DNA of 64,000 bases from Chitinophaga pinensis. GTDB lineage: Bacteria > Bacteroidota > Bacteroidia > NS11-12g > UBA9320. Positions 1-64,000 of this stretch are shown one piece after another. Location: contig CAMDSC010000001.1 of the NCBI GenBank assembly GCA_945907065.1, positions 223,190 through 287,189 of the forward strand. The letters are read 5' to 3'. Both the position numbers and the translations under genes were made by a program. The first letter of the stretch is position 1, and every line of letters starts with the position of its first letter. The notes under the pieces are model-generated. The model was not told where the DNA came from and ran no database searches. It worked only from the letters and a program-made list of their open reading frames with translations.

Positions 1-3000
1 AGTAAAGATGGTGGTAAAAATTGGCTAAGCCGTAATTCAGGCATGGGCTCATTAACCGTAGGTCGATTAATTATTCATCCTCAAAACTCAGCTATTCTGT
101 TAGCAGCCACCAATAACGGAATTTATCGTTCTACTAATTATGGAAGTAGCTGGACACAGCGAATAGGTGGTAATTTTAAAGATGTAGTTTTTTCTTCAGG
201 TAGTCCAAATACTATTTTTGCAACTGCAAGTGGATTGTTTTATAAATCAAAAGACAATGGGGTTAGTTGGGCCCAAATAACAAAGGGGTTACCTACCTCT
301 GGTATTTCAAGAGGTGTAATAGCAGTTACTCCTGCCGATTCCAATTATATATATTTTTTAGAAACCAGCGGGTCAGTATTTAAAGGGATGTATCGCAGTA
401 TTGATAAAGGCGATTCATTTACAACCCGCAGCACCACTCCAAATATTATGGATTATAGCAACAATGGCTCGGGCGGTGGCGGACAGGCATGGTATGATTT
501 GGATGTGGCAGCAGATCCAAACAATAAAGATGTTGTTTATTCCTGTGGTGTCAATATTTTTAAATCGGTAAACGGAGGCACTACATGGGCTATCAATGCC
601 CATTGGGTAGGGTCGGGGGCACCTGCGGTTCATGCCGATAATCATGTTATGGAATACAATCCGCTCAATGATAATTTATATACAGGTTGCGATGGGGGAG
701 TGTATTATACCCAAAATGGGGGTACAAATTGGAACAATATTTCATCGGGTTTAGGAGTTTCTCAAATTTATAAATTAGGCCAAAGTGCTACCAATAAAAA
801 TGTGGTAATGAATGGCTATCAGGATAACGGCTCAGCACGCTATGACGGAAATTTTTATACAGTGTTTGGTGGCGATGGAATGGATTGTTTGGTTGATTTT
901 ACAGATGAGTCCGTTGGTTTTGGAGAGATTTATTATGGCGATATTTTTAGAGTTAAAAATAATAATTCGCAAGGTTATATAGCTGGTAATGGTAAAAATG
1001 GAATAACCGAAGGTGGCGCATGGGTTACACCATTTGTATTAAAAGCTAATGATGCCAACACCATGTTTATTGGTTATAAAAATATTTGGCGAAGCTCAAA
1101 TGTAAAAGCTTCTTCCACGGCTTCCGTTACTTGGACAAAAATTTCGAATAGCCTTGCTGGAACCAACAGTAATAATTTTAACTTTTTGGAAAGTAATATT
1201 GCACAGCCTAACATGCTATATGCCGCAAGGGGCGATGCTAAATTATTTAAAACTTCCAATGCTAATGCGGCCACTCCAATATGGACAGATTTAACTTCTG
1301 CATTGCCCAATACGGCCACAGTTAGTGCTATTGAAACCAATTCAAAGGATAGTAATATTGTTTATATTTCTCAATCCAATAAAATTTATAAATCCACCAA
1401 TCAGGGTGCATCATGGACCAATATTACAAGTAATCTTCCAAGTGCCTCTTACCTTACTATAGTGCTTGATACAAACAGTACTAAGGAAGAAATTTATGTA
1501 GGTGGATGGGCGGGAGTCTATTATAAAGATAATACAATGACCAATTGGATTAAGTACAGTTATGGCTTACCCAAAACCACTCGTGTTCAGGATTTAGAAA
1601 TTTATTATTCACCTTCCGGCAAACCAAAAAGTCACTTGATTTGTGCCACCTATGGAAGGGGCAATTGGATTACTCCATTGCACGATGATAATAAAATTCC
1701 TGTAGCACAATTTGATGTAAAAGATACTGCGGTTTGCAAGCTCACATCCATTCAATTAACCAGTACGTCACTTAATTTACCAAGTAGTTTTTTATGGCAC
1801 ATTACTCCCAAAACCTATTCTTTTGCTGGAGGAACGGACAGTACTTCCGAAAATCCTATGGTTATTTTTTCTAATTTGAATAAATACAGCATCACCTTGA
1901 TTGCTGAAAATTGTATGGGCAAGGATACCATGATTCAAAATTTGAAGGTTGAAACATTTGACACAGTACGAAGGGCAAAGTGTAAACCTACAACTACCAA
2001 TATCACCCAAACTTTTGGAATTGCTAATTTTAAATTGGATGGCCAAACTCATTCAAGTTTATACACCAAAGATGAAGGCTATTATTTAGATTTAGCGTGT
2101 ACCAGAATTTTTAAACTGAAAGCCGATACTTCTTACATTGTAAATATTAATACCAACCCCAACAACAATGAATATGTGAGAGGCTGGATAGATTTTAACG
2201 ATAATGGCGATTTTACAGATGCCGGTGAATTGGTGATACAAACCGGAGCAACCAAAACGCATGTGGATACTATAACCATTCCTACAAGTGTTGTATTGAA
2301 CAAACCGCTTAGGATGCGGATAATGAGTGATTTTAATACATTCTCAAGTTCATGTGCAACCCTCACTTATGGCCAAACACAGGATTATGCCGTTTATATC
2401 GATCTACCTTTAATACGTGCTAAAGCTTATAAAGATTCAGTATGTGCCAATAATACAGTGATGATTGAAGATAGTTCACAAGGTAATTTTGCTACCTATG
2501 ATTGGAATTTTGGGGCATCAGCCACCCCAAAAACCGCATCAGGTAAAGGCCCTCATGCGGTAAGGTTTGACAGTGCAGGATACCGTAAAATTTCATTGTT
2601 AGTAAATGGTCAATACTCTGCCACATTTGATAGTTTGGTTTTTGTGAAACCATCACCGAAGCTAGGTTATATTCATTTGCCAAACCCCATTGGATACTGC
2701 GAAGGATTGAGTGATAGCTTAATTACAACCGACAGTAATAAATTAACCTTGAAATACCAATGGTTTAAAAATAACATCCCAAATGCTAATAAAACAGGTA
2801 AACTAAAATTTAATAATCTCGTACTTTCCGATTCAGGATTTTATGCTTTGGAAGGAACATTTAAAGGATGTTCAGACACAACAGTTCCTTTTAAATTAAA
2901 TGTATTTGCTCAACCCAAAGCAGGTTTTTCAATTAATGATACTGACCAATGTATTTATCTCAATTCGTTTAAAATAACCTCAACTGCAAAAATAAATATG

Positions 3001-4698
3001 GATAGCATCTATTATTTTTATCAGTGGGGTAACGGAGCAAATTCAATTATTATTAACCCTGTTCATAGTTATGTTGTGTCACAACAATACATAATCAAAC
3101 AAACTGTTTCAACCATTCATAAATGCAAAGATTCAGTGAGTAAGAGGGTAGAAACATTTGTTCAGCCTTCGGCAACTTATATTCCATCAGCCTTAGCATA
3201 TTGTTTTAAAGAACAAGCCTTTTCATTCTCTTCAACCGCTTCAGTTTCTAGTGGGTCGATAATTAAAAATTATTGGAATACTATAGGAGTAGTTAAGGAT
3301 TCGGGAACGGTTTTTAAACCAAAATATTCCATTGCCGGAGCGTATAAAATTAAGTTAATAGCGGTTTCAGATAAGTTTTGCAGTGATTCTACTACAATTT
3401 TAGTCAGTGTTAATCCTAATCCTAAATCAGGCTTTACCATAAATGATAGTGACCAATGTTTGAATGGTAACCAGTTTATATATTCCAATATTTCAACGGT
3501 TACTTCAGGCACCATTCAAAATACCTTGTGGAAACTTGGCGATGGCACAACCTCCATAATTACGGGGCCGGTTTCCAAAAACTATGCAACTTCAGGGATT
3601 TTTAAAGTTTCACTTATTTCAGTTTCGGATAAAGGATGCTGTGATACCATTGATAAAACGGTCAATTTAAATCCTAAGCCGATTGCTTTGTACAAAAAAA
3701 TAAATCTTGATCAATGCCTCAATGGAAATAGCTATAGTTTTAATGATAGTTCAAATATTAGCAGGGGTAGCATTGTTAAGTATTTCTGGGATTTTGGAGA
3801 TTATACAACTTCTAACACTACAAATTCCTCCCATAATTATCTAGCTGAAGGGATGTATAACGGTTATTTTAAGGTGGAAAGTGACAAAGGCTGTGTCGAC
3901 AGTATTTTATTTATAAGTACTTTAAATCCTAATCCCACAGCTGTTTTTTCTAATACCACTGTATGTGTTAATGATACAACAGAATTAAATGATATTAGCA
4001 ATATTAAAACCGGAACTATTATAAACTCTAAATGGTATTTGGAAAACAATGATATTAGGTTTGGTAAAAATATTTTTAAATCATATTCTACTCCCGGAAA
4101 TAAGAATGTTTCATTGGTGGTTACCAGTAACAAAGGATGCAAAGATTCTACGAATGTAATTGTAATAGTTCATGATAGACCGAAAGCCAATTTTGATTGG
4201 GTAATTGAACCTGTTGGAGGAACCAACACCACACTTCATTTATTTGATAAAAGCATAGATGCATACATGTGGCAATGGGCGGACGGATTTTTAAATGCTG
4301 GGACAAAAAGTATTGAGGATTTTAATTACAATGATTCAGCTTCGGTTTCGGTATTATTAGAGGTTACTAATGCCGATGGATGCACTGATACAGCTATTCG
4401 ATTTATTCGGATTAATCCTAAAGTGGTATTGTATTTTCCAACCGTTTTTTCTCCCAATGGTGATTTGGTTAATGATGTGCTTATTTTGGAAGGAGTGGAT
4501 TATGTAAAAAGTTATAACCTTATAATTTTTAACCGTTGGGGTGAAATGGTTTTTGAAACTAATAATCCTAAAAATTATTGGGATGGATTTTATAAAAATG
4601 CAGAATTGCCAATGGGCGCCTATCCTTACAGTATTGAAATAATAGATTTGACCGGTAATAAAATTAGTAAAAAAGGAGTGATTCAGTTGGTGAGGTAA
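1..4698 (+). CDS. Giant T9SS type B secreted protein, BNR/PKD repeats (5' partial)
   Basis: The reading frame is open to the first base of the window, so the N-terminus and signal peptide lie outside; the first internal ATG (position 43) is not the true start. The first ~550 visible residues carry repeated S-x-D/N-x-G-x-x-W turns (SKDGGKNW, STNYGSSW, SKDNGVSW, STNQGASW), the signature of BNR/sortilin-like beta-propellers. A GEVED-like domain follows (near LRMRIMSDF), then several PKD/Ig-like repeats each with a conserved Cys (DQCLNG recurs). The last ~90 residues (FPTVFSPNGDLVNDVL, FNRWGEMVFE, WDGFY) match the gliding-motility-associated C-terminal domain, the type B sorting signal of the type IX secretion system. 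It is therefore probably a surface or secreted adhesin-like protein; ligand and substrate are unknown. Confidence 0.9.
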   Translation, partial: SKDGGKNWLSRNSGMGSLTVGRLIIHPQNSAILLAATNNGIYRSTNYGSSWTQRIGGNFKDVVFSSGSPNTIFATASGLFYKSKDNGVSWAQITKGLPTSGISRGVIAVTPADSNYIYFLETSGSVFKGMYRSIDKGDSFTTRSTTPNIMDYSNNGSGGGGQAWYDLDVAADPNNKDVVYSCGVNIFKSVNGGTTWAINAHWVGSGAPAVHADNHVMEYNPLNDNLYTGCDGGVYYTQNGGTNWNNISSGLGVSQIYKLGQSATNKNVVMNGYQDNGSARYDGNFYTVFGGDGMDCLVDFTDESVGFGEIYYGDIFRVKNNNSQGYIAGNGKNGITEGGAWVTPFVLKANDANTMFIGYKNIWRSSNVKASSTASVTWTKISNSLAGTNSNNFNFLESNIAQPNMLYAARGDAKLFKTSNANAATPIWTDLTSALPNTATVSAIETNSKDSNIVYISQSNKIYKSTNQGASWTNITSNLPSASYLTIVLDTNSTKEEIYVGGWAGVYYKDNTMTNWIKYSYGLPKTTRVQDLEIYYSPSGKPKSHLICATYGRGNWITPLHDDNKIPVAQFDVKDTAVCKLTSIQLTSTSLNLPSSFLWHITPKTYSFAGGTDSTSENPMVIFSNLNKYSITLIAENCMGKDTMIQNLKVETFDTVRRAKCKPTTTNITQTFGIANFKLDGQTHSSLYTKDEGYYLDLACTRIFKLKADTSYIVNINTNPNNNEYVRGWIDFNDNGDFTDAGELVIQTGATKTHVDTITIPTSVVLNKPLRMRIMSDFNTFSSSCATLTYGQTQDYAVYIDLPLIRAKAYKDSVCANNTVMIEDSSQGNFATYDWNFGASATPKTASGKGPHAVRFDSAGYRKISLLVNGQYSATFDSLVFVKPSPKLGYIHLPNPIGYCEGLSDSLITTDSNKLTLKYQWFKNNIPNANKTGKLKFNNLVLSDSGFYALEGTFKGCSDTTVPFKLNVFAQPKAGFSINDTDQCIYLNSFKITSTAKINMDSIYYFYQWGNGANSIIINPVHSYVVSQQYIIKQTVSTIHKCKDSVSKRVETFVQPSATYIPSALAYCFKEQAFSFSSTASVSSGSIIKNYWNTIGVVKDSGTVFKPKYSIAGAYKIKLIAVSDKFCSDSTTILVSVNPNPKSGFTINDSDQCLNGNQFIYSNISTVTSGTIQNTLWKLGDGTTSIITGPVSKNYATSGIFKVSLISVSDKGCCDTIDKTVNLNPKPIALYKKINLDQCLNGNSYSFNDSSNISRGSIVKYFWDFGDYTTSNTTNSSHNYLAEGMYNGYFKVESDKGCVDSILFISTLNPNPTAVFSNTTVCVNDTTELNDISNIKTGTIINSKWYLENNDIRFGKNIFKSYSTPGNKNVSLVVTSNKGCKDSTNVIVIVHDRPKANFDWVIEPVGGTNTTLHLFDKSIDAYMWQWADGFLNAGTKSIEDFNYNDSASVSVLLEVTNADGCTDTAIRFIRINPKVVLYFPTVFSPNGDLVNDVLILEGVDYVKSYNLIIFNRWGEMVFETNNPKNYWDGFYKNAELPMGAYPYSIEIIDLTGNKISKKGVIQLVR

Positions 4699-4731
4699 TG
4701 AACTACTTTTGATTACTTGTAAAAATTATAA

Positions 4732-5601
4732 ATGAAATTTAAATTCTGGTTACTAATTCTATGTCTTTGTTGCGGTGTTAACTTGTATGCTAATGTAACT
4801 CCTCGCTATAAAGCCCATTTATATTTTAAATATTTTGTTGTTAATGGCGATTCTGCCTTAAAAAATGGTAAATATGAAATGGATGTTTCTTTTTTTGAGG
4901 AAAGTGAATTAACAATAGTTTGTAAAAGTAAGGATGGTGATATTGCGGTAAGAATGATGGGGCGACCTGTTTGGCGAGATGGACAAATTGATCACCGATT
5001 TATTTCAATGTTTTATTTTAGAAAAAATAATACCGACCGTTGGAATAAAATTTTTGATAGAGATATTTATAATTGGAAATTTAAATCTGAAAATCAAGAC
5101 TCCTTATATTTAAAAAGTGAATCATCCTCCAGAAATGATTTTGGAAGTTTTTATCAATCCTTTAATGTTAAAGTTGAATTATTAACTAATGTATACACCG
5201 TAGCTGAGGATATTAATTTTACTGCAGCTTTCGTTTTTGAACCATTTAAAATTAGGATTGAAGGAAAAGAGTTAAAACTGAAGGCGAAGCGTTTTGAAGT
5301 AAAAGGTAAAGCGACAGATAAAATTAGTATTGGTAGGAAGGATGATATAACAGTTACCTTTAAAATTTATGAAGGCACAGCCAAAAGTAATACTGATTTT
5401 GAAGTCAAACTGTTTTGCTCCTATTTTGATAAAAAAGCCTCAAAATTTATTACTACAGATTTATCGGGTAATTATGTAAATCAAAGTGATCCTAATTATA
5501 GAACTTCAGTGTCAAGCTATAATGATGATGGATCAGAAAGTTTTTTTATTGAATATTGTTCTTCTGTAAATCGAATTTTTAATTCGAAAATTAAGTTTTA
5601 A
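4732..5601 (+). CDS. Secreted protein of unknown function
   Basis: A 289-residue protein with an N-terminal signal peptide (MKFKFWLLILCLCCGVNLYA) and no other membrane segment, so periplasmic or outer surface. The rest is rich in beta-type segments and charged residues; I recognise no family. It begins 33 bases after the giant T9SS gene and probably shares its transcript. It has no visible T9SS sorting domain. Its stop codon lies inside the 3' end of the convergent uvrC gene, an 11-base overlap. The existence of the gene is well supported by length and signal peptide; its function is not. Confidence 0.8.
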   Translation: MKFKFWLLILCLCCGVNLYANVTPRYKAHLYFKYFVVNGDSALKNGKYEMDVSFFEESELTIVCKSKDGDIAVRMMGRPVWRDGQIDHRFISMFYFRKNNTDRWNKIFDRDIYNWKFKSENQDSLYLKSESSSRNDFGSFYQSFNVKVELLTNVYTVAEDINFTAAFVFEPFKIRIEGKELKLKAKRFEVKGKATDKISIGRKDDITVTFKIYEGTAKSNTDFEVKLFCSYFDKKASKFITTDLSGNYVNQSDPNYRTSVSSYNDDGSESFFIEYCSSVNRIFNSKIKF

Positions 5602-7387
5602 AATACTCAACCAAAATTTTAGCTCTCACTTTTCCCACCACCTTTTCTATTTCTTCAAACGATTGTAATTTTAAGTTTTTAATGCTTTTAAATTGCTTTA
5701 ACAAAAGTTTGGCGGTTTCTTCACCTATTCCTTTTATTTGGGTAAGTTCAGTTCCCAGACTACCTTTGCTACGGCGGTTGCGGTGTTGGGTAATTCCAAA
5801 TCGATGAGCTTCATCGCGTAGTTGTTGTATTATTTTTAAAGTTTCTGATTTTTTATCAATATACAGTGGCAAAGGGTCCTCAGGATAATATAATTCTTCT
5901 AACCTTTTGGCTATTCCTATTACTGCAAATTTTCCATATACACCCACTTCTTTCATTGCTTGCACGGCATGACTAAGCTGGCCTTTTCCACCATCAATAA
6001 TTACCAAATCTGGAAGGGGTTCATTTTCTTCAACAAGTCGCTTGTAGCGTCGGGTAATTACCTCATGCATGGTGGCAAAATCATCTGGGCCTACCACGGT
6101 TTTTACATTAAAAATGCGGTAATCTTTTTTTGAAGCTTTTCCATCCCTAAAAACGACACAGGCCGAAACAGGGTAATTCCCTTGGATATTCGAATTATCA
6201 AAACACTCAATATACTTAGGTTGAACCTTCAGTTTTAAATCCTCCTGCATTTGTGTCATCAGTCGGTTTACTTTTAGTTCGGGATCTAATTTATCGTATT
6301 GTTCCAATTTCTCTTTTTTAAAGTGGAGTAAATTGGCCATGCTTATTTCAAGCAGTTTTAGTTTGTCTCCTGCCTTTGGAACGGTAAATTTTAAGGTTTC
6401 ATCAGTAATTTCAACGTCAAATGGAATAATGATTTCTTTCGCATTACTGCCATGTCGTTCCCGCATTTCAACAATGGCCAGTTCCAAAATTTCGGCATCG
6501 GTTTCGTCCAGCACCTTGCGGTATTCAATGGTTTGTGTTTGGATAATCATACCATTCACAATTTTAAGGTAATTTACAAAAGCAAATTGCTGCGAGGTAC
6601 TGATATTAAAAACATCGACGTTAGTTATAGTAATGCTAACTACAGTTGATTTCCCTTGATAATTATTAAGCCGTTCTAATTTATCTTTAAATAAGGCGGC
6701 TTGCTCAAAGCGCATATCGTTGGAGGCTTTAAGCATTTGGTCTTTCAAATGATTTTTAACTTCGGCAAGATTTCCTCGAAGTACATTTTTTATGCTTCGG
6801 ATCGATTCCATGTATTCCTGTTCGGTTTCTAACCCTTCACAAGCTCCACGGCAATTACCAATTTGATATTCCAAACACACTTTAAATTTATGGGCTTCAA
6901 TGTTTTTTTCGCTCAATACATAATTGCAATTGCGAATGGGGTAAAGCTGTTTTACCAAATCCAAAACAATGCGCATTACATAAGGCGAGGAATAGGGGCC
7001 AAAATATTCGGAGCCATCCTTAATGGGGTTTCGCATGGCATATATTTTTGGAAACCGCTCATTAGTAACTCTAATTACCGGAAACGATTTATCATCTTTA
7101 AGACTGATGTTATACCTTGGCCTGAATTCTTTAATAAGACTACTTTCAAGCAAAAGTGCATCTATTTCTGTTTTTACAACGGTAAATTCAATACGATGAA
7201 TTTTAGAAACTAAAACTTCTGTTTTTCGGTTTTCAAAATGCTGCTTTGTAAAATAACTGCTGACTCTTTTTTTTAGGTTTTTGGCTTTGCCTATGTAAAG
7301 AAGAGTATTTGTGGTATCAAAATATTTATAAACGCCCGGTTTGCCGGGCAGGTTGGTTATTATTTCTTTAAGGGATTCGGGTTTCAA
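5591..7387 (-). CDS. uvrC: Excinuclease ABC subunit C (UvrC)
   Basis: UvrC makes the dual incisions on either side of a DNA lesion in nucleotide excision repair, acting with UvrA and UvrB in the cytoplasm. The 598-residue length is normal. The N-terminal GIY-YIG nuclease shows G18-V-Y20 and Y31-I-G33; a UvrB-interacting UVR motif lies near residues 205-240 (DMRFEQAALFKDKLERL); the RNase H-like 5' nuclease domain follows (YIECFDNSNIQG, LVIIDGGKGQL); the end carries a helix-hairpin-helix (LTQIKGIGEETAKLLLKQF). No uvrA or uvrB is in the window, which is usual because these genes are dispersed. It overlaps the convergent upstream gene by 11 bases. A nearby gene (54172-55545) also carries a UvrC-type GIY-YIG domain. 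Confidence 0.98.
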   Translation of the reverse strand: MKPESLKEIITNLPGKPGVYKYFDTTNTLLYIGKAKNLKKRVSSYFTKQHFENRKTEVLVSKIHRIEFTVVKTEIDALLLESSLIKEFRPRYNISLKDDKSFPVIRVTNERFPKIYAMRNPIKDGSEYFGPYSSPYVMRIVLDLVKQLYPIRNCNYVLSEKNIEAHKFKVCLEYQIGNCRGACEGLETEQEYMESIRSIKNVLRGNLAEVKNHLKDQMLKASNDMRFEQAALFKDKLERLNNYQGKSTVVSITITNVDVFNISTSQQFAFVNYLKIVNGMIIQTQTIEYRKVLDETDAEILELAIVEMRERHGSNAKEIIIPFDVEITDETLKFTVPKAGDKLKLLEISMANLLHFKKEKLEQYDKLDPELKVNRLMTQMQEDLKLKVQPKYIECFDNSNIQGNYPVSACVVFRDGKASKKDYRIFNVKTVVGPDDFATMHEVITRRYKRLVEENEPLPDLVIIDGGKGQLSHAVQAMKEVGVYGKFAVIGIAKRLEELYYPEDPLPLYIDKKSETLKIIQQLRDEAHRFGITQHRNRRSKGSLGTELTQIKGIGEETAKLLLKQFKSIKNLKLQSFEEIEKVVGKVRAKILVEYFKT

Positions 7388-7393
7388 TTTGGA

Positions 7394-7473
7394 GATTTGG
7401 AAATTTGGAAATTTGGGGATTTGGAAATGGAAGCAAAAAATTAATTTTCAAATCTCTAAATTTCCAAATCATC
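7394..7473. repeat. 9-bp tandem units with inverted copy between uvrC and frr
   Basis: The unit ATTTGGAAA recurs in tandem at about 7394-7427 and reappears inverted at about 7446-7473, so the transcript can fold into an imperfect long hairpin with a loop near 7430-7445. It lies after frr and immediately before uvrC on the minus strand. It may separate or attenuate the two genes; it lacks a clear T tract, so a simple intrinsic terminator is not certain. Confidence 0.55.
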
Positions 7474-7476
7474 GAA

Positions 7477-8037
7477 TTATACAGTCATAATATCCTTCTC
7501 TTTTTCTACTACCAATTCGTCCACTTTTTTTATAAAGCTGTCCACCAATTTTTGAATATCGGCTTCTCCGTCTTTTACCAAGTCTTCACTCAGTCCATCT
7601 TTTTGAAGTTTTTTTATCTTTTCAATACTGTCTTTACGGATGTTACGAATGGCAATTTTTGATAATTCAGCTTCGTGTTTCACTTGTTTTACCAATCCCA
7701 ATCGTCGTTCTTCGGTAAGTGGAGGAACGGCGATCATTATTATTACACCATCATTTTGTGGATTCAATCCTAAATTGGCAGCCATTATAGCTTTTTCAAT
7801 TATGGGTATCATTGGTTTTTCCCATGGTTGAACCACAATGGTACGGGCATCGGGAGTATTTACGTTAGCTATTTGATTTAAAGGAACATGGGAACCATAA
7901 TATTCTACCATTACTCCGTCGAGTACTGATGGCATTGCTTTGCCGGCTCTCAATCTTGAAAATTCAATTCGGGTATGTTCTATGGATTTCTCCATATGTT
8001 CGCGAGTGTAACTGGTTATTTCTTTAACTGAACTCAT
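7477..8037 (-). CDS. frr: Ribosome recycling factor
   Basis: RRF, with EF-G, splits the post-termination ribosome so it can start another round of translation. The 186-residue length is exactly that of the family. Diagnostic stretches are present: the N-terminal helix HTRIEFSRLRAGKA, the hinge and domain II segment VEYYGSHVPLNQIANV, QPWEK, and NPQNDGVIIMIAVPPLTEERR, followed by the C-terminal helices (KHEAELSKIAIRNIRKD). An ATG start lies 17 bases after a TAnnTTTG box. pyrH, its usual partner upstream, is not adjacent; the gene before it is a membrane protein with a 117-base gap. Confidence 0.98.
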   Translation of the reverse strand: MSSVKEITSYTREHMEKSIEHTRIEFSRLRAGKAMPSVLDGVMVEYYGSHVPLNQIANVNTPDARTIVVQPWEKPMIPIIEKAIMAANLGLNPQNDGVIIMIAVPPLTEERRLGLVKQVKHEAELSKIAIRNIRKDSIEKIKKLQKDGLSEDLVKDGEADIQKLVDSFIKKVDELVVEKEKDIMTV

Positions 8038-8053
8038 AAATAAAAACTTTTAG

Positions 8054-8061
8054 CAAAAATA
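8054..8061 (-). promoter_or_regulatory. Putative Bacteroidota -7 box for frr
   Basis: Read on the minus strand the sequence is TATTTTTG, an exact match to the Bacteroidota TAnnTTTG box, ending 16 bases before the frr ATG. No convincing TTG -33 element was checked beyond eye inspection. Confidence 0.5.
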
Positions 8062-8154
8062 GAGACAAACAGGCCAAAAATTTCAAATTTCAATATCCAA
8101 ATAACAAATAAATTACAAAGTGAAAAATTGAAATTGTAAAGTAAAAATAATATA

Positions 8155-9132
8155 TTAGTAATTGAGTTGAATACTAATAACTCCTAAAATAATAAGAATA
8201 AATATTAGGTTTTTAAACCACCCGCTTCCTTTTCTGTCTTGAAAAAAATTAGTTGCAAATACTGTTATAGGTATTACGCTTAGTGCCATATTGCACCATA
8301 GATTAAGTTCTTGAAAAAGAATAACCAGTATTCCTGCGGTCCATATTAAAGCAAAAACACCTCCAAATCGTCGTGATTTATTGCTTATTTTATTACTACT
8401 AAATTGATAATGAAAATAGGAAACCGCAGATATTGCAAGAAACAGAATGAACAATAAGAAAAATCGTTCTTGCCAATGGCTAAAGTTTAGTCCCATATAT
8501 ATAGGAGTGAAACTAAAAAATGAACCAAAAAGTTGAAATTGTCCAATAAGAAAGTAAATACAAGCTGTTATAAATATTACAATAAATGTAGAAAGCAGTA
8601 AAATTGTAATATTATTCATGCTATAGGTGTAAATTATTATAATCCCAATAATTATAAACGGTATATAAAATATGGCTTCTTTACTAAATAATAAAGAAAG
8701 CCCAATGAGAGTGCCAATATCAAGAAATAATGATCCCGGATTTTTGCCAACATCTTGCAGTCTTAACATTCTTTCTACAATTAGTAAGAGAAAAAAATTA
8801 AGAAATGATGCCGGATTTAAATAAAATTGTTCATTATAAACACATGCTAATAGCACATAAAGAATAAATGGGAAAAAAGACCGTTCGTTGGTTACATTAT
8901 GATAATTTAAAAAGAAAGTTAAAAGCCCTGCTTGTATGAAAATAAATGCTAAGCCAAGGATAATATCAAGATTAGGAACGGTTGCAATAGATAATTTTAG
9001 TGAAGTAAATAGTGGGGTATAAGTTACCTGAGGAAAATCAGGAACCGGTTCAAAAAAAAATTTGGAAATAACAATAACAATTAATCCTAATATGATGCCT
9101 CCAATGCCTCTGTTTCTTATGATTTGTATCAT
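8155..9132 (-). CDS. Polytopic membrane protein, DUF6427-like
   Basis: A 325-residue integral membrane protein made almost entirely of hydrophobic segments (about nine to ten predicted helices), with short loops such as RMLRLQDVGKNPGSLF. Overall pattern and the N-terminus (MIQIIRNRGIGGIILG) resemble the DUF6427 family of Bacteroidota inner-membrane proteins of unknown function; this assignment is from memory of the family. Its ATG overlaps the stop of the upstream secreted protein by one base (TAATG on the minus strand), so the two are translationally coupled and probably work together. Confidence 0.75.
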   Translation of the reverse strand: MIQIIRNRGIGGIILGLIVIVISKFFFEPVPDFPQVTYTPLFTSLKLSIATVPNLDIILGLAFIFIQAGLLTFFLNYHNVTNERSFFPFILYVLLACVYNEQFYLNPASFLNFFLLLIVERMLRLQDVGKNPGSLFLDIGTLIGLSLLFSKEAIFYIPFIIIGIIIIYTYSMNNITILLLSTFIVIFITACIYFLIGQFQLFGSFFSFTPIYMGLNFSHWQERFFLLFILFLAISAVSYFHYQFSSNKISNKSRRFGGVFALIWTAGILVILFQELNLWCNMALSVIPITVFATNFFQDRKGSGWFKNLIFILIILGVISIQLNY

Positions 9133-10604
9133 TATTTAAAGGTGATTTTTAATAGGGCAAACTTACGGTCTTTTAGCACAGGAACAATAATTTTGTCACT
9201 TGAAATCTGCTTTCCCTCGGCAGGAATAATAAATGCATTTAGTTCATCGCCTTTTGCAACAACTTTGATTTTTCTTTCCCCACCGGGCAAAAATGTTGCC
9301 AATGAAATATCACCACCTGATGCAATTGGGTCATTGTATACTAAATTTATTGACGATTCAGTAACCGATACAAATGCAGAACTTAGCATTCCTTCATCAT
9401 TTACTGTATTTTGATTTTTGGTAACCAAGTTTTCCCAGTCTAGTTTTCCAGTACTGTCAAAATTTTGAATTAATATATTTTCAAAAGTATAAATAGCTTT
9501 TCCATGAGTTGAAGTTGTTCCGTTAATCATAGTTATTTCTTGCTCTTTTTGGATAAAAGCATTTTCACTTACTTTGATAAATCCTCCATCGGAGCGGCAA
9601 ACTAATTTTATAGGGATGTACGAGCTTGGTAAAAATCCATTCTGGACCTTTATTTCTCCCGATAATTCTTTAAGTATAGAATTAGAGAATGGTTGTTTTT
9701 TTATAATCAATGAATCCTTTTTGAAATTTGTCCAAATAATAGAAAAATTGCCTTCAAAACCACTTTCGGCATTGGATGTATAAAAACCTGTAACGCCTTT
9801 GAGGCCTGTATTTATATTGTAAAATAGTATTGGTTTATCGAAAGAATAGCTCGAATCAACTATTTGTTTAATTGTGCCCTGTTCGTAAATTGCTAAACGA
9901 ATCAATCCGTCTTTGTTTTTCTTAAGACTATATAATGCCGAAAAACCTAAGTTTTTGTCAATGATAATGTTCTCTAATTTTTCTATATTAAGATTTTGGT
10001 CTAAACTAAATTCGCCAGAGTTGATGATGTTAATTTTTTTGTCAATTACGGTGTATTTGTTAAAATTTTGCTTGTTTTTAGTAAATCCATAATTAAATAT
10101 AAAATAGTGTTTATGGTTAAAGGATGGTTTAATAATAAGTAATGGTTCATCATCAATTATGGAATATACAAGCCATGTTATAAGAATTTCAGGTTGAATA
10201 TTTTCAAAACTATTATTTAACAAACTTGCTACAATTTTGTAGGCTTTATTTTTTTTATCATACACTTGCTTAATAAGCAAAAGTCCTTCTTCGTTTAAAT
10301 CTGAATAAATAATCCGTGTATTTTTAAGCAAAAAACTTTTGCTATTTTCCATCCCAAGATTATGGCGGTAGCGTTCAAGAACAATAAATTTTGATAAAAA
10401 TTTGTTGCGATGACGAATCAAATAAATTCCTGATTCATCTTCACCAACTATGGTTGTATAAATGGAGTGTCCTCTGAGTTTTTGAGTATTGCTCCATTCT
10501 AGTGTTTGCGCTTTACTTATCGCTATAGTAAAATAAAATAGTATTAAAAATATTAACCTGTAATTATTCAGTTTGTTAATATGACAAAGAGGATTTGTAA
10601 ACAC
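9132..10604 (-). CDS. Secreted protein of unknown function, coupled to DUF6427-like protein
   Basis: A 490-residue protein with an N-terminal hydrophobic export segment (RLIFLILFYFTIAISKAQ) ending in a typical Bacteroidota signal-peptidase site, then a long soluble part rich in beta strands, possibly a propeller-like fold. No family recognised and no T9SS tail seen. The start is GTG at 10604; there is no ATG in frame near the signal peptide. It begins 11 bases after the APC permease stop and ends in a one-base overlap with the following membrane-protein gene, so the three are likely co-transcribed. Confidence 0.8.
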   Translation of the reverse strand: MFTNPLCHINKLNNYRLIFLILFYFTIAISKAQTLEWSNTQKLRGHSIYTTIVGEDESGIYLIRHRNKFLSKFIVLERYRHNLGMENSKSFLLKNTRIIYSDLNEEGLLLIKQVYDKKNKAYKIVASLLNNSFENIQPEILITWLVYSIIDDEPLLIIKPSFNHKHYFIFNYGFTKNKQNFNKYTVIDKKINIINSGEFSLDQNLNIEKLENIIIDKNLGFSALYSLKKNKDGLIRLAIYEQGTIKQIVDSSYSFDKPILFYNINTGLKGVTGFYTSNAESGFEGNFSIIWTNFKKDSLIIKKQPFSNSILKELSGEIKVQNGFLPSSYIPIKLVCRSDGGFIKVSENAFIQKEQEITMINGTTSTHGKAIYTFENILIQNFDSTGKLDWENLVTKNQNTVNDEGMLSSAFVSVTESSINLVYNDPIASGGDISLATFLPGGERKIKVVAKGDELNAFIIPAEGKQISSDKIIVPVLKDRKFALLKITFK

Positions 10605-10615
10605 GAATTTTGGGT

Positions 10616-12067
10616 TTACGATTTATTTTTACTTCTATTAATCAGCAAGTAGGAAAGGATTCCTAAACCAATAATACTTATAGCAATTCTGCTAGTTTCC
10701 CATTTATAAATTAATAGGTCAACTGAAATTAATCCAGCCAAAATGATATATAAGATTGGCAATATTGGATAAAACAAAGTTTTATAAGGCCTTTCGGCAT
10801 CAGGGCGTTTGCGTCTTAAAACAATAATTCCCGCAATAGTTACTACATAAAAAAGCAATGATGCAAAAGTGGTGTAATCTAGTAGTTTTCCATATGTGCC
10901 ACTCATACAAAGAATACTGGCCCAGACGGCTTGCATTATAATTGCATTTCCAGGTACACTTCGTTTATTTAAACTTCCTGCTTGTTTAAAAAATAGTTTA
11001 TCTTTTGCCATTGCATAATACAATCTGGCACCGGCCATTATTAAGCCATTATTGCATCCAAAAGTTGATACCATTATCATTACTGCCATCATTATGACTG
11101 CTCCACTACCAAAAATAACGCCGGCTGCTGCTACCCCAACTCTTTCGTTATCAGCCCACATAATTCCTTTAGCTAATATATTGGCACCTTCTGGATTTCC
11201 ATCCACTGGCAGTAACATGAAATAAGCTACATTCGCTAAAAAATAAAGCAATACCACAATTCCGGTTCCTATCATCAGGCTGAAAGGAATATTTCTTTGA
11301 GGATTTTTAACTTCACCAGCGGTATAGGTAATGTTGTTCCAAGCATCACAACTAAATAGTGAACCTACCATAGCAATACCCAAAACAATAGCCAATTGAC
11401 CGCCTTGCAATGTTTCTTTAATAATTCCAGTTCCAGAGCTTGTAGTAGTTCTAGCATCCCAAAATTGAGACCAATTATGGGCAAATGCATCACTGTTTAT
11501 CCCTACATAAATTCCTGCAATAATTAAAAATAACAACGAACCTATTTTTGCAATTGTAAAAATTCCTTGAACAATTTTTGCGTTTTTTACGCCTAGTAAA
11601 TTATTGCCTGAAAGTAGCCAAATCAATGCAACTCCAACTATCTGTTGTGAATTTATTTTAATAAAGCCTAAATTTATCAGAACCCTATCGGGACTAATCC
11701 ATGGGAATAAAACCCCGGAAAACTTTGCGAAGGCAATAGCTACGGCGGCTATAACCCCGGTTTGAACCACAAAAAAAGTAATTAAGCCAAACACAAATCC
11801 GGTTCCTTTTCCATAAGCTTCAGATAAATAAACATATTGACCGCCGGCTTTTGGAAACATACCTGCTAATTCACCATAACCCAGCGCTGCCATTAAAGTT
11901 AATACACCTGTTATTAGCCATACAATTAATATCCAACCGGGTGAACCTAATTGCTGCGACATGCTTGCAGTAACAATAAAAATTCCCGACCCAATCATGG
12001 AGCCGGCCACCAGCATACTGCTGTCAAACAGGCCTAATTCTTTTTTAAAATGTGTGGTTTCTGACAT
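10616..12067 (-). CDS. APC-family amino acid permease
   Basis: A 483-residue protein with about twelve membrane helices and the hallmark first helix of the amino acid-polyamine-organocation superfamily (VAGSMIGSGIFIV), then GYGELAGMFPKAGGQYVYL in TM2-3, as in LAT/SteT-type transporters. It should move amino acids across the inner membrane by exchange or ion symport; the substrate cannot be read from the sequence. It heads a minus-strand group with two genes of unknown function following closely. Confidence 0.92.
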   Translation of the reverse strand: MSETTHFKKELGLFDSSMLVAGSMIGSGIFIVTASMSQQLGSPGWILIVWLITGVLTLMAALGYGELAGMFPKAGGQYVYLSEAYGKGTGFVFGLITFFVVQTGVIAAVAIAFAKFSGVLFPWISPDRVLINLGFIKINSQQIVGVALIWLLSGNNLLGVKNAKIVQGIFTIAKIGSLLFLIIAGIYVGINSDAFAHNWSQFWDARTTTSSGTGIIKETLQGGQLAIVLGIAMVGSLFSCDAWNNITYTAGEVKNPQRNIPFSLMIGTGIVVLLYFLANVAYFMLLPVDGNPEGANILAKGIMWADNERVGVAAAGVIFGSGAVIMMAVMIMVSTFGCNNGLIMAGARLYYAMAKDKLFFKQAGSLNKRSVPGNAIIMQAVWASILCMSGTYGKLLDYTTFASLLFYVVTIAGIIVLRRKRPDAERPYKTLFYPILPILYIILAGLISVDLLIYKWETSRIAISIIGLGILSYLLINRSKNKS

Positions 12068-12173
12068 AAATTAATTTGGTCAAACATAGTACTTTTTGAG
12101 TCAAAATTAATTACAGAAATTAGGTGGGTTTGATTTTTTACTAAATCTTTAAACGGTTTTCTAAGATATTTTC

Positions 12174-12668
12174 TTACAAAACATTTATAATAAATTTAGA
12201 AAAATCAGTATTAGGAGGATTTTCTATACCGGCTATTCGGCCAAGAGTTATAAGTTGCCCGCGATGATAGGTGCTATGATTGATGGCATGTTGTATAAAA
12301 ATATAGCACGGTTTTGTTCCTTTAAGCCAAGGTGTATCAATGGTATAATTTTCTTCTAATTGTTCACTCGTCAATGAATTAACAAAGAATTCAAAATCAT
12401 TCGATTGTTTTTTAATGCCTTCAAAAAATGCAATGTAATTATCTTCAAAATCTTTTCTAAATGGCTCAAATTCTGTCTTTTCAATAAATGAAAGCCAAAA
12501 TCGTTCCGCATTCCATATATGTAAAAAGGTAGATTTTAGTGTTGAAAAACTTGAAGGAATTTTTTGTGTTAGTATTTCAGGAGATGAATTTTGAAGCCAA
12601 ACTATTATTTGCAAGTTGGCCCAAGTATTATAGGCGGCAAGATCTTTAATAATTTTTGCAGAATTCAA
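12174..12668 (-). CDS. DinB-superfamily protein
   Basis: A 164-residue four-helix-bundle protein. DinB-type metal-binding histidines are visible in LHIWNAERFW and in the C-terminal HAINHSTYHRGQL (H-x3-H-x3-H spacing), the family hallmark; members are thiol-dependent or other metal-dependent transferases of mostly unknown substrate. There is no methionine codon anywhere in the frame, and a stop lies four codons upstream, so translation must start at TTG 12668 (or another non-ATG codon). It stands between the permease and the CAP lipoprotein, with no clear functional link. Confidence 0.85.
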   Translation of the reverse strand: MNSAKIIKDLAAYNTWANLQIIVWLQNSSPEILTQKIPSSFSTLKSTFLHIWNAERFWLSFIEKTEFEPFRKDFEDNYIAFFEGIKKQSNDFEFFVNSLTSEQLEENYTIDTPWLKGTKPCYIFIQHAINHSTYHRGQLITLGRIAGIENPPNTDFSKFIINVL

Positions 12669-12677
12669 AACTAATAA

Positions 12678-13598
12678 TTAAGGTTTAATTATGGTTGTGG
12701 TGTAGCTGTAACTGGTTTTTGGAGCATTTTGCACACCGCTTACCGTAACCGTATAAGTTACATCTGCAGCACTGTTAGTTACTATTCCAACTGGTTCCCA
12801 TACGATAGTATTATCCCCGTAACCATTATCATCGCTTGATACAATAGCTAAAGTAATATTTCCGCTTGGCCCTTTTACACTAACCGATGCATTTGCAAAA
12901 TCTGCTTTTGGTATACCAAAAGACCATCGGGCAAATACTAATCCTTGTGGCATAAATCCTTTTACCGGATAAGCTATAAACTCAGGAATTTTAGTGTTTC
13001 CTCCAGCTGTACCAATACAACCAAGCGACATAGTTGCATCAGTAGTTCCATAACTAAATTGTGTTTTGGCCGAATGCAAAATCCACCTTCTGTGTCCGAC
13101 AGAAGTATTATTGGATCCATTATCCATCATAAATGAAGTTACTGCGTTTACAGAATGGCTGCCCAAACTTAAATTACTTGTTTTGGCACCATCAAATCCG
13201 CTTTGAGTCCAACAGGTCCAATTATTTGGCGGGGTATGACTTAATTGATTATTAGCATTCATCATTAAAGCCGCTTCTTGGTACATCGGAAATTTGGAAG
13301 CATCTAAAGTCGTGTTGTCATTTAAACCTGCCAATTTTCTAAAATAATTGATACGTTTAATTACCTTATCATGGGTAGATTGAGGAGCAGTTCCAGCTTT
13401 GCAGCCCATTTCATTTCCTGTCCAACCTGGATCAGATAGGGCTGACCCTAAGTAATTATTTTTATAATCGGCAATTACAGTTTCTCTATCAGATAATACT
13501 ACTCCATCGTCATCATTTTTTTTACAACTATTAATTAAATTTATACCAAATAAAATTAATGGTATCAAAATCAGTTTTGCTTTGGTTTTATGTGTCAT
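12678..13598 (-). CDS. CAP (SCP/PR-1) domain lipoprotein
   Basis: The protein has a lipoprotein signal peptide ending at L-I-N-S-C, so it should be anchored to the outer or inner membrane. The following ~280 residues contain a CAP domain: RINYFRKLAGL, QEAALMMNANNQLSHTPP and the later GHRRWIL, matching the conserved histidine-containing cavity motifs. A C-terminal Ig-like segment follows (VWEPVGIVTNS...). CAP proteins are secreted, with roles from proteolysis to lipid binding; the bacterial role is uncertain. I choose ATG 13598 rather than an earlier frame-open ATG at 13640 because it places the signal peptide at the N-terminus. Confidence 0.85.
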   Translation of the reverse strand: MTHKTKAKLILIPLILFGINLINSCKKNDDDGVVLSDRETVIADYKNNYLGSALSDPGWTGNEMGCKAGTAPQSTHDKVIKRINYFRKLAGLNDNTTLDASKFPMYQEAALMMNANNQLSHTPPNNWTCWTQSGFDGAKTSNLSLGSHSVNAVTSFMMDNGSNNTSVGHRRWILHSAKTQFSYGTTDATMSLGCIGTAGGNTKIPEFIAYPVKGFMPQGLVFARWSFGIPKADFANASVSVKGPSGNITLAIVSSDDNGYGDNTIVWEPVGIVTNSAADVTYTVTVSGVQNAPKTSYSYTTTIIKP

Positions 13599-13668
13599 TT
13601 TTATTGAAAATAAATTTTTAGCAAAGATGGTAAAAATCATTAATAAATTAGATTAGTGATTTAAGTTT

Positions 13669-14157
13669 TTAAACTTTCTTTGGCCAGTTATACCATTCCA
13701 ATTTTCCTTTGTGGGCAGTTATTTCATTCCAATTTTTAATATCTAATTTAAAAAGCCCCATACCGCAAGTTGGTAAATTATCAATTGTAGCATTTCCGAT
13801 ATAATTAAAAAGTTCGGTCATTCCGGGGTTGTGGCCAATAATAGCTAATGAATCAATATCGGAATCGGTGTTGGCTATTTCATATAAAATAACTTTGTGG
13901 GATGCCAAGTACAGTTTTTCAAGTTTTAAGATTGAATCTTTTTTCCAATCCAAATGTTTGCCTAATTGCTTGGCAGTTTGGCGAGTTCGCTTGGCTGCGC
14001 TAATTTTTATTAAGTCGGGTTTAAACTTTAATTTTTTTAATCGGTCGCTCATCAGTTCACAATCCTCTTCGCCCCGGTCGGTTAGTTTTCGTTCAAAATC
14101 ATTATCAAAACCGTTTTGCTCGGTTTTGGCATGGCGAATGAGAAGAAGGTATTTCAT
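13669..14157 (-). CDS. sixA: SixA-like histidine phosphatase
   Basis: A 162-residue protein of the histidine phosphatase branch. The catalytic motif is LLIRHAKTEQ (RHA form, as in SixA rather than RHG), with H8 as the phospho-acceptor; the second catalytic histidine is in AIIGHNPGM. SixA removes phosphate from histidine-containing phosphotransfer domains, so the protein may tune a phosphorelay. No histidine kinase is intact nearby, although fragments of a two-component system lie at 22.2-22.6 kb. The physiological substrate is an inference. Confidence 0.88.
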   Translation of the reverse strand: MKYLLLIRHAKTEQNGFDNDFERKLTDRGEEDCELMSDRLKKLKFKPDLIKISAAKRTRQTAKQLGKHLDWKKDSILKLEKLYLASHKVILYEIANTDSDIDSLAIIGHNPGMTELFNYIGNATIDNLPTCGMGLFKLDIKNWNEITAHKGKLEWYNWPKKV

Positions 14158-14349
14158 GATGCCGCAAAATTAAAGGCTTTAACAGATATTGAAATTAAAA
14201 ATTTCTTAAAAAAAATCCTCTGACCCCTTCTTAAGGGGAGTTGGACTCGGAGAATTAATACGGTGAGGTTTATGTCATATTTCGGTCACGAAGTGGGGGG
14301 TAAAATCGACTCTTTTTTTAAACGTGTTTCGCCGTAAAATATATAAAAC

Positions 14350-14709
14350 ATGAAAAAAGTATTAGCAATCACCCTACTGGCTTTAACCTTAGCATTAGTA
14401 AACTGTAAAGACAACAGCACCACCGACCCCACACCTAAAACTTTGAACAAAATTTTGATGGTAAATAAATATTGGAAAACAACTGCGGCTCCAATATTAA
14501 GTCATTATTTCAGAAGTGATGGGAAATATTATTTACCGGATGGAATATCAGAAGAAGGCACTTGGCAGTGGCTAAATAATTCTGATAGTTTAGAGGTGGT
14601 AGAAATAACATTTGGCCGTACAGTATGGTATGTAGAATATTGTACAGATACAGAATTGAAAATGAAAGGAAAAGGGGATAAATATGGTTATGTCTTTACA
14701 AAGCAATAA
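14350..14709 (+). CDS. Small lipoprotein, lipocalin-like
   Basis: A 119-residue protein with a lipoprotein signal (LTLALVNC, Cys19) and a short mature part whose pattern (KYWKTTAAPILSHYFRSDG, GTWQWLNNSDSLEVV) resembles lipocalin-like domains common in Bacteroidota lipoproteins. It stands alone: divergent from the phosphatase, and followed by a strong bidirectional terminator. Function unknown. Confidence 0.8.
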   Translation: MKKVLAITLLALTLALVNCKDNSTTDPTPKTLNKILMVNKYWKTTAAPILSHYFRSDGKYYLPDGISEEGTWQWLNNSDSLEVVEITFGRTVWYVEYCTDTELKMKGKGDKYGYVFTKQ

Positions 14710-14731
14710 GTAAAACCTCTAAAAAATATAG

Positions 14732-14763
14732 AAAGCTCAAACCAATGGTTTGGGCTTTTTTGT
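14732..14763 (+). terminator. Intrinsic terminator
   Basis: Stem AAGCTCAAACC / GGTTTGGGCTT (one G-U pair) with a four-base loop followed by a run of T. It sits between convergent genes (14350-14709 and 14769-15170) and can serve the plus-strand lipoprotein gene. Confidence 0.85.
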
Positions 14764-14768
14764 TGCTT

Positions 14769-15170
14769 TTATTTTTTTGAAGCTTTTAAAAATAAAACCC
14801 CAACCCAAATCCAGCAAGCCATCATGCATAAGCCGCCAATAGGGGTAATGGCACCCACCCATTTAAATCCATCAATACCAAATACCGGCCGCAAGGCTAA
14901 AAAATAAACCGTGCCGCAAAAAATAAGAATACCCAAACGAAGTAGTAAAATTGGAGTATTTAGTTTTACCTCCGTGGCATGGCTCATTATACCCAAAGCC
15001 AATAATCCCAAACAACCATAAAACTGATACTTAACAGCAGTTTCAAAAATTTGAAGGTTTTCAACTGTTAATTTTTCTTTAAGATAATGAGCCCCAAAAG
15101 CTCCAAACATAATGGCTACTGCCAGCCCAAAGGCTCCGCGGTAAATGGTTTGTGAAGAAATTTTATTCAT
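14769..15170 (-). CDS. DUF423 membrane protein
   Basis: A ~133-residue inner-membrane protein with four helices. The family hallmark of DUF423 (YgdD-like) is visible: AIMFGAFGAHYLKEKL near the start, FETAVKYQFYGCLGLL, and GAITPIGGLCMMACW near the end. Function of the family is unknown. I start at ATG 15170 (MNKISSQTIY), seven codons inside the longest frame, because this matches the usual family N-terminus and fits the promoter-like box 37 bases upstream. Confidence 0.88.
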   Translation of the reverse strand: MNKISSQTIYRGAFGLAVAIMFGAFGAHYLKEKLTVENLQIFETAVKYQFYGCLGLLALGIMSHATEVKLNTPILLLRLGILIFCGTVYFLALRPVFGIDGFKWVGAITPIGGLCMMACWIWVGVLFLKASKK

Positions 15171-15206
15171 TTTATTGTGATTTGTTGCCAACGTTTAGCG
15201 AAATTG

Positions 15207-15214
15207 CAAAGGTA
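15207..15214 (-). promoter_or_regulatory. Putative -7 box for the DUF423 gene
   Basis: On the minus strand this reads TACCTTTG, an exact TAnnTTTG match, 36 bases before ATG 15170. It lies in the short divergent interval before the plus-strand gene starting at 15230. Confidence 0.5.
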
Positions 15215-15229
15215 TTTTTTAAAACGATT

Positions 15230-16873
15230 ATGTTAAAGAAAATTAAAACTTTGCTATGTGGCACTGCCTGTATTTTAGCCTTGCATAGCTGTGTGCCCGA
15301 AGAATTTAACACCAATGGAAAAGTGAGAATGGATGAAATAAATCCTGAGTATGCTATTCCATTGATAAGTTCAGACCTCACTTTGGATGATTTGGTGAAA
15401 AAAGGAGGTTCATTTGTTAAAAAATATGACGATGGTTTTATTTCGTTGGTTTATCGTGGGCAAATATTTTCATCTACCGCAGGAGAGGTAATACCGATTC
15501 CCGACCAGGATTTTAACCAAACAATTGTTCTAAATTCGGCTCAAGCCAATTCGTTAAACAACGGGCAATCGATAGTGGTAAGTTTACCAGTGAGTAAAAG
15601 CTTTTCATTAGGTATTAAAGAAATAGACTCACTTTGGCTTAAAGCCGGTGCTTTGGTAGCCTCTATCAGTAGCGAAATTAGAACCGGAGGAAGTCTTAAA
15701 ATTTCATTTGAAGATGCTAAAAATCTTGGAACAGTGCTTAGCCTAAATGTACCTTTTAACTTTGGCGGTTCTACTCCGGTAATGGCCAATGGCAATACAA
15801 CATTGGCCGGCTATAAATGGAACATGAGTAATGGTGGCGCAGGTTTTAATATGGTAAATATTAAATTTGATTTGAGCCTTAATGCAACTGTAGAACCGGT
15901 GGCTGCGGGCAATCAAATGAATATTGATATGGGTTTTAAAGGGATGAAATTTAGCCGGTTTTATGGCTATGTAGGTCAGGTAAATTTGATGAATGGTGGT
16001 GATACCATTGATATTTCTGTTTTTGATAACGGAGCCACAGGTACTTTTACAGTAGAAGACCCAAAAGTGAAAATTATCAGTAGCAATTCGTTTGGTGTGC
16101 CAATAAAAGCAGGGTTTACTAAGCTGGCAGGTTATAGTTCGGGCGTTGGAGGATTTGAAACAGATATTACAGGTTTACCTGATCCATTGCCTGTGAAAGT
16201 GCCAACTATTGCTCAAATTGGGCAAATACTTTCTGATTCGGCCATGATTGATAAATCGGTTAGTAATATTAAAACCGTAATAAATCAAAAGCCAAAGCAA
16301 GTTATATTTCAAACTTATGTAAACCTAAACCCAAACGGCAAGCAACAGCGAAATTTTATAACCGATAATAGCCAAATAAATTTTGTAGTAGATGTTGAAC
16401 TTCCGTTGTATGGAAGTGCCCGCAATTTTGTTTTGGAAAGAGAGCAATCTGCAGGGGTTACACTGCCCAATGTAGATTTTATAGATAATGTGATGTTGCG
16501 ATTTGCAGGAGATAATGGTTATCCTATTGACCTCAGCACTCAGGTTTATCTTCTTGATTCATTAGGGATAGCATTTGATTCTGTTTTTACTGATAAATCA
16601 TATAAATTTTTAGAAGCGGCGGCTATTGGCACGGATGGTAAGGTAATAAGTACAACTAAAAAAACGACGGATATAATTTTTGATTCTCAACGGGCCAAAC
16701 GACTCAACCGACTGAAAAAAGTAAAATTGAGAGCTGAAGTGGCTACCACAAGTGCCGGAGGTACTTATCCAAGTGTTAAACTTTACAGCAATTATGTACT
16801 AGGAATCAAAATTGGTATAAAAGCCAAATTCAAGATAAATAATGAATTATTAGATAGTTTAGGTAAAAAATAA
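15230..16873 (+). CDS. Large lipoprotein paired with DUF5723 protein
   Basis: A 547-residue lipoprotein: the signal peptide MLKKIKTLLCGTACILA ends at the lipobox ALHSC. The mature chain is beta-rich with no recognised catalytic motif. It begins MDEINPEYAIPLISSDLTLDDL, a pattern I associate with Bacteroidota lipoproteins next to a DUF5723 barrel-like gene. Four bases separate it from the next gene, so the two form an operon and may form a surface-exposed complex. ATG 15230 is chosen over an earlier frame-open ATG (15152), which would bury the signal peptide behind 26 residues. Confidence 0.82.
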   Translation: MLKKIKTLLCGTACILALHSCVPEEFNTNGKVRMDEINPEYAIPLISSDLTLDDLVKKGGSFVKKYDDGFISLVYRGQIFSSTAGEVIPIPDQDFNQTIVLNSAQANSLNNGQSIVVSLPVSKSFSLGIKEIDSLWLKAGALVASISSEIRTGGSLKISFEDAKNLGTVLSLNVPFNFGGSTPVMANGNTTLAGYKWNMSNGGAGFNMVNIKFDLSLNATVEPVAAGNQMNIDMGFKGMKFSRFYGYVGQVNLMNGGDTIDISVFDNGATGTFTVEDPKVKIISSNSFGVPIKAGFTKLAGYSSGVGGFETDITGLPDPLPVKVPTIAQIGQILSDSAMIDKSVSNIKTVINQKPKQVIFQTYVNLNPNGKQQRNFITDNSQINFVVDVELPLYGSARNFVLEREQSAGVTLPNVDFIDNVMLRFAGDNGYPIDLSTQVYLLDSLGIAFDSVFTDKSYKFLEAAAIGTDGKVISTTKKTTDIIFDSQRAKRLNRLKKVKLRAEVATTSAGGTYPSVKLYSNYVLGIKIGIKAKFKINNELLDSLGKK

Positions 16874-16877
16874 AGAC

Positions 16878-18272
16878 ATGCTTAAAAAAATAATTACTCT
16901 TCAAATAATAGTTTTAAGTTTTGTGTTATCAGTAAATGCTCAACATAATCTTACTATGTATAATATGCATACCTTGCCTCAGCGAATACAGGTAAATCCT
17001 GCATCTATTCCCGATTCCCGATTTTTTATAAGTATGCCGGGGTTTGCGTCTATTCACATGCTTTATGGCAATGATGGATTTAAACTTAAAAATTTGGTAT
17101 CGGTTGACGATTCTAATCGTTTAGTTGTTCATCCATTATCATTTTATAATGCTTTAAATAAAAACAACCGACTTAGCACAGATGTTAGTTATGACATAAT
17201 TAATTTTGGGTTCAAAATTCGCAAAAGCTATTTAACCGTTTGCCTTGGCGAAAAAATAAAAAGTCAGGTTAGTTTTCCAAAAGATTTTTTAGGTTTGTTT
17301 ATAATTGGCAATGCTGGTCAAAATCTAGGAAAAGACATGAATTTTAACTTTGGTTTTGATATGATGGCTTATAATGATATAAGTGCCACCTATTCAAGGT
17401 CGTTCCTTAAAGATAAACTTAGATTAGGCGTTAAAGGTTCCTACCTAAATGGAATTTTAAATGTAAATACCGAAAAGACTGATCTTATTTTTAATACCAA
17501 TCCGGTTGATTTTCATTATACCGTGCGATCAAATATTAAGGTAAATACATCCAGTTTTTTAGATACTTTAAATATCAATTTTGAACCTGATAAAAACATA
17601 GATTATAATGTTTTGAAAAGTAGAAATAGAGGAATGGCAATGAGTTTTGGAGCCACTTATCAATTAATTCCTAAAGTAGTTCTTTCGGCCAGTATTGTTG
17701 ATTTGGGTTATATTAACTGGAAGGATAATGTTCAAAATTATGAAACAGTAGACCCCAATAGAAAGGCTGAATTTTATGGTTTAAAAATACAGGATTTATT
17801 TGGTGATAATCCGAAAACTGATTCTTCATTCATAGTCATACGAGATTCAATAATTGATAAATTAAAATTAAAAAGTACACATAATAGTTACCGCACCAAT
17901 TTGCCAACTTCATTTTATCTTGGAGGAAATTTTTGGCTAACCAAACGCCATAATTTTGGAGTATTGTTTTATGGTAATTATTTTCAAAAGAAACTAAACC
18001 CGGCCATCACATTATCCTATAACGGAAAACTTACCAAAGTTTTGGGTGTATCTGTTAGTTATTCAATGATTAATAAATCGTTTGTAAATGGAGGTGTAGG
18101 ACTTACTTTAAACGGAGGGCCATTCCAATATTATCTGGTAGCCGATAATGTATTAGGAATGATAAAATATAAAAATGCCAACACAGTTGATTTAAGAACA
18201 GGCATTAATTTTACCTTCCGACGCAAAGATAAACAGGCTGGATTGAGCGGGAAATCAAAGAAGTTAGGGTAA
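16878..18272 (+). CDS. DUF5723 outer-membrane protein
   Basis: A 464-residue protein with a signal peptide (IVLSFVLSVNAQ) and a PorV/FadL-like repetitive amphipathic strand pattern throughout (for example TNLPTSFYLGGNFWL, LTLNGGPFQYYLV). The opening QRIQVNPASIPDSRFFI is typical of DUF5723 proteins, which are predicted outer-membrane barrels in Bacteroidota. It immediately follows the large lipoprotein. Role unknown; PorP/SprF-like proteins of similar organisation act in the assembly of surface proteins, but this extension is inference. Confidence 0.82.
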   Translation: MLKKIITLQIIVLSFVLSVNAQHNLTMYNMHTLPQRIQVNPASIPDSRFFISMPGFASIHMLYGNDGFKLKNLVSVDDSNRLVVHPLSFYNALNKNNRLSTDVSYDIINFGFKIRKSYLTVCLGEKIKSQVSFPKDFLGLFIIGNAGQNLGKDMNFNFGFDMMAYNDISATYSRSFLKDKLRLGVKGSYLNGILNVNTEKTDLIFNTNPVDFHYTVRSNIKVNTSSFLDTLNINFEPDKNIDYNVLKSRNRGMAMSFGATYQLIPKVVLSASIVDLGYINWKDNVQNYETVDPNRKAEFYGLKIQDLFGDNPKTDSSFIVIRDSIIDKLKLKSTHNSYRTNLPTSFYLGGNFWLTKRHNFGVLFYGNYFQKKLNPAITLSYNGKLTKVLGVSVSYSMINKSFVNGGVGLTLNGGPFQYYLVADNVLGMIKYKNANTVDLRTGINFTFRRKDKQAGLSGKSKKLG

Positions 18273-18314
18273 GTAAGTTTTTGCTTTTAGTTACTATTTA
18301 AACCAAAAGTAAAA

Positions 18315-20135
18315 TTGAAAGAATCATCCTTCATAAACCAAAATAAGGAAAATTGGAAACATTATGAATCGGTGTTGAAGGGCAAATCAACACAGCCCGA
18401 CGAACTCAATGATTTATTTATCCAAGTTACTGATGACCTTTCCTATTCACGGTCGTTTTATCCCAATCGTTCGGTTAGGGTGTATTTAAACGGATTAGCT
18501 CAACAGGTTTTTTTAAAGCTTTATACCAACAGAAAACGTAAACAATCGTTTTTAAGCAAATTTTTTAAAGAAGAATTGCCGGCTATTATGTTTTCAGCCC
18601 GCAAAGAATTGCTGATTTGTTTTTTTGTATTTGTTCTCACATTTATAGTTGGAGTTTTTAGCAGCAGACATCAGCCGGGATTTGCCAGGCAAATATTGGG
18701 CGACAAATATGTAGAAATGACCAATCAAAATATTAAAGACGGCAAACCCATGAATGTGTATGCCGAAGGGGATAAACTTTCCTCATTTTTTCGCATTGCT
18801 TATAATAACCTGCGGGTGGATATGCTAACTTTTGTAACCGGTTTGTTTTTTGCTATTGGTACTTTGTTTGTTTTGGCCTACAATGGAGTAATGGTAGGGG
18901 TTTTTCAGTATTTTTTTTATGGAACTGGTTATTTTACATTTACTGTATTAACGATATGGCTGCATGGTACATTAGAAATTTTTACCATGATATTATCGGC
19001 TACAGCAGGTTTGATATTTGGCAAAGGTTTACTATTCCCGGGTACTTATTCGCGAGGCCAAGCTTTCCGTATTTCAGCCATTAAGGGCATCAAAATCCTT
19101 TTTATAGTAATACCGCTAACCCTTACTGCTGCATTTATCGAAGCATTTATTACTGGCCAAACTAATGTCCCGCTTTTTATAAAAACTTCGCTAATTATGA
19201 GCACCTTTTTGTTTATACTTTTTTATTTTGTTTGGCTTCCATGGTACAAGTTTAATAAAACTGGAATACAGATTGAAGAAAATGAGTTACCTCCAAATTT
19301 ACCTTATGAGCTTGGATTAGATGATATTAAAACCACAGGAGAATTAGTAGCAGATACTTTTAGAGTTTGGAAAAAATATATTGGTGTAATAATTTTATCC
19401 TCTTTATTACTAAGTATTGCAATGATTATTGCGCTTTATTTTTCTCAATCGCGGCATCTAGAATATCAGTTTTTTGGAGTGCCAAATAATATGTTTAAAA
19501 TAATAAAGCTTTTAAAAATAAATATATGGTTCCGAGATGGATATTATAAGATTTGGCCACTTTTTATAGTTCTGTTTTCATTGTTCCCGGTTTTTTTTCA
19601 AGGTTATTTTTTTTCAAAGCAGGTTTGGCAAAATTTACAAACCCGAGCCAAATTATCCCGGGTTATAATTTCCTCGTTTGTTATGTTATTAGCAGTTGGA
19701 TCATTTTATTTCAATGATGGATTTTGGTATTTCATCGTTTACTTTTTCATAGTATTTCCCTTAATTATTTCAATTAGTTCAGGAGTTTTTGATACAGGAA
19801 TATCAGGTATTGGTGCCGGAATCAATATTTTTTTTAAAACAATTTTAGCCAATTCAGTTCTCAATTTAACTTTACTCATTCTTTTGTTTATTATTTATCT
19901 TTCTATTTCTTCTCCTATTCTTAATTTTATTATTGAAGCAATAATTAACGGATTAAAGTTATCAGACATAATGATAAATGAAATACAAAAATTGATAGTC
20001 TTAATCGTTGGTATGACAGTGCTTTTTACACTCATTCCATTGTATTTATTTGGCAATACCTTATATTATTTTAGTAATAAGGAAAAAATATCTGCAGGTG
20101 TTTTAAGAACCCGGTTAGAAAAAATATGGGCGTAA
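18315..20135 (+). CDS. SpoIIM (DUF95) domain membrane protein with C-terminal membrane extension
   Basis: A 606-residue polytopic protein. Residues ~95-300 form the SpoIIM/DUF95 domain (FVVFVLTFIVGVFSSRHQPG region, then YNGVMVGVFQYFF and WLHGTLEIFTMILSATAGL). The remaining ~270 residues add a second set of about six helices. The start is TTG 18315: an in-frame stop lies at 18288-18290, no ATG lies between, and family homology covers the residues right after it (INQNKENWKHYE). It begins an operon with DUF4129 and DUF4350 proteins, a set usually joined to MoxR and DUF58 proteins that are missing here. Confidence 0.9.
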   Translation: MKESSFINQNKENWKHYESVLKGKSTQPDELNDLFIQVTDDLSYSRSFYPNRSVRVYLNGLAQQVFLKLYTNRKRKQSFLSKFFKEELPAIMFSARKELLICFFVFVLTFIVGVFSSRHQPGFARQILGDKYVEMTNQNIKDGKPMNVYAEGDKLSSFFRIAYNNLRVDMLTFVTGLFFAIGTLFVLAYNGVMVGVFQYFFYGTGYFTFTVLTIWLHGTLEIFTMILSATAGLIFGKGLLFPGTYSRGQAFRISAIKGIKILFIVIPLTLTAAFIEAFITGQTNVPLFIKTSLIMSTFLFILFYFVWLPWYKFNKTGIQIEENELPPNLPYELGLDDIKTTGELVADTFRVWKKYIGVIILSSLLLSIAMIIALYFSQSRHLEYQFFGVPNNMFKIIKLLKINIWFRDGYYKIWPLFIVLFSLFPVFFQGYFFSKQVWQNLQTRAKLSRVIISSFVMLLAVGSFYFNDGFWYFIVYFFIVFPLIISISSGVFDTGISGIGAGINIFFKTILANSVLNLTLLILLFIIYLSISSPILNFIIEAIINGLKLSDIMINEIQKLIVLIVGMTVLFTLIPLYLFGNTLYYFSNKEKISAGVLRTRLEKIWA

Positions 20136-20159
20136 TAAAGTTTAAAATATTATTACTGA

Positions 20160-20870
20160 ATGCAGGCATTAAATAATCTTTTAAAAATAAGATGGTTCAT
20201 TGCTTTGATAGTTTTATCAAGCTTTAATCCCTGCTATTCCGCTGATGGTACCAATGATTATTTACAGAGTAAACCCGGAGGAAATAGCTTTGATACCAAA
20301 CGTTGGGAAAAACTAAAAGGAAATTATAAATATAAAACGCCAAAAATAGATAACGCAAAAAGTAAAACTCTAAATTTCAGGAAACCTTTGTTTTTAAGTG
20401 GTTCTGCATTTTTGAGATTATTAGCATATATCCTCATTTTTTTACTAATAGCTTTGGTTGTTTATTTAATAGTTCGCAATGGTTTTTTAGGTGACAAATC
20501 TCTTCAAAAAAAATCGTTAAATTTTGATATTTCCAATGAACCTGAAGATATAAACGACCTTGAAATTGACCCTTTATTGATGGAAGCTTTACGAAATGGA
20601 GATTATAGATTGGCTACTCGATTCCGTTTTTTAGCATTGCTTCAATTATTGAACCAAAGGAAATATATAAATTGGAAACGTGAAAATACCAATAGATACT
20701 ATTTTCAACAGCTTTTTGGCAATGAAATTCAATTATCATTTAAGCAGTTAGCTTTGATTTATGAATCAATTTGGTATGGTGATTATTTTATTGACGAGGC
20801 TCGATATCAATTGATTGATAAGCTTTTTAAACATAGTTTTTCGGTAATAAATACAAAGCAGTATGTTTAA
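20160..20870 (+). CDS. DUF4129 domain protein
   Basis: A 236-residue protein with a signal-like N-terminus, a lone membrane helix (about residues 82-106: RLLAYILIFLLIALVVYLIV) and a C-terminal cytoplasmic DUF4129 domain. The hallmark is visible: DPLLMEALRNGDYRLATRFRFLALL followed by NWKRENTNRYY. DUF4129 domains recur in membrane operons with SpoIIM, MoxR AAA+ ATPases and DUF58 proteins. It overlaps the next gene by eight bases. Confidence 0.92.
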   Translation: MQALNNLLKIRWFIALIVLSSFNPCYSADGTNDYLQSKPGGNSFDTKRWEKLKGNYKYKTPKIDNAKSKTLNFRKPLFLSGSAFLRLLAYILIFLLIALVVYLIVRNGFLGDKSLQKKSLNFDISNEPEDINDLEIDPLLMEALRNGDYRLATRFRFLALLQLLNQRKYINWKRENTNRYYFQQLFGNEIQLSFKQLALIYESIWYGDYFIDEARYQLIDKLFKHSFSVINTKQYV

Positions 20871-22158
20871 AAAAAATTGGCCAATTCTTATTGCTGGTTC
20901 GGTATTGATTTGTTTTGCTGTGTTTTTATACTACTTGTATAGTAAAAGTCCAACCTACAATTGGAGTCAAAATTATAATCAATCCAGTGATTCGCCTTAT
21001 GGGAATGAACTGTTGTTTGAACTTTCAAAAGGTTTATTTCCCGAAAAAGAGTTTACCAAAATAGAAGAACCATTAAGATACAATAGCGAGTTTAATACTA
21101 TTAAAAGTAAGAATAATATATATTTTTATAGTGGATATAGTTTTGTTCCTGACCGGTCAACGATAGCATCCCTGAATGATTTTTTAAGGAAAGGTAATCA
21201 GGTTTTTATTGCATCAAATGAAATCTCGGATTATTTTTTGGATAGTATTCTTCGCTATGAATTTACATCAGTAATGAGTTCGTCTAATGCATTATCTGCA
21301 ATGCAATGCATGCAATACAGCGTGCAATTAATTCATCCTGAACTTATACTTAAAATAAAACCTGTAATTCAATTAAAGTTTCTTGAAGCTTATATACCAA
21401 TGCAAGCTGGATATTTTTCAGAAGATTTTTTTGAAAACCAATCTTTAAATATTTTAGATTATGATTATTATCAGATTGGTAATCTAGAATTATCAAATAA
21501 TGAAAAATATACAAATTATATTAAAATAAAGGTAGGGGAAGGTTGGTTGCATTTATATTCATCACCGCTGGTTTTCACTAATTATTACCTTAGCAAGAAA
21601 GAAGTTTTTGATTATGCTCAAAAGGTATTTTTGCATTTGGAACCTGGAAATATATATTGGCATGTAAATACATATGCAAGTGAAGGGGCAACGGATAATC
21701 AAATTGCAAAGAGCGAAAGTCCGTTTGAAGTTTTACTTTCATTGCGTTCATTCCGTTATGCATGGTATAGCTTTTTTGGAGCCGTTATTTTGTTTAGCAT
21801 ATTTTGTTTTAAACGAAGGCAAAGATCAATTCCTGTTTTAGAAAATAACAAGAATACATCTATTGAATTTGCCCAAACCATTACAAAATTATATTTGGCT
21901 GATGGTAATCATAAAAATATTGCGGAACAAAAATTTCGTTATTTCTTCAATTTTGTGAGAACAAAATTTGGAATCAATTTAAAAAATAATAGCGAGGATG
22001 ATAAAACAAGACTAGCATATTTAAGTAAGATGCCAATAGAAAAGGTTGAAAAGATAGTATTAAATTACACTAAAATAAAATCTTTGCCCGATACAACGGC
22101 TGAGGAACTAAATGACTCGGTAGTATTGATCAATGAATTTTATAAAAATTCAAAATAA
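20863..22158 (+). CDS. DUF4350 domain protein
   Basis: A 431-residue protein with an N-terminal helix (IAGSVLICFAVFLYYLY), a periplasmic DUF4350-type domain (SPYGNELLFELSKGLF, FLRKGNQVFIASNEIS) and a second helix near residue 300 (WYSFFGAVILFSIFCF) leading to a cytoplasmic helical tail. Its order after DUF4129 is the usual one. The operon then stops: two bases after its stop codon the sequence belongs to decayed minus-strand fragments. Confidence 0.9.
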   Translation: MFKKNWPILIAGSVLICFAVFLYYLYSKSPTYNWSQNYNQSSDSPYGNELLFELSKGLFPEKEFTKIEEPLRYNSEFNTIKSKNNIYFYSGYSFVPDRSTIASLNDFLRKGNQVFIASNEISDYFLDSILRYEFTSVMSSSNALSAMQCMQYSVQLIHPELILKIKPVIQLKFLEAYIPMQAGYFSEDFFENQSLNILDYDYYQIGNLELSNNEKYTNYIKIKVGEGWLHLYSSPLVFTNYYLSKKEVFDYAQKVFLHLEPGNIYWHVNTYASEGATDNQIAKSESPFEVLLSLRSFRYAWYSFFGAVILFSIFCFKRRQRSIPVLENNKNTSIEFAQTITKLYLADGNHKNIAEQKFRYFFNFVRTKFGINLKNNSEDDKTRLAYLSKMPIEKVEKIVLNYTKIKSLPDTTAEELNDSVVLINEFYKNSK

Positions 22159-22159
22159 A

Positions 22160-22297
22160 TTAAGACAATAATTTTTGCCTTAAATAAAATTCAAGTTGTT
22201 CGTTGGACGTTAATAATTTGCCAGTTAATTCCTCTTTTTCACGTTTTTCACGGTAAATTTCAAAGGCTTTAAGAATTGTTGCTTTAAGCTCTTCGTC
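22160..22297 (-). pseudogene. C-terminal fragment of a response-regulator receiver protein
   Basis: Too short for a normal gene call and with no start codon. On the minus strand it reads DEELKATILKAFEIYREK, then EELTGKLLTSNEQLEFYL and ends RQKLLS-stop. This is the pattern of the last receiver-domain helix (after the K-P-x-D-D-E-E-L segment) plus the coiled tail of Bacteroidota response regulators. Everything upstream of DEEL is lost exactly where a 25-bp insertion-sequence-like end begins (22299), so the gene was cut there. Confidence 0.65.
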
Positions 22298-22298
22298 A

Positions 22299-22323
22299 TG
22301 TATGTCGTCAAACTAAAGTGTAC
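22299..22323. repeat. 25-bp IS-end-like element, divergent copy
   Basis: Starts TGTATGTCGTCA and continues AACTAAAGTGTAC; 19 of 25 positions match the copy at 23078-23102 in register. It lies at the exact break of the response-regulator fragment, and shares AAGG-A/AA-GTGTTTC a little further on with the 23078 copy, so the similarity reaches beyond the 25 bp. Confidence 0.55.
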
Positions 22324-22363
22324 TTTTTGTTAAGGAGTGTTTCACACTAATTCAAAGTTAAAT

Positions 22364-22573
22364 TTAAGTTTTTAATATTAATTGCTCATTAGTTTTCAAT
22401 AGTTCAGAGTTCTGCATTTCCAATTCAATTTGGCGCACTTCCAATTCATTTATAAGTTGTTTTATTTCGGTTTCAGAAAGTTTGTGCTTATTATTTGAAA
22501 AACGCTTTTTATGCAGTCCTTTTGCCTGCTGTAGAGAAACAATCCCATAATTTGAATTGTTATTTTTCTTCAT
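22364..22573 (-). pseudogene. N-terminal remnant of a sensor histidine kinase
   Basis: An open frame of 69 residues starting at ATG 22573. The second half (KLSETEIKQLINELEVRQ, then IELEMQNSELLKTNEQL) matches the conserved stretch that precedes the first PAS domain in many Bacteroidota PAS-histidine kinases, where a chain of this length would continue for hundreds of residues. It stops soon after and is followed by the IS-end-like element. I read it as the start of a kinase, truncated; it could in principle still be expressed as a short coiled-coil peptide. A promoter-like TACCTTTA box is near 22664 on the minus strand. Confidence 0.6.
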
Positions 22574-23077
22574 AATTGTAGTCTTCCTTTTTTTTAAAAT
22601 TCTTAATTACCTAGGTTAATTTATTTACACTACTGTTTTAAATAATTTTATAAGAAAGAGTAAAGGTATACTTGTTTTATTTCTATTAAAATGATAAGAG
22701 TCAGTATTTGAGCAATATAATTTTTCATGAAAAAAAAGCACATTTAATCGCCCCTTTTTCTGTTTAAAACTATAATATTGATTTTTATTTTTCTCTTAGC
22801 TTGGTACAAATTTGCGGTAAATTATGAAATGAAAAAAACCGTAATTTTATAATAATTTCTCACGTAATAAAATTTTCTAATTTGTATTAATTTAGGCTTT
22901 TTAAAACATCATTTAAAACTCTATTACTTTATAATTATACTTAATTTAAAATAGTAAAAGGCGCTTCACAGCGCCCTTTACCTAAATTCTACTAACTATA
23001 AAAAAAACTTATTACTAAGTTTTTTTATTAGTTTATGTCACCATTATTTTGCAATGGCTCTAGAATAAAAATTGATA
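22574..23077. other. Gene-free decayed interval
   Basis: About 500 bases of very AT-rich sequence with no credible frame on either strand. It contains two hairpins that look like leftover terminators: an imperfect GGCGC/GCGCC stem near 22957-22981, and an A-run/T-run hairpin near 23000-23026. Together with the fragments on either side, this suggests that genes were deleted here and terminators survive. Confidence 0.5.
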
Positions 23078-23102
23078 TGTAAATCGTCAGCATAAAGTGG
23101 AC
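23078..23102. repeat. 25-bp IS-end-like element
   Basis: TGTAA followed by ATCGTCAGCATAAAGTGG and AC. The same element occurs at 48381-48405 with two substitutions. Beginning with TGTA and occurring at otherwise unrelated junctions, it looks like a terminal repeat of an insertion sequence; I cannot name the family with certainty. Confidence 0.65.
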
Positions 23103-23234
23103 TAAAATTATTCAAATATAAGGAAGTGTTTCCAAAAAATTATAATTTTACAAAAGATGGAAACAAAAAAGAAACAAACTACCGAAAAAGTAAATTCAGT
23201 TTTCTCTCTGATTGCTCAAATGACGGGGGCTTAG
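23078..23234 (+). mobile_element. Possible insertion-sequence left-end remnant
   Basis: The 25-bp end is followed by ~55 bases of leader and a 25-residue open frame starting at ATG 23157 (METKKKQTTEKVNS, then VFSLIAQMTGA) that stops at 23234, just before the tRNA terminator. The layout (end repeat, leader, start of a first small reading frame) is what remains when an insertion sequence loses its 3' part. No transposase residues can be identified, so the call rests on layout and on the repeat. Confidence 0.35.
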
Positions 23235-23242
23235 ACAAAAAG

Positions 23243-23282
23243 AAACCCGACAAAACAATGATGAATTGGATTTGTCGGGTTT
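23243..23282 (-). terminator. Intrinsic terminator of tRNA-Ala
   Basis: Perfect 12-bp stem AAACCCGACAAA / TTTGTCGGGTTT with a 16-base loop; on the minus strand it is followed by CTTTTT. It lies two bases past the 3' end of the tRNA-Ala gene. Confidence 0.88.
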
Positions 23283-23284
23283 AG

Positions 23285-23358
<74 letters not shown>

Positions 23359-23404
23359 ATTTTAGGGATGCGAAAATACTATTTAATTGTAAAAAATAAA
23401 ATCA

Positions 23405-24430
23405 CTATTTAACTTTAAGTTTTCTTCCTAAATCTAAAATATCGATGGGTTGCATTTTATTAAGTTTGCAAAGTTTATCTACAGTGGTTCCGTATTTTCT
23501 TGCAATTGAATATAGAGTATCTCCTTTTTTTATGGTGTGAGATAAAGTTTTTGCTTTTTTTATTCTTTCTTTTTCTTTTTTATCCGCTTTTTCTTTCTTC
23601 TTTCGTTCTAGTTCTCTTTTTTTCTTTTCCTTTTCTTTATAAGATTTTAATCGATTTGCTTCATAATTGGCTTCCTTTTTTGCATAAACTGAATCGTTCA
23701 TCACTTCCACCATACTCGATAATTCATTTATATAATTTGATTTTGAAAAAGTAGAAGAATTACCTACCAATAAACTATCTGTATGCAAACTGTAATCTTC
23801 AAAATTTATGAGAATTTTAGGGTTTAAAGGTTTTCCAAAATAACGAATTTCAAAATGAAGATGTGACCCACGACTTCGGCCTGTGTTGCCTCCCAATCCA
23901 ATTAATTGTCCAAATTTTACTGGCTGAAATGCCGATAATTTTAGGGAGGATAAATGTCCGTATAAAGTTTCTAATCCATTAAAGTGACTTATTATTACAA
24001 AATATCCATATCCTCGGTTCCAGCCAGCCTGCCTCACTATACCGTCAAAAGCAGCGTAAACAGGATCACCAGTTTCTAAATCAATATCAATGCCTGCATG
24101 TATTTTGCCATTGCGCCATCCAAAATTACTGGTTACTTGTCCTCGGCATGGAGCTTCAAAACAACAGTGCAAATCATCGGTTAAATATAAACAGAGGGTT
24201 TGTCTTTCAGAGCCTGGTAATGCAATAATTCCAATTTTTGAAGTATCCCACAATTTGTTAATTTCACTGATATTATGGTCATAAGTTAATTCATCATATT
24301 CTCCTGAATCTAAATCTAATGAATCTGGTTTTAATATTTGTGATTGTGCTGAAAATACTGAGCAAATTAAAACTGTGATTAATAGTAAACGATTTAGTAA
24401 AAAGGGCTGGTTTACTTTAATTAATTTCAT
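23405..24430 (-). CDS. M23 family peptidoglycan hydrolase with C-terminal LysM
   Basis: A 341-residue exported protein with a signal peptide (LLLITVLICSVFSAQSQ). The M23 (LytM/lysostaphin-type) domain contains zinc ligands H111 and D115 (KIHAGID) and the H190-L-H192 motif (GSHLHFEIR), all intact, so it should be an active metallo-endopeptidase on peptidoglycan cross-links. A lysine/glutamate-rich linker (~residues 255-295) leads to a LysM domain (297-341, KKGDTLYSIARKYGTTVDKL) that binds the glycan. Its ATG overlaps the ribF stop by four bases. Confidence 0.95.
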   Translation of the reverse strand: MKLIKVNQPFLLNRLLLITVLICSVFSAQSQILKPDSLDLDSGEYDELTYDHNISEINKLWDTSKIGIIALPGSERQTLCLYLTDDLHCCFEAPCRGQVTSNFGWRNGKIHAGIDIDLETGDPVYAAFDGIVRQAGWNRGYGYFVIISHFNGLETLYGHLSSLKLSAFQPVKFGQLIGLGGNTGRSRGSHLHFEIRYFGKPLNPKILINFEDYSLHTDSLLVGNSSTFSKSNYINELSSMVEVMNDSVYAKKEANYEANRLKSYKEKEKKKRELERKKKEKADKKEKERIKKAKTLSHTIKKGDTLYSIARKYGTTVDKLCKLNKMQPIDILDLGRKLKVK

Positions 24431-25359
24431 TTTTTTATTAAAATTCCTTTGGCTTCAGATTCATCCACTTTAAGTTGCATTTTCAAATCATTTAAATCTC
24501 CAAACTTAACTTCATCTCTCATTCGGGCTATAAAGTAAATGGTTAATTCATCACCATATATTGTTTTGTCAAAATCAAAAATATTAACCTCAATACTCCA
24601 TTTCGCATTTTCAATGGTTGGATTGTTTCCAATACTTAGCATTCCATCATAATTGATATCAAAATGTTTTATTTTAACAGCATATATTCCATTGGCTGGT
24701 ATTAATTTGTCGTTATTCACCACTTCTATATTGGCGGTAGGGTAGCCAATCGTTTTGCCAAGTTTTTTTCCATCTACTACTTTTCCCGTAATTGAATAAT
24801 ATCTATTTAGAAACGATGTAGCTGTCGCAATGTCACCATTCACAAGGCTGGTTCTTATTTTTGTAGAACTAACAACGGCTTGATTAATATCATGAGCAGC
24901 TATTTCAATAATCTCAAAACTGTAAATTTCTGCATACTCTTTCAAATCATCAAATGAACCTTCACGGTTTTTCCCAAATCGATGATCGTGGCCAACAACC
25001 ATTGTTTTTACACCAATTTTTTCTACTAAAATATCTCTTACAAAATTTGCTGCCGACATTTTTGATAAGATTTCATCAAAGGGCAGAATGATAAGATAAT
25101 CCAATCCTATTTCAGTAAATAAATCAATTTTTTCTTCTAATGTAGTGAGTAGCTTGATATTATTTTCGTCTTTAAATAATACCTGACGCGGATGAGGGTG
25201 AAATGTAACAATTATTGATTGGCCATTTTGTTCTTTAGCCAATTGAACAATGTTTCCTAATATTTGCTTATGACCAACATGCACTCCGTCAAAAGTACCT
25301 TGTGTAACTATGGCGTTTTTGGGTTTTGTAAATGAATCAAGATTGGTGACTACCTGCAT
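24427..25359 (-). CDS. ribF: Bifunctional riboflavin kinase/FAD synthetase
   Basis: RibF phosphorylates riboflavin to FMN and adenylates FMN to FAD. The 310-residue length is normal. The N-terminal FAD synthetase has the nucleotidyl-transferase motif GTFDGVHVGH (HxGH form), VTFHPHPRQVLF and VVGHDHRFGKNREG; the C-terminal flavokinase has GKKLGKTIGYPTANI and NGIYAVKI. It is preceded by a clear promoter-like box and followed by a four-base overlap with the peptidase gene. truB lies upstream in the same direction, a frequent bacterial neighbour. Confidence 0.98.
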   Translation of the reverse strand: MQVVTNLDSFTKPKNAIVTQGTFDGVHVGHKQILGNIVQLAKEQNGQSIIVTFHPHPRQVLFKDENNIKLLTTLEEKIDLFTEIGLDYLIILPFDEILSKMSAANFVRDILVEKIGVKTMVVGHDHRFGKNREGSFDDLKEYAEIYSFEIIEIAAHDINQAVVSSTKIRTSLVNGDIATATSFLNRYYSITGKVVDGKKLGKTIGYPTANIEVVNNDKLIPANGIYAVKIKHFDINYDGMLSIGNNPTIENAKWSIEVNIFDFDKTIYGDELTIYFIARMRDEVKFGDLNDLKMQLKVDESEAKGILIKK

Positions 25360-25373
25360 TATTTTAGGGGGTG

Positions 25374-25381
25374 CAAAGGTA
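25374..25381 (-). promoter_or_regulatory. Putative -7 box for ribF
   Basis: Minus-strand TACCTTTG, an exact match to TAnnTTTG, 14 bases before the ribF ATG. A TTG trinucleotide ~20 bases further upstream fits the Bacteroidota -33 element. Confidence 0.6.
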
Positions 25382-25436
25382 GATAATTATGTCCTTAATT
25401 CAAGGTATTAACCTAAGTCATTGTTAGATTTAATGC

Positions 25437-26108
25437 TTAGATAGATTGAGAAACTAAATTTTTGAATCCTTCAAAATCCACTGCATCATCCACTTTATAT
25501 TCACCAATTCGAGTTCGGCGAAGTGATGAAAGATAGGCTCCATTTTTCAGTTCTTTACCAAAATCATTGGCAATGGAACGGATATAGGTGCCTTTACTGC
25601 AAACAATTTTAAAGTCTATTTCAGGTAATCGTATGGCGGTAATCTCAAAAACGGTAACTTCAACGTGTTTTGATTTTATAATAATTTCTTCTCCTTTTCT
25701 TGCACTTTCATAAGCCCGTTTGCCATCTACTTTCACTGCTGAATATATTGGAGGAGTTTGTATAATAATGCCTGTAAATGGTTTCGTTGCATTATAAATA
25801 TCATCTTCAGTAATGTTGGAAATATCAAAGGTTTTGTCAATTTCGGTTTCCATGTCAAACGATGGGCGGGTAGCACCCAAAACAAAAGTACCCGTATATT
25901 CTTTTTCCTGAAGCTGTAGGTTGGTTATTTTTTTAGTCCATTTGCCTGTACAAATTATTAAAAGACCTGTGGCCAATGGATCAAGGGTTCCAGCATGGCC
26001 TACTTTTTTAACTTTGGCATTGTATTTTACATGTTTCACGGCCTGAAAAGAGGTTTTGCCGTAGGGTTTGTCTATCAGTATTAACTGGCCTTCGTTATAG
26101 TCTATCAT
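25437..26108 (-). CDS. truB: tRNA pseudouridine-55 synthase
   Basis: TruB isomerises U55 in the T loop of tRNAs. The 223-residue protein has the catalytic segment VGHAGTLDPLATGLL with nucleophile D43, the family N-terminus LIDKPYGKTSFQAV, and the downstream KGTYIRSIANDFGKEL motif. It lacks the C-terminal PUA domain found in the longer E. coli form, which is common in Bacteroidota. Its ATG overlaps the stop of the upstream T9SS gene in an ATGA of four bases. Confidence 0.97.
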   Translation of the reverse strand: MIDYNEGQLILIDKPYGKTSFQAVKHVKYNAKVKKVGHAGTLDPLATGLLIICTGKWTKKITNLQLQEKEYTGTFVLGATRPSFDMETEIDKTFDISNITEDDIYNATKPFTGIIIQTPPIYSAVKVDGKRAYESARKGEEIIIKSKHVEVTVFEITAIRLPEIDFKIVCSKGTYIRSIANDFGKELKNGAYLSSLRRTRIGEYKVDDAVDFEGFKNLVSQSI

Positions 26109-27991
26109 TTAATTATTTTGCCGGCAAATTTTATTTTGTTGTTCTGGCCTTTAACATAAATATAGTAGCTGCCATGTGCTAAATCATCGTTATTAAAATA
26201 AATTTCATTATACCCTTTCTGTAATTCACCCTTAAAAATTTGTTTAATGTTTTGCCCTAAGTCGTTTGTTAATTCAACTGTTATTTGTTCTAAACTTTCT
26301 AAGTTAAAACCAACAGCAGTGTTTGTTTGCAATGGATTTGGATATACTTTTAATGGGTTATTAGTAACAATTTCAATTTTATCAGTAACTTTTAATTTAC
26401 CAATCCAAGTGCCATTTACTTTAAATTCATTGCCAAAGGTTCCTACCAACCATAGGGTGCCCGGTTCATTATATTTATACTGTATTCCGGTATAATCGCC
26501 CCAGCGTTCATGCAAAACTTGTTGAACTGGCAGGCGTTCGATTACTTTTAACCCATTTTTTACTCTTAAAACTCCTGAAAATAAGGAAGGTAAATTGGCA
26601 ATTTGATTATGGAAAACGGCTGAAGTGCCAGGAAATGATTTAGCAGAAACATGTGAAAAAGTAATAACAGAGGATTGGTCGTAAGGTGTGCCTTTTCCTG
26701 CATAAGCTATGGATGGATACGCATAATCTACCGAATCCGCAGTTATATAATTAACCGCCACTTTATTGGTATGATTAATACTAAACATGCCATGAAAAAT
26801 TCCAGAATGATAGTATGGTTTGATAACCGAAGTTTGTACATATTGAATTTTTCCATTGTGATATATTCCTCCTAGTACTCTGGTATCATTGGTTTGTAAA
26901 GTGTCGCCTCCAGTTGGCTGAGGTGCCACAGGAGGCACGCCATAGGGGTTATCGGTTTTGTATATTTTAAGAGATAATTGAGCTTTACCACTTGCTAATG
27001 TATTCGAAATTTCATGAACAAAAAGAGTGTCGTTTTCTAAATCACCTGGCCTTACTGAAAGAAAATACATATTAGGATGGGTTGGAACAAAACCTCCTTG
27101 AACTGGGCAAATGCTCCAAACGGCTTTAGTTTTATAACGAATATCATAATACACTTTTTGCTTTAGCGAATCCCCCTTATAACCAGAGGTTTTATTTATT
27201 TGCCAAATAAGGCTTTGATTAAAACCAACCCGCCAATCTGTATTTTCAGTTAATAAATTAAGAGTTATAAAAACATCTTCTTTTGATATGGCCAATATTG
27301 GGTAGTCACTCCATTTATCATTTTTTAAAGCATTGCCTGGTATTTTATAATAATTCCATTCGCCGGTTGGGTCGTTGGTTTTTGAAAAAGCCAGAATTCC
27401 AAAGTTATTGGATACTTTACTTTCGTGTAAAAAGAAAAGTATAAATCGGTCAGCCAAAGGGTCATAAACTACTTTGGGGTCATAGCAAGTATTAGAAAGT
27501 CCAAAAATTTTGCCATTGGCAAAAGCATAAAGGGTTTTATAAAGCAAAGTTTTACCATTTTCATCCAACACTCGTATTGTTGAATTTTGAACACTGATAA
27601 TTTTACCCCCGTTAGATATTGCAATATGATTATCACAAGGTATTCCGCTGGAGCCACTCGATTGTCCGTTGAAAGTTGTATCAATCTGAGGCGTTATTTC
27701 TGAAGGGGTACTTTTGTAGCCTTCAGTTTTTAGTAATTTTTTAGAATAAATTTCTCTTAATTTATTAACTGTGGCTTTTGCTATATTGGCATCCGTTCCG
27801 GGTTCGGGAGCTTCAAAGCCATCGCTAAATTGAACTATTTCAGAAGCGTTTTCGCCATAATTTCCGCTTTGCAATAATGGAACTGAAAATAATTTGGTTT
27901 CGTAAGTATAATCGTTTTGAGCCTTGACTATAGCCCAACTTGATAAAATTAAGAAGATAAAAAGTGCTCTTTTTTTCACAGGTTCAAACAT
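26105..27991 (-). CDS. T9SS type A secreted protein of unknown function
   Basis: A 628-residue protein with a signal peptide (FIFLILSSWAIVKAQ) and a C-terminal type A sorting domain: PLKVYPNPLQTNTAVGF, LGQNIKQIFKG, HGSYYIYVKG. The central ~500 residues include a propeller-like region with YDPLADRFILFF and SKTNDPTGEWNYYKIPG, a pattern I have seen in Bacteroidota extracellular proteins without known activity. It should be exported across the outer membrane by T9SS. It overlaps truB by four bases, an odd pairing of a secreted protein with a tRNA enzyme, probably only transcriptional. Confidence 0.88.
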   Translation of the reverse strand: MFEPVKKRALFIFLILSSWAIVKAQNDYTYETKLFSVPLLQSGNYGENASEIVQFSDGFEAPEPGTDANIAKATVNKLREIYSKKLLKTEGYKSTPSEITPQIDTTFNGQSSGSSGIPCDNHIAISNGGKIISVQNSTIRVLDENGKTLLYKTLYAFANGKIFGLSNTCYDPKVVYDPLADRFILFFLHESKVSNNFGILAFSKTNDPTGEWNYYKIPGNALKNDKWSDYPILAISKEDVFITLNLLTENTDWRVGFNQSLIWQINKTSGYKGDSLKQKVYYDIRYKTKAVWSICPVQGGFVPTHPNMYFLSVRPGDLENDTLFVHEISNTLASGKAQLSLKIYKTDNPYGVPPVAPQPTGGDTLQTNDTRVLGGIYHNGKIQYVQTSVIKPYYHSGIFHGMFSINHTNKVAVNYITADSVDYAYPSIAYAGKGTPYDQSSVITFSHVSAKSFPGTSAVFHNQIANLPSLFSGVLRVKNGLKVIERLPVQQVLHERWGDYTGIQYKYNEPGTLWLVGTFGNEFKVNGTWIGKLKVTDKIEIVTNNPLKVYPNPLQTNTAVGFNLESLEQITVELTNDLGQNIKQIFKGELQKGYNEIYFNNDDLAHGSYYIYVKGQNNKIKFAGKIIK

Positions 27992-28164
27992 AACTTCAAT
28001 ATTTTGGAATAAAAAGGCTTCTGTATAAATCGATAGAGTTTTGAGTTATTTCAGTGCTCATTATTTTTATAAATATTCATTTTTGAATTAGTACAATTGA
28101 AAAATAAATGATAGTTGTTGTCTTTTAAATTTTAATACTATACGTTTGGAAACTGATTTAAATT

Positions 28165-30963
28165 ATGAAGAAATTCTTTATATACATTATAATGTTTTTT
28201 TGCAGCCATTATTGTTTAGCACAAACGGTAACTGGAAAAATTACAGATGCTATAAGTGGCGAAGGATTATCTGGAGCTACCGTAAAAGTAAAAGGAACTA
28301 ATGTTGCAACAGCTTCTGGTGTTAACGGCACGTTTTCACTAACTGTCAATTCATTTCCTTTAACTCTCCAATTTATTTATATAGGCTATGAAACAAAAGA
28401 AATTCGGTTGACTAAGGCTCCTGAAAAAGCTTTAAAAATTGAGCTAAAGGAAAAGGAAATCGATGTTACAGAGGTTGAAGTTAAATCGAGCCGAATAACG
28501 GAAAAAGAAAAAGAATCGCCTATTACTGTAGAATCCATGGGTAGCAAGCAAATTAAAGAATCGGCCCAAAGTACCTTTTACGAAGGTTTGGGAAATATGA
28601 AAGGAGTAGATATTACCGCAGCCAGTTTAGGTTTTAGGGTGGTAAATACTCGTGGTTTTAATAGCACAAGTCCTGTTCGTAGTTTGCAATTAATTGATGG
28701 TGTTGATAATCAATCTCCGGGATTAAATTTTTCATTAGGAAACTTTTTAGGTGCCAATGAACTCGACCTTTTGAAAGTGGATATAGTGTCAGGAGCAAGT
28801 TCTGCCTTTTTTGGCCCCAATGCATTTAACGGAGTTATAAGTATGGAGTCTAAAAATCCTTTTGACAGCAGAGGACTCACAGTATCAACCAAAATGGGTG
28901 AACGACAATTGAGGGAAGTTGGTTTTAGATTAGCTCAGGTTATTAAAAATAAAAAAGGACAAGAAAACTTGGCCTATAAAGTTTGCTTATTTTCAATGGC
29001 TGCTTATGATTGGGAAGCTACTAATTATAATCCATCCAGTGATTCAAAGCAAGGCTTAGGAAATCCGGGAAGATTTGATGCTATTAATATTTATGGTGAT
29101 GAGGTGCTTGCCCCTGGTAATGATCAATATTCTACAGGGAAATTAAAAACAGAATATTTGGGGTTGGGTAATTTTTATAGAAGTGGCTATAAAGAGAAAG
29201 ATATAGTAGATTATAATACTAATAATAATAAGTTTAATGCCGCAGTTCATTACAAAATAACACCTAAAACCGAATTAATATATGCCTTTAACATGGGCGG
29301 AGGTTCTACCGTTTATCAAGGGGATAATCGTTATAGTTTAAAAAATATCAGGTTTTGGCAAAACAAATTGGAATGGCGCCAAAAGGATAAGTTTTTTATC
29401 AGAGCTTATTCTACTAAAGAAGATGCCGGTGATTCGTATGACGCAGTTTTTACAGCCATGCGATTAAATAATGCATCCGTTGATGAAGGACTTTATTATA
29501 AAACGTATTCAGCCAAATGGTTGAAAAATTTCAAGGGGAAAGCTATGAATCTGCCAGGCTATAATGGAAATGATACTTCATGGGTAAAAGATAGTTTGGA
29601 TTATTTTCTTAATTTTTACAATGATTCATTAACAAAATGGCATGAACAAAATTTAATAAATACAAATCGTTATAGTTATAGTGCCTATGAAGTTGGTACC
29701 AATCGTTTTGACTCTTTAAAAAATGATATTACTTCCCGAAATTTCACAGATCAAGGAACCCGGTTTTATGATAAGTCATCACTTTATAATATTCAAGCTG
29801 AATATAAGTTTACTCATAAATGGGGAGATGTAATAACCGGAACAAGTGGTAGGCTTTATCGACCAGAAACTAAGGGAACAATTTTTAAGGATACTGGAGG
29901 AGTTATAATTAAAAATTACGAATTTGGTATTTATGCAGGGTATGATAAAAAATTTAAGGATAATCATTGGAAAGTGAATTTTACCACACGATTGGATAAA
30001 AATCAAAACTTTAACTTTCTGTTATCACCAGCCGCATCAGTATTATATTTACCAAGCAAGGAACATACCTTCCGGTTTACAGTTTCAAGGGCCATACGAA
30101 ACCCAACTTTAGCCGATCAATATCTTTATTATAATGTAGGAAGAGCAATTCTTGTTGGTAATTTAGAGGGGTTTGATTCGCTAATTACACTTAAATCATT
30201 TGATAAATGGCGCAATACTTTAGATGTAAATCAGCTTGTTTATGAAAAAGTGGCACCTATTGAACCTGAGAAAGTATTAACTTTTGATGGGGGATATAAG
30301 GCAGCATTAAGCAAATCTCTATTTATTGACTTTGGTTATTATTACAGTATTTACAAAAGTTTTATAGGTTATAATGTTGGCGTTGTAGGAAGGTTTGATG
30401 AATTTGGTTTTCCTAGAGGTCCAATACAGGCATATCGTTTGGCCGCCAATTCAAAAGATAAAGTAAATACAACGGGATTTAATATTGGCTATAGTTACTT
30501 CTTTAAAAAATATAGTTTTACAGGCAACTATTCCTTTAATACCATTAACCTTCGCGGCACTGACGACCCAATAGTTCCAGCATTTAATACTCCAAAACAT
30601 AAATTTAATTTAGGTTTTTCAGGTAGAGAATGTCGTTTGCCTTTTACAGATAAAAAACAGTTTGGTTTTGGCATAAGTTATAAATGGATTCAAAGTTTTC
30701 AATTTACCGGTTCGCCTCAGTTTACTGGATTTATTCCAAGTTATGATATGCTGGATGCTCAAGTAAATTATGTTTTTCCCAAACAATATTTAACCGTTAA
30801 AATTGGAGGTTCAAACCTTATGGGATTTGCTCCGTTGTTTAGAGATAATGAAGATAATAAACTGAAAACTATGTTCAATAATAGAAATTCCCAAGTATAT
30901 GGTGGCCCAAGTGTTGGTAGGTTGGTGTATTTATCTCTTCTTTTTGAGATGCCAGGGAAATAG
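28165..30963 (+). CDS. TonB-dependent receptor with CarboxypepD_reg-like domain
   Basis: A 932-residue outer-membrane receptor. After the signal peptide (IYIIMFFCSHYCLAQ) comes the carboxypeptidase-regulatory-like domain (TVTGKITDAISGEGLSGATV, residues ~21-105), then the plug (ESAQSTFYEGLGNMKGVD, LIDGVDNQSPGL, DIVSGASSAFFGPNAFNGV) and the barrel to the C-terminus. This architecture imports scarce substrates with energy from TonB. No SusD-like lipoprotein is next to it, so it is not a typical glycan SusCD pair; substrate unknown. It stands alone: a 373-base gap separates it from the next gene. Confidence 0.94.
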   Translation: MKKFFIYIIMFFCSHYCLAQTVTGKITDAISGEGLSGATVKVKGTNVATASGVNGTFSLTVNSFPLTLQFIYIGYETKEIRLTKAPEKALKIELKEKEIDVTEVEVKSSRITEKEKESPITVESMGSKQIKESAQSTFYEGLGNMKGVDITAASLGFRVVNTRGFNSTSPVRSLQLIDGVDNQSPGLNFSLGNFLGANELDLLKVDIVSGASSAFFGPNAFNGVISMESKNPFDSRGLTVSTKMGERQLREVGFRLAQVIKNKKGQENLAYKVCLFSMAAYDWEATNYNPSSDSKQGLGNPGRFDAINIYGDEVLAPGNDQYSTGKLKTEYLGLGNFYRSGYKEKDIVDYNTNNNKFNAAVHYKITPKTELIYAFNMGGGSTVYQGDNRYSLKNIRFWQNKLEWRQKDKFFIRAYSTKEDAGDSYDAVFTAMRLNNASVDEGLYYKTYSAKWLKNFKGKAMNLPGYNGNDTSWVKDSLDYFLNFYNDSLTKWHEQNLINTNRYSYSAYEVGTNRFDSLKNDITSRNFTDQGTRFYDKSSLYNIQAEYKFTHKWGDVITGTSGRLYRPETKGTIFKDTGGVIIKNYEFGIYAGYDKKFKDNHWKVNFTTRLDKNQNFNFLLSPAASVLYLPSKEHTFRFTVSRAIRNPTLADQYLYYNVGRAILVGNLEGFDSLITLKSFDKWRNTLDVNQLVYEKVAPIEPEKVLTFDGGYKAALSKSLFIDFGYYYSIYKSFIGYNVGVVGRFDEFGFPRGPIQAYRLAANSKDKVNTTGFNIGYSYFFKKYSFTGNYSFNTINLRGTDDPIVPAFNTPKHKFNLGFSGRECRLPFTDKKQFGFGISYKWIQSFQFTGSPQFTGFIPSYDMLDAQVNYVFPKQYLTVKIGGSNLMGFAPLFRDNEDNKLKTMFNNRNSQVYGGPSVGRLVYLSLLFEMPGK

Positions 30964-31336
30964 GTAAAAAAAAATGGACTCTTTTTTTTTGTAAATAATG
31001 CAAATAGGTTATTTTTTAGTTGCAAATAGTGCAATTGAATTAACAACCGATTTTTGAAACTATTGATATTAAAAAGTTTTGTGGGGTATAAAAGCTATTT
31101 AACTTTATTAAATGTAAAATTACGACCGTTGTTGGTTAAAATAATTTTAAGAGTAATGAATTCTTCATCAACTTTGCCCAACTAAAAAATAAAAATTCTC
31201 TAAAAAATTATTTCCAAGAATTTCAATTGTTAAAAGTTGCAGTTGGCACCATGAAAAAGCGAGTGAACGGCACATTTAAATATTATTATGAAATGTTGAA
31301 TTAAAACCTATTTTTGTCCTTAAAATAATTAAAATC
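30964..31336. other. Intergenic region before T9SS hydrolase
   Basis: No credible gene. It holds an A-run/T-run near 30963-30990 that may end receptor transcription, a loose direct repeat of TGCAAATA (about 30999 and 31021), a 17-residue open frame at 31251-31304 that I judge to be chance, and a TATTTTTG box at 31309-31316. Confidence 0.45.
31309..31316 (+). promoter_or_regulatory. Putative -7 box for the T9SS hydrolase gene
   Basis: TATTTTTG matches TAnnTTTG exactly and ends 20 bases before ATG 31337. Confidence 0.5.
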
Positions 31337-33031
31337 ATGAAAAAAATTACTCTCTCATTAATCTTCCTGGCAGGATGCATGGCATATAATGCTAGTGCTC
31401 AAACGCCACTTCGTTATAAAAACGAAGTTTTCACAAATTCTCAGATACAAGTTATGTCGGGAATTCCGTATGCAACTAATTTAAACTGGCTAATTATTAA
31501 CACTACTGATTTAGGTACTCCTGGAAATGCGCCTCAAGTTGGAGCTGAATTAGGTTTTCTTAAAACAAAGGTATTTACAGGAAAAGCAAATGAAATTCCA
31601 TTAAAATACCGTTATCCTAAAAGCGTTTCTCCAGGAGATTCAACTATTTTAAAGGTTACAACTTTAACCATGGATGCTTATATGCCAAGTCTTGCTGCTG
31701 ACCCAGGTACTAAGCGGCCTGTAATAATTTATTTACATACAGGTAATTTTTTACCTCCGGGAACCAATGGTAGCCCTTGTGGAGATAGAAGAGACAGTAT
31801 AGCAGTAGATTTATGCAAAGGATTTGCTCGTCGCGGTTATGTGGCTATTTCCATTGACTATCGTTTAGGGTGGAATCCAGTGGCAACTACACTTGATGGA
31901 CGTAGAGGTACTTTATTAAATGCAGTTTATCGTTCTATTCATGATGTTAAGGAATGTGTTAGAGTGATAAAAGCAATAGGTGCTAGTTATAACATGGATA
32001 CAGCTAATATTGCACTTGTTGGTGAAGGAACCGGTGCATATATTGCTCATGCCTATAATTCATTAGATAAATACCCTGAATTTATGACTTTGCCTAAGTT
32101 TGTTGGTTATATTGATACTGCTAAAGTTGGATATATTGATGGAACTCGTGGTCTCTTTAATTTATATAAAAAGAGTAACGTTAGTACCAAAATTAAAGCA
32201 ATAGGAACTCTAGGTGGTGCCTTGGCTGATACATCTTGGCTTGAAGCTGGTGATGCACCGATTATTTCAATGCAATGTGTTCGTGATCCATTTGCGCCAT
32301 TTGGTTATGGTATTGTAACTGTGCCATCATCTTTACAAACTGTAGTAGAAGTAGATGGTGCTAATAATACCATCATGAGAGCACAAAGACTTGGTAATAA
32401 TTCTTTATTTGCAGCAGTACCAAGTATGGATCCCTACACGAAAAAAGCACGTTCTTTATATAATAGAACTGTTGATTACATTCCACTTCCAACGGATAAA
32501 ATAAAAATTAGAAGTGGCGAAGGGATGTATCCATTTTTATTGCCAATAGCTACTAAAGAATTTGACAATCAAGCTTCACCATACCAATGGTGGGATGTTG
32601 CTTCAAAAGAAGCTCTTGCTCAACCTCCAGGAGCACCAACAGGATATACTTGTCATATGAATTCAATAAGTAGTAATTCAGATATGAGCAAGGCTAAATC
32701 AAAACTTTATCAAGATACAATTCATGGTTATATGACTCCACGTTTAGCTCTTGCTATGGGGCTTATAACTGCCAGTGATTTAGATGTGAAATCAGCTAAA
32801 GTAACTGGTGTTAGTATTTATCCAAACCCTGCTACAAGTAGTGTAACTATTAGTTATAAAGAAATGATTAATTCAGTAACAATTACTGATATTTCAGGCA
32901 AAATAGTTTTTCAATCTGTGGTTAATAATACCAATTATACTATTTCATCCTTAAACTTAAAACAAGGATTATACATTATGAGTGTTGCTACAGACCAAGG
33001 TAATGCTGTAGAAAAATTAGTAATACAATAA
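31337..33031 (+). CDS. T9SS-exported alpha/beta-hydrolase-fold protein, nucleophile Ser replaced
   Basis: A 564-residue protein with a signal peptide (LSLIFLAGCMAYNASAQ), an alpha/beta-hydrolase (carboxylesterase-like) domain and a type A T9SS tail (VSIYPNPATSSVTISY, LKQGLYIMSV). The fold is recognised by VIIYLHTGNFLPP (oxyanion region), GYVAISIDYRLGW and DVKECVRVIKAI. At the nucleophile elbow, where GxSxG is expected, the sequence is G229-E-G231-T-G233 (IALVGEGTGAYIA), so Ser is Gly. It may be a non-catalytic member, or use a different residue. A strong terminator follows, so the gene is monocistronic. Confidence 0.85.
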   Translation: MKKITLSLIFLAGCMAYNASAQTPLRYKNEVFTNSQIQVMSGIPYATNLNWLIINTTDLGTPGNAPQVGAELGFLKTKVFTGKANEIPLKYRYPKSVSPGDSTILKVTTLTMDAYMPSLAADPGTKRPVIIYLHTGNFLPPGTNGSPCGDRRDSIAVDLCKGFARRGYVAISIDYRLGWNPVATTLDGRRGTLLNAVYRSIHDVKECVRVIKAIGASYNMDTANIALVGEGTGAYIAHAYNSLDKYPEFMTLPKFVGYIDTAKVGYIDGTRGLFNLYKKSNVSTKIKAIGTLGGALADTSWLEAGDAPIISMQCVRDPFAPFGYGIVTVPSSLQTVVEVDGANNTIMRAQRLGNNSLFAAVPSMDPYTKKARSLYNRTVDYIPLPTDKIKIRSGEGMYPFLLPIATKEFDNQASPYQWWDVASKEALAQPPGAPTGYTCHMNSISSNSDMSKAKSKLYQDTIHGYMTPRLALAMGLITASDLDVKSAKVTGVSIYPNPATSSVTISYKEMINSVTITDISGKIVFQSVVNNTNYTISSLNLKQGLYIMSVATDQGNAVEKLVIQ

Positions 33032-33049
33032 TTTTATTTTTATAAATTT

Positions 33050-33085
33050 TAAAAGGGTCTTTTGCTTTAGCAGAAGGCCCTTTTA
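33050..33085 (+). terminator. Intrinsic terminator
   Basis: Stem AAAAGGGTCTTTTGC / GCAGAAGGCCCTTTT around loop TTTA, followed by ATTTTA. It ends the T9SS hydrolase transcript. Confidence 0.85.
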
Positions 33086-33216
33086 TTTTAACACCTAAGT
33101 CAAAAATATTTTTCAAATATTACAAAAAAAGAACCTGAATTATTCAGTAATTTGCATCGAAAAATGAATTTGGATTACCCGGAGCAACTGTCATTTATAA
33201 TTTCTTGGCTTACATT

Positions 33217-34404
33217 ATGATTTCAGTTTCAGAAGCAAAAAACTTAGTTTTAGAAAGTGCCGAATTGCTTGGTATTCAAGCTATTTCATTATACGATTCT
33301 ACAGGTTTTACATTAGCTGAAGATATTTTTTCTAACATTGATGTCCCATCGTTTAACCAATCAGCCATGGATGGATATGGTTTAAAATTTGAAGATTTAA
33401 AAGAAACTAAAAGCCTTTCAATTATTGGTAAAATTCCTGCTGGCGTTTTTCCTGATTTTAAAGTTGCCCCAAATTCTGCAGTTCGAATATTTACTGGTTC
33501 TCAAATTCCTGAAGGATGCGATACTGTTGTGGTGCAGGAAAAAGTTACAGTTAATTCAAACCAACTTTTTGTTAATGATGAACAGCTAAAAAAGGGGATG
33601 AATATAAGGCTCAAAGGCTCACAAACTAAAAAAGGTAATTTGGCATTAAAGGCTGGTACTAAAATTACACCAGGTGCTTCAGGATTTTTAGCAGGTTTGG
33701 GCTTTAATGAAGTCAAGGTTTTTAAAACCCCAAAAGTTTGCATTATAAATACAGGGAAGGAATTAATAAAGCCAGGCCAATCAAATGAGCCAAGTAAAGT
33801 CTATGAAAGTAATTCTTACAGTTTAAATGCAGCATTAAGTGAATTTAATATTAAGCCTCAAACGATTATCTGTATTGACGATGATGAGGGGACTATAACA
33901 GAGTCTATAAAAAATAATCTTTCGGAGTGTGATATTTTAATTATTTCAGGAGGTGTATCTGTTGGTGATTATGATTTTGTGGCTAAAGCATTAGATAATT
34001 GCGGTGTAAAATGTATTTTTCATAAAGTGAAACAAAAGCCTGGTAAACCACTTTATTTTGGAAAAATTAATAATACTTTAATTTTTGGATTGCCCGGAAA
34101 TCCTGCAGCAACTTTAACCTGTTTTTACGAATACATTATGCCTGCAATCAAAAAAATGATGGGATATAATGCTGATTCTGAAACAAAAGTTTGCCTTCCA
34201 TTGACAACATCATTTGTTAAAAAAGCTGGCTTAACATTTTTTATTAAAGGAAAAGTAGTTAGCAATGGTGTTACTCCGCTAAATGCTCAGGAATCCTACC
34301 AAATGAGTTCTTTTGCCTTTGCCGATTGTATTATTCAGCTGGATGAAGATAGAACCGAGTATAGTGAAGGTGATTTAGTGGAGGTTCATTTATTAAAAAT
34401 ATAG
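33217..34404 (+). CDS. moeA: Molybdopterin molybdotransferase
   Basis: MoeA inserts molybdate into adenylylated molybdopterin, the last common step of molybdenum cofactor (Moco) synthesis. A 395-residue protein with the N-terminal DVPSFNQSAMDGYG, RIFTGSQIPEGCDTVVVQE, the MPT-binding core ISGGVSVGDYDFV, KVKQKPGKPLYFG and FGLPGNPAA. I start at ATG 33217 (MISVSEAKNLV); a longer frame would use TTG 33205. It leads the Moco operon, with three bases to the next gene. Confidence 0.97.
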   Translation: MISVSEAKNLVLESAELLGIQAISLYDSTGFTLAEDIFSNIDVPSFNQSAMDGYGLKFEDLKETKSLSIIGKIPAGVFPDFKVAPNSAVRIFTGSQIPEGCDTVVVQEKVTVNSNQLFVNDEQLKKGMNIRLKGSQTKKGNLALKAGTKITPGASGFLAGLGFNEVKVFKTPKVCIINTGKELIKPGQSNEPSKVYESNSYSLNAALSEFNIKPQTIICIDDDEGTITESIKNNLSECDILIISGGVSVGDYDFVAKALDNCGVKCIFHKVKQKPGKPLYFGKINNTLIFGLPGNPAATLTCFYEYIMPAIKKMMGYNADSETKVCLPLTTSFVKKAGLTFFIKGKVVSNGVTPLNAQESYQMSSFAFADCIIQLDEDRTEYSEGDLVEVHLLKI

Positions 34405-34407
34405 AAC

Positions 34408-35142
34408 ATGGAGGTAACTTTAATTTTATTTTATTTTTTACTAATCGTTGTCGCTTTTTTATATTCAGCAGTTGGTCATGGTGGTGCAAGTGGTTATTTG
34501 GCGCTGATGGCTTTGTTTTCATTTGCTGCGGAAACCATGCGACCAACTGCATTACTATTAAACCTTTTTGTTTCATTAATTGCATTTTTTCAATATTACC
34601 GCTCAGGCTATTTTAAATGGAAGTTGTTTTGGCCTTTCGCAGTAACTTCAATTCCCGCGGCTTTTTTTGGAGGTTTAATAACTATTGATGCTAGTATTTA
34701 TAAAAAAATATTAGCGGTTTTATTGCTTTTTTCGGTAGTAAAACTGCTCGGAATGAAATTTAAAACAAAAGAATTATTGGTTGAACAAAATAGTCTGCTG
34801 TCATTATTAATAGGAGCAATCATCGGTTTGTTTGCAGGAATGATAGGAATTGGAGGTGGTATAATTTTAAGTCCATTGGTTTTATTATTGCATTGGGCCA
34901 ATATGAAACAAACGGCTGCTCTATCGGCATTGTTTATTTTTGTAAACTCACTTTCTGGCTTTGCCGGACTTTTGGTTAAAGGATTTGAATACAAAAATGA
35001 AATGGGTATAATGTTAGTGATTGCTTTTATCGGTGGTATTGCTGGCTCATATTATGGCTCTAGAAAATTTGAAAATGCATTGCTCAATAAAATATTAGCT
35101 GTTGTGTTAATAATGGCATCCGTAAAGTTATTTTTTACTTAA
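34408..35142 (+). CDS. TSUP-family (TauE/SafE) membrane transporter
   Basis: A 244-residue protein with about eight membrane helices and the two family repeats (AVGHGGASGYLALMALF near the N-terminus and AGMIGIGGGIILSPLVLLL in the middle). TSUP proteins move sulfite, sulfoacetate or other organic sulfur anions. Its place inside a Moco operon, three bases after moeA, suggests a link to molybdopterin sulfur chemistry or to a Moco-dependent sulfite-type enzyme, but that is inference; no such enzyme is in the window. Confidence 0.9.
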   Translation: MEVTLILFYFLLIVVAFLYSAVGHGGASGYLALMALFSFAAETMRPTALLLNLFVSLIAFFQYYRSGYFKWKLFWPFAVTSIPAAFFGGLITIDASIYKKILAVLLLFSVVKLLGMKFKTKELLVEQNSLLSLLIGAIIGLFAGMIGIGGGIILSPLVLLLHWANMKQTAALSALFIFVNSLSGFAGLLVKGFEYKNEMGIMLVIAFIGGIAGSYYGSRKFENALLNKILAVVLIMASVKLFFT

Positions 35143-35153
35143 TAAAATTATAA

Positions 35154-35387
35154 ATGAAAATTAATATTCTGGTATTTGGACAACTTTATGATATAACTAA
35201 AGTATCTCAATTGACAATTTATGAGGTCAATAATACAGAACAATTAACTCGAAAACTAATAGAACAATTTCCCGAATTGAGTAAGTTCAAATTTTCAATA
35301 GCTGTAAATAAAAAAATTGTGCAGCAAAATACAATTTTGAATAATGAGGATACAGTAGCTTTGTTGCCAGCGTTTTCAGGAGGATAA
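35154..35387 (+). CDS. moaD: Molybdopterin synthase sulfur carrier subunit
   Basis: A 77-residue ubiquitin-like protein ending in the Gly-Gly tail (LLPAFSGG) that is adenylylated by MoeB and thiocarboxylated to deliver sulfur to MoaE. Length and C-terminus fit MoaD rather than ThiS given the moeB and moaE neighbours. It follows the TSUP gene by eleven bases. Confidence 0.92.
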   Translation: MKINILVFGQLYDITKVSQLTIYEVNNTEQLTRKLIEQFPELSKFKFSIAVNKKIVQQNTILNNEDTVALLPAFSGG

Positions 35388-35402
35388 AAAAGTGATTTGA
35401 AA

Positions 35403-36518
35403 ATGGAGAACAATAATCGATATGCCAGACAAATACTGCTAAAAGAATTTGGCGAAGCTGCACAGAAAAAATTGCTGAACGCTAAAGTTTTGGTAATTGG
35501 TGCAGGAGGATTGGGATGTCCGGCACTTCAATACCTAGCGGCAGCAGGTGTTGGTAATATTGGAATTGTTGATTTTGATGTGGTAGATTTAACTAACCTT
35601 CATCGTCAGATTTTGTATTCAATGGAGGATATCGGAAAATTTAAAGCTTTAGCTGCTGCAAAAAAACTAAGTTCACTAAATCCTGAGATTAAAATTCATC
35701 CGTTCAATTTTCAATTAACTAATAAAAATTCTTTGGAATTAATTTCAGGGTATGATTTAGTAATTGATGGGTCTGATAATTTTGCCACCCGATACCTTGT
35801 GAATGATGCTTGTGTCCTTCTTGATAAACCATTGGTATATGGCGCAATATTGCGTTTTGAAGGGCAAGTAGGGGTGTTTAATTTGGAAGATATTGTATCA
35901 AAAATAAAAACAAATTATAGACATTTATTTCCCGAACCGCCTGACCCATTATCAATTTTATCCTGTAATGAGGTTGGTTTACTTGGTGTATTGCCTGGAA
36001 TTATTGGCACCATGCAGGCTTTGGAAGCTATTAAGATTATTACAAGCATTGGCAAAACACTTTGCAATAAAATTATTTCATACAACGCTTTAAATAATTC
36101 ATTTTATGATTTTGAAATAGTACCGACCAATAATGATACAATTCCATTTCCAAAAACTGAATCTGATTTTTTAAACTTTGATTATGAATGGTTTTGTAAT
36201 TCAAATAGTAAACAAATTTCTGCTTATGAATTTGATGAGCTAAGAATGAATGAAAAGCTTACTATTATTGATGTTCGTGAGATAGATGAATTACCTTTTG
36301 TTGATGAATTTTTGTTTACACATATTCCATTAAGCAAATTTGAAAGTTCTATTTCACAAATTTCTATTGAAAATAAAATTGTTGTTTTTTGTAACTCAGG
36401 TAGCCGAAGTTTGAGAGCTGTAAATAGTATTAATGAAATAATCCCCGATTGCATTGCTTACAGTTTAAAAGACGGCATTGAAGCTTGGAAAAAGAAGAAT
36501 ACTGAAATTTTGAATTAA
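35403..36518 (+). CDS. moeB: MoeB/ThiF-family adenylyltransferase with C-terminal rhodanese domain
   Basis: MoeB adenylylates the MoaD C-terminus. The nucleotide-binding GAGGLGCPALQYLAAAGVG, DFDVVDLTNLHRQ and DGSDNFATRYLVND are all present, as is the Cys in SCNEVGLLGVLPGIIG. The C-terminal ~100 residues are a rhodanese domain (IDVREIDE, catalytic Cys in VFCNSGSRSLRA), which can supply sulfur. The zinc-binding CxxC pairs typical of E. coli MoeB are not obvious. ATG 35403 is chosen; the longest frame uses TTG 35397. moaE starts two bases after its stop codon. Confidence 0.94.
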   Translation: MENNNRYARQILLKEFGEAAQKKLLNAKVLVIGAGGLGCPALQYLAAAGVGNIGIVDFDVVDLTNLHRQILYSMEDIGKFKALAAAKKLSSLNPEIKIHPFNFQLTNKNSLELISGYDLVIDGSDNFATRYLVNDACVLLDKPLVYGAILRFEGQVGVFNLEDIVSKIKTNYRHLFPEPPDPLSILSCNEVGLLGVLPGIIGTMQALEAIKIITSIGKTLCNKIISYNALNNSFYDFEIVPTNNDTIPFPKTESDFLNFDYEWFCNSNSKQISAYEFDELRMNEKLTIIDVREIDELPFVDEFLFTHIPLSKFESSISQISIENKIVVFCNSGSRSLRAVNSINEIIPDCIAYSLKDGIEAWKKKNTEILN

Positions 36519-36519
36519 T

Positions 36520-36963
36520 ATGATTGATAAAAAAAAACGCACAGTTTTTAAGGAAGGAGCTATAACTCCAAGCTTTATTGCGGACAGTATTGCAGCGCAT
36601 AGCCGAAAAAATAACATTGGAGCCCATGATATATTTTTGGGACAAGTAAGAAATGATTTAATTGATAATAAAACTGTTGTAGCTATTGAATATACTGCTT
36701 ATCAGGAAATGGCGGAGCAAAAATTTTATGAAATAAGGGAAGCCGTTTTTGCCAAATATAATTTAGTATGTTTACATATTTATCACAGTATTGGGGTAGT
36801 AAAAACTGGAGAAATCTGTTTGTTTGTTTTTGTTTCATCTGTCCATCGCAAGGAAGCCTTTGATGCCTGTAGAGAAATTGTGGAACAAGTGAAATTGCTG
36901 GTCCCAATTTGGGGAAAAGAAATTTTTGAAGATGAATCTTCCGTTTGGAAGGAGAATAAATGA
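36520..36963 (+). CDS. moaE: Molybdopterin synthase catalytic subunit
   Basis: MoaE joins with thiocarboxylated MoaD to convert precursor Z into molybdopterin. The 147-residue length is normal. Family motifs: FLGQVRNDL, LEYTAYQEMAE-type segment (IEYTAYQEMAEQKFYEI), HIYHSIGVVKTGEICLFV, and the C-terminal VPIWGKEIFEDESSVWKENK with active-site lysine. One base separates it from moeB; nine bases separate it from moaCB. Confidence 0.97.
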   Translation: MIDKKKRTVFKEGAITPSFIADSIAAHSRKNNIGAHDIFLGQVRNDLIDNKTVVAIEYTAYQEMAEQKFYEIREAVFAKYNLVCLHIYHSIGVVKTGEICLFVFVSSVHRKEAFDACREIVEQVKLLVPIWGKEIFEDESSVWKENK

Positions 36964-36972
36964 ATTTAAAAA

Positions 36973-37884
36973 ATGGTAGATATTACATTTAAATCCAATA
37001 CCCATCGTACGGCAATAGCACAAGCTACTGTAAAGGTGAGCAAAAATGAAACTATAGAAGCACTGGTTCATAAAACTGTTCCTAAGGGTGATGTTTTTGA
37101 GATGGCTAAAACCGCCGGGCTTTTTGCTGTGAAGCGCACAAGTGATATAATTCCTGATTGCCATCCTTTGCCCATTGAGTATACTGCAGTTAGGTATCAT
37201 ATTGATGGGTTGGAAATTAAAATTGAAATAGAAGTACAAACAGTTTATAAAACGGGAGTGGAGGTGGAGGCCATGCACGGAGCATCGGTTATAGCTTTAA
37301 CAATGTATGATATGCTGAAACCAATTGATAAAGGCATAGAAATTCATTCCATTAAATTATTAGAAAAAAAGGGAGGCAAATCTGATTTTACCGATAAATA
37401 CCGTAGTGATTTAAAAGCGGCAGTTGTGGTTTGTTCTGATAGTGTTTCGACAGGTACAAAAACCGACCAGTCAGGAAAAGCAATCATTAAAAAATTAGAA
37501 TCTTTAAATATAGAAATAGCTGGTTATTCAATACTTCCTGATGATGTAAAAACAATACAAGAAAAGGTTCTGAGTTTATGTGCTGCAAAAAATGATTTAA
37601 TAATTTTAACAGGAGGAACAGGCCTTTCACCACGTGATAATACGCCTGAAGCAATTCGGCCACTTTTGGATAGAGAAGTACCTGGTATTATGGAAGCAGC
37701 AAGAAATTATGGACAAGATAGAACCCCCTTTTCAATGTTATCTCGAGGTATTGCCGGTATAAAAGGAAATACTCTTATTGTTACGCTGCCTGGTTCAACC
37801 AAAGGTGCTGAAGAATCTATGAATGCCCTTTTTCCCTCAATTCTGCATGTTTTTAGGATAATTGAGGGAGCTCAGCATTATTGA
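36973..37884 (+). CDS. moaC: Fused MoaC-MoaB molybdenum cofactor protein
   Basis: A 303-residue fusion. Residues 1-~140 are MoaC ([47 protein letters not shown]), which with MoaA makes cyclic pyranopterin phosphate from GTP. Residues ~150-303 are MoaB/MogA-type ([35 protein letters not shown]), which adenylylates molybdopterin. The fusion is common in Bacteroidota. It ends the operon here: moaA and mobA do not follow, so they must lie elsewhere or be missing. Confidence 0.96.
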
Positions 37885-38034
37885 TTTTTTTATGTTAACC
37901 AATAAAATTTCGTGAATATATTCTTAAAATCGTGAGTTTTTTAAATACAAAACCCAAGTTTGTTTAAATAATGGTTTTACAATATTGCCCCCAATCATAC
38001 TCTGTTATTATTTATAATAAAAAATAGCAACCAG

Positions 38035-38682
38035 TTAAATAGCATTTTTATCTTCAAAATGATAAACGGAATGAAGATCTTTTATACAAGTAAAAGTTAC
38101 CTCTAAATCTTTAATCAAACCATCTCTCACATCATACACCCAGCCATGAATATTTAAGGGTTGATTATTCTTCCACGCATTTTGAACTATAGATGTTTTG
38201 CCTAAATCATGTACTTGTTCAATTACATTTAATTCTACAAATCTTCTGGCTCTCATTTCTAGGTCTTCTATGGCATCCAACTCCAAAAAATGGTATCTGT
38301 AAACATCTTTTATATGCCTCAACCAGTTGTCAATAAGTCCGTATTGTTTGTTTCCCATGGCAGCAATCACCCCACCGCAATTGTAATGTCCACACACAAT
38401 AATGTGCTTTACTTTAAGCACTTCAACAGCATAAGATAGAACACTTAATAAATTCATATCGCTATGAACAACCATATTGGCTATATTTCTGTGAACAAAC
38501 ATCTCACCTGGTATGGTACCTGTAATTTCATTGGCAGGAACTCGGCTGTCCGAACATCCTATCCATAAGTATTCAGGACTTTGTCCTTCGGCAAGATTTT
38601 TGAAGTAATTGGGGTCATTATAGCTTTGCAGTGTAACCCAGGCTTTATTATTTTCAAGTAGTTTTTTATATGATTTTTCCAT
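38035..38682 (-). CDS. Beta-class carbonic anhydrase
   Basis: Interconverts CO2 and bicarbonate. The zinc ligands of the beta class are intact: C43 with the D45/R47 dyad (CSDSRVPANEI), H99 and C102 (CGHYNCGG). Length 215 residues is normal and there is no signal peptide, so it is cytoplasmic. It follows the SulP transporter gene on the same strand, an arrangement seen in many bacteria where the pair is taken to supply bicarbonate. Confidence 0.97.
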   Translation of the reverse strand: MEKSYKKLLENNKAWVTLQSYNDPNYFKNLAEGQSPEYLWIGCSDSRVPANEITGTIPGEMFVHRNIANMVVHSDMNLLSVLSYAVEVLKVKHIIVCGHYNCGGVIAAMGNKQYGLIDNWLRHIKDVYRYHFLELDAIEDLEMRARRFVELNVIEQVHDLGKTSIVQNAWKNNQPLNIHGWVYDVRDGLIKDLEVTFTCIKDLHSVYHFEDKNAI

Positions 38683-38780
38683 TTTATTAATTCTTTAACT
38701 TTTACTTTTAAAATATATGTTTTTTAAATAGTGATAACAGATTGCTAAATAATGAGACAAAAATATTACTTCGTAATAAT

Positions 38781-40373
38781 CTAATCCGAATGCACATGAG
38801 TGGCATCTTCCATTTTATAAGCATCTTTGAAGTTTCTTAAAATTACTTTAATATTTTTGTCTTTAGATCCAAAATTGATAAAGTCTTTTATAAGTTCTAG
38901 CACATCATAATCGATATAAACTGTGTTAGCAGCATTAATTTCTATAGTGCAATTTTGAGGCAAATGAGATAATGTTTGTTTGATTGCCGCTTTATTAAGA
39001 AAGGAAACTTCCTGAGCCAAATCTATATGAATGGTTTCCCCTTCGTGATGCGTTTCTTTTTTGAATGAATAGGCTAGTTTCATATTGCCGAGTAAAATAA
39101 AAGTGACACTAACGGCTAATCCAATACCAACACCCTTTAATAAATCAGTGAACACCACGGCTATAATAGTTATTAGAAATGGTAAAAACTGATGTTTCCC
39201 GGCTTGCCACATATGAACAAAACCTTTTGGACTGGCTAATCTAAGTCCTGTCATAATTAATATGGCTGCTAAACAAGCCATAGGGATTTTATTTAGCAGC
39301 CCCGGAATTATTATTACTGCTAACATTAAAAGTAGCCCGTGAAAAATACTTGATAATTTGGTAACTGCCCCAGCATTTACATTTGCCGAAGTCCTTACAA
39401 TTACTGATGTCATTGGAATTCCACCTATTAAACCGACTAAAATATTTCCAACACCTTGTGCTTTAAGTTCTTTATTAGGACTGGATAATCGTTTTAAGTT
39501 ATCCAATTTGTCACTTGCCTCAAGGCAAAGCAAAGTCTCAATACTCGCTACTGCCGCAATGGTTGCAGCCACTATCCATACTTTTGAATTTGTAATACTC
39601 ATAAAATCCGGTGATTTAAATTGTCCCAAAAAATCTTGAAAAGAAGAGGGGATAGGTAGAGTAACCAAATGGTCCTGAGATATTGAAAATTTTGAACCAG
39701 TAAAAAGAAAAAGTTCGTTGATTAATATACCTGCAACAACAACTATTAGTGCCCCTGGAATTGCTTTAATTTTTTTAAGAGATGGTATTTTAATAAAAGC
39801 TATTAATATTCCAATGGAAACCAGAGTAACAATTACAACGCCTAAATGAATAGAATTAAGTGCATTAATAATCTCTGTCCAAAAACCAGACTCAGAACCG
39901 CTTTCAAATGCAAAGTCATCCCCTTCTTTAGCTTTGTCATAACCAATAGCATGGGGGAATTGTTTTTTAATAATAATAATACCTATAGCAGCCAGCATTC
40001 CTTCAATTACACTGGTAGGGAAATAATTAGAAATTGAACCCGCTTTAATAAAACCAAGCGTGAGTTGAAATATTCCAGCTAAAACGGTAGCAAGTAATAA
40101 TGCTTCAAAACCAATATCGCCAACCGCTACTAAAATAATAGCTATTAAACCAGCTGCAGGACCTGATACGCTAACATTAGAATTGCTTAACAAGCCTACT
40201 ACAATACCTCCTATTATTCCAGTTATTAATCCTGCAAAAGGAGATGCACCTGATGCCACAGCAATACCAAGACAAAGCGGCAAAGCAACAAAAAACACTA
40301 CCAGACCTGCGGGTAAATCGTTTTTAAAATACTTAAAAGTTAAAAAATGCTTAAAATTATTATGACTATTCAC
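38781..40373 (-). CDS. SulP-family anion transporter with STAS domain
   Basis: A 530-residue protein with about twelve helices. SulP motifs are visible near the start (DLPAGLVVFFVALPLCLGIAVASG, GIIGGIVVGLLSNSNVSVSGPAAGL) and in the middle (ASIETLLCLEASDKL). The last ~110 residues form a STAS domain (TIEINAANTVYIDYDVLELI). The neighbour is carbonic anhydrase, which favours bicarbonate over sulfate as the substrate. The start is GTG 40373: a stop codon lies immediately upstream in frame and no ATG precedes the transporter core. Confidence 0.93.
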   Translation of the reverse strand: MNSHNNFKHFLTFKYFKNDLPAGLVVFFVALPLCLGIAVASGASPFAGLITGIIGGIVVGLLSNSNVSVSGPAAGLIAIILVAVGDIGFEALLLATVLAGIFQLTLGFIKAGSISNYFPTSVIEGMLAAIGIIIIKKQFPHAIGYDKAKEGDDFAFESGSESGFWTEIINALNSIHLGVVIVTLVSIGILIAFIKIPSLKKIKAIPGALIVVVAGILINELFLFTGSKFSISQDHLVTLPIPSSFQDFLGQFKSPDFMSITNSKVWIVAATIAAVASIETLLCLEASDKLDNLKRLSSPNKELKAQGVGNILVGLIGGIPMTSVIVRTSANVNAGAVTKLSSIFHGLLLMLAVIIIPGLLNKIPMACLAAILIMTGLRLASPKGFVHMWQAGKHQFLPFLITIIAVVFTDLLKGVGIGLAVSVTFILLGNMKLAYSFKKETHHEGETIHIDLAQEVSFLNKAAIKQTLSHLPQNCTIEINAANTVYIDYDVLELIKDFINFGSKDKNIKVILRNFKDAYKMEDATHVHSD

Positions 40374-40484
40374 TTATGAAAAATTTTTATTAATAGTTGA
40401 AAAATAATGCAGAAAACAACTCAAGGTATTGAGTTAATTGTTTTCAAAAAATCAAATGATATTATTGCAGAAACTGCAAGAGAA

Positions 40485-40787
40485 CTAAATCAACTCTGGA
40501 GGAGAATAAACTACTAAGCTGTGGCCCGAAGAGATAAATAGATTGCAAGAAGCACCGAATTTATTTTGTAATTCTTGATTACAAACAGTTATGCCTTTTA
40601 AAGTTTTTAATTCACTCGTGAAGAGTTTTTCCTTAGATTCAGACGAATCTTCATTATCCGCTTTTTCTTTTTCATAATCCAAATCAAATAATAAAACAGT
40701 TGATGAATTTAATACATCAGAAATCGTTTCAATGCTATATGATGCAGTGAAAATAATAAAGAAAAGATATGTGAATATATTTTTCAG
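40485..40787 (-). CDS. Small secreted protein with non-ATG start
   Basis: On the minus strand an open frame runs from just after a stop at 40800-40802 to TAG 40485-40487. From CTG 40787 it encodes a textbook signal peptide (KNIFTYLFFIIFTASYS), then a ~80-residue acidic, Cys-containing mature part ending FISSGHSLVVYSPPELI. No ATG is available; possible starts are CTG 40787 or the ATT codons just before it. The signal peptide is the main argument that this is real, because a chance frame would not give one at its very beginning. Function unknown. Confidence 0.6.
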   Translation of the reverse strand: MKNIFTYLFFIIFTASYSIETISDVLNSSTVLLFDLDYEKEKADNEDSSESKEKLFTSELKTLKGITVCNQELQNKFGASCNLFISSGHSLVVYSPPELI

Positions 40788-40868
40788 AAGAATAATAATC
40801 TAATTCAAACGGTGCGAAAATAACATTAAACAAATCATTAAAAAAATTAGATTTGCCACTTTGCTCAG

Positions 40869-42707
40869 ATGATTAAGTATTTCCTATTTGCCCTAAAACA
40901 ATTGGCTTTTTGGCTTTTTTATTTCCTCCTTTTGCAAGGTGTATTTTTGTTTTTTTTTATTAACGAATTAAAAGACGTTGCATTAAGTCATATTCTTTAT
41001 ACTTTTAAATCGGGTTTCTTTCTAAATTTATCAGCGGCAGCTTATTGCACAATTCTTCAGGTAATAGTAATTTTTGTTTCAACATTATTAACTATGAATG
41101 CTAAAAAAACGGTATTAACTGTTACCACTTTTTTATTGCTTTGTTGTTCATTAATTTACGTAACCGATTTAGCATTATATCACAATTGGGGCTCCCGAAT
41201 AAACGGTAAAGCCTTATGGTATCTCCAATTCCCAGGTACAGTTTCATCCTCCGCCGGGAGTATTGGGCACTTAAAATTTGTAATAGTAGTTTTATTGGTT
41301 ACTCTTGGTTACTGGTTTTTTTATAAACGTTTTTTTTATGCAGTCCCTCAATTACCAAAAAATCCAATTTCTTTAACATTTACTTTTTTAGTACTATTAA
41401 GTTTATTATTTATAACACTTCGTGGCGGTATATCGGGCCGACCCATTAGCAAAGGACAAAGTTATTATTCTAAATATCCTGTACTTAATTATTCAGCTAT
41501 CAATGGTTTTTGGAATTTTTTTGATATTGTTAGTCATTATAAATCGCAGGGAAATCCTTACCATTTTTATTCAGCTAAAGAATTAGTAAATAAGCAAAAA
41601 CAATTTGAAAAAGACTATCCATCTTCATCTGCAAAATTGTCTTCTATGGATAAACCAAACATTTTATTTGTGTTTTTAGAAAGTTGGGGTGTCGATGTGG
41701 TAGGCAGTCTTGACGGTCAACCTAATGTTACTCCTGGATTTGATTTATTAACCAAAGAAGGATTATTATTTAGTAAATTTTATAGTACCGGTTTTCGCAC
41801 CGAGCAAGGATTAATGGCTACTTTGAGTGGTTTTCCGGCCCAAGCCCAAACCTACCCAATGGAAGATATGGACCGATTTGAAAATTATCCAAATCTTATT
41901 CGTGAGTTAAGTTCTGCGGGTTTTTATACTTCTTATTTTACAGGTGGAAATCCCCAATTTGCCAATACGGATGTTTTTCTTCAATCGGCAGGTATTGATA
42001 AAATAAATAAAGAATTGTTGGGAAAGGCAAAACGTAAATCTGCTTGGGGAGCTTTGGATGAGGAAACATTTGATTGGGTGTTAAATAGCTTGAATAATCA
42101 ACCGGCACCGTTTTTCAGCACAATGGTTACACTTACCTCACACGAGTGGTTTGAAGCACCTGTTAAAAAACTGTTTACCGAAAAGGATAATGTAGCTGCT
42201 AATTTTAAAAACACAGTGTATTATACCGATAGCTGCTTACGGGATTTTATTTTCAAAGCAAAAAAGCAAAAATGGTATGCTAATACGTTAATTGTGATAA
42301 TGGCCGATCATGCTTGTAATTATCCGTTAAACCGCAGCATGAACGACCCTGAGCGGTATCATATTCCAATGATTATAACTGGTGGTGCTTTAAAAAATGA
42401 ATATCGAGGAACTATTAATTCAAACTATGGAGGCCATTTAAGTATTCCTGCTTTGGTTTGCAATGAATTAAAAATCAAACCTGAAAAATTCATATTGTCA
42501 ACAAATATTTTTAATGAAAATTCATTTGCATATTTTACTTACGACCATGGGTTTGGAGTTTTGTCAAACAAGGATTTTGTGGTGTACGATATTAATTTAA
42601 AAGATATTATCAGAACTAAATACAAATCAGATGGTCTTTTTAAAATTGGAAAATATATCATGCAGGCCTCTGCTCAAATGAAAGAGGATTATCAAACAAA
42701 AAAATAA
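40869..42707 (+). CDS. LtaS-like membrane sulfatase-fold phosphotransferase
   Basis: A 612-residue protein with five N-terminal membrane helices and a periplasmic sulfatase-fold domain (~residues 255-540). The metal ligand motif is FVFLESWGVDVVG, the catalytic threonine is in GFRTEQGLMATLSG, and the C-terminal ligand is MADHACNYP. This is the lipoteichoic-acid-synthase branch; in Gram-negative relatives such enzymes usually transfer phosphoglycerol or phosphoethanolamine groups to envelope glycans or lipids. No acceptor is evident here. A TTCAAAC repeat array begins 48 bases after its stop. Confidence 0.93.
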   Translation: MIKYFLFALKQLAFWLFYFLLLQGVFLFFFINELKDVALSHILYTFKSGFFLNLSAAAYCTILQVIVIFVSTLLTMNAKKTVLTVTTFLLLCCSLIYVTDLALYHNWGSRINGKALWYLQFPGTVSSSAGSIGHLKFVIVVLLVTLGYWFFYKRFFYAVPQLPKNPISLTFTFLVLLSLLFITLRGGISGRPISKGQSYYSKYPVLNYSAINGFWNFFDIVSHYKSQGNPYHFYSAKELVNKQKQFEKDYPSSSAKLSSMDKPNILFVFLESWGVDVVGSLDGQPNVTPGFDLLTKEGLLFSKFYSTGFRTEQGLMATLSGFPAQAQTYPMEDMDRFENYPNLIRELSSAGFYTSYFTGGNPQFANTDVFLQSAGIDKINKELLGKAKRKSAWGALDEETFDWVLNSLNNQPAPFFSTMVTLTSHEWFEAPVKKLFTEKDNVAANFKNTVYYTDSCLRDFIFKAKKQKWYANTLIVIMADHACNYPLNRSMNDPERYHIPMIITGGALKNEYRGTINSNYGGHLSIPALVCNELKIKPEKFILSTNIFNENSFAYFTYDHGFGVLSNKDFVVYDINLKDIIRTKYKSDGLFKIGKYIMQASAQMKEDYQTKK

Positions 42708-42754
42708 TTTTTATTCAATAATCTTTTTACTTTTGAAGTAAATATAAAATATTA

Positions 42755-42802
42755 TCAAACTTCAAACTTCAAACTTCAAACTTCAAACTTCAAACTTCAA
42801 AC
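42755..42802. repeat. Heptanucleotide array (TTCAAAC), six to seven copies
   Basis: Six perfect tandem copies of TTCAAAC (42761-42802) preceded by a degenerate one. The unit length is not a multiple of three, so copy-number changes would shift any frame read through it. It lies exactly where the N-terminus of the next gene should begin (see 42802-43569). Confidence 0.95.
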
Positions 42803-43569
42803 TGTTTGTAGTTTTCTTATCGTTAATTTTAAGTAATTCCTTAATTCTTAAAGCTCAACAACCTTTTGGTATTCCTACTTACACTAATTGCTATCAAAGA
42901 GTAGAAGGTGGGCTTAGCGGAGGTATAAATAGTTTTAGATTTTTAAATACTCAAGCAGGCCGGACAATAACTATGTATTCAACCAATCCTCTCGATATAA
43001 GTTCATTTGAGGTTCATGTAAAGGAATATGGTGGTGAGGACTATAATTACTTTACTTCGGGTAATGGTATCCTATATATTCCTACTGATTTTGAATCTGT
43101 TTTGTTTATTCCAGTAAATAATACTGGGGGCTCTGGTGGAGCTGGTGTTAATTATTCCACTACAAAAATTAATTTTGTTGATTTTGATTTTCAAATAAAC
43201 GGTGCTGGAGACCCCCCATGTATGACCTTTAGTGACTTACATGCTAATTTAACTCATAATTTAGATGGATTATGTAAGATTCCATATATCTCATTAAAAA
43301 TGCCTTCTGGAGCTATAAATACATGGGGACTTGGATCAAATTATCAATTGGCGCTTGATTTTGAACATGGTTTTCAAATTCCTATTAGTGAAGATTTTTG
43401 TAATCAAAGTTGTATGGGAAGCAATGGACCAACAGGGTGTTGTTTTAATTTTGATTTTGAGATAGTTTTAAGGCCGTGTGATGGTAATGAAATTAATTGC
43501 CCACCTTTAGCTTTTACAAAACAATTTCCTGTATGTTGTTGGTGCGGTTCTATTGGCCCTAATGATTAG
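42802..43569 (+). CDS. Secreted protein, start codon displaced by repeat array
   Basis: The frame from CTG 42802 gives a strong signal peptide (FVVFLSLILSNSLILKAQ) and a ~230-residue mature part (QQPFGIPTYTNCYQRVE..., then CNQSCMGSNGPTGCCFN and a Cys-rich end), family not recognised. Cysteines are abundant, suggesting disulfides. There is no ATG between the LTA-synthase-like stop and position 42973, so translation must use CTG 42802, or start downstream at ATG 42973 without a signal peptide. The frame continues upstream through the TTCAAAC array to a stop at 42745, with no start in it. Confidence 0.7.
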   Translation: MFVVFLSLILSNSLILKAQQPFGIPTYTNCYQRVEGGLSGGINSFRFLNTQAGRTITMYSTNPLDISSFEVHVKEYGGEDYNYFTSGNGILYIPTDFESVLFIPVNNTGGSGGAGVNYSTTKINFVDFDFQINGAGDPPCMTFSDLHANLTHNLDGLCKIPYISLKMPSGAINTWGLGSNYQLALDFEHGFQIPISEDFCNQSCMGSNGPTGCCFNFDFEIVLRPCDGNEINCPPLAFTKQFPVCCWCGSIGPND

Positions 43570-43585
43570 TTCTTATTAGTTTAGT

Positions 43586-44314
43586 ATGAAAAAAATTATT
43601 TATTTGTTATTTGTTTTTGGAATTAATCTTTTCCATTCAGCTAATTGTCAAACTGAAAGAATTGTTGATTTACGGGTAAGAATAATCAGCCCATTGAAAA
43701 ACAGTTATTTAAAATCGCCTGGAACAGTTGATGTTAAATTTAGTGTTATTAATAAAGGCCCAAATATATTAAAACCTTCAGATACCATTGTTTATTATCC
43801 AAAAAGTAATGATACCTTGTTTAAATTTAAACGAGTATTTACAAGTAAGATTATTCAGCCTGGAGATTCTGAAGTCTTCACAGCCTTAATCCCATATAGT
43901 TCCCCATACGATCAAAATTACTATGTTTTGGCTATTGTTGGGTTGGGAGCCTATAATAGATCAAACGATTTTTTGAAAGATGAACCAATTAATACACAAA
44001 ACGATAACTCATCAAGTATTACAGTCCGACATCGATCTGCCACCAGTGGTATTGATTTAATCAATTTTTCTAAGGTTTTACAGATATCGCCCAATCCAGC
44101 TAATGATTATGTGAATATTCAATTTGAAAAGAATAACGACATATCAAGAATTACCGTAGCCGATTTGCAAGGAAAAATATTAAAAGACTTTGAGTTTTTA
44201 GGTAAGCAAAATTTTGTAACCCTGCCTACTGAAGATTTAGAAACTGGTGTTTATTTCATTACTTGTAATGGTATTAAGACTTCAATATGTTCCAAATTAG
44301 TAATACTTCATTAA
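43586..44314 (+). CDS. T9SS type A secreted protein, tandem paralogue 1
   Basis: A 242-residue protein with a signal peptide (LLFVFGINLFHSANCQ), one CARDB-like beta domain (VDLRVRIISPLK, SVINKGPNILKPSDTIVYY), and a type A sorting tail (VLQISPNPANDYVNIQF, LETGVYFITCNG). Domain order and segments such as NKGPN match the next gene (NNGPD), so the two look like tandem duplicates. The 3' end overlaps the next gene by 28 bases. Confidence 0.88.
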   Translation: MKKIIYLLFVFGINLFHSANCQTERIVDLRVRIISPLKNSYLKSPGTVDVKFSVINKGPNILKPSDTIVYYPKSNDTLFKFKRVFTSKIIQPGDSEVFTALIPYSSPYDQNYYVLAIVGLGAYNRSNDFLKDEPINTQNDNSSSITVRHRSATSGIDLINFSKVLQISPNPANDYVNIQFEKNNDISRITVADLQGKILKDFEFLGKQNFVTLPTEDLETGVYFITCNGIKTSICSKLVILH

Positions 44315-45012
44315 TTGTAGGTTTATTCACGTTATTAATTTTTAACGCTAATACAGCTGTTAAAGGGCAAGGTCGAAAAATAGATGTGGAAATAATTGTG
44401 CATACACCTAAAAGTGGGGATACAATTATTTCAAGAAAAAATCAAACCTATACTGGTAAATTTATTATAAAAAATAACGGTCCTGATACCATAAAAACAA
44501 CTGATAAGTTCTTAGTAAATGTAACATTTGGTAATGTAATTTATACCCCAATTTATAGAAACCCTACTAGAAATTTGGCGGCAGGTAATACCGATACTAT
44601 TCAATCAATATTTAAAATGACATGGGATACGGATAATAATTCTACATTTTGTGGTACAATTACTTTATCAGGAAATGGCAATGACAGTGTAAAGAAAGAA
44701 TCCAAAACACAACTTTTAAATAATACCTTTTGTCAAAATGTATATCATGATTCACGACTTAGTGCATCTAGTAAAGTATTGAAAAGTTTATCAATTTACC
44801 CCAACCCATGCAATGGAATTTTAAATATAGCTAATAGTTCCTTTATTCCTTTAAATATTAAACTGTTTAATTTTATTGGTGAAGAAATCATGACGATAGA
44901 TTTGTCTTTTAATAATCGAACAATAGATTTATCCAATATTCCAAAAGGTGTTTATTTTGTAAATTTTTCAAATTTGCAGTTTAATCAAACTAGAAAAATA
45001 ATTGTAGACTGA
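44287..45012 (+). CDS. T9SS type A secreted protein, tandem paralogue 2
   Basis: A 241-residue protein with a signal peptide (IVGLFTLLIFNANTAVKGQ), a CARDB-like domain (IDVEIIVHTPKSG, FIIKNNGPDTIKTTDKFLV) and a type A tail (LSIYPNPCNGILNIA, PKGVYFVNFS). It shares the layout of the preceding gene. Its ATG lies 28 bases before the end of that gene in another frame, so translation is likely coupled. Both should be secreted to the cell surface. Confidence 0.88.
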   Translation: MFQISNTSLIVGLFTLLIFNANTAVKGQGRKIDVEIIVHTPKSGDTIISRKNQTYTGKFIIKNNGPDTIKTTDKFLVNVTFGNVIYTPIYRNPTRNLAAGNTDTIQSIFKMTWDTDNNSTFCGTITLSGNGNDSVKKESKTQLLNNTFCQNVYHDSRLSASSKVLKSLSIYPNPCNGILNIANSSFIPLNIKLFNFIGEEIMTIDLSFNNRTIDLSNIPKGVYFVNFSNLQFNQTRKIIVD

Positions 45013-45216
45013 TTATTAGTAATCTAAAAAATAACAATCCTTTTATTTTGAGCCAATCATAAATTTAAAAGGCTGATTTTTAGTTTCGGAAGTTACTAAT
45101 TTATGAATTATGTGAGCCTTTCCAAAAGCAATTTTCATGAAGGTTCCTCTATTTTTTGCAGCATAAATAGTTATATTTTTGACTTGTACAACCAATTGTA
45201 AAATTATAGTATCGCT

Positions 45217-45483
45217 GTGAACTTTATTAAAATACTTTCATATCCTTTCGTACCTTGGGATAAACCCATTTGGTTGACTTTATTTTCAACGGTTTTACTC
45301 TTAATTGGCATTCCATTAAATATTGGTTTTATTAGTGCTCTTTCAGGTTCAGCGTTCCTAATAAGTCTTTTTATACTTATCATTTCTTTTATTGTACTCC
45401 TTTTCAAAAGACAATGGCGTAAATCTTTTTACACATTGCTTTTTATGATGGCTGTGGCAATGATTATTGGCTTGTTAAATTGA
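45217..45483 (+). CDS. Small membrane protein
   Basis: An 88-residue hydrophobic protein with two or three predicted helices (WLTLFSTVLLLIGIPL, AFLISLFILIISFIVLLF, LLFMMAVAMIIGLL) and basic residues between the last two (KRQWRKS). The start is GTG 45217. No family recognised. It stands 56 bases before the tRNA-Leu 3' region. Confidence 0.65.
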   Translation: MNFIKILSYPFVPWDKPIWLTLFSTVLLLIGIPLNIGFISALSGSAFLISLFILIISFIVLLFKRQWRKSFYTLLFMMAVAMIIGLLN

Positions 45484-45510
45484 GGAGTTGGCAAAATAAG
45501 GTAAATAAAA

Positions 45511-45535
45511 AAGGGGCTCATTTCTGAAACCCCTT
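45511..45535 (-). terminator. Terminator of tRNA-Leu
   Basis: Stem AAGGGG / CCCCTT with a 13-base loop; on the minus strand it runs into a tract of seven T. It begins two bases after the tRNA CCA. Confidence 0.8.
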
Positions 45536-45536
45536 G

Positions 45537-45621
45537 TGGTGCGGATGATAGGACTCGAACCTACACGCCGCAAAGCACCAGATCCTAAGTCTGGCATGGC
45601 TACCAATTACATCACATCCGC
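45537..45621 (-). tRNA. tRNA-Leu (anticodon TAG)
   Basis: Minus-strand gene with a long variable arm typical of tRNA-Leu. Acceptor GCGGATG pairs with CATCCGC; the anticodon arm CCAGA/TCTGG encloses CTTAGGA with anticodon TAG; the T arm is GTAGG/CCTAT around TTCGAGT. The 3' CCA is encoded (45537-45539). Confidence 0.95.
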
Positions 45622-45662
45622 AACTTGCCGCGAAAATAACTCTTTTTTAAAAAGTATCAAAC

Positions 45663-45698
45663 AAAAAAAAACCGGAGTTTTTAGTTCCGGCTTTTTTC
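45663..45698 (-). terminator. Terminator of the T9SS BNR-like gene
   Basis: Stem CCGGA / TCCGG with an eleven-base loop, flanked by A and T runs on both sides, so it can act in either direction. It lies just past the stop codon of the minus-strand gene ending at 45721. Confidence 0.85.
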
Positions 45699-45720
45699 TA
45701 AAATTGTATGTTTAGGTTAA

Positions 45721-47670
45721 TTATTTAACCTGCATTTTTTTAGTAATACTGTATTGTTTGTTAGTTAAAGTGTAAAGGTATAATCCTGAAGTTAATCCAT
45801 CAGCACTTATGCTTATTGAATGATTTCCAGCTGCATGATATCCCAATGATTCAGTTCGCATAACTTTCCCTGAAAGGTCGCTAACAGTAAGAGTTAAATC
45901 ACTACCATCGCGCATGTATATTATTGCATTGGTTTCTGAATTAAATGGGTTAGGCTGGTTTTGGCTAACAAAGAATATTTTAGGATCGGCTACAATTTTA
46001 TTAACTGAAACAGGATCTCCTACTACGTTTCCTAAGATATCAGAAACAGGTATTGCTCTGTACATAATACGGTTTTCATCATTAGGGTGAGTATTGCTGT
46101 TTCCATTATTTTGTAAGTTTGTTCCTGGTAAATCATCTTCCTGATAAATAAGGTGTAGATAATTATCGCAACGCTTAGCAGCGGATGCAAATACATTTTC
46201 TTTATTAGAAATTAATCCAAAAGCAGTAGCTGTAATGTTTTGACCAATAGTCCAAGTAACACCTCCATCTTTGGAATATGAAACATAGATATCGCGGAAG
46301 TTAGCATTAAAAGGGCTAATTGCTAATTCATGAGGTGCACTATAAACAACATATAAATTTCCATTAATATCCATAGATGAAGAAGGGAAAGAAACAAGTG
46401 CGGTGGAACCATAGCGAGTGGCTGATGCTACACCACTTGGAAGGCTGCCGCTGGCAGTAAGAAACGATATTGTTTCATTGGTTATATCCACTGTCCCGTT
46501 TTGGTCATAATCTTTGGCACGACCACATGTATTTGCACTATCAAAACCTTCAGCCCAATGCATAAGTTGTGCATCTCTTGGATAAAAACTATAACTATCA
46601 TCAGTAGTATCTTCATCAGATACACGAGTTCTACCAAAGAAAACATGAATTTTATTGTCGTTACCTATAATTATATCAAATGAACCATCAGCAGTTTTTT
46701 GAGGAGTAGCATTTGGAATAAATTTTTTCGTAAATGGAGAAAATGGAAATTCTTCAACAACCGTTCTTGTAAATGTATTTCCATTATTTGTTGATTTATA
46801 AAGTGCTACATCTTCCCCAGTTCCGCCTATTACTATCGCTACAATCGAATCTTTTACGTCAATAGCATAATTATCGCCACCACCAGCAACTACTCGAGTT
46901 GAATCATAACCAGGAAGAGTAATAAATTGCTTATCCCAAGTTACACCTCCATCTGTTGAACGGCAATATGTACTTGGGCTAGTTACTCCTTTTATTTTTA
47001 CTAAAGGTATTCCATTAGCAACATCAGCAAAATAATTAGAAATTAAGTGAATTGTGTTTTTATTATTCGTAGCAGCTCTACCCCAAATAGCCACTTTGCT
47101 ATTTTGCTGAAGAAGCACTGTGCTTTCACTTCCAAAGGTAGAATTTCCAACAGCAGTGTTTTTACTTAAAATCCAACCGCCGGTGGTAGAAACGTGCCCC
47201 ATCACAAATTCATATTTTGTTCCTGCTTTTTCTAAAATTCCAATACTTGGCCATCCTGTACGTTGACTTTCCAAACGATTGTTAACAGGAGCAGGCCAAG
47301 TTGTCGAGGCTTTATGATTGTAACCAATTCCACGTGTAGGCCAATTAGCTTCACCTATAGGAGATGTAGTCCACACTGCAGAAACCTGACTTTCATCGTG
47401 TAAAATAACACGTCGGCCTACAGATGCATTGGTTTGAAGATCGTAGAATGTTTTACCTATCAATACGGCTGAGTATCCGGGGTGTTTTTTGTATAACTCA
47501 GGATTATAGGTAGCCCCTGATTTATATGGAAAAATAGATTGATCGGTACCTGAAAAGTTAGCTGAAATTGGCTGCGCTAAATTAACTTTTGGGTTAATAA
47601 CAGTTGCGTTGTTTTGGGCAAACAAATATGCCGGTAGAATACTTAAAATTACTAGTAATTGTTTTTTCAT
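45721..47670 (-). CDS. T9SS type A secreted protein with BNR/sialidase-like propeller
   Basis: A 649-residue protein with a signal peptide (QLLVILSILPAYLFAQ), a propeller-like region with Asp-box-like turns (STDGGVTWDKQFI, STNNGNTFTRTVV, SKDGGVTWTIGQN) and a C-terminal type A sorting tail (VSQNQPNPFNSETNAIIYM, TSGLYLYTLTNKQ). Asp-box propellers occur in sialidases and in non-catalytic adhesive proteins; the catalytic residues of true sialidases are not apparent, so catalytic activity is unproven. A terminator follows and the gene stands alone. Confidence 0.9.
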   Translation of the reverse strand: MKKQLLVILSILPAYLFAQNNATVINPKVNLAQPISANFSGTDQSIFPYKSGATYNPELYKKHPGYSAVLIGKTFYDLQTNASVGRRVILHDESQVSAVWTTSPIGEANWPTRGIGYNHKASTTWPAPVNNRLESQRTGWPSIGILEKAGTKYEFVMGHVSTTGGWILSKNTAVGNSTFGSESTVLLQQNSKVAIWGRAATNNKNTIHLISNYFADVANGIPLVKIKGVTSPSTYCRSTDGGVTWDKQFITLPGYDSTRVVAGGGDNYAIDVKDSIVAIVIGGTGEDVALYKSTNNGNTFTRTVVEEFPFSPFTKKFIPNATPQKTADGSFDIIIGNDNKIHVFFGRTRVSDEDTTDDSYSFYPRDAQLMHWAEGFDSANTCGRAKDYDQNGTVDITNETISFLTASGSLPSGVASATRYGSTALVSFPSSSMDINGNLYVVYSAPHELAISPFNANFRDIYVSYSKDGGVTWTIGQNITATAFGLISNKENVFASAAKRCDNYLHLIYQEDDLPGTNLQNNGNSNTHPNDENRIMYRAIPVSDILGNVVGDPVSVNKIVADPKIFFVSQNQPNPFNSETNAIIYMRDGSDLTLTVSDLSGKVMRTESLGYHAAGNHSISISADGLTSGLYLYTLTNKQYSITKKMQVK

Positions 47671-47817
47671 TATTTATCTATATTTAAGCAGCAAAAAAAC
47701 AATTTTTTATTTAAAAGTAAGGCATAAGTTGATAAAAGGAGTTATTTATTAAGAAAAGAAAAAAATTATTTACAATAAAGTGAAGAGGTTTTTATTAAAA
47801 CCATGTTTCTTTGCAAA

Positions 47818-48351
47818 ATGGAATTAAAAGACGTAGTATCAGTTGCAGGTAAACCAGGTTTACACAAGATTATTGGAAAAGGAGCATCAGGGTTGGTTTT
47901 GGAAGCATTGGATGCGAGTGCAAAACGTACAATTACACCTCTTTCTCAAAAAGTTTCAATACTTGAAGATATATCTGTATATACTACCGAAGGTGATGTT
48001 AAGCTTGGGGAAATATTTGTTAAAATAGAGGAAATAGATAAGGCTGGAAATATGGTATTACTTGCTAAAGATGCTTCTGGTGAAAATATTAAAAAATGGC
48101 TTGAAAATATTTTGCCAAATTTTGATAAAGAAAGAGTTTATAATTCTGATATACAAAAAATGAGCAATTGGTATGGTTTATTAAAGGGCAAAGTTGATTT
48201 TAGCGCTAAGTCTGAAAGCGATGAAGCCGAAAAGACAGAAAAAGGCGATACTAAATCCAAAACGATTAAACCTATAAAAAAGGTGGAAGCAAAAGCTAAG
48301 ACATCCAAAGGAGTTACTAAAACTTCTATTACTAGTAGAAAAATGAGCTAA
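47818..48351 (+). CDS. DUF5606 family protein
   Basis: A ~177-residue cytoplasmic protein. The N-terminus (MELKDVVSVAGKPGLHKIIG) and the segment ISVYTTEGDVKLGEIF are characteristic of DUF5606, a small family confined largely to Bacteroidota and of unknown role. The last ~50 residues are a Lys/Glu/Ser-rich disordered tail (SKTIKPIKKVEAKAKTSKG). I start at ATG 47818, five codons after the longest possible start, to match the family N-terminus. Confidence 0.85.
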   Translation: MELKDVVSVAGKPGLHKIIGKGASGLVLEALDASAKRTITPLSQKVSILEDISVYTTEGDVKLGEIFVKIEEIDKAGNMVLLAKDASGENIKKWLENILPNFDKERVYNSDIQKMSNWYGLLKGKVDFSAKSESDEAEKTEKGDTKSKTIKPIKKVEAKAKTSKGVTKTSITSRKMS

Positions 48352-48380
48352 TTTTAGTAGTAATTATTTTTCCAATTTCT

Positions 48381-48405
48381 TGTAGATCGTCAGCATAAAG
48401 TGGGC
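48381..48405. repeat. 25-bp IS-end-like element, second near-identical copy
   Basis: TGTAG followed by the same 18-base core ATCGTCAGCATAAAGTGG and then GC. Only two of 25 positions differ from 23078-23102. Flanking sequences differ, so the element, not a larger duplication, is shared. It lies in the 136-base interval between the DUF5606 gene and the 3' end of panB. Confidence 0.7.
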
Positions 48406-48487
48406 ATATGAGTTAACGGCAAATAAAATTACAACAAACAATGATATTGGTTTTCGAATTCGATTTATTTAAAAAAAAGTGAGAAAA

Positions 48488-49303
48488 TTAGTATTGCTCT
48501 GAAGCATTCGGAAAATCTTGTGATTTTACATCGTCGATATATTTTCCAACGGCATTGGTTATTTCGTCATGCAGGTTTAGGTAGCGTCTTAAAAAGCGGG
48601 GATTAAATTCTTTGGTCATACCCAGCATGTCATGTAGCACAAGTACTTGCCCATCCACACCGCCACCTGCTCCAATTCCAATTACAGGGATTTTTAAGGT
48701 TTTGGCTACTTTCTCAGCCAACTTAGCCGGAATTTTTTCCAGTACCAAAGCAAAACAACCAGCTTCTTCCAATAATTTGGCGTCATGCAATAGTTTTTCA
48801 GCTTCTTTTTCTTCTTTAGCCCTTACATTGTAAGTTCCAAATTTAAAAATGGATTGTGGCGTTAATCCTAAATGACCCATCACTGGTATTCCTGCGGTTA
48901 ATATTCGTTTTACCGAATCTACAACTTCTTCCCCACCTTCGAGTTTTATGGCATGCGCTCCTGCCTCCTTCATTATTCGTATCGATGACTCAAGGGCATT
49001 TTTGCTGTTACCCTGATACGAACCGAAAGGTAAATCACAAACTACCAATGCGCGTTTTGTGGCTCTTACCACAGATTGAGCGTGGTAGATCATCTGATCC
49101 AGGGTTATTGGCAATGTGGAAATGTGACCCGCCATTACATTGGATGCTGAATCTCCAACCAATATAATATCAATGCCTGCTCCATCTACAATTAATGCAA
49201 ATGTATAATCGTAAGCTGTAAGCATTGAAATTTTAACACCTGCTTCCTTCATTTCAATGAGGGTGTTGGTTGTTATTTTCTTTAATTCGGTATAATGACT
49301 CAT
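48488..49303 (-). CDS. panB: 3-methyl-2-oxobutanoate hydroxymethyltransferase
   Basis: PanB adds a hydroxymethyl group from methylenetetrahydrofolate to alpha-ketoisovalerate, the first step towards pantothenate and coenzyme A. The 271-residue protein has [73 protein letters not shown] and [21 protein letters not shown], all family landmarks. One oddity: the usual G-D-S-L-G metal loop reads G-D-S-A-S. panC and panD are not adjacent. Confidence 0.97.
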
Positions 49304-49498
49304 GGTTTTATTTTTTAAAGGGTTTTAATGGTCTAAATTTTTGCAACGCTATTCATTATTTGGAACATTGAATTGTAAAACTTGCCCGTTATTTTATAAA
49401 CTTATATAATTAATTGTCAAACGGTCAAAATTAATCCTAAAATTAACCTCATTTTTGCAAACTTCTTAATCACAAAACTAAGTTTATTTAATATATAA

Positions 49499-50530
49499 AT
49501 GTCAAAACTCTGGAAACTGCTTGTCATAAGTTTTAGCCTATGGTCGTGTAATAATGAAATAAAGATTGCTGCTCCATGGAAAGAAACTATTGTAGTTTAT
49601 GGGTTATTAGATCCTGCAGCTTCAGTGAATTATATTCGTATTCAAAAGGCTTTTCTTGATCCTGAAGGAAATGCTTTTCAGTTTGTGCAAATAAATGATT
49701 CCATTTATCCAACTAATTTGGAGGTTAAATTATTCGTTAGAAAAAATGGGGCCATTATCGACACATTATTTCCTCAACTAGTGAATGGCGATAATGAAGG
49801 AATAAAAAAGGATACAGGTCTTTTTTCAAGTTCACCTAACTATTTATATAAAATTTCAGATCGTATATTTGATTCACGGCTAATATCAGGAGGAATGGAA
49901 GATTATGAATACGAATTGAAAGTGAAAAACAAAGGGACCGGTTATGAGTGTTCAGCCAAAACCTACACCACTGGATTGCTGGAGGCATTGGCTCCTGTAA
50001 GTCCTGGTTCAAAAGATATTACAATAAATGATAAAGCTAATTCCTATATATCGGTTTATTATCGCGAGGGGCGATTTGTTAAAACATATGATATGATTAT
50101 TCGCTTTTGGTATAAAGAAACTCTAAATAGCGATACAAGTAATAAAACCATAAAATCGATTGACTGGAGTATCGTTAAAAATAAACCAACAAAAACGATA
50201 AAAGGTTACGAAACTCAATTGTTTGCCATTTCGGGCAGTTTTTTTTACGAAATTCTTAATTCCACTATTAAACCAAATGCTTCTGTAAAGCGTGATGCAC
50301 TCTATTGTGATGTTGAATATTATGGTGCGGGAGAAGACCTTTATACTTTTATTCAGGTAAACCAACCTTCGATTGGTATCATTCAAAAGAAGCCTGAATA
50401 CAGTAATATCTCAAATGGGTTAGGCATATTTTCTTCCAGATATATTACCACACTAAAAAAAGTGCCTATGAGCCCTGAAATGAAATTAGTACTTAAAAAC
50501 TCCTTATACACTAAGGATTTGAATTTTTAA
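49499..50530 (+). CDS. DUF4249 family lipoprotein
   Basis: A 343-residue protein with a lipoprotein signal (LWKLLVISFSLWSC) and the family opening WKETIVVYGLLDPAASVNYIRIQKAFL typical of DUF4249. These Bacteroidota lipoproteins usually sit directly after a TonB-dependent receptor and are thought to act with it at the outer membrane. Here no receptor is adjacent (the nearest is 18 kb away), so it is an orphan copy. Confidence 0.85.
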   Translation: MSKLWKLLVISFSLWSCNNEIKIAAPWKETIVVYGLLDPAASVNYIRIQKAFLDPEGNAFQFVQINDSIYPTNLEVKLFVRKNGAIIDTLFPQLVNGDNEGIKKDTGLFSSSPNYLYKISDRIFDSRLISGGMEDYEYELKVKNKGTGYECSAKTYTTGLLEALAPVSPGSKDITINDKANSYISVYYREGRFVKTYDMIIRFWYKETLNSDTSNKTIKSIDWSIVKNKPTKTIKGYETQLFAISGSFFYEILNSTIKPNASVKRDALYCDVEYYGAGEDLYTFIQVNQPSIGIIQKKPEYSNISNGLGIFSSRYITTLKKVPMSPEMKLVLKNSLYTKDLNF

Positions 50531-50631
50531 TACATCTTTTAACATTCCAGGCCGTTTTTATAACATTTATTTGTAATGCAATAATTTTTTATTATAATTT
50601 CGAATAAATATTAAATTTAATAGAGAAAATT

Positions 50632-51189
50632 ATGAAGAAGAATTATTTACTAGCTATGATTGTTGCTTTGATTTTTACATCGTGCAGCAAAACTGAAGAT
50701 TTGATTATCCCTGCAACCGGAAACCAAACCGAATCAGGTGTTTTAAACAAAAAAAGCAAAGTTATTGAAGTTGAAGGGACTTTAACTTACAAAAAAAGTA
50801 GTTCTGATAACGTAAGTTGTGGTGATCATTGGAGCGAAGGTTATGTAACTGATGGAAGTTATTTGGCAACCGGCAAATTGGAAGGACTTGGTAATCTCAC
50901 TTCTCCATCAAAGGCATGGGTTAATTTTCCAGGAGGAGGAACAATACATGTGGGTTATGTGTGCAGCTCATTCAAGCTAAATGAAGGCAAGGGGAATGAA
51001 ATATTTTTAACCATTGATAGTTATGATTTAGGGTTTGTTTCTTCTACTTTGGCCGTAGGTAATTGCAATATTAATATTGCTGGTGGCACAGGGAAATATC
51101 AATATGCCACAGGAAGTTTAACAGGTTATGTTGAAAATCCGCTTAATGGTTCATTTACTTTAAAATTAGAAGGCGAAGTTAGTTACTAA
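50632..51189 (+). CDS. Small lipoprotein of unknown function
   Basis: A 185-residue lipoprotein (MIVALIFTSC lipobox, Cys19). The mature part contains glycine-rich beta-strand stretches (VNFPGGGTIHVGYVC, NINIAGGTGKYQYATGSL) and four cysteines beyond the lipid-anchor one. The GGTGKYxxATG motif occurs in secreted beta-barrel-like proteins such as allene-oxide-cyclase-like folds, which is only suggestive. It is followed by a strong terminator shared with the convergent gene. Confidence 0.78.
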   Translation: MKKNYLLAMIVALIFTSCSKTEDLIIPATGNQTESGVLNKKSKVIEVEGTLTYKKSSSDNVSCGDHWSEGYVTDGSYLATGKLEGLGNLTSPSKAWVNFPGGGTIHVGYVCSSFKLNEGKGNEIFLTIDSYDLGFVSSTLAVGNCNINIAGGTGKYQYATGSLTGYVENPLNGSFTLKLEGEVSY

Positions 51190-51211
51190 AAAATTATACA
51201 ACTTATTATTA

Positions 51212-51246
51212 ACAACAAAGCCGTTCCATTTGGACGGCTTTTCTTT
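51212..51246 (+). terminator. Intrinsic terminator between convergent genes
   Basis: Stem AAAGCCGTTCC / GGACGGCTTT (one bulge) with loop ATTT, followed by TCTTTT. It serves the lipoprotein gene and possibly the convergent DUF1573 gene. Confidence 0.85.
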
Positions 51247-51253
51247 TGTAACA

Positions 51254-51955
51254 CTATTCCTTAATTTTCTTCATCCAATATTTTAACCGTTTCTTTTTCA
51301 ACAGTTCTTTTTTTAGGAGAATAGCGGATTGTTCCTGAAGGTTTTTATCCAAAGCATTTACCAATATTATATTGTTTTCATAGCTTGTCCAAAGGTTTTC
51401 ATACAATGTGCGGTCGGAATCTTTAATAATACGTTTCACCACCAAGTCAGCTTCTGATATGGTTCCATTAAATCCTTTTTTATTAAGGATTTTTAGCGGA
51501 ATCATTAATTGGTTGTAGCTTTTATAATAAGCTAATTTAAAAGGATTATAAGATACAGAGTCCACAATTACTTTAAAACTGGAATCAGTAATAATATTGG
51601 CATAAATAAGTAGTCCAATTAAAGGATCGGTTGAATTATTTATAATATTTACACCTTTCGCAACCGGTCCGTTTTTATTAGCTGAGTTAAATTCAATATA
51701 TATTGAAGCTGTATCGCCTGGAAGCAATTCTTTTTTTGACCAAATAGGAGCGGTGCACCCACAGGTAACTGACACATAAGAAATAAGAAACGGCTGGTTT
51801 CCAATATTTTTGTAATGAAATCTGAAAGGATTTATGGTGCCTTCCAGTATGGTTCCAAAATCTACTTTTTTTGTATCAAACTCAACATTGGGTTGGGCAA
51901 TACCACTAATAGCGCAAAAGGCTATGCAAAGGGTGTATATAATTTTTGTAATCAT
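51254..51955 (-). CDS. DUF1573 domain protein
   Basis: A 233-residue exported protein (signal peptide IYTLCIAFCAISGIAQ). The domain is recognised by VEFDTKKVDFGTILEG, FHYKNIGNQPFLISYV and the conserved VSVTCGCTAPIWSKK. DUF1573 is an Ig-like domain of secreted proteins, role unknown. It is divergent from the enoyl-CoA hydratase gene with only 12 bases between the two start codons. Confidence 0.92.
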   Translation of the reverse strand: MITKIIYTLCIAFCAISGIAQPNVEFDTKKVDFGTILEGTINPFRFHYKNIGNQPFLISYVSVTCGCTAPIWSKKELLPGDTASIYIEFNSANKNGPVAKGVNIINNSTDPLIGLLIYANIITDSSFKVIVDSVSYNPFKLAYYKSYNQLMIPLKILNKKGFNGTISEADLVVKRIIKDSDRTLYENLWTSYENNIILVNALDKNLQEQSAILLKKELLKKKRLKYWMKKIKE

Positions 51956-51963
51956 TACTTTTG
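51956..51963 (+). promoter_or_regulatory. Putative -7 box directly before enoyl-CoA hydratase
   Basis: TACTTTTG matches TAnnTTTG exactly and ends four bases before ATG 51968. If used, the transcript would begin at or almost at the start codon (leaderless or nearly so). It also overlaps the first base of the space between the two divergent genes. Confidence 0.5.
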
Positions 51964-51967
51964 TCGG

Positions 51968-52723
51968 ATGGAAGCAGCAAATATACTTGTAAGCATAAAC
52001 GAGATCAAGAAAACAGCGATTGTTACACTGAACAGACCCAAAGAGTTAAATGCTTTAAGTTATGACTTTCTAAATGAACTGAATGTTGCTTTGCATGCCC
52101 TTGATAAAAATGATTCTGTAAATTGCATAATACTTACCGGTTCTACCAAGGCATTTGCTGCCGGAGCAGATATAAAAGCCTTGGCCGAGCAAGGCCCCAT
52201 TGGTATTTGGAAAATGGATATGTATGGCCTTTGGCAAAGTCTTAAACAAGTAAAAAAACCAGTAATAGCTGCTGTGGCAGGGTTTGCTCTTGGTGGTGGC
52301 TGCGAACTAGCCATGATTTGTGATATGATTATAGCTACTGAAAATGCACAGTTTGGTCAACCTGAAATTAAACTTGGTATTATGCCGGGAGCCGGTGGAA
52401 CCCAACGGTTACCAAAATTGGTTGGAAAAAATAAAGCCATGGAAATGGTTTTAACCGGTAATTTTATTTCGGCAGATGAAGCATATAGAATAGGCTTAGT
52501 AAATAAAGTGGTACCAACCGAAATGCTAATGCTGGAATCTGAAACTATGGCTAACCTGATTGCTTCACAATCTACTATTGCGGTGCAAATGGCAAAGGAA
52601 AGCATTCTGAAATCGTTTGAAATGACCCTCAATGACGGCCTTGCTTTTGAACGGCGAAATTATATGGCTTGCTTTGATACTCCCGAGCAAAAGGAAAAAA
52701 TGAAAGCTTTTTTGGATAAGTAG
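51968..52723 (+). CDS. Enoyl-CoA hydratase (crotonase family)
   Basis: A 251-residue crotonase-family enzyme that would hydrate trans-enoyl-CoA in fatty acid beta-oxidation or a related pathway. Both catalytic glutamates are visible: GGGCELAMICDM and FGQPEIKLGIMPGAGGTQRL, as is the oxyanion loop KAFAAGADIK. I take ATG 51968 as start, since the longer frame to 51815 would run through the divergent gene. It is convergent with the MDR gene (two bases between stop codons). Confidence 0.95.
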   Translation: MEAANILVSINEIKKTAIVTLNRPKELNALSYDFLNELNVALHALDKNDSVNCIILTGSTKAFAAGADIKALAEQGPIGIWKMDMYGLWQSLKQVKKPVIAAVAGFALGGGCELAMICDMIIATENAQFGQPEIKLGIMPGAGGTQRLPKLVGKNKAMEMVLTGNFISADEAYRIGLVNKVVPTEMLMLESETMANLIASQSTIAVQMAKESILKSFEMTLNDGLAFERRNYMACFDTPEQKEKMKAFLDK

Positions 52724-52725
52724 CT

Positions 52726-53685
52726 TCAAACCGTAATCACCACATTCCCTATTTTTTGTGCCAGTTCCACATATTTGGTGGCTTCTACTATTTCTTCCAA
52801 AGGGTAGGTTCGGTCTATTACTGCCTTGTAATTTCCTGATTCTATTAAGTCTTTAAAATATTCAATATCCTTTTGGCTATCGGTAGGGATGGGGAATTTT
52901 ACTTTTTTACCACCAAAAATGGGAGTGAGGAGTGCTAAAAAAATATTTTGCGACAAATAGCCCAATTCCGTTGAAAAATAAACACCGCCCGGTTTTAGTA
53001 TTTTTTTGCATTTAAAAAAAGAGCTTTTGCCCACGCAATCCAATACCACGTCAAAGGTTTGCCCACATTTTGTAAAATCCTCTTTGGTGTAATCTATCAC
53101 CTCATTAGCTCCCAAGGATTTTATTAATTCAAAGTTTGGGGTGGTGCACACCGCTATAATGGTTGCACCGTAATGCTTTGCAAGTTGAACACATGCCGAA
53201 CCAATAGACCCTGTGGCTCCATTGATAAGTATACTGGGGCGATTGGTAAAATCTATTTTTCGGATAAGGTTCATTCCCAACATCAATCCATCGCAAACGG
53301 CCGCTGCTTCCTCGTAACTCATATTACTTGGTTTAGCCGCTATCGATTTAGTTTCAGCAAGGCAAATGTATTGGGCATGGGTTCCAAAATTGTAGGTGCT
53401 AAGGCCAAAAACCGAGTCACCAACTTTAAATTTTTTTACATATTTTCCTATGTTTTCTACCTCACCGGCCAGCTCACTTCCTAGTATGGTTCGCTTGGGT
53501 TTAAAAAGGCCACTGATTATTCTCACAATGAAATATTCAGGTTTGCGAAATCCACAATCGGTGCGGTTTACCGTGGTGGCATTAATTTTTATAAGAACCT
53601 CATTGTCTTTAGGCGTTGGTTTTTCTACATCCTTTATTTGTAAAACCTCCGGAGGGCCATATTGGGTATATACACTGGCTTTCAT
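52726..53685 (-). CDS. MDR-superfamily NAD(P)-dependent oxidoreductase
   Basis: A 319-residue medium-chain dehydrogenase/reductase. The N-terminal GroES-like half (YGPPEVLQIKDVEKPTPKDN, NATTVNRTDCGFR, ILGSELAGEVENIG) is followed by the Rossmann half (ILINGATGSIGSACVQLAK, GATIIAVCTTPNFELIKSLGA). Structural and catalytic zinc cysteines are not apparent, so it belongs with quinone oxidoreductase-like enzymes rather than zinc alcohol dehydrogenases. Its ATG overlaps the stop of the upstream membrane protein by one base. Confidence 0.92.
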   Translation of the reverse strand: MKASVYTQYGPPEVLQIKDVEKPTPKDNEVLIKINATTVNRTDCGFRKPEYFIVRIISGLFKPKRTILGSELAGEVENIGKYVKKFKVGDSVFGLSTYNFGTHAQYICLAETKSIAAKPSNMSYEEAAAVCDGLMLGMNLIRKIDFTNRPSILINGATGSIGSACVQLAKHYGATIIAVCTTPNFELIKSLGANEVIDYTKEDFTKCGQTFDVVLDCVGKSSFFKCKKILKPGGVYFSTELGYLSQNIFLALLTPIFGGKKVKFPIPTDSQKDIEYFKDLIESGNYKAVIDRTYPLEEIVEATKYVELAQKIGNVVITV

Positions 53686-54101
53686 TATGATCTTTTTTTC
53701 ATTGCCAATTTTGCCCCAAAATATGCCATTGGAATATACGCACCTATTATATCGGTAATTCTAAACCAAAGTGGCGAAGGCAGTGCCATAACCATCTGTA
53801 TTCCTCCTGCTGAGAAAATAACACCAATAGCCAAAGCGAGTCTTAATTTGTGGCTGACTGCAATAAGTGCTGTTATCAGTGCTCCAGCAAGTGTGCCCAA
53901 TGCATGGGCTAAAAAAGGCATTAAAAAATGTTTAGGTTCAAACAAATGGATGGTGGCCTTTAAGCCTTCCATGGTGGCAACATCAGCGCCATCGGGTGGT
54001 GGAATAATAGAGCCGCTAATGGTTATAATTCCCATATTGACGGAAGCTCCAATAGCAATACCGGCTATTACAGCTAATACATTTCTTAAAATTGGATTCA
54101 T
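53685..54101 (-). CDS. Small integral membrane protein
   Basis: A 138-residue protein with four predicted helices (VLAVIAGIAIGASVNMGII, FLAHALGTLAGALITALIA, ALAIGVIFSAGGIQMVMAL, ITDIIGAYIPMAYFGAKLA). I know similar uncharacterised proteins from Bacteroidota but not a named family. It is translationally coupled (TAATG, one-base overlap) to the MDR oxidoreductase that follows, which suggests co-expression. Confidence 0.8.
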   Translation of the reverse strand: MNPILRNVLAVIAGIAIGASVNMGIITISGSIIPPPDGADVATMEGLKATIHLFEPKHFLMPFLAHALGTLAGALITALIAVSHKLRLALAIGVIFSAGGIQMVMALPSPLWFRITDIIGAYIPMAYFGAKLAMKKRS

Positions 54102-54171
54102 TTTAGGCTAGTTTTATTTTTATTTTTTTCAAAAATATCTTTTTTCAAAAGCTTTTAAAGTTATTATCTAT

Positions 54172-55545
54172 CTATAACTCCACCACCTTTATCTTTACAC
54201 TATTCAATCTTATAAAACTCCGTATCAAATCATTGGCATCAGGATACCAAGGATTTTGTTTTATTATGTCCCTTATTTCATCAGAGGAGGCAAACTGGCT
54301 GTGGTTGTCAATGTAACCATAACCGCAGTATTTGCCGTTTTCTACCAAAATAACGGAGCGTTCTTCAAAATTTCGGCCGCGGTCTATCACTATAAAACTG
54401 GTGTGAGGAAACTTAAATTGGTTTAAAATTTTAGTAACCCGCTTGTTGTAGGTTTCCGGTACTTCCTTTTTTGAACATATCCCATAGCATTTTTTTAGCT
54501 GGTGGTGGTCGCATACCGAGTCATAACTTGTAAGATTGCAGTACCTTAAACAAAGGGTATGTTCCTCTATCCATTGGTCGAGCCGTTCGCGGGCCGATGA
54601 ATAATTGACAAACGACAGTAAGGTGTTTTTTGACTTTTCGGCTTCCACAATTTTAAGGTTCAAAATTCCGGTTTCATCCATATAGGCATCAATGCTATGG
54701 GTAAAACTATCGGATTTTCGCATTCGGTTGTACGGCGGTTTATGCTTTTTTAGCTCCTCCGATTCATGCAGCAGGGCTATTAATTCGCTGCCGGTTTCTA
54801 CAAAATCTACATTGTACAAATCGTTCAGCATTTTTTTGCCTTTCTTTTCTTTGGTATTAAAATGGCTCAAGGCGCGGTTATACATATTAACGCTTTTGCC
54901 AATGTAAATAATATTTCCTTCCTGGTCCAGAAAGTAATATACGCCACAGGATTCGGGCATTTTATTTAGGATGTATTGTTTTATTTTATCAATCCGCCGC
55001 ACCATCAGGTCATCCACTCCCTTATTTTTATAAATTGGGTTGGTGCTTTTTGCTTGCAGTAAAATATCAAACAGTTTGGCAGTGGCCACTGCATCTCCTT
55101 CAGCCCGATGCCGGGCTTCGTTTGGTATTCCCAGCGATTCGCAAAGATTGCCCAAGCTATAGGAGGCCTTTCCGGGTAATAATTTTCTACTCAATCGCAC
55201 GGTACATAAGGTATCGCGCTTGTACACATAGCCCAAAGATGCAAATTCATCCTTTATAAATCCATAATCAAACTGCACATTGTGGGCTATAAAAACTTTG
55301 CCCTCGGTCATTTCCAATATTTTTTTGGCTACTTCATGAAATTTTGGTGCATCGGCTACCATTTCGTTGGTAATGCCTGATAGTTTGGTATAAAAATACC
55401 CGATTGGGCATTCGGGATTGATGAGTGAGCTAAATTTATCTACCACAGTTAACCCATCATGAATAACCACACAGATATCAATAATTCGGCCTTTTCTAAA
55501 CTCAAATTTTCCTCCGCAGGTTTCTATATCAATAATGGCGAACAT
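54172..55545 (-). CDS. DEDDh exonuclease fused to UvrC-type GIY-YIG nuclease
   Basis: A 457-residue fusion. Residues 1-~165 are a DnaQ-like 3'-5' exonuclease with FAIIDIETCG (Exo I), IAHNVQFDYGF (Exo II) and HRAEGDAVATAKLF (Exo IIIepsilon, DEDDh). Residues ~195-290 are a GIY-YIG domain close to UvrC/Cho (CGVYYFLDQEGNIIYIGKS), followed by a C-terminal part with conserved Cys (LCLRYCNL, CYGIC). Such epsilon-GIY-YIG fusions are found in several bacterial groups and are tied to DNA repair. It is separate from the dedicated uvrC at 5591-7387. Confidence 0.93.
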   Translation of the reverse strand: MFAIIDIETCGGKFEFRKGRIIDICVVIHDGLTVVDKFSSLINPECPIGYFYTKLSGITNEMVADAPKFHEVAKKILEMTEGKVFIAHNVQFDYGFIKDEFASLGYVYKRDTLCTVRLSRKLLPGKASYSLGNLCESLGIPNEARHRAEGDAVATAKLFDILLQAKSTNPIYKNKGVDDLMVRRIDKIKQYILNKMPESCGVYYFLDQEGNIIYIGKSVNMYNRALSHFNTKEKKGKKMLNDLYNVDFVETGSELIALLHESEELKKHKPPYNRMRKSDSFTHSIDAYMDETGILNLKIVEAEKSKNTLLSFVNYSSARERLDQWIEEHTLCLRYCNLTSYDSVCDHHQLKKCYGICSKKEVPETYNKRVTKILNQFKFPHTSFIVIDRGRNFEERSVILVENGKYCGYGYIDNHSQFASSDEIRDIIKQNPWYPDANDLIRSFIRLNSVKIKVVEL

Positions 55546-55682
55546 TTTCTTTTACAAAAATCGTTAAAAGAAAAAGGAATAATTAGGGGAGTGTATTAAA
55601 AATGGTTTGTTTTTTTGAAAGACTTTAAAAAAGGTGACCATGACGATTGGCAGGGGAGGAATGATTAATTTCTAAAAAAAAA

Positions 55683-56852
55683 TTAATTAAGTAATTCAAA
55701 TTTTCCGCATCCTTCAGCTTTCATTTCTTGAAGGGATGCTTCATGTGTGTCGTCCAGAATATGTGTTTTTTTATTTCTGCAAAATGGGCAAGAACTCATA
55801 TATCCATCGGTATCAATATAAATATATTTTGAACCTGCACCCGGGCATCCCGTTTTACGCTGATGATAGCCTGGGTAAAGCACAATTGGATAGGATTTGT
55901 ATTTTTCATCCTCATTTGACTTTACAAAAAAATGCTCAATTATTTGTTCTTGTTCACTACTCAGCAAAACATCCATACCTTCATAATTACCAACAGCCCG
56001 AGGTTCCAAAATTTGAACAAATGAAGCCCCCAACTTTTTTGAAAGCTCAAGATATTTATATAAATTATCTTCGGTGCAAAATTCGCGTGTAGCGCAAACT
56101 GAAAGGGTAATAACCAAATTTGCTTTTAGTGCATTGGCGGCTGCATCCTCCACCCATTTATAGGCATCTTTATTTCTTCTAAATCTATTATGAAATTCGG
56201 CATCGTGATGATCAAGGCTAATGGAAACTCCAGTTAAACCAGCTTTTTTGAGCCTTAAAGCATTCGTTTCAGTAAGATTAAATCCGGATGTGAAAATCCA
56301 AAAGTCAGCAGTTTTTTCTGCCGATTCCAGTAATTCAATCAAGTCATTTACTTTAGCCATTGGGTCGCCACCACCAAAGTGAATTGTTGAAATACCAGCA
56401 GCTTGTATTTTTTTTAGAATTTTTTTATGGTCATCTAATGTAAGTGTATCCCTTTTGTTTAACTCAGTACCTTCGTAACAATGCTCGCAATTCAAAGGAC
56501 ATTTTTTGGTAAAAGCAATTAGAACCATTCTTAGATTCTCAATATTTGAAACATCATGATAAACGGCATCTCTTGCTTCAATATCTATTATTCTGTTAAA
56601 ATATTTTGATGGCCAGCCATTATTATTAAAATTGAAAAACACCCGCCCATCTACATAGGCTAGTTTATGATACGTGTTGCCAACGGTATAGCGGTTTCTA
56701 AGATTTATTACTTTCTTAATTATTTTAACAAACTTCAAAGGACTTTTGTACTTGCGAATAATAAAAAACGAAACAGTAAACCACATCTGAAGTAATGTCC
56801 ACCGCTTTTCTAATCCGGTAATAATTCTTGGGTAATTTAGTTGTGCTTGCAA
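55683..56852 (-). CDS. Radical SAM enzyme with C-terminal Cys-rich (SPASM-like) region
   Basis: A 389-residue protein with the radical SAM cluster motif C118-PLN-C122-EH-C125 (CxxxCxxC), IHFGGGDPM as the SAM-binding GGE-like motif, and SGFNLTETNALRLKKAGLTG downstream. C-terminal cysteines (TGCPGAG, SSCPFCRNKK, EGCGKF) suggest a second iron-sulfur cluster of SPASM/twitch type. Such proteins modify peptides or proteins, but no precursor peptide is adjacent, so the substrate is unknown. Start: TTG 56852 if the whole frame is used, or ATG 56786 (residue 23). Confidence 0.88.
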   Translation of the reverse strand: MQAQLNYPRIITGLEKRWTLLQMWFTVSFFIIRKYKSPLKFVKIIKKVINLRNRYTVGNTYHKLAYVDGRVFFNFNNNGWPSKYFNRIIDIEARDAVYHDVSNIENLRMVLIAFTKKCPLNCEHCYEGTELNKRDTLTLDDHKKILKKIQAAGISTIHFGGGDPMAKVNDLIELLESAEKTADFWIFTSGFNLTETNALRLKKAGLTGVSISLDHHDAEFHNRFRRNKDAYKWVEDAAANALKANLVITLSVCATREFCTEDNLYKYLELSKKLGASFVQILEPRAVGNYEGMDVLLSSEQEQIIEHFFVKSNEDEKYKSYPIVLYPGYHQRKTGCPGAGSKYIYIDTDGYMSSCPFCRNKKTHILDDTHEASLQEMKAEGCGKFELLN

Positions 56853-57056
56853 TTTAAAGTTAAGGTTTTATCGATTAATATTTCAGCATATAAATCAGCC
56901 GTAAAGAAAGGAAGTAACAAGCAATAAAAAAAATTGAATCAGAGAACCATGATTTTAAGAGCATTTATTCTATGTTTGCCAAGAAGTTTGAATTGGTAAT
57001 TTTTTATATAAAGAAACCTGTAAATAAATTTGACTATAACTAAATCAAAAACTGAA

Positions 57057-58637
57057 ATGAAAAAAAACTTAAAACTCACAGTATTCATTCTATCATTTTC
57101 TTCCATGTTTATATATGGATGTACATATTACAAAAGTGTAGCATTACCTTCAATTAGTGAATCCACAATATCAATTAGTGCAGAATATAAACCAAATGTT
57201 ACCATTGAAAAAACTGAGACAAAAGAAGTATTCAAGATAAGTGATATACAATTTAAAAATGACTCCATATATGGAATATTAGTTCCAACTGAATATTTAT
57301 GTCATAATCCTGAAAAGCATTTTTTTAGAAATAAGAACCATACCTATCCACTTAAGTCTCTGCATCTTTATACCAATAGATTTCTTGAACCAGGATATAC
57401 TCAATTTCCGGTAAGTGATCTTACTTTAGCCAAAGTGCATAAAACTGCTCAGGGTGCTTCCTTTTTAGCAAGTGGATTCTTAGGAGGGGTTTCCGTTCTT
57501 GGGGGATTTACTATTTTGGTTGCGATAGCATGTAATTGTCCTTATGTAGAAAGTATTGCACCAAACGGAACTACAAATTTTCAAGGGTCATTATTTCCAG
57601 GAGCTATGTATAAAATGTTGGAGCGAAACGATAACCTGATTCTGAATGGTATAAAAGCTAATGAAGGTGAAATGGTTGAATTGAAAGTTTTTAATAATCT
57701 GCAGGAAGTTCAGCAAATTGACAATGTATATTTAATTGAAGTAAGACATAACAAGGATTTCTTGGGTATAGACCAACAATCCCAATTAATAGCTTTTAAT
57801 AAAGGTATTGCACCTTTTAAAGCAATGTCAAAAGGAGGCGTAAATTTGCTTGAAAAAATTTCTAATCAGGATGAATTGAGATATGAATTTGAGGATGCGG
57901 GAGATGAAGATACCTTGAATAGTATTGAACTAACATTTAATGCATCCATACTTAATGATAATGTGCAACTTGTAATTTCAGGTCGTCAATCAAAACAGTT
58001 GGAAAAAACTGCCGAATACTTTTTTCAGCAGTTTGGAAAATCATTTTCAAAATATACCAACTACAAAAATAAAGACAATGCTAAAAAATATGCTGATAAA
58101 TCAATAGAGCAAGGCATTTCAATGAATGTATATTTAAAAGTTAATGACATTTGGAAATATGTTGGAAGCTACGCAAATGTTGGTACCGTAGCCGATAGAA
58201 TTTCAACTTTACCAATAAATCTAAAAGGTTTAAGCGGAAATGTATCTATTAAATTGGAGTCGGCACATAAATTTTGGACTTTGGATCAGGTATCTCTTAC
58301 CTCTGACTGGACTTCAGAACTTGAAACCATTCAATTACCACTTGTATCCGCCATAAATCAGGACGGAAATGATGTTTCCAAAATGATTATTAAAACCGAT
58401 AAAAACTATGTAACCAATAAAGACAGCGGAACTTATGTTAATTTAAAATATTCGGTTCTGTCAAAAATTACAGGAACTTTGGTGCTTCAATCCAGCGGAT
58501 ATTATAATCATAGCCGTCATTATGATACAAAACCAAATCTTGCGGTTCTTAGGGAATTAAATAAAACAAAATATGGATTTCATTCAATTTCAAGGCTGAT
58601 GAGTTTGCAATCCCAATTATTGCAGGCAAAAAATTAA
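57057..58637 (+). CDS. Large lipoprotein of unknown function
   Basis: A 526-residue protein. The signal peptide (LTVFILSFSSMFIYGC) has a lipobox, so it is membrane-anchored. The mature part includes a hydrophobic segment (GASFLASGFLGGVSVLGG FTILVAIAC, about residues 130-160) and long polar regions without a recognised domain. I start at ATG 57057; the longer frame to TTG 57030 would put nine residues before the signal peptide. The tRNA-Lys gene follows in the opposite orientation. Confidence 0.82.
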   Translation: MKKNLKLTVFILSFSSMFIYGCTYYKSVALPSISESTISISAEYKPNVTIEKTETKEVFKISDIQFKNDSIYGILVPTEYLCHNPEKHFFRNKNHTYPLKSLHLYTNRFLEPGYTQFPVSDLTLAKVHKTAQGASFLASGFLGGVSVLGGFTILVAIACNCPYVESIAPNGTTNFQGSLFPGAMYKMLERNDNLILNGIKANEGEMVELKVFNNLQEVQQIDNVYLIEVRHNKDFLGIDQQSQLIAFNKGIAPFKAMSKGGVNLLEKISNQDELRYEFEDAGDEDTLNSIELTFNASILNDNVQLVISGRQSKQLEKTAEYFFQQFGKSFSKYTNYKNKDNAKKYADKSIEQGISMNVYLKVNDIWKYVGSYANVGTVADRISTLPINLKGLSGNVSIKLESAHKFWTLDQVSLTSDWTSELETIQLPLVSAINQDGNDVSKMIIKTDKNYVTNKDSGTYVNLKYSVLSKITGTLVLQSSGYYNHSRHYDTKPNLAVLRELNKTKYGFHSISRLMSLQSQLLQAKN

Positions 58638-58779
58638 AATTCTTTTTTTAGAAAAAATAAGCAAATACCTTTTAAAAAGTAATCACAACTGGGTATCATT
58701 TTTGATTTTTAGTTATTTGTTATGAAAATCTTGTTAATAAAATAATTTACACAATCATAAATGTTTACCTGTATAATAA

Positions 58780-58812
58780 AAAAACCCTGTAAACTATTAT
58801 TTACAGGGCTTT
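58780..58812 (-). terminator. Terminator of tRNA-Lys
   Basis: Stem ACCCTGTAAA / TTTACAGGGC-type pairing around loop CTATTA, with a run of T on the minus strand. It lies 14 bases past the tRNA 3' end. Confidence 0.82.
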
Positions 58813-58826
58813 AGGTGTTGACTTTG

Positions 58827-58899
58827 TGATCCCGCTGGGATTCGAACCCAGGACCACTACATTAAAAGTGTAATGCTCTACCAGCTGAGCTACGGAATC
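58827..58899 (-). tRNA. tRNA-Lys (anticodon TTT)
   Basis: A 73-base minus-strand gene. Acceptor GATTCCG pairs with CGGGATC; the anticodon arm TTACA/TGTAG encloses CTTTTAA with anticodon TTT; the T arm is CTGGG/CCCAG around TTCGAAT. The CCA tail is not encoded. Confidence 0.95.
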
Positions 58900-59102
58900 G
58901 TTTAAAAGTGGGGCAAAACTAGTATTTTATTCTGCTAAAGTCAACTATGATTTTAAAAATAATTTTACTTTAATTTCACCCTGTTTTTATGAAAGTGTTT
59001 TCGATTTTTTTATTTGATTTTCAGTGTATTAACCTTAAATATTTTTTTTTGGTAAAAATAATTTGTAACTAATTTGTGTTTAAATAAGTAATAGTATCAT
59101 TA

Positions 59103-59591
59103 ATGACCTCAGACCAATACAATCAATGTGTAAAGGAATATGCCGACGGAGTTTTTAGATTTATTCTAAAAAATTTGCGGGATAGTGATGAGGCCAAAAA
59201 TATTGTTCAAAATACATTTGAAAAAGTTTGGATACGGTTAGACGACGTGATTTTTGAAAAAGCAAAGAGTTATATTTTTACCATAGCCTACCGCGAAATG
59301 ATTGATGCAATAAGAGCTAAAAAGAAATTTACAGATATGGAAACTATTAATGAAAATAAATATACTACCACAGCAGTAAATTATACGGGCATAAAAGCCT
59401 TAGTTGACAAACTAGTAAATAAACTTTCGGAAAACCAAAGAACTGCAATCATTTTGAGGGATTATGAAGGGTATGATTATAAAGCAATAAGCGAAATAAC
59501 TGGAATGACAGAGGCTCAAGTGAAAATTAATATATTTAGAGCAAGACAGTTTTTAAAAGAATGCATTGGGAAAATGGAGGTATTAATATGA
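59103..59591 (+). CDS. ECF-type RNA polymerase sigma factor
   Basis: A 162-residue sigma-70-like factor with region 2 (FRFILKNLRDSDEAKNIVQN, TFEKVWIRL) and region 4 (LSENQRTAIILRDYEGYDYK, AISEITGMTEAQVKI). Extracytoplasmic-function sigmas direct RNA polymerase to a small regulon when freed from an anti-sigma factor. Its stop (TGA at 59589) overlaps the next gene's ATG by four bases, and that gene is the probable anti-sigma factor. It is the only sigma factor in the window. Confidence 0.95.
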   Translation: MTSDQYNQCVKEYADGVFRFILKNLRDSDEAKNIVQNTFEKVWIRLDDVIFEKAKSYIFTIAYREMIDAIRAKKKFTDMETINENKYTTTAVNYTGIKALVDKLVNKLSENQRTAIILRDYEGYDYKAISEITGMTEAQVKINIFRARQFLKECIGKMEVLI

Positions 59592-60403
59592 AATTAACAA
59601 AGGAAAATTACGAGTTTTTAATGTTTGAATTGTTGGAGGGCAATTTAAAAGAAAATGAAAAGAACTCATTAATGGAGCAAATAAATAAAGATGCTTTTTA
59701 CAAGCATGAATGGTATTTAATGCAGCAAACTTTGATATTTCCGAATACTGAACTAATCATGCTTGATAAGCAAAGATTATTAAAACCTGAGAGTAATAGT
59801 CGTTTTTTTATGTTTTTAAGTCCTGCTCTAAAAATAGCTGCTTCAGTTATTTTATTAGGAACTATAGGATGGTGGTATTATTCAGCTAATAATAATTTAA
59901 CCATAACGCATAATATATTGAATGAGGCTGCTAAACCAGATTCGAAAATTGTAGAAACTCCAACTGAAAATAAAATAGTAGTGAAACAAAATGCTAAGGA
60001 TATGCGTAACACAATTATGGCAAAGAAAAAAGTATCTAATTTTGATAAAACCTATTTAATAGCTAAAGTTGAACCGGTTAATGATACAAATTTACTTTCG
60101 CCTTATTTGCCCGAGATATTACTTATTAAACCTATATCAAATGAGAGGATAGTATATAATATTAGCCCAAATGAAGTATTTAATTCGGTTGTTTTACAAA
60201 TAGAAAAGCCAAAGTTTAATGAACCTGATAAATTTTTAAAACTACTAACTCAAGTTGAAATAATTAAGTCTGTTGCCAATCAATATTGGAATGATATACC
60301 AAATCTCCGCCTAAAAGTTACCCCAAAATTAAAAGAAAGAAATATAGGCATTGAGCTAAAAGGGGAAACCATATATGCCAATGCTTTAATCGAAATTAAA
60401 TAA
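59588..60403 (+). CDS. Putative anti-sigma factor
   Basis: A 271-residue protein with a cytoplasmic N-terminal ~90 residues (MKLTKENYEFLMFELLEGNL), one membrane helix (IAASVILLGTIGWWYY, ~residues 87-103) and a periplasmic part. This single-helix topology, right after an ECF sigma gene and overlapping it by four bases, is typical of anti-sigma factors. A longer frame would start at ATG 59561 inside the sigma gene; MKLTKENYEFL at 59588 is preferred. Domain identity is not certain. Confidence 0.8.
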   Translation: MKLTKENYEFLMFELLEGNLKENEKNSLMEQINKDAFYKHEWYLMQQTLIFPNTELIMLDKQRLLKPESNSRFFMFLSPALKIAASVILLGTIGWWYYSANNNLTITHNILNEAAKPDSKIVETPTENKIVVKQNAKDMRNTIMAKKKVSNFDKTYLIAKVEPVNDTNLLSPYLPEILLIKPISNERIVYNISPNEVFNSVVLQIEKPKFNEPDKFLKLLTQVEIIKSVANQYWNDIPNLRLKVTPKLKERNIGIELKGETIYANALIEIK

Positions 60404-60420
60404 ATATTAAAAATTCATAA

Positions 60421-61338
60421 ATGAAAACTCTAACATTTTACACAACACTTTTAGCAATGCTGCTAACGGGTATCGTCAATGCTCAGACTAAGGATTCGAT
60501 TGACACAAAAAAACCAATGATTATTGATGGAAAAAAAATGAAAATAACCATTGACACCAAAGATAAATCGGAGGAATCAAAAAGTACCAAAATTATTATT
60601 GACGGTGATACAACCGTATTAGATAGTAAGGATGACAATAGCAATACGGTAAAAAAAACAAAGAAGAAAACCTATACCCGAAGAATTTATGATACGGATG
60701 AAGAAAAGAAGAAAAATAACAGGGAATGGTTTAATTTTGATTTGGGCTTCAATTTTTTAGCCAATAACGGCACACTTGATATGCCTGAAGAATATAAAGG
60801 CTTAGAATTGCAAAATGGGAAAGGTTGTAATTTTAACCTTAAAATTTATGAGCAATCAATAAGTATTGTTCCTCAACACCTTTATTTTGTATATGGTGTG
60901 GGCATTGATTGGAATAATTACAGATTTAGAGATAATGTAGATTTAATAAAAGATGCTGATTCACTAAAATATAACATAAATACAGGTATTGATTATAAAA
61001 AGAATAAATTGGTATCAACCTACCTTACAGTTCCGCTGATGGTTAAGTATAAATTTAAGGAAAATAAAAAGGGGGAAGCGTTTCAAATTGCTGCCGGTCC
61101 GCAGTTTGGTTATTTGTTAAATAGTTATACCAAACAAAAGTGGGATAAAGGTGGCGATCAAAAGAAAAAAACAAGTGGCGATTATAATCTTGACGAGTTT
61201 AGGATAGGCTATTTACTTTACTTAGGATATGATAATATTAATTTTTATGCACGTTATTACCCCGAATCTGCCTTTAAGCAAAACAAAGGTCCGGATGTAA
61301 ATACAGTATGTGTAGGATTGGCAATAGGAGGGTTTTAG
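60421..61338 (+). CDS. Outer-membrane beta-barrel protein with charged N-terminal domain
   Basis: A 305-residue protein with a signal peptide (TTLLAMLLTGIVNAQ), a ~80-residue Lys/Asp-rich, probably disordered segment containing two similar short blocks (IIDGKKMKITIDTKD and IIIDGDTTVLDSKDD), and a C-terminal ~190-residue barrel of the PorT/OmpA-like 'outer membrane beta-barrel' type (LGFNFLANNGTL, VPLMVKYKFK, AAGPQFGYLLNSY, NVNT-VCVGLAIGGF end). It completes an ECF sigma/anti-sigma/OM-barrel operon and could be its regulated or signal-sensing partner. Confidence 0.85.
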   Translation: MKTLTFYTTLLAMLLTGIVNAQTKDSIDTKKPMIIDGKKMKITIDTKDKSEESKSTKIIIDGDTTVLDSKDDNSNTVKKTKKKTYTRRIYDTDEEKKKNNREWFNFDLGFNFLANNGTLDMPEEYKGLELQNGKGCNFNLKIYEQSISIVPQHLYFVYGVGIDWNNYRFRDNVDLIKDADSLKYNINTGIDYKKNKLVSTYLTVPLMVKYKFKENKKGEAFQIAAGPQFGYLLNSYTKQKWDKGGDQKKKTSGDYNLDEFRIGYLLYLGYDNINFYARYYPESAFKQNKGPDVNTVCVGLAIGGF

Positions 61339-61376
61339 GTTAATAATTAGGTTTATTCGCTTTTTTTATTGTTCCG

Positions 61377-61471
61377 TTTGCTAAAGCAAAAGGCAATGGA
61401 TGGTTCGAAGCCATCTTAATCCGTCAGATTTATCTGACGGATTAAGGCTAAATATAAAAAGGGCTTTAGCC
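61377..61471. repeat. Cluster of three palindromes (REP-like)
   Basis: Three palindromes in under 100 bases: TTTGCTAAAGCAAA (61377-61390); arms CTTAATCCGTCAGAT / ATCTGACGGATTAAG with a two-base loop (61415-61446), a perfect 15-bp stem; and GGCTAAA / TTTAGCC (61446-61471). The middle one is unusually strong and is not followed by a T tract, so it is not a simple terminator. The shared core TAAAG/CTTTA and TAGCC links the first and third. Confidence 0.75.
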
Positions 61472-61600
61472 AAATTAGCTCACTATTCATATCACTGTAC
61501 TCAAAATCTCTGTTTTTATATTCTCTGTACTCAAAATCTAATATCTAATTTCTAAAAATCTAACATCTCTATATTACTTTCGTAGCCAAAAAAAATAACC

Positions 61601-62965
61601 ATGCAAAGCCAGTATATATCGCAAAACAAAGACCGCTTCCTAAATGAATTATTTGAAATTTTGCGTATCCCAAGTATAAGTGCTGATAAAGCTTTTTTAG
61701 GTGATGTAAGGAAAACAGCAGAATTTGTAAGGGATAAAATGATAGCTGCAGGAGCTGAGAATGTGGTATTGGAAGAAACCGCAGGAAACCCCATTGTGTA
61801 TGGCGATAAAATATTTGACCCAAGTTTACCTACCGTTTTGGTTTATGGGCATTATGATGTGCAACCTTCGGTACCCGATGAACTTTGGACCACACCGGCA
61901 TTTGAGCCAACCGTGAGAGATGGTAAAATTTACGCTCGTGGTGCTTGTGATGATAAGGGCCAGATGTATATGCACTTAAAAGCATTTGAAACCATGATGC
62001 AAACCAATACATTGGCTTGCAATGTTAAATTTATGATAGAAGGTGAGGAAGAGGTGGGCAGCACAAATTTGGGAATTTATGTTAAGAGCCACCACGAAAA
62101 ACTGAAAGCCGATGTGATACTGATTTCTGATACAGGAATGATAGCAAATGATATTCCTTCCATTGATGTAGGATTGCGGGGCTTGAGTTATGTGGAAGTA
62201 GAAGTAACCGGGCCAAACCGCGATTTGCATTCAGGGGTTTATGGAGGAGCCGTAGCTAATCCTATCAACATCCTTTGCACCATGATAGCGAGTATGCACG
62301 ATGAAAACAGGCATATCACCATCCCCGGATTTTATGATGATGTGAATGTGATAAGTGAAGCCGATAGGAAAGCTTTAAATTCTGCACCTTTTGATTTAGA
62401 ACATTATAAAAAAGATTTGGAAATTGAGGATGTGATGGGAGAGAAGGGTTACTCAACCCTGGAAAGAACGGGTATTCGTCCAACATTTGAAGTAAACGGA
62501 ATTTGGGGAGGATACATTGGCGAAGGAGCTAAAACCGTTTTACCATCCAAGGCCTATGCTAAAATTTCAATGCGATTAATCCCCAATCAAAAATCAAAAG
62601 CCATTACCAAATTGTTCTCTGATTATTTCGTGTCCATTGCTCCAAAAGGAGTAAAAGTAAAAGTAACTCCTCACCATGGTGGCGAGGCCGCTATAACTCC
62701 AACAGATTCTGTAGCTTTTAAGGCAGCTTCCAAAGCCATTGAAACTACTTATGGCAAAGCACCTATACCAACTTTTGGTGGAGGAAGTATCCCAATTGTG
62801 GCATTGTTTGAAAAGGAATTAGGAGTAAAAACAGTATTGATGGGATTTGGATTGGACAGCGATGCTATTCATTCCCCAAATGAACATTATGGTTTATTCA
62901 ATTACTACAAAGGCATTGAAACCATTCCATATTTTTATAAATATTTTGCCGATATGATGAAATAG
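61601..62965 (+). CDS. M20-family metallodipeptidase
   Basis: A 454-residue zinc peptidase of the M20/M25/M40 family. Metal ligands are in the expected places: VLVYGHYDVQP (His), ARGACDDKGQ (Asp bridging), IEGEEEVGS (catalytic Glu followed by a ligand Glu), DTGMIAND (Asp), and a C-terminal His in DAIHSPNEHYG. The dimerisation domain (GLSYVEVEVTGPNRDLHSGVYGG) is intact. It has no signal peptide and should act on di- or small peptides in the cytoplasm. It follows the palindrome cluster and a strong gap, so it is probably transcribed alone. Confidence 0.96.
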   Translation: MQSQYISQNKDRFLNELFEILRIPSISADKAFLGDVRKTAEFVRDKMIAAGAENVVLEETAGNPIVYGDKIFDPSLPTVLVYGHYDVQPSVPDELWTTPAFEPTVRDGKIYARGACDDKGQMYMHLKAFETMMQTNTLACNVKFMIEGEEEVGSTNLGIYVKSHHEKLKADVILISDTGMIANDIPSIDVGLRGLSYVEVEVTGPNRDLHSGVYGGAVANPINILCTMIASMHDENRHITIPGFYDDVNVISEADRKALNSAPFDLEHYKKDLEIEDVMGEKGYSTLERTGIRPTFEVNGIWGGYIGEGAKTVLPSKAYAKISMRLIPNQKSKAITKLFSDYFVSIAPKGVKVKVTPHHGGEAAITPTDSVAFKAASKAIETTYGKAPIPTFGGGSIPIVALFEKELGVKTVLMGFGLDSDAIHSPNEHYGLFNYYKGIETIPYFYKYFADMMK

Positions 62966-62967
62966 GT

Positions 62968-63579
62968 TTAAATCAATGTTTTTGGTTTACCAACGGTAAC
63001 CTGTTGGTCCATATCTATGGATGATAAAACGAAATGAATACCAATTACAGTGAGAGAAATCCACTCAGCTGCTAATAGCGATATGATATCGGCAAAAGCA
63101 AAAGGAATTGCAGCTATGATTAGTATAGCCATAAATATACTCTTCTTTTTGTCTTTATCTTTATAAAAAATACCTGTTACCAGTGCATTTCCAATAAAAA
63201 AAATCCCGGCAAATGTGAAATGAGGTATAGGATATTCTTCATGTGGAAAACAAATAACTCCAATCAAGCTCAAACCGAGTATTACATTATACCATTGGCC
63301 ATGCCAGCTAATATTCATGTGCTGTTCATTTTTATAATATATAGCTCCATTATAAATAAAAAGCATCGCAGCAATGCACATTAACATTCCAAAAACATGG
63401 CTGTTATTCATATAAACATAATTGCTAATACTCGGCCTAAAAGTATGAGGAATCGTATCGTCGGCTAAATACAAAATAAGCGGAATGATAATACAGAAAA
63501 GGCCAACAAATCTCTCAAAATATTTAAAAGTTGATAAAGGATCAGCCAGTTTTACTTTAACATTGTCAATGATTTTCAT
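62968..63579 (-). CDS. Polytopic membrane protein of unknown function
   Basis: A 203-residue protein with about six predicted helices (FVGLFCIIIPLILYLA, FGMLMCIAAMLFIYNGA, VILGLSLIGVICF, FTFAGIFFIGNALVTGIFY, SIFMAILIIAAIPFAFA, WISLTVIGIHFVLSSI). The IGxxxICFPHEEYP segment and the charged tail have no match I know. It is convergent with the M20 gene, two bases between stops, and stands alone on its strand. Confidence 0.8.
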   Translation of the reverse strand: MKIIDNVKVKLADPLSTFKYFERFVGLFCIIIPLILYLADDTIPHTFRPSISNYVYMNNSHVFGMLMCIAAMLFIYNGAIYYKNEQHMNISWHGQWYNVILGLSLIGVICFPHEEYPIPHFTFAGIFFIGNALVTGIFYKDKDKKKSIFMAILIIAAIPFAFADIISLLAAEWISLTVIGIHFVLSSIDMDQQVTVGKPKTLI

Positions 63580-63743
63580 AAATTAAGTAGTTAATTGTTT
63601 TTCAAATATAGGAATTGAATATAAAAAATCAATAGTAGTTTTTCATAAATTACTCAATACAAAACAAAAACGGAGTTATGTTTTATTAAGAAAAAAAATT
63701 GAAACAAATAAGGAATCAGGGTAAAATTTTATTTTGTAGAGTC

Positions 63744-63998
63744 TTAACTAAATTTAGTAATTGCATCTTTGTGAAGTATTATTTTAATCAGCTGGATAAT
63801 TGCTGTAATTGCAAATATTCCACCGATTACCCAATTTAAATAGTGTTCGCTATTAGCAATTCGCTGAACCATCCATTTACCACCAAAAATAAAAACACAA
63901 TTGCCCAGTAATGTGCCAATACCAATTCCTACGATATAAAAGTTGTATTGGTTTGGTTTTGGTTCTAATATTTTTTTGGTAAACAAAATAGTACTCCA
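63744..63998 (-). CDS. LysE-family transporter, C-terminal part (cut by window end)
   Basis: The frame is open to the end of the window, so the N-terminus lies outside (the TTG at 63986 is not the start). The visible ~85 residues have two membrane helices (YIVGIGIGTLLGNCVFIF and HYLNWVIGGIFAITAIIQLI) with RIAN between, which fits the last helices of LysE/RhtB exporters that export amino acids. Only this much can be supported. Confidence 0.55.
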   Translation of the reverse strand, partial: WSTILFTKKILEPKPNQYNFYIVGIGIGTLLGNCVFIFGGKWMVQRIANSEHYLNWVIGGIFAITAIIQLIKIILHKDAITKFS

Positions 63999-64000
63999 TC

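Follow-up and report, generated by a model that had tools for sequence, protein, structure and literature searches.

The 64,000-nucleotide stretch of DNA analysed here (the window; G000:C1:223190-287189) comes from a genome of 2.7 Mb in 63 contigs (G000), and the nearest named relatives found for it are metagenome-assembled genomes labelled 'Bacteroidetes bacterium' or 'Chitinophaga pinensis'. Based on the list of open reading frames and the position of the tRNA, 1.1 kb between a DUF4350-like gene and a tRNA-Ala gene contains no intact gene. The left flank, the DUF4350-like gene itself, is intact (20863-22158, plus strand; its Pfam match is below the cut-off). The right flank consists of tRNA-Ala (GGC; 23284-23358, minus strand) and the gene for an M23 peptidase with a LysM domain (23405-24430, minus strand), which adjoins tRNA-Ala in congeners also. 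Between the flanks lie, from left to right, the last 45-46 residues and stop codon of a response regulator (22160-22298, minus strand), the truncated right end (IRR side) of an insertion element that we call IS3-like (22299-22379, minus strand), about 64 residues from the N-terminus of a multi-PAS/GAF sensor kinase (22380-22573, minus strand), a non-coding stretch of about 500 bp (22574-23077), the truncated left end (IRL side) of a second copy of the element with its first orfA codons (23078-23187, plus strand), and the tail of a further coding remnant that ends beside the tRNA (23163-23234, plus strand). The original prediction had described two minus-strand coding pieces of a two-component system whose open frames lie 62 bp apart. 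Both the arrangement and the assignment were borne out, as the one piece aligns to a response regulator of the relative G006 and the other to a kinase of the same genome. The element end at 23078-23187 was absent from that prediction.

The regulator piece matches residues 110-155 of an intact 155-residue regulator in G006 with 85% identity (E 5.2e-17 in a search of the whole G000 genome). When the full-length G006 protein was used as the query, the window fragment was the sole match in G000 and lay at the corresponding position; residues 1-109 had no match anywhere in that genome. With a query whose first base is 22160, DNA homology to G006 ends at base 140, or window position 22299, where the element end begins. 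Pfam recognised neither this piece nor the kinase piece when searched alone. In the intact relatives, Pfam finds Response_reg at residues 9-118 and no other domain, as is the case for single-domain response regulators, from which these relatives differ by an additional conserved C-terminal tail ending in LRQ-x-L-x-S. Within the aligned regulator family the acceptor aspartate D56 is kept in 54 of 55 members and K107 in all 55. Because the window copy begins at residue 110 and is without the acceptor aspartate, it is a pseudogene of the single-domain response regulator family; K107 and the receiver core are lost as well.

The intact regulator is a separate gene of 155 codons in G006, G004, G002 and G001. 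It stands beside the DUF4350-like gene in G006 (L068, on G006:C2) and G004 (L069, on G004:C1), and the two genes are convergent in both of these genomes and in G000. Over its 46 codons the regulator tail contains no stop and shows a dN of 0.099 and a dS of 0.67 against G006, compared with 0.114 and 0.96 for the intact DUF4350 gene. The low dN/dS and the lack of a stop would mean either that the gene was broken recently compared with the divergence of the G000 and G006 species, or that the tail is still constrained, or that 46 codons are too few to show decay.

Residues 1-69 of a 1,513-residue G006 kinase are the counterpart of the kinase piece (57% identity, E 3.0e-15), and a full-length query again returned the window fragment as its sole match in G000, at the corresponding position. 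Among 147 genomes, relatives of the fragment at E <= 0.001 occur in G006 only, as two frames of 1,513 and 1,253 residues on contig C4 with PAS, GAF and HATPase_c domains; in Pfam, HATPase_c is above the cut-off and HisKA below it in these relatives, and the window fragment matches neither domain. Each of the two G006 kinases is followed by a lone receiver gene that is different from the orthologue of the window regulator. The two window fragments thus belong to different families rather than to one, the relatives of the kinase lying only on G006:C4 and the regulator on G006:C2. The kinase piece, whose open frame (22364-22573) runs on into the element, abuts the cut element directly, with a short AT-rich overlap at the junction. 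Upstream of it, a 64-bp hairpin-bearing intergenic sequence (22955-23018) is 92% identical to G006:C4:55593-55655. Since this sequence is common to the window and the G006 kinase cluster, the kinase fragment and the DNA upstream probably derive together, as a single piece, from a G006-type kinase cluster. A search for the donor site in G000 found a neighbour gene of the G006 cluster on G000:C8, with no kinase there, and a tblastn search of plasmids with the fragment gave no match. The hairpin sequence is also 84% identical to G006:C4:50237-50286, and it recurs at intergenic spots of the kinase cluster.

A 25-bp mobile-element end had been predicted at the break of the regulator. This proved correct, and the 25 bp (22299-22323) are the tip of an 81-bp IRR end that is identical at 78 of 81 bases to copies elsewhere in G000. 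Six further near-identical copies of this end are present in the genome, all at contig ends. The IRL end is identical to its own copies at 107 of 110 bases, and the five long ones in G000 likewise all lie at contig ends; in total, at least 11 further contig ends of the assembly carry the element. A 21-base pattern of the end matched the window once, against 0.00 matches expected in shuffles. Of the 26 outer bases, 20 are the same in both end types, which thus form imperfect terminal inverted repeats. Both window ends are cut inside the element, the first at about 22379. The two remnants share one direction yet represent opposite end types, which means that two copies of the element in inverted orientation gave rise to them.

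The family was inferred from a complete related copy of about 1,465 bp at G000:C51, which is framed by both end types, one before orfA and the other after orfB. Its orfA carries HTH_Tnp_1 and matches IS3 weakly; its orfB carries rve and passes the NCBIfam IS3 model (181.6 bits, cut-off 160), while the best-scoring model is IS481, at 197.0 bits below its cut-off of 224. The likeness to the IS3 family lies in the two-frame transposase of this related copy and the imperfect inverted repeats, and the window differs from a member of that family in that just 81 bp of one end and 110 bp of another remain. Searches with either end sequence found no G000 contig with the element body, and the window element's own transposase can be read for 23 residues only, the first orfA codons. 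These 23 residues gave weak matches only in a plasmid search, and the end pattern had no match in viral contigs. When flanks were compared for a target duplication, the 4-bp sequence ATAC was common to one contig-end pair among the 6 x 5 possible, which chance could give. In G006, both end types also occur close together (about 100 bp) and in the same orientation as in the window, at L114:3744-3867 (G006:C7).

To the right, the junction between the second element end and the remnant beside tRNA-Ala falls in the sequence ACCGAAA, which is present in both parents, the element copies and the corresponding remnant of the congener G001. The window remnant looks like the C-terminus of a large serine recombinase, but searches of Pfam, NCBIfam, PHROGs and plasmids, for which the longer form from G001 served as query, left that likeness unconfirmed. 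In G001 the broken frames beside tRNA-Ala (L108:3376-4038, on G001:C24) are partly common with window 23163-23369 (87.7%). They adjoin an ArsR-like, arsenic-type gene group and are possibly part of an element integrated at tRNA-Ala.

The neighbourhood of the intact regulator was examined in relatives. In G006 the regulator belongs to a cassette (L106:7760-15153, on G006:C2) that continues with a divergent gene for a ThiF-oxidase fusion, a 236-residue protein, a 721-residue 7TMR-DISM kinase and a receiver-kinase. When the fusion protein was searched against 395 genomes of the class (E <= 1e-20), it gave 71 matches in 69 of them. One locus per genome was examined (n = 69; L072, L073, L076, L077, L106 and L161-L224), leaving out the second matches in G234 and G463. 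A regulator gene divergent from and adjacent to the ThiF or ThiF-oxidase gene was found in 55 of the 69 loci, and a lone regulator anywhere in the fetched stretch in 62. A GNAT-like gene of about 236 codons is adjacent in 62 loci; the 7TM kinase is present in 61 and the receiver-kinase in 52, and regulator, 236-residue protein and kinase occur together in 57. The lone regulators of the family are concentrated in the divergent slot, with 57 in its 82,800 bases against 12 in the remaining approximately 1.05 million bases. These counts treat L194 as lacking the divergent regulator, since its frame was called too long, though the listing shows a regulator at this locus. For L193 just 260 bp of upstream sequence is available, and the sequence of L169, L198, L201 and L216 breaks off no more than 250 bp beyond the ThiF gene on its downstream side. 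The regulator is truly absent from the fetched sequence of L172, L191, L210, L213 and L223. In the reverse direction, a search with the 47-residue regulator tail gave 21 non-self loci, partly overlapping the 69, of which 14 have an adjacent ThiF gene and two more have the 236-residue protein. Among the close genomes, the ThiF gene is present in G001, G002 and G006 and absent from G000, G003, G004 and G005.

The fusion protein passes the NCBIfam model of the Rv1355c family, NF005901 (757.5 bits for G006 and 757.8 for G112; cut-off 476). The oxidase half is fused to ThiF in 46 of the 69 loci, and the remaining 23 (L201-L215 and L217-L224) have ThiF only, with no separate oxidase in the fetched stretch. 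Because these 23 genes are without the oxidase half, their product may differ from that of the fused type. Assignment of the 236-residue protein was less direct. The G006 protein has no Pfam match of its own; of the 62 genes found, 58 gave usable frames and 39 were aligned, and among these 39 eight match GNAT (PF00583) at E <= 1 (best 3.7e-5) and two match FeeM (best 0.1). A profile search of solved structures with the family reached no better than E 0.09, against serotonin N-acetyltransferases, and a single-sequence structure model of the protein gave no usable fold (pLDDT 29.9). The protein is likely an acyltransferase, judged by the GNAT and FeeM matches. Going by gene order, the kinase and the regulator of the cassette would be a pair.

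Taken with the junctions in the window, these data make it highly probable that 22160-23283 is a decayed scar, left by insertion of the element into a lone regulator gene and subsequent deletions, and that the relatives of this regulator partner the ThiF cassette. The ancestor would have had a complete lone response-regulator gene, in convergent orientation to the DUF4350-like gene. The IS3-like element would then have landed in this gene, at the codon that follows Pro-Trp in the C-terminal KPW motif, a site shown by the limit of homology. A deletion would have run from inside this first copy into a multi-PAS kinase gene, and the second, oppositely oriented copy would have lost its body likewise, against the remnant beside tRNA-Ala. 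The junctions can be read directly in the DNA; since no relative shows an intermediate state of the scar, the order and mechanism of the events are what we infer from them. The proposal that most of the original content was deleted held up. The ThiF gene of the G006 interval is absent from G000, as is the N-terminal part of the regulator. In G006, the DUF4350-regulator and tRNA-Ala-M23 flanks share a contig, separated by 9-10 kb. That the ancestor of G000 carried the cassette is open to doubt, as G004 has an intact regulator beside DUF4350 with no ThiF gene, mfd adjoining instead. Judged by gene order only, the original job of the regulator would most likely have been to take phosphate from the kinases of the cassette.

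The most serious competitor to this sequence of insertion and deletions is recombination between distant copies of the element, which would have joined a regulator locus to a kinase locus, with small deletions afterwards and the cassette moved or lost in the exchange. Two inverted element ends within 0.8 kb, the abundance of the element at other contig ends and the location of the kinase relatives in a different region of G006 are all in keeping with such an exchange. However, the flanks (DUF4350 on one side, tRNA-Ala-M23-ribF-truB on the other) are collinear between G000 and G006, so that the interval itself was not split apart, and the ThiF gene is found nowhere in the G000 assembly. We consider recombination unlikely, though it is the alternative to which we give most weight. 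Far less probable is the original view of a single locus, either a hybrid kinase or a kinase-regulator operon, into which the element inserted before most of the interior was deleted. It drew on the common strand, the kinase start upstream of the regulator end, the short distance and the element end between the two. The regulator is nevertheless a separate gene with other neighbours in four congeners, and no multi-PAS kinase like the window fragment was found in any of 70 loci around the regulator or its ThiF neighbour (the 69 ThiF loci and G004). The kinase relatives of G006 lie on another contig beside a different lone receiver gene, and the window contains a second element end and another remnant to the right.

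Two further explanations are more improbable still. The assembler evidently struggled with the repeat, since all other copies of either end terminate contigs, and the junctions could in principle be artefacts of assembly at a repeated element. Each window end, however, can be told from the common copies by three bases and runs into unique sequence, so that no repeat join is needed, and an artefact is very improbable. We give the least credence to the idea that the regulator tail and the 69-residue frame from the kinase N-terminus were kept as functional small proteins: both frames are open, and the tail has a low dN/dS against G006, but a catalytic or receiver core is missing from each, the kinase frame runs out within the element, and the relatives yielded no conserved small-ORF form.

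The scar itself is an ordinary case of a signalling gene eroded by an insertion sequence and deletion, and it corrects the idea of one hybrid kinase. Its value lies in the neighbours of the regulator's intact relatives, and the cassette deserves follow-up. Rv1355c is TrzS, which cyclises and desaturates the N-acyl tryptophan made by TrzA (PMC12856293). Its products in mycobacteria are N-acyl oxazolones, and the authors of that article describe their physiological role as a major unresolved question, with signalling as one possibility; trzAS is located near cyclic-di-GMP genes (PMC12856293). TyzACB is the tyrosine version of TrzAS (PMC10404671). The Bacteroidota cassette resembles these mycobacterial clusters in its Rv1355c-family ThiF-oxidase with an adjoining acyltransferase-like gene (PMC12856293, PMC10404671). 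It differs in its link with a 7TM kinase and a lone regulator, in the ThiF genes without oxidase at 23 of 69 loci, and in an acyltransferase that is only weakly GNAT-like. ThiF-nitroreductase clusters are listed for other phyla in the stieleriacine paper (PMC12479983). Neither PMC12856293 nor PMC10404671 uses the terms histidine kinase or response regulator, and counts of kinase or two-component words were zero for both and for PMC12479983. A limited search of the open-licence literature, judged by titles and the starts of abstracts, returned no description of a ThiF/oxazolone gene set with a histidine kinase.

We tentatively put forward a reading to which we give somewhat less than even chances, namely that the lost regulator came from a self-contained Bacteroidota signalling cassette. 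A GNAT-like N-acyltransferase and a TrzS-like ThiF(-oxidase) would make an N-acyl oxazolone or a related N-acyl amino acid, and the 7TMR-DISM kinase and lone regulator, joined by the receiver-kinase in most loci, would sense the product. G000 would then be a natural case of ThiF loss in which the regulator tail was left behind. It is our own suggestion that the Bacteroidota cassette possibly both makes and senses oxazolones. If true, oxazolones would be signals in at least one phylum. Since dozens of Bacteroidota genomes conserve a TrzS-family gene together with a regulator and a membrane kinase, the signalling idea can be put to the test in laboratory strains.

A SixA-like gene further to the left in the window (13669-14157) had been suggested as a former phosphorelay partner. 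Its product scores 56.3 bits against the NCBIfam SixA model, below the cut-off of 74.5. Our analysis did not support the suggestion, as the gene also lies upstream in G006 and in G004, the latter with an intact regulator and no ThiF gene, and nothing links it to the regulator. This SixA-like phosphohistidine phosphatase gene is kept upstream in both relatives whatever the state of the cassette.
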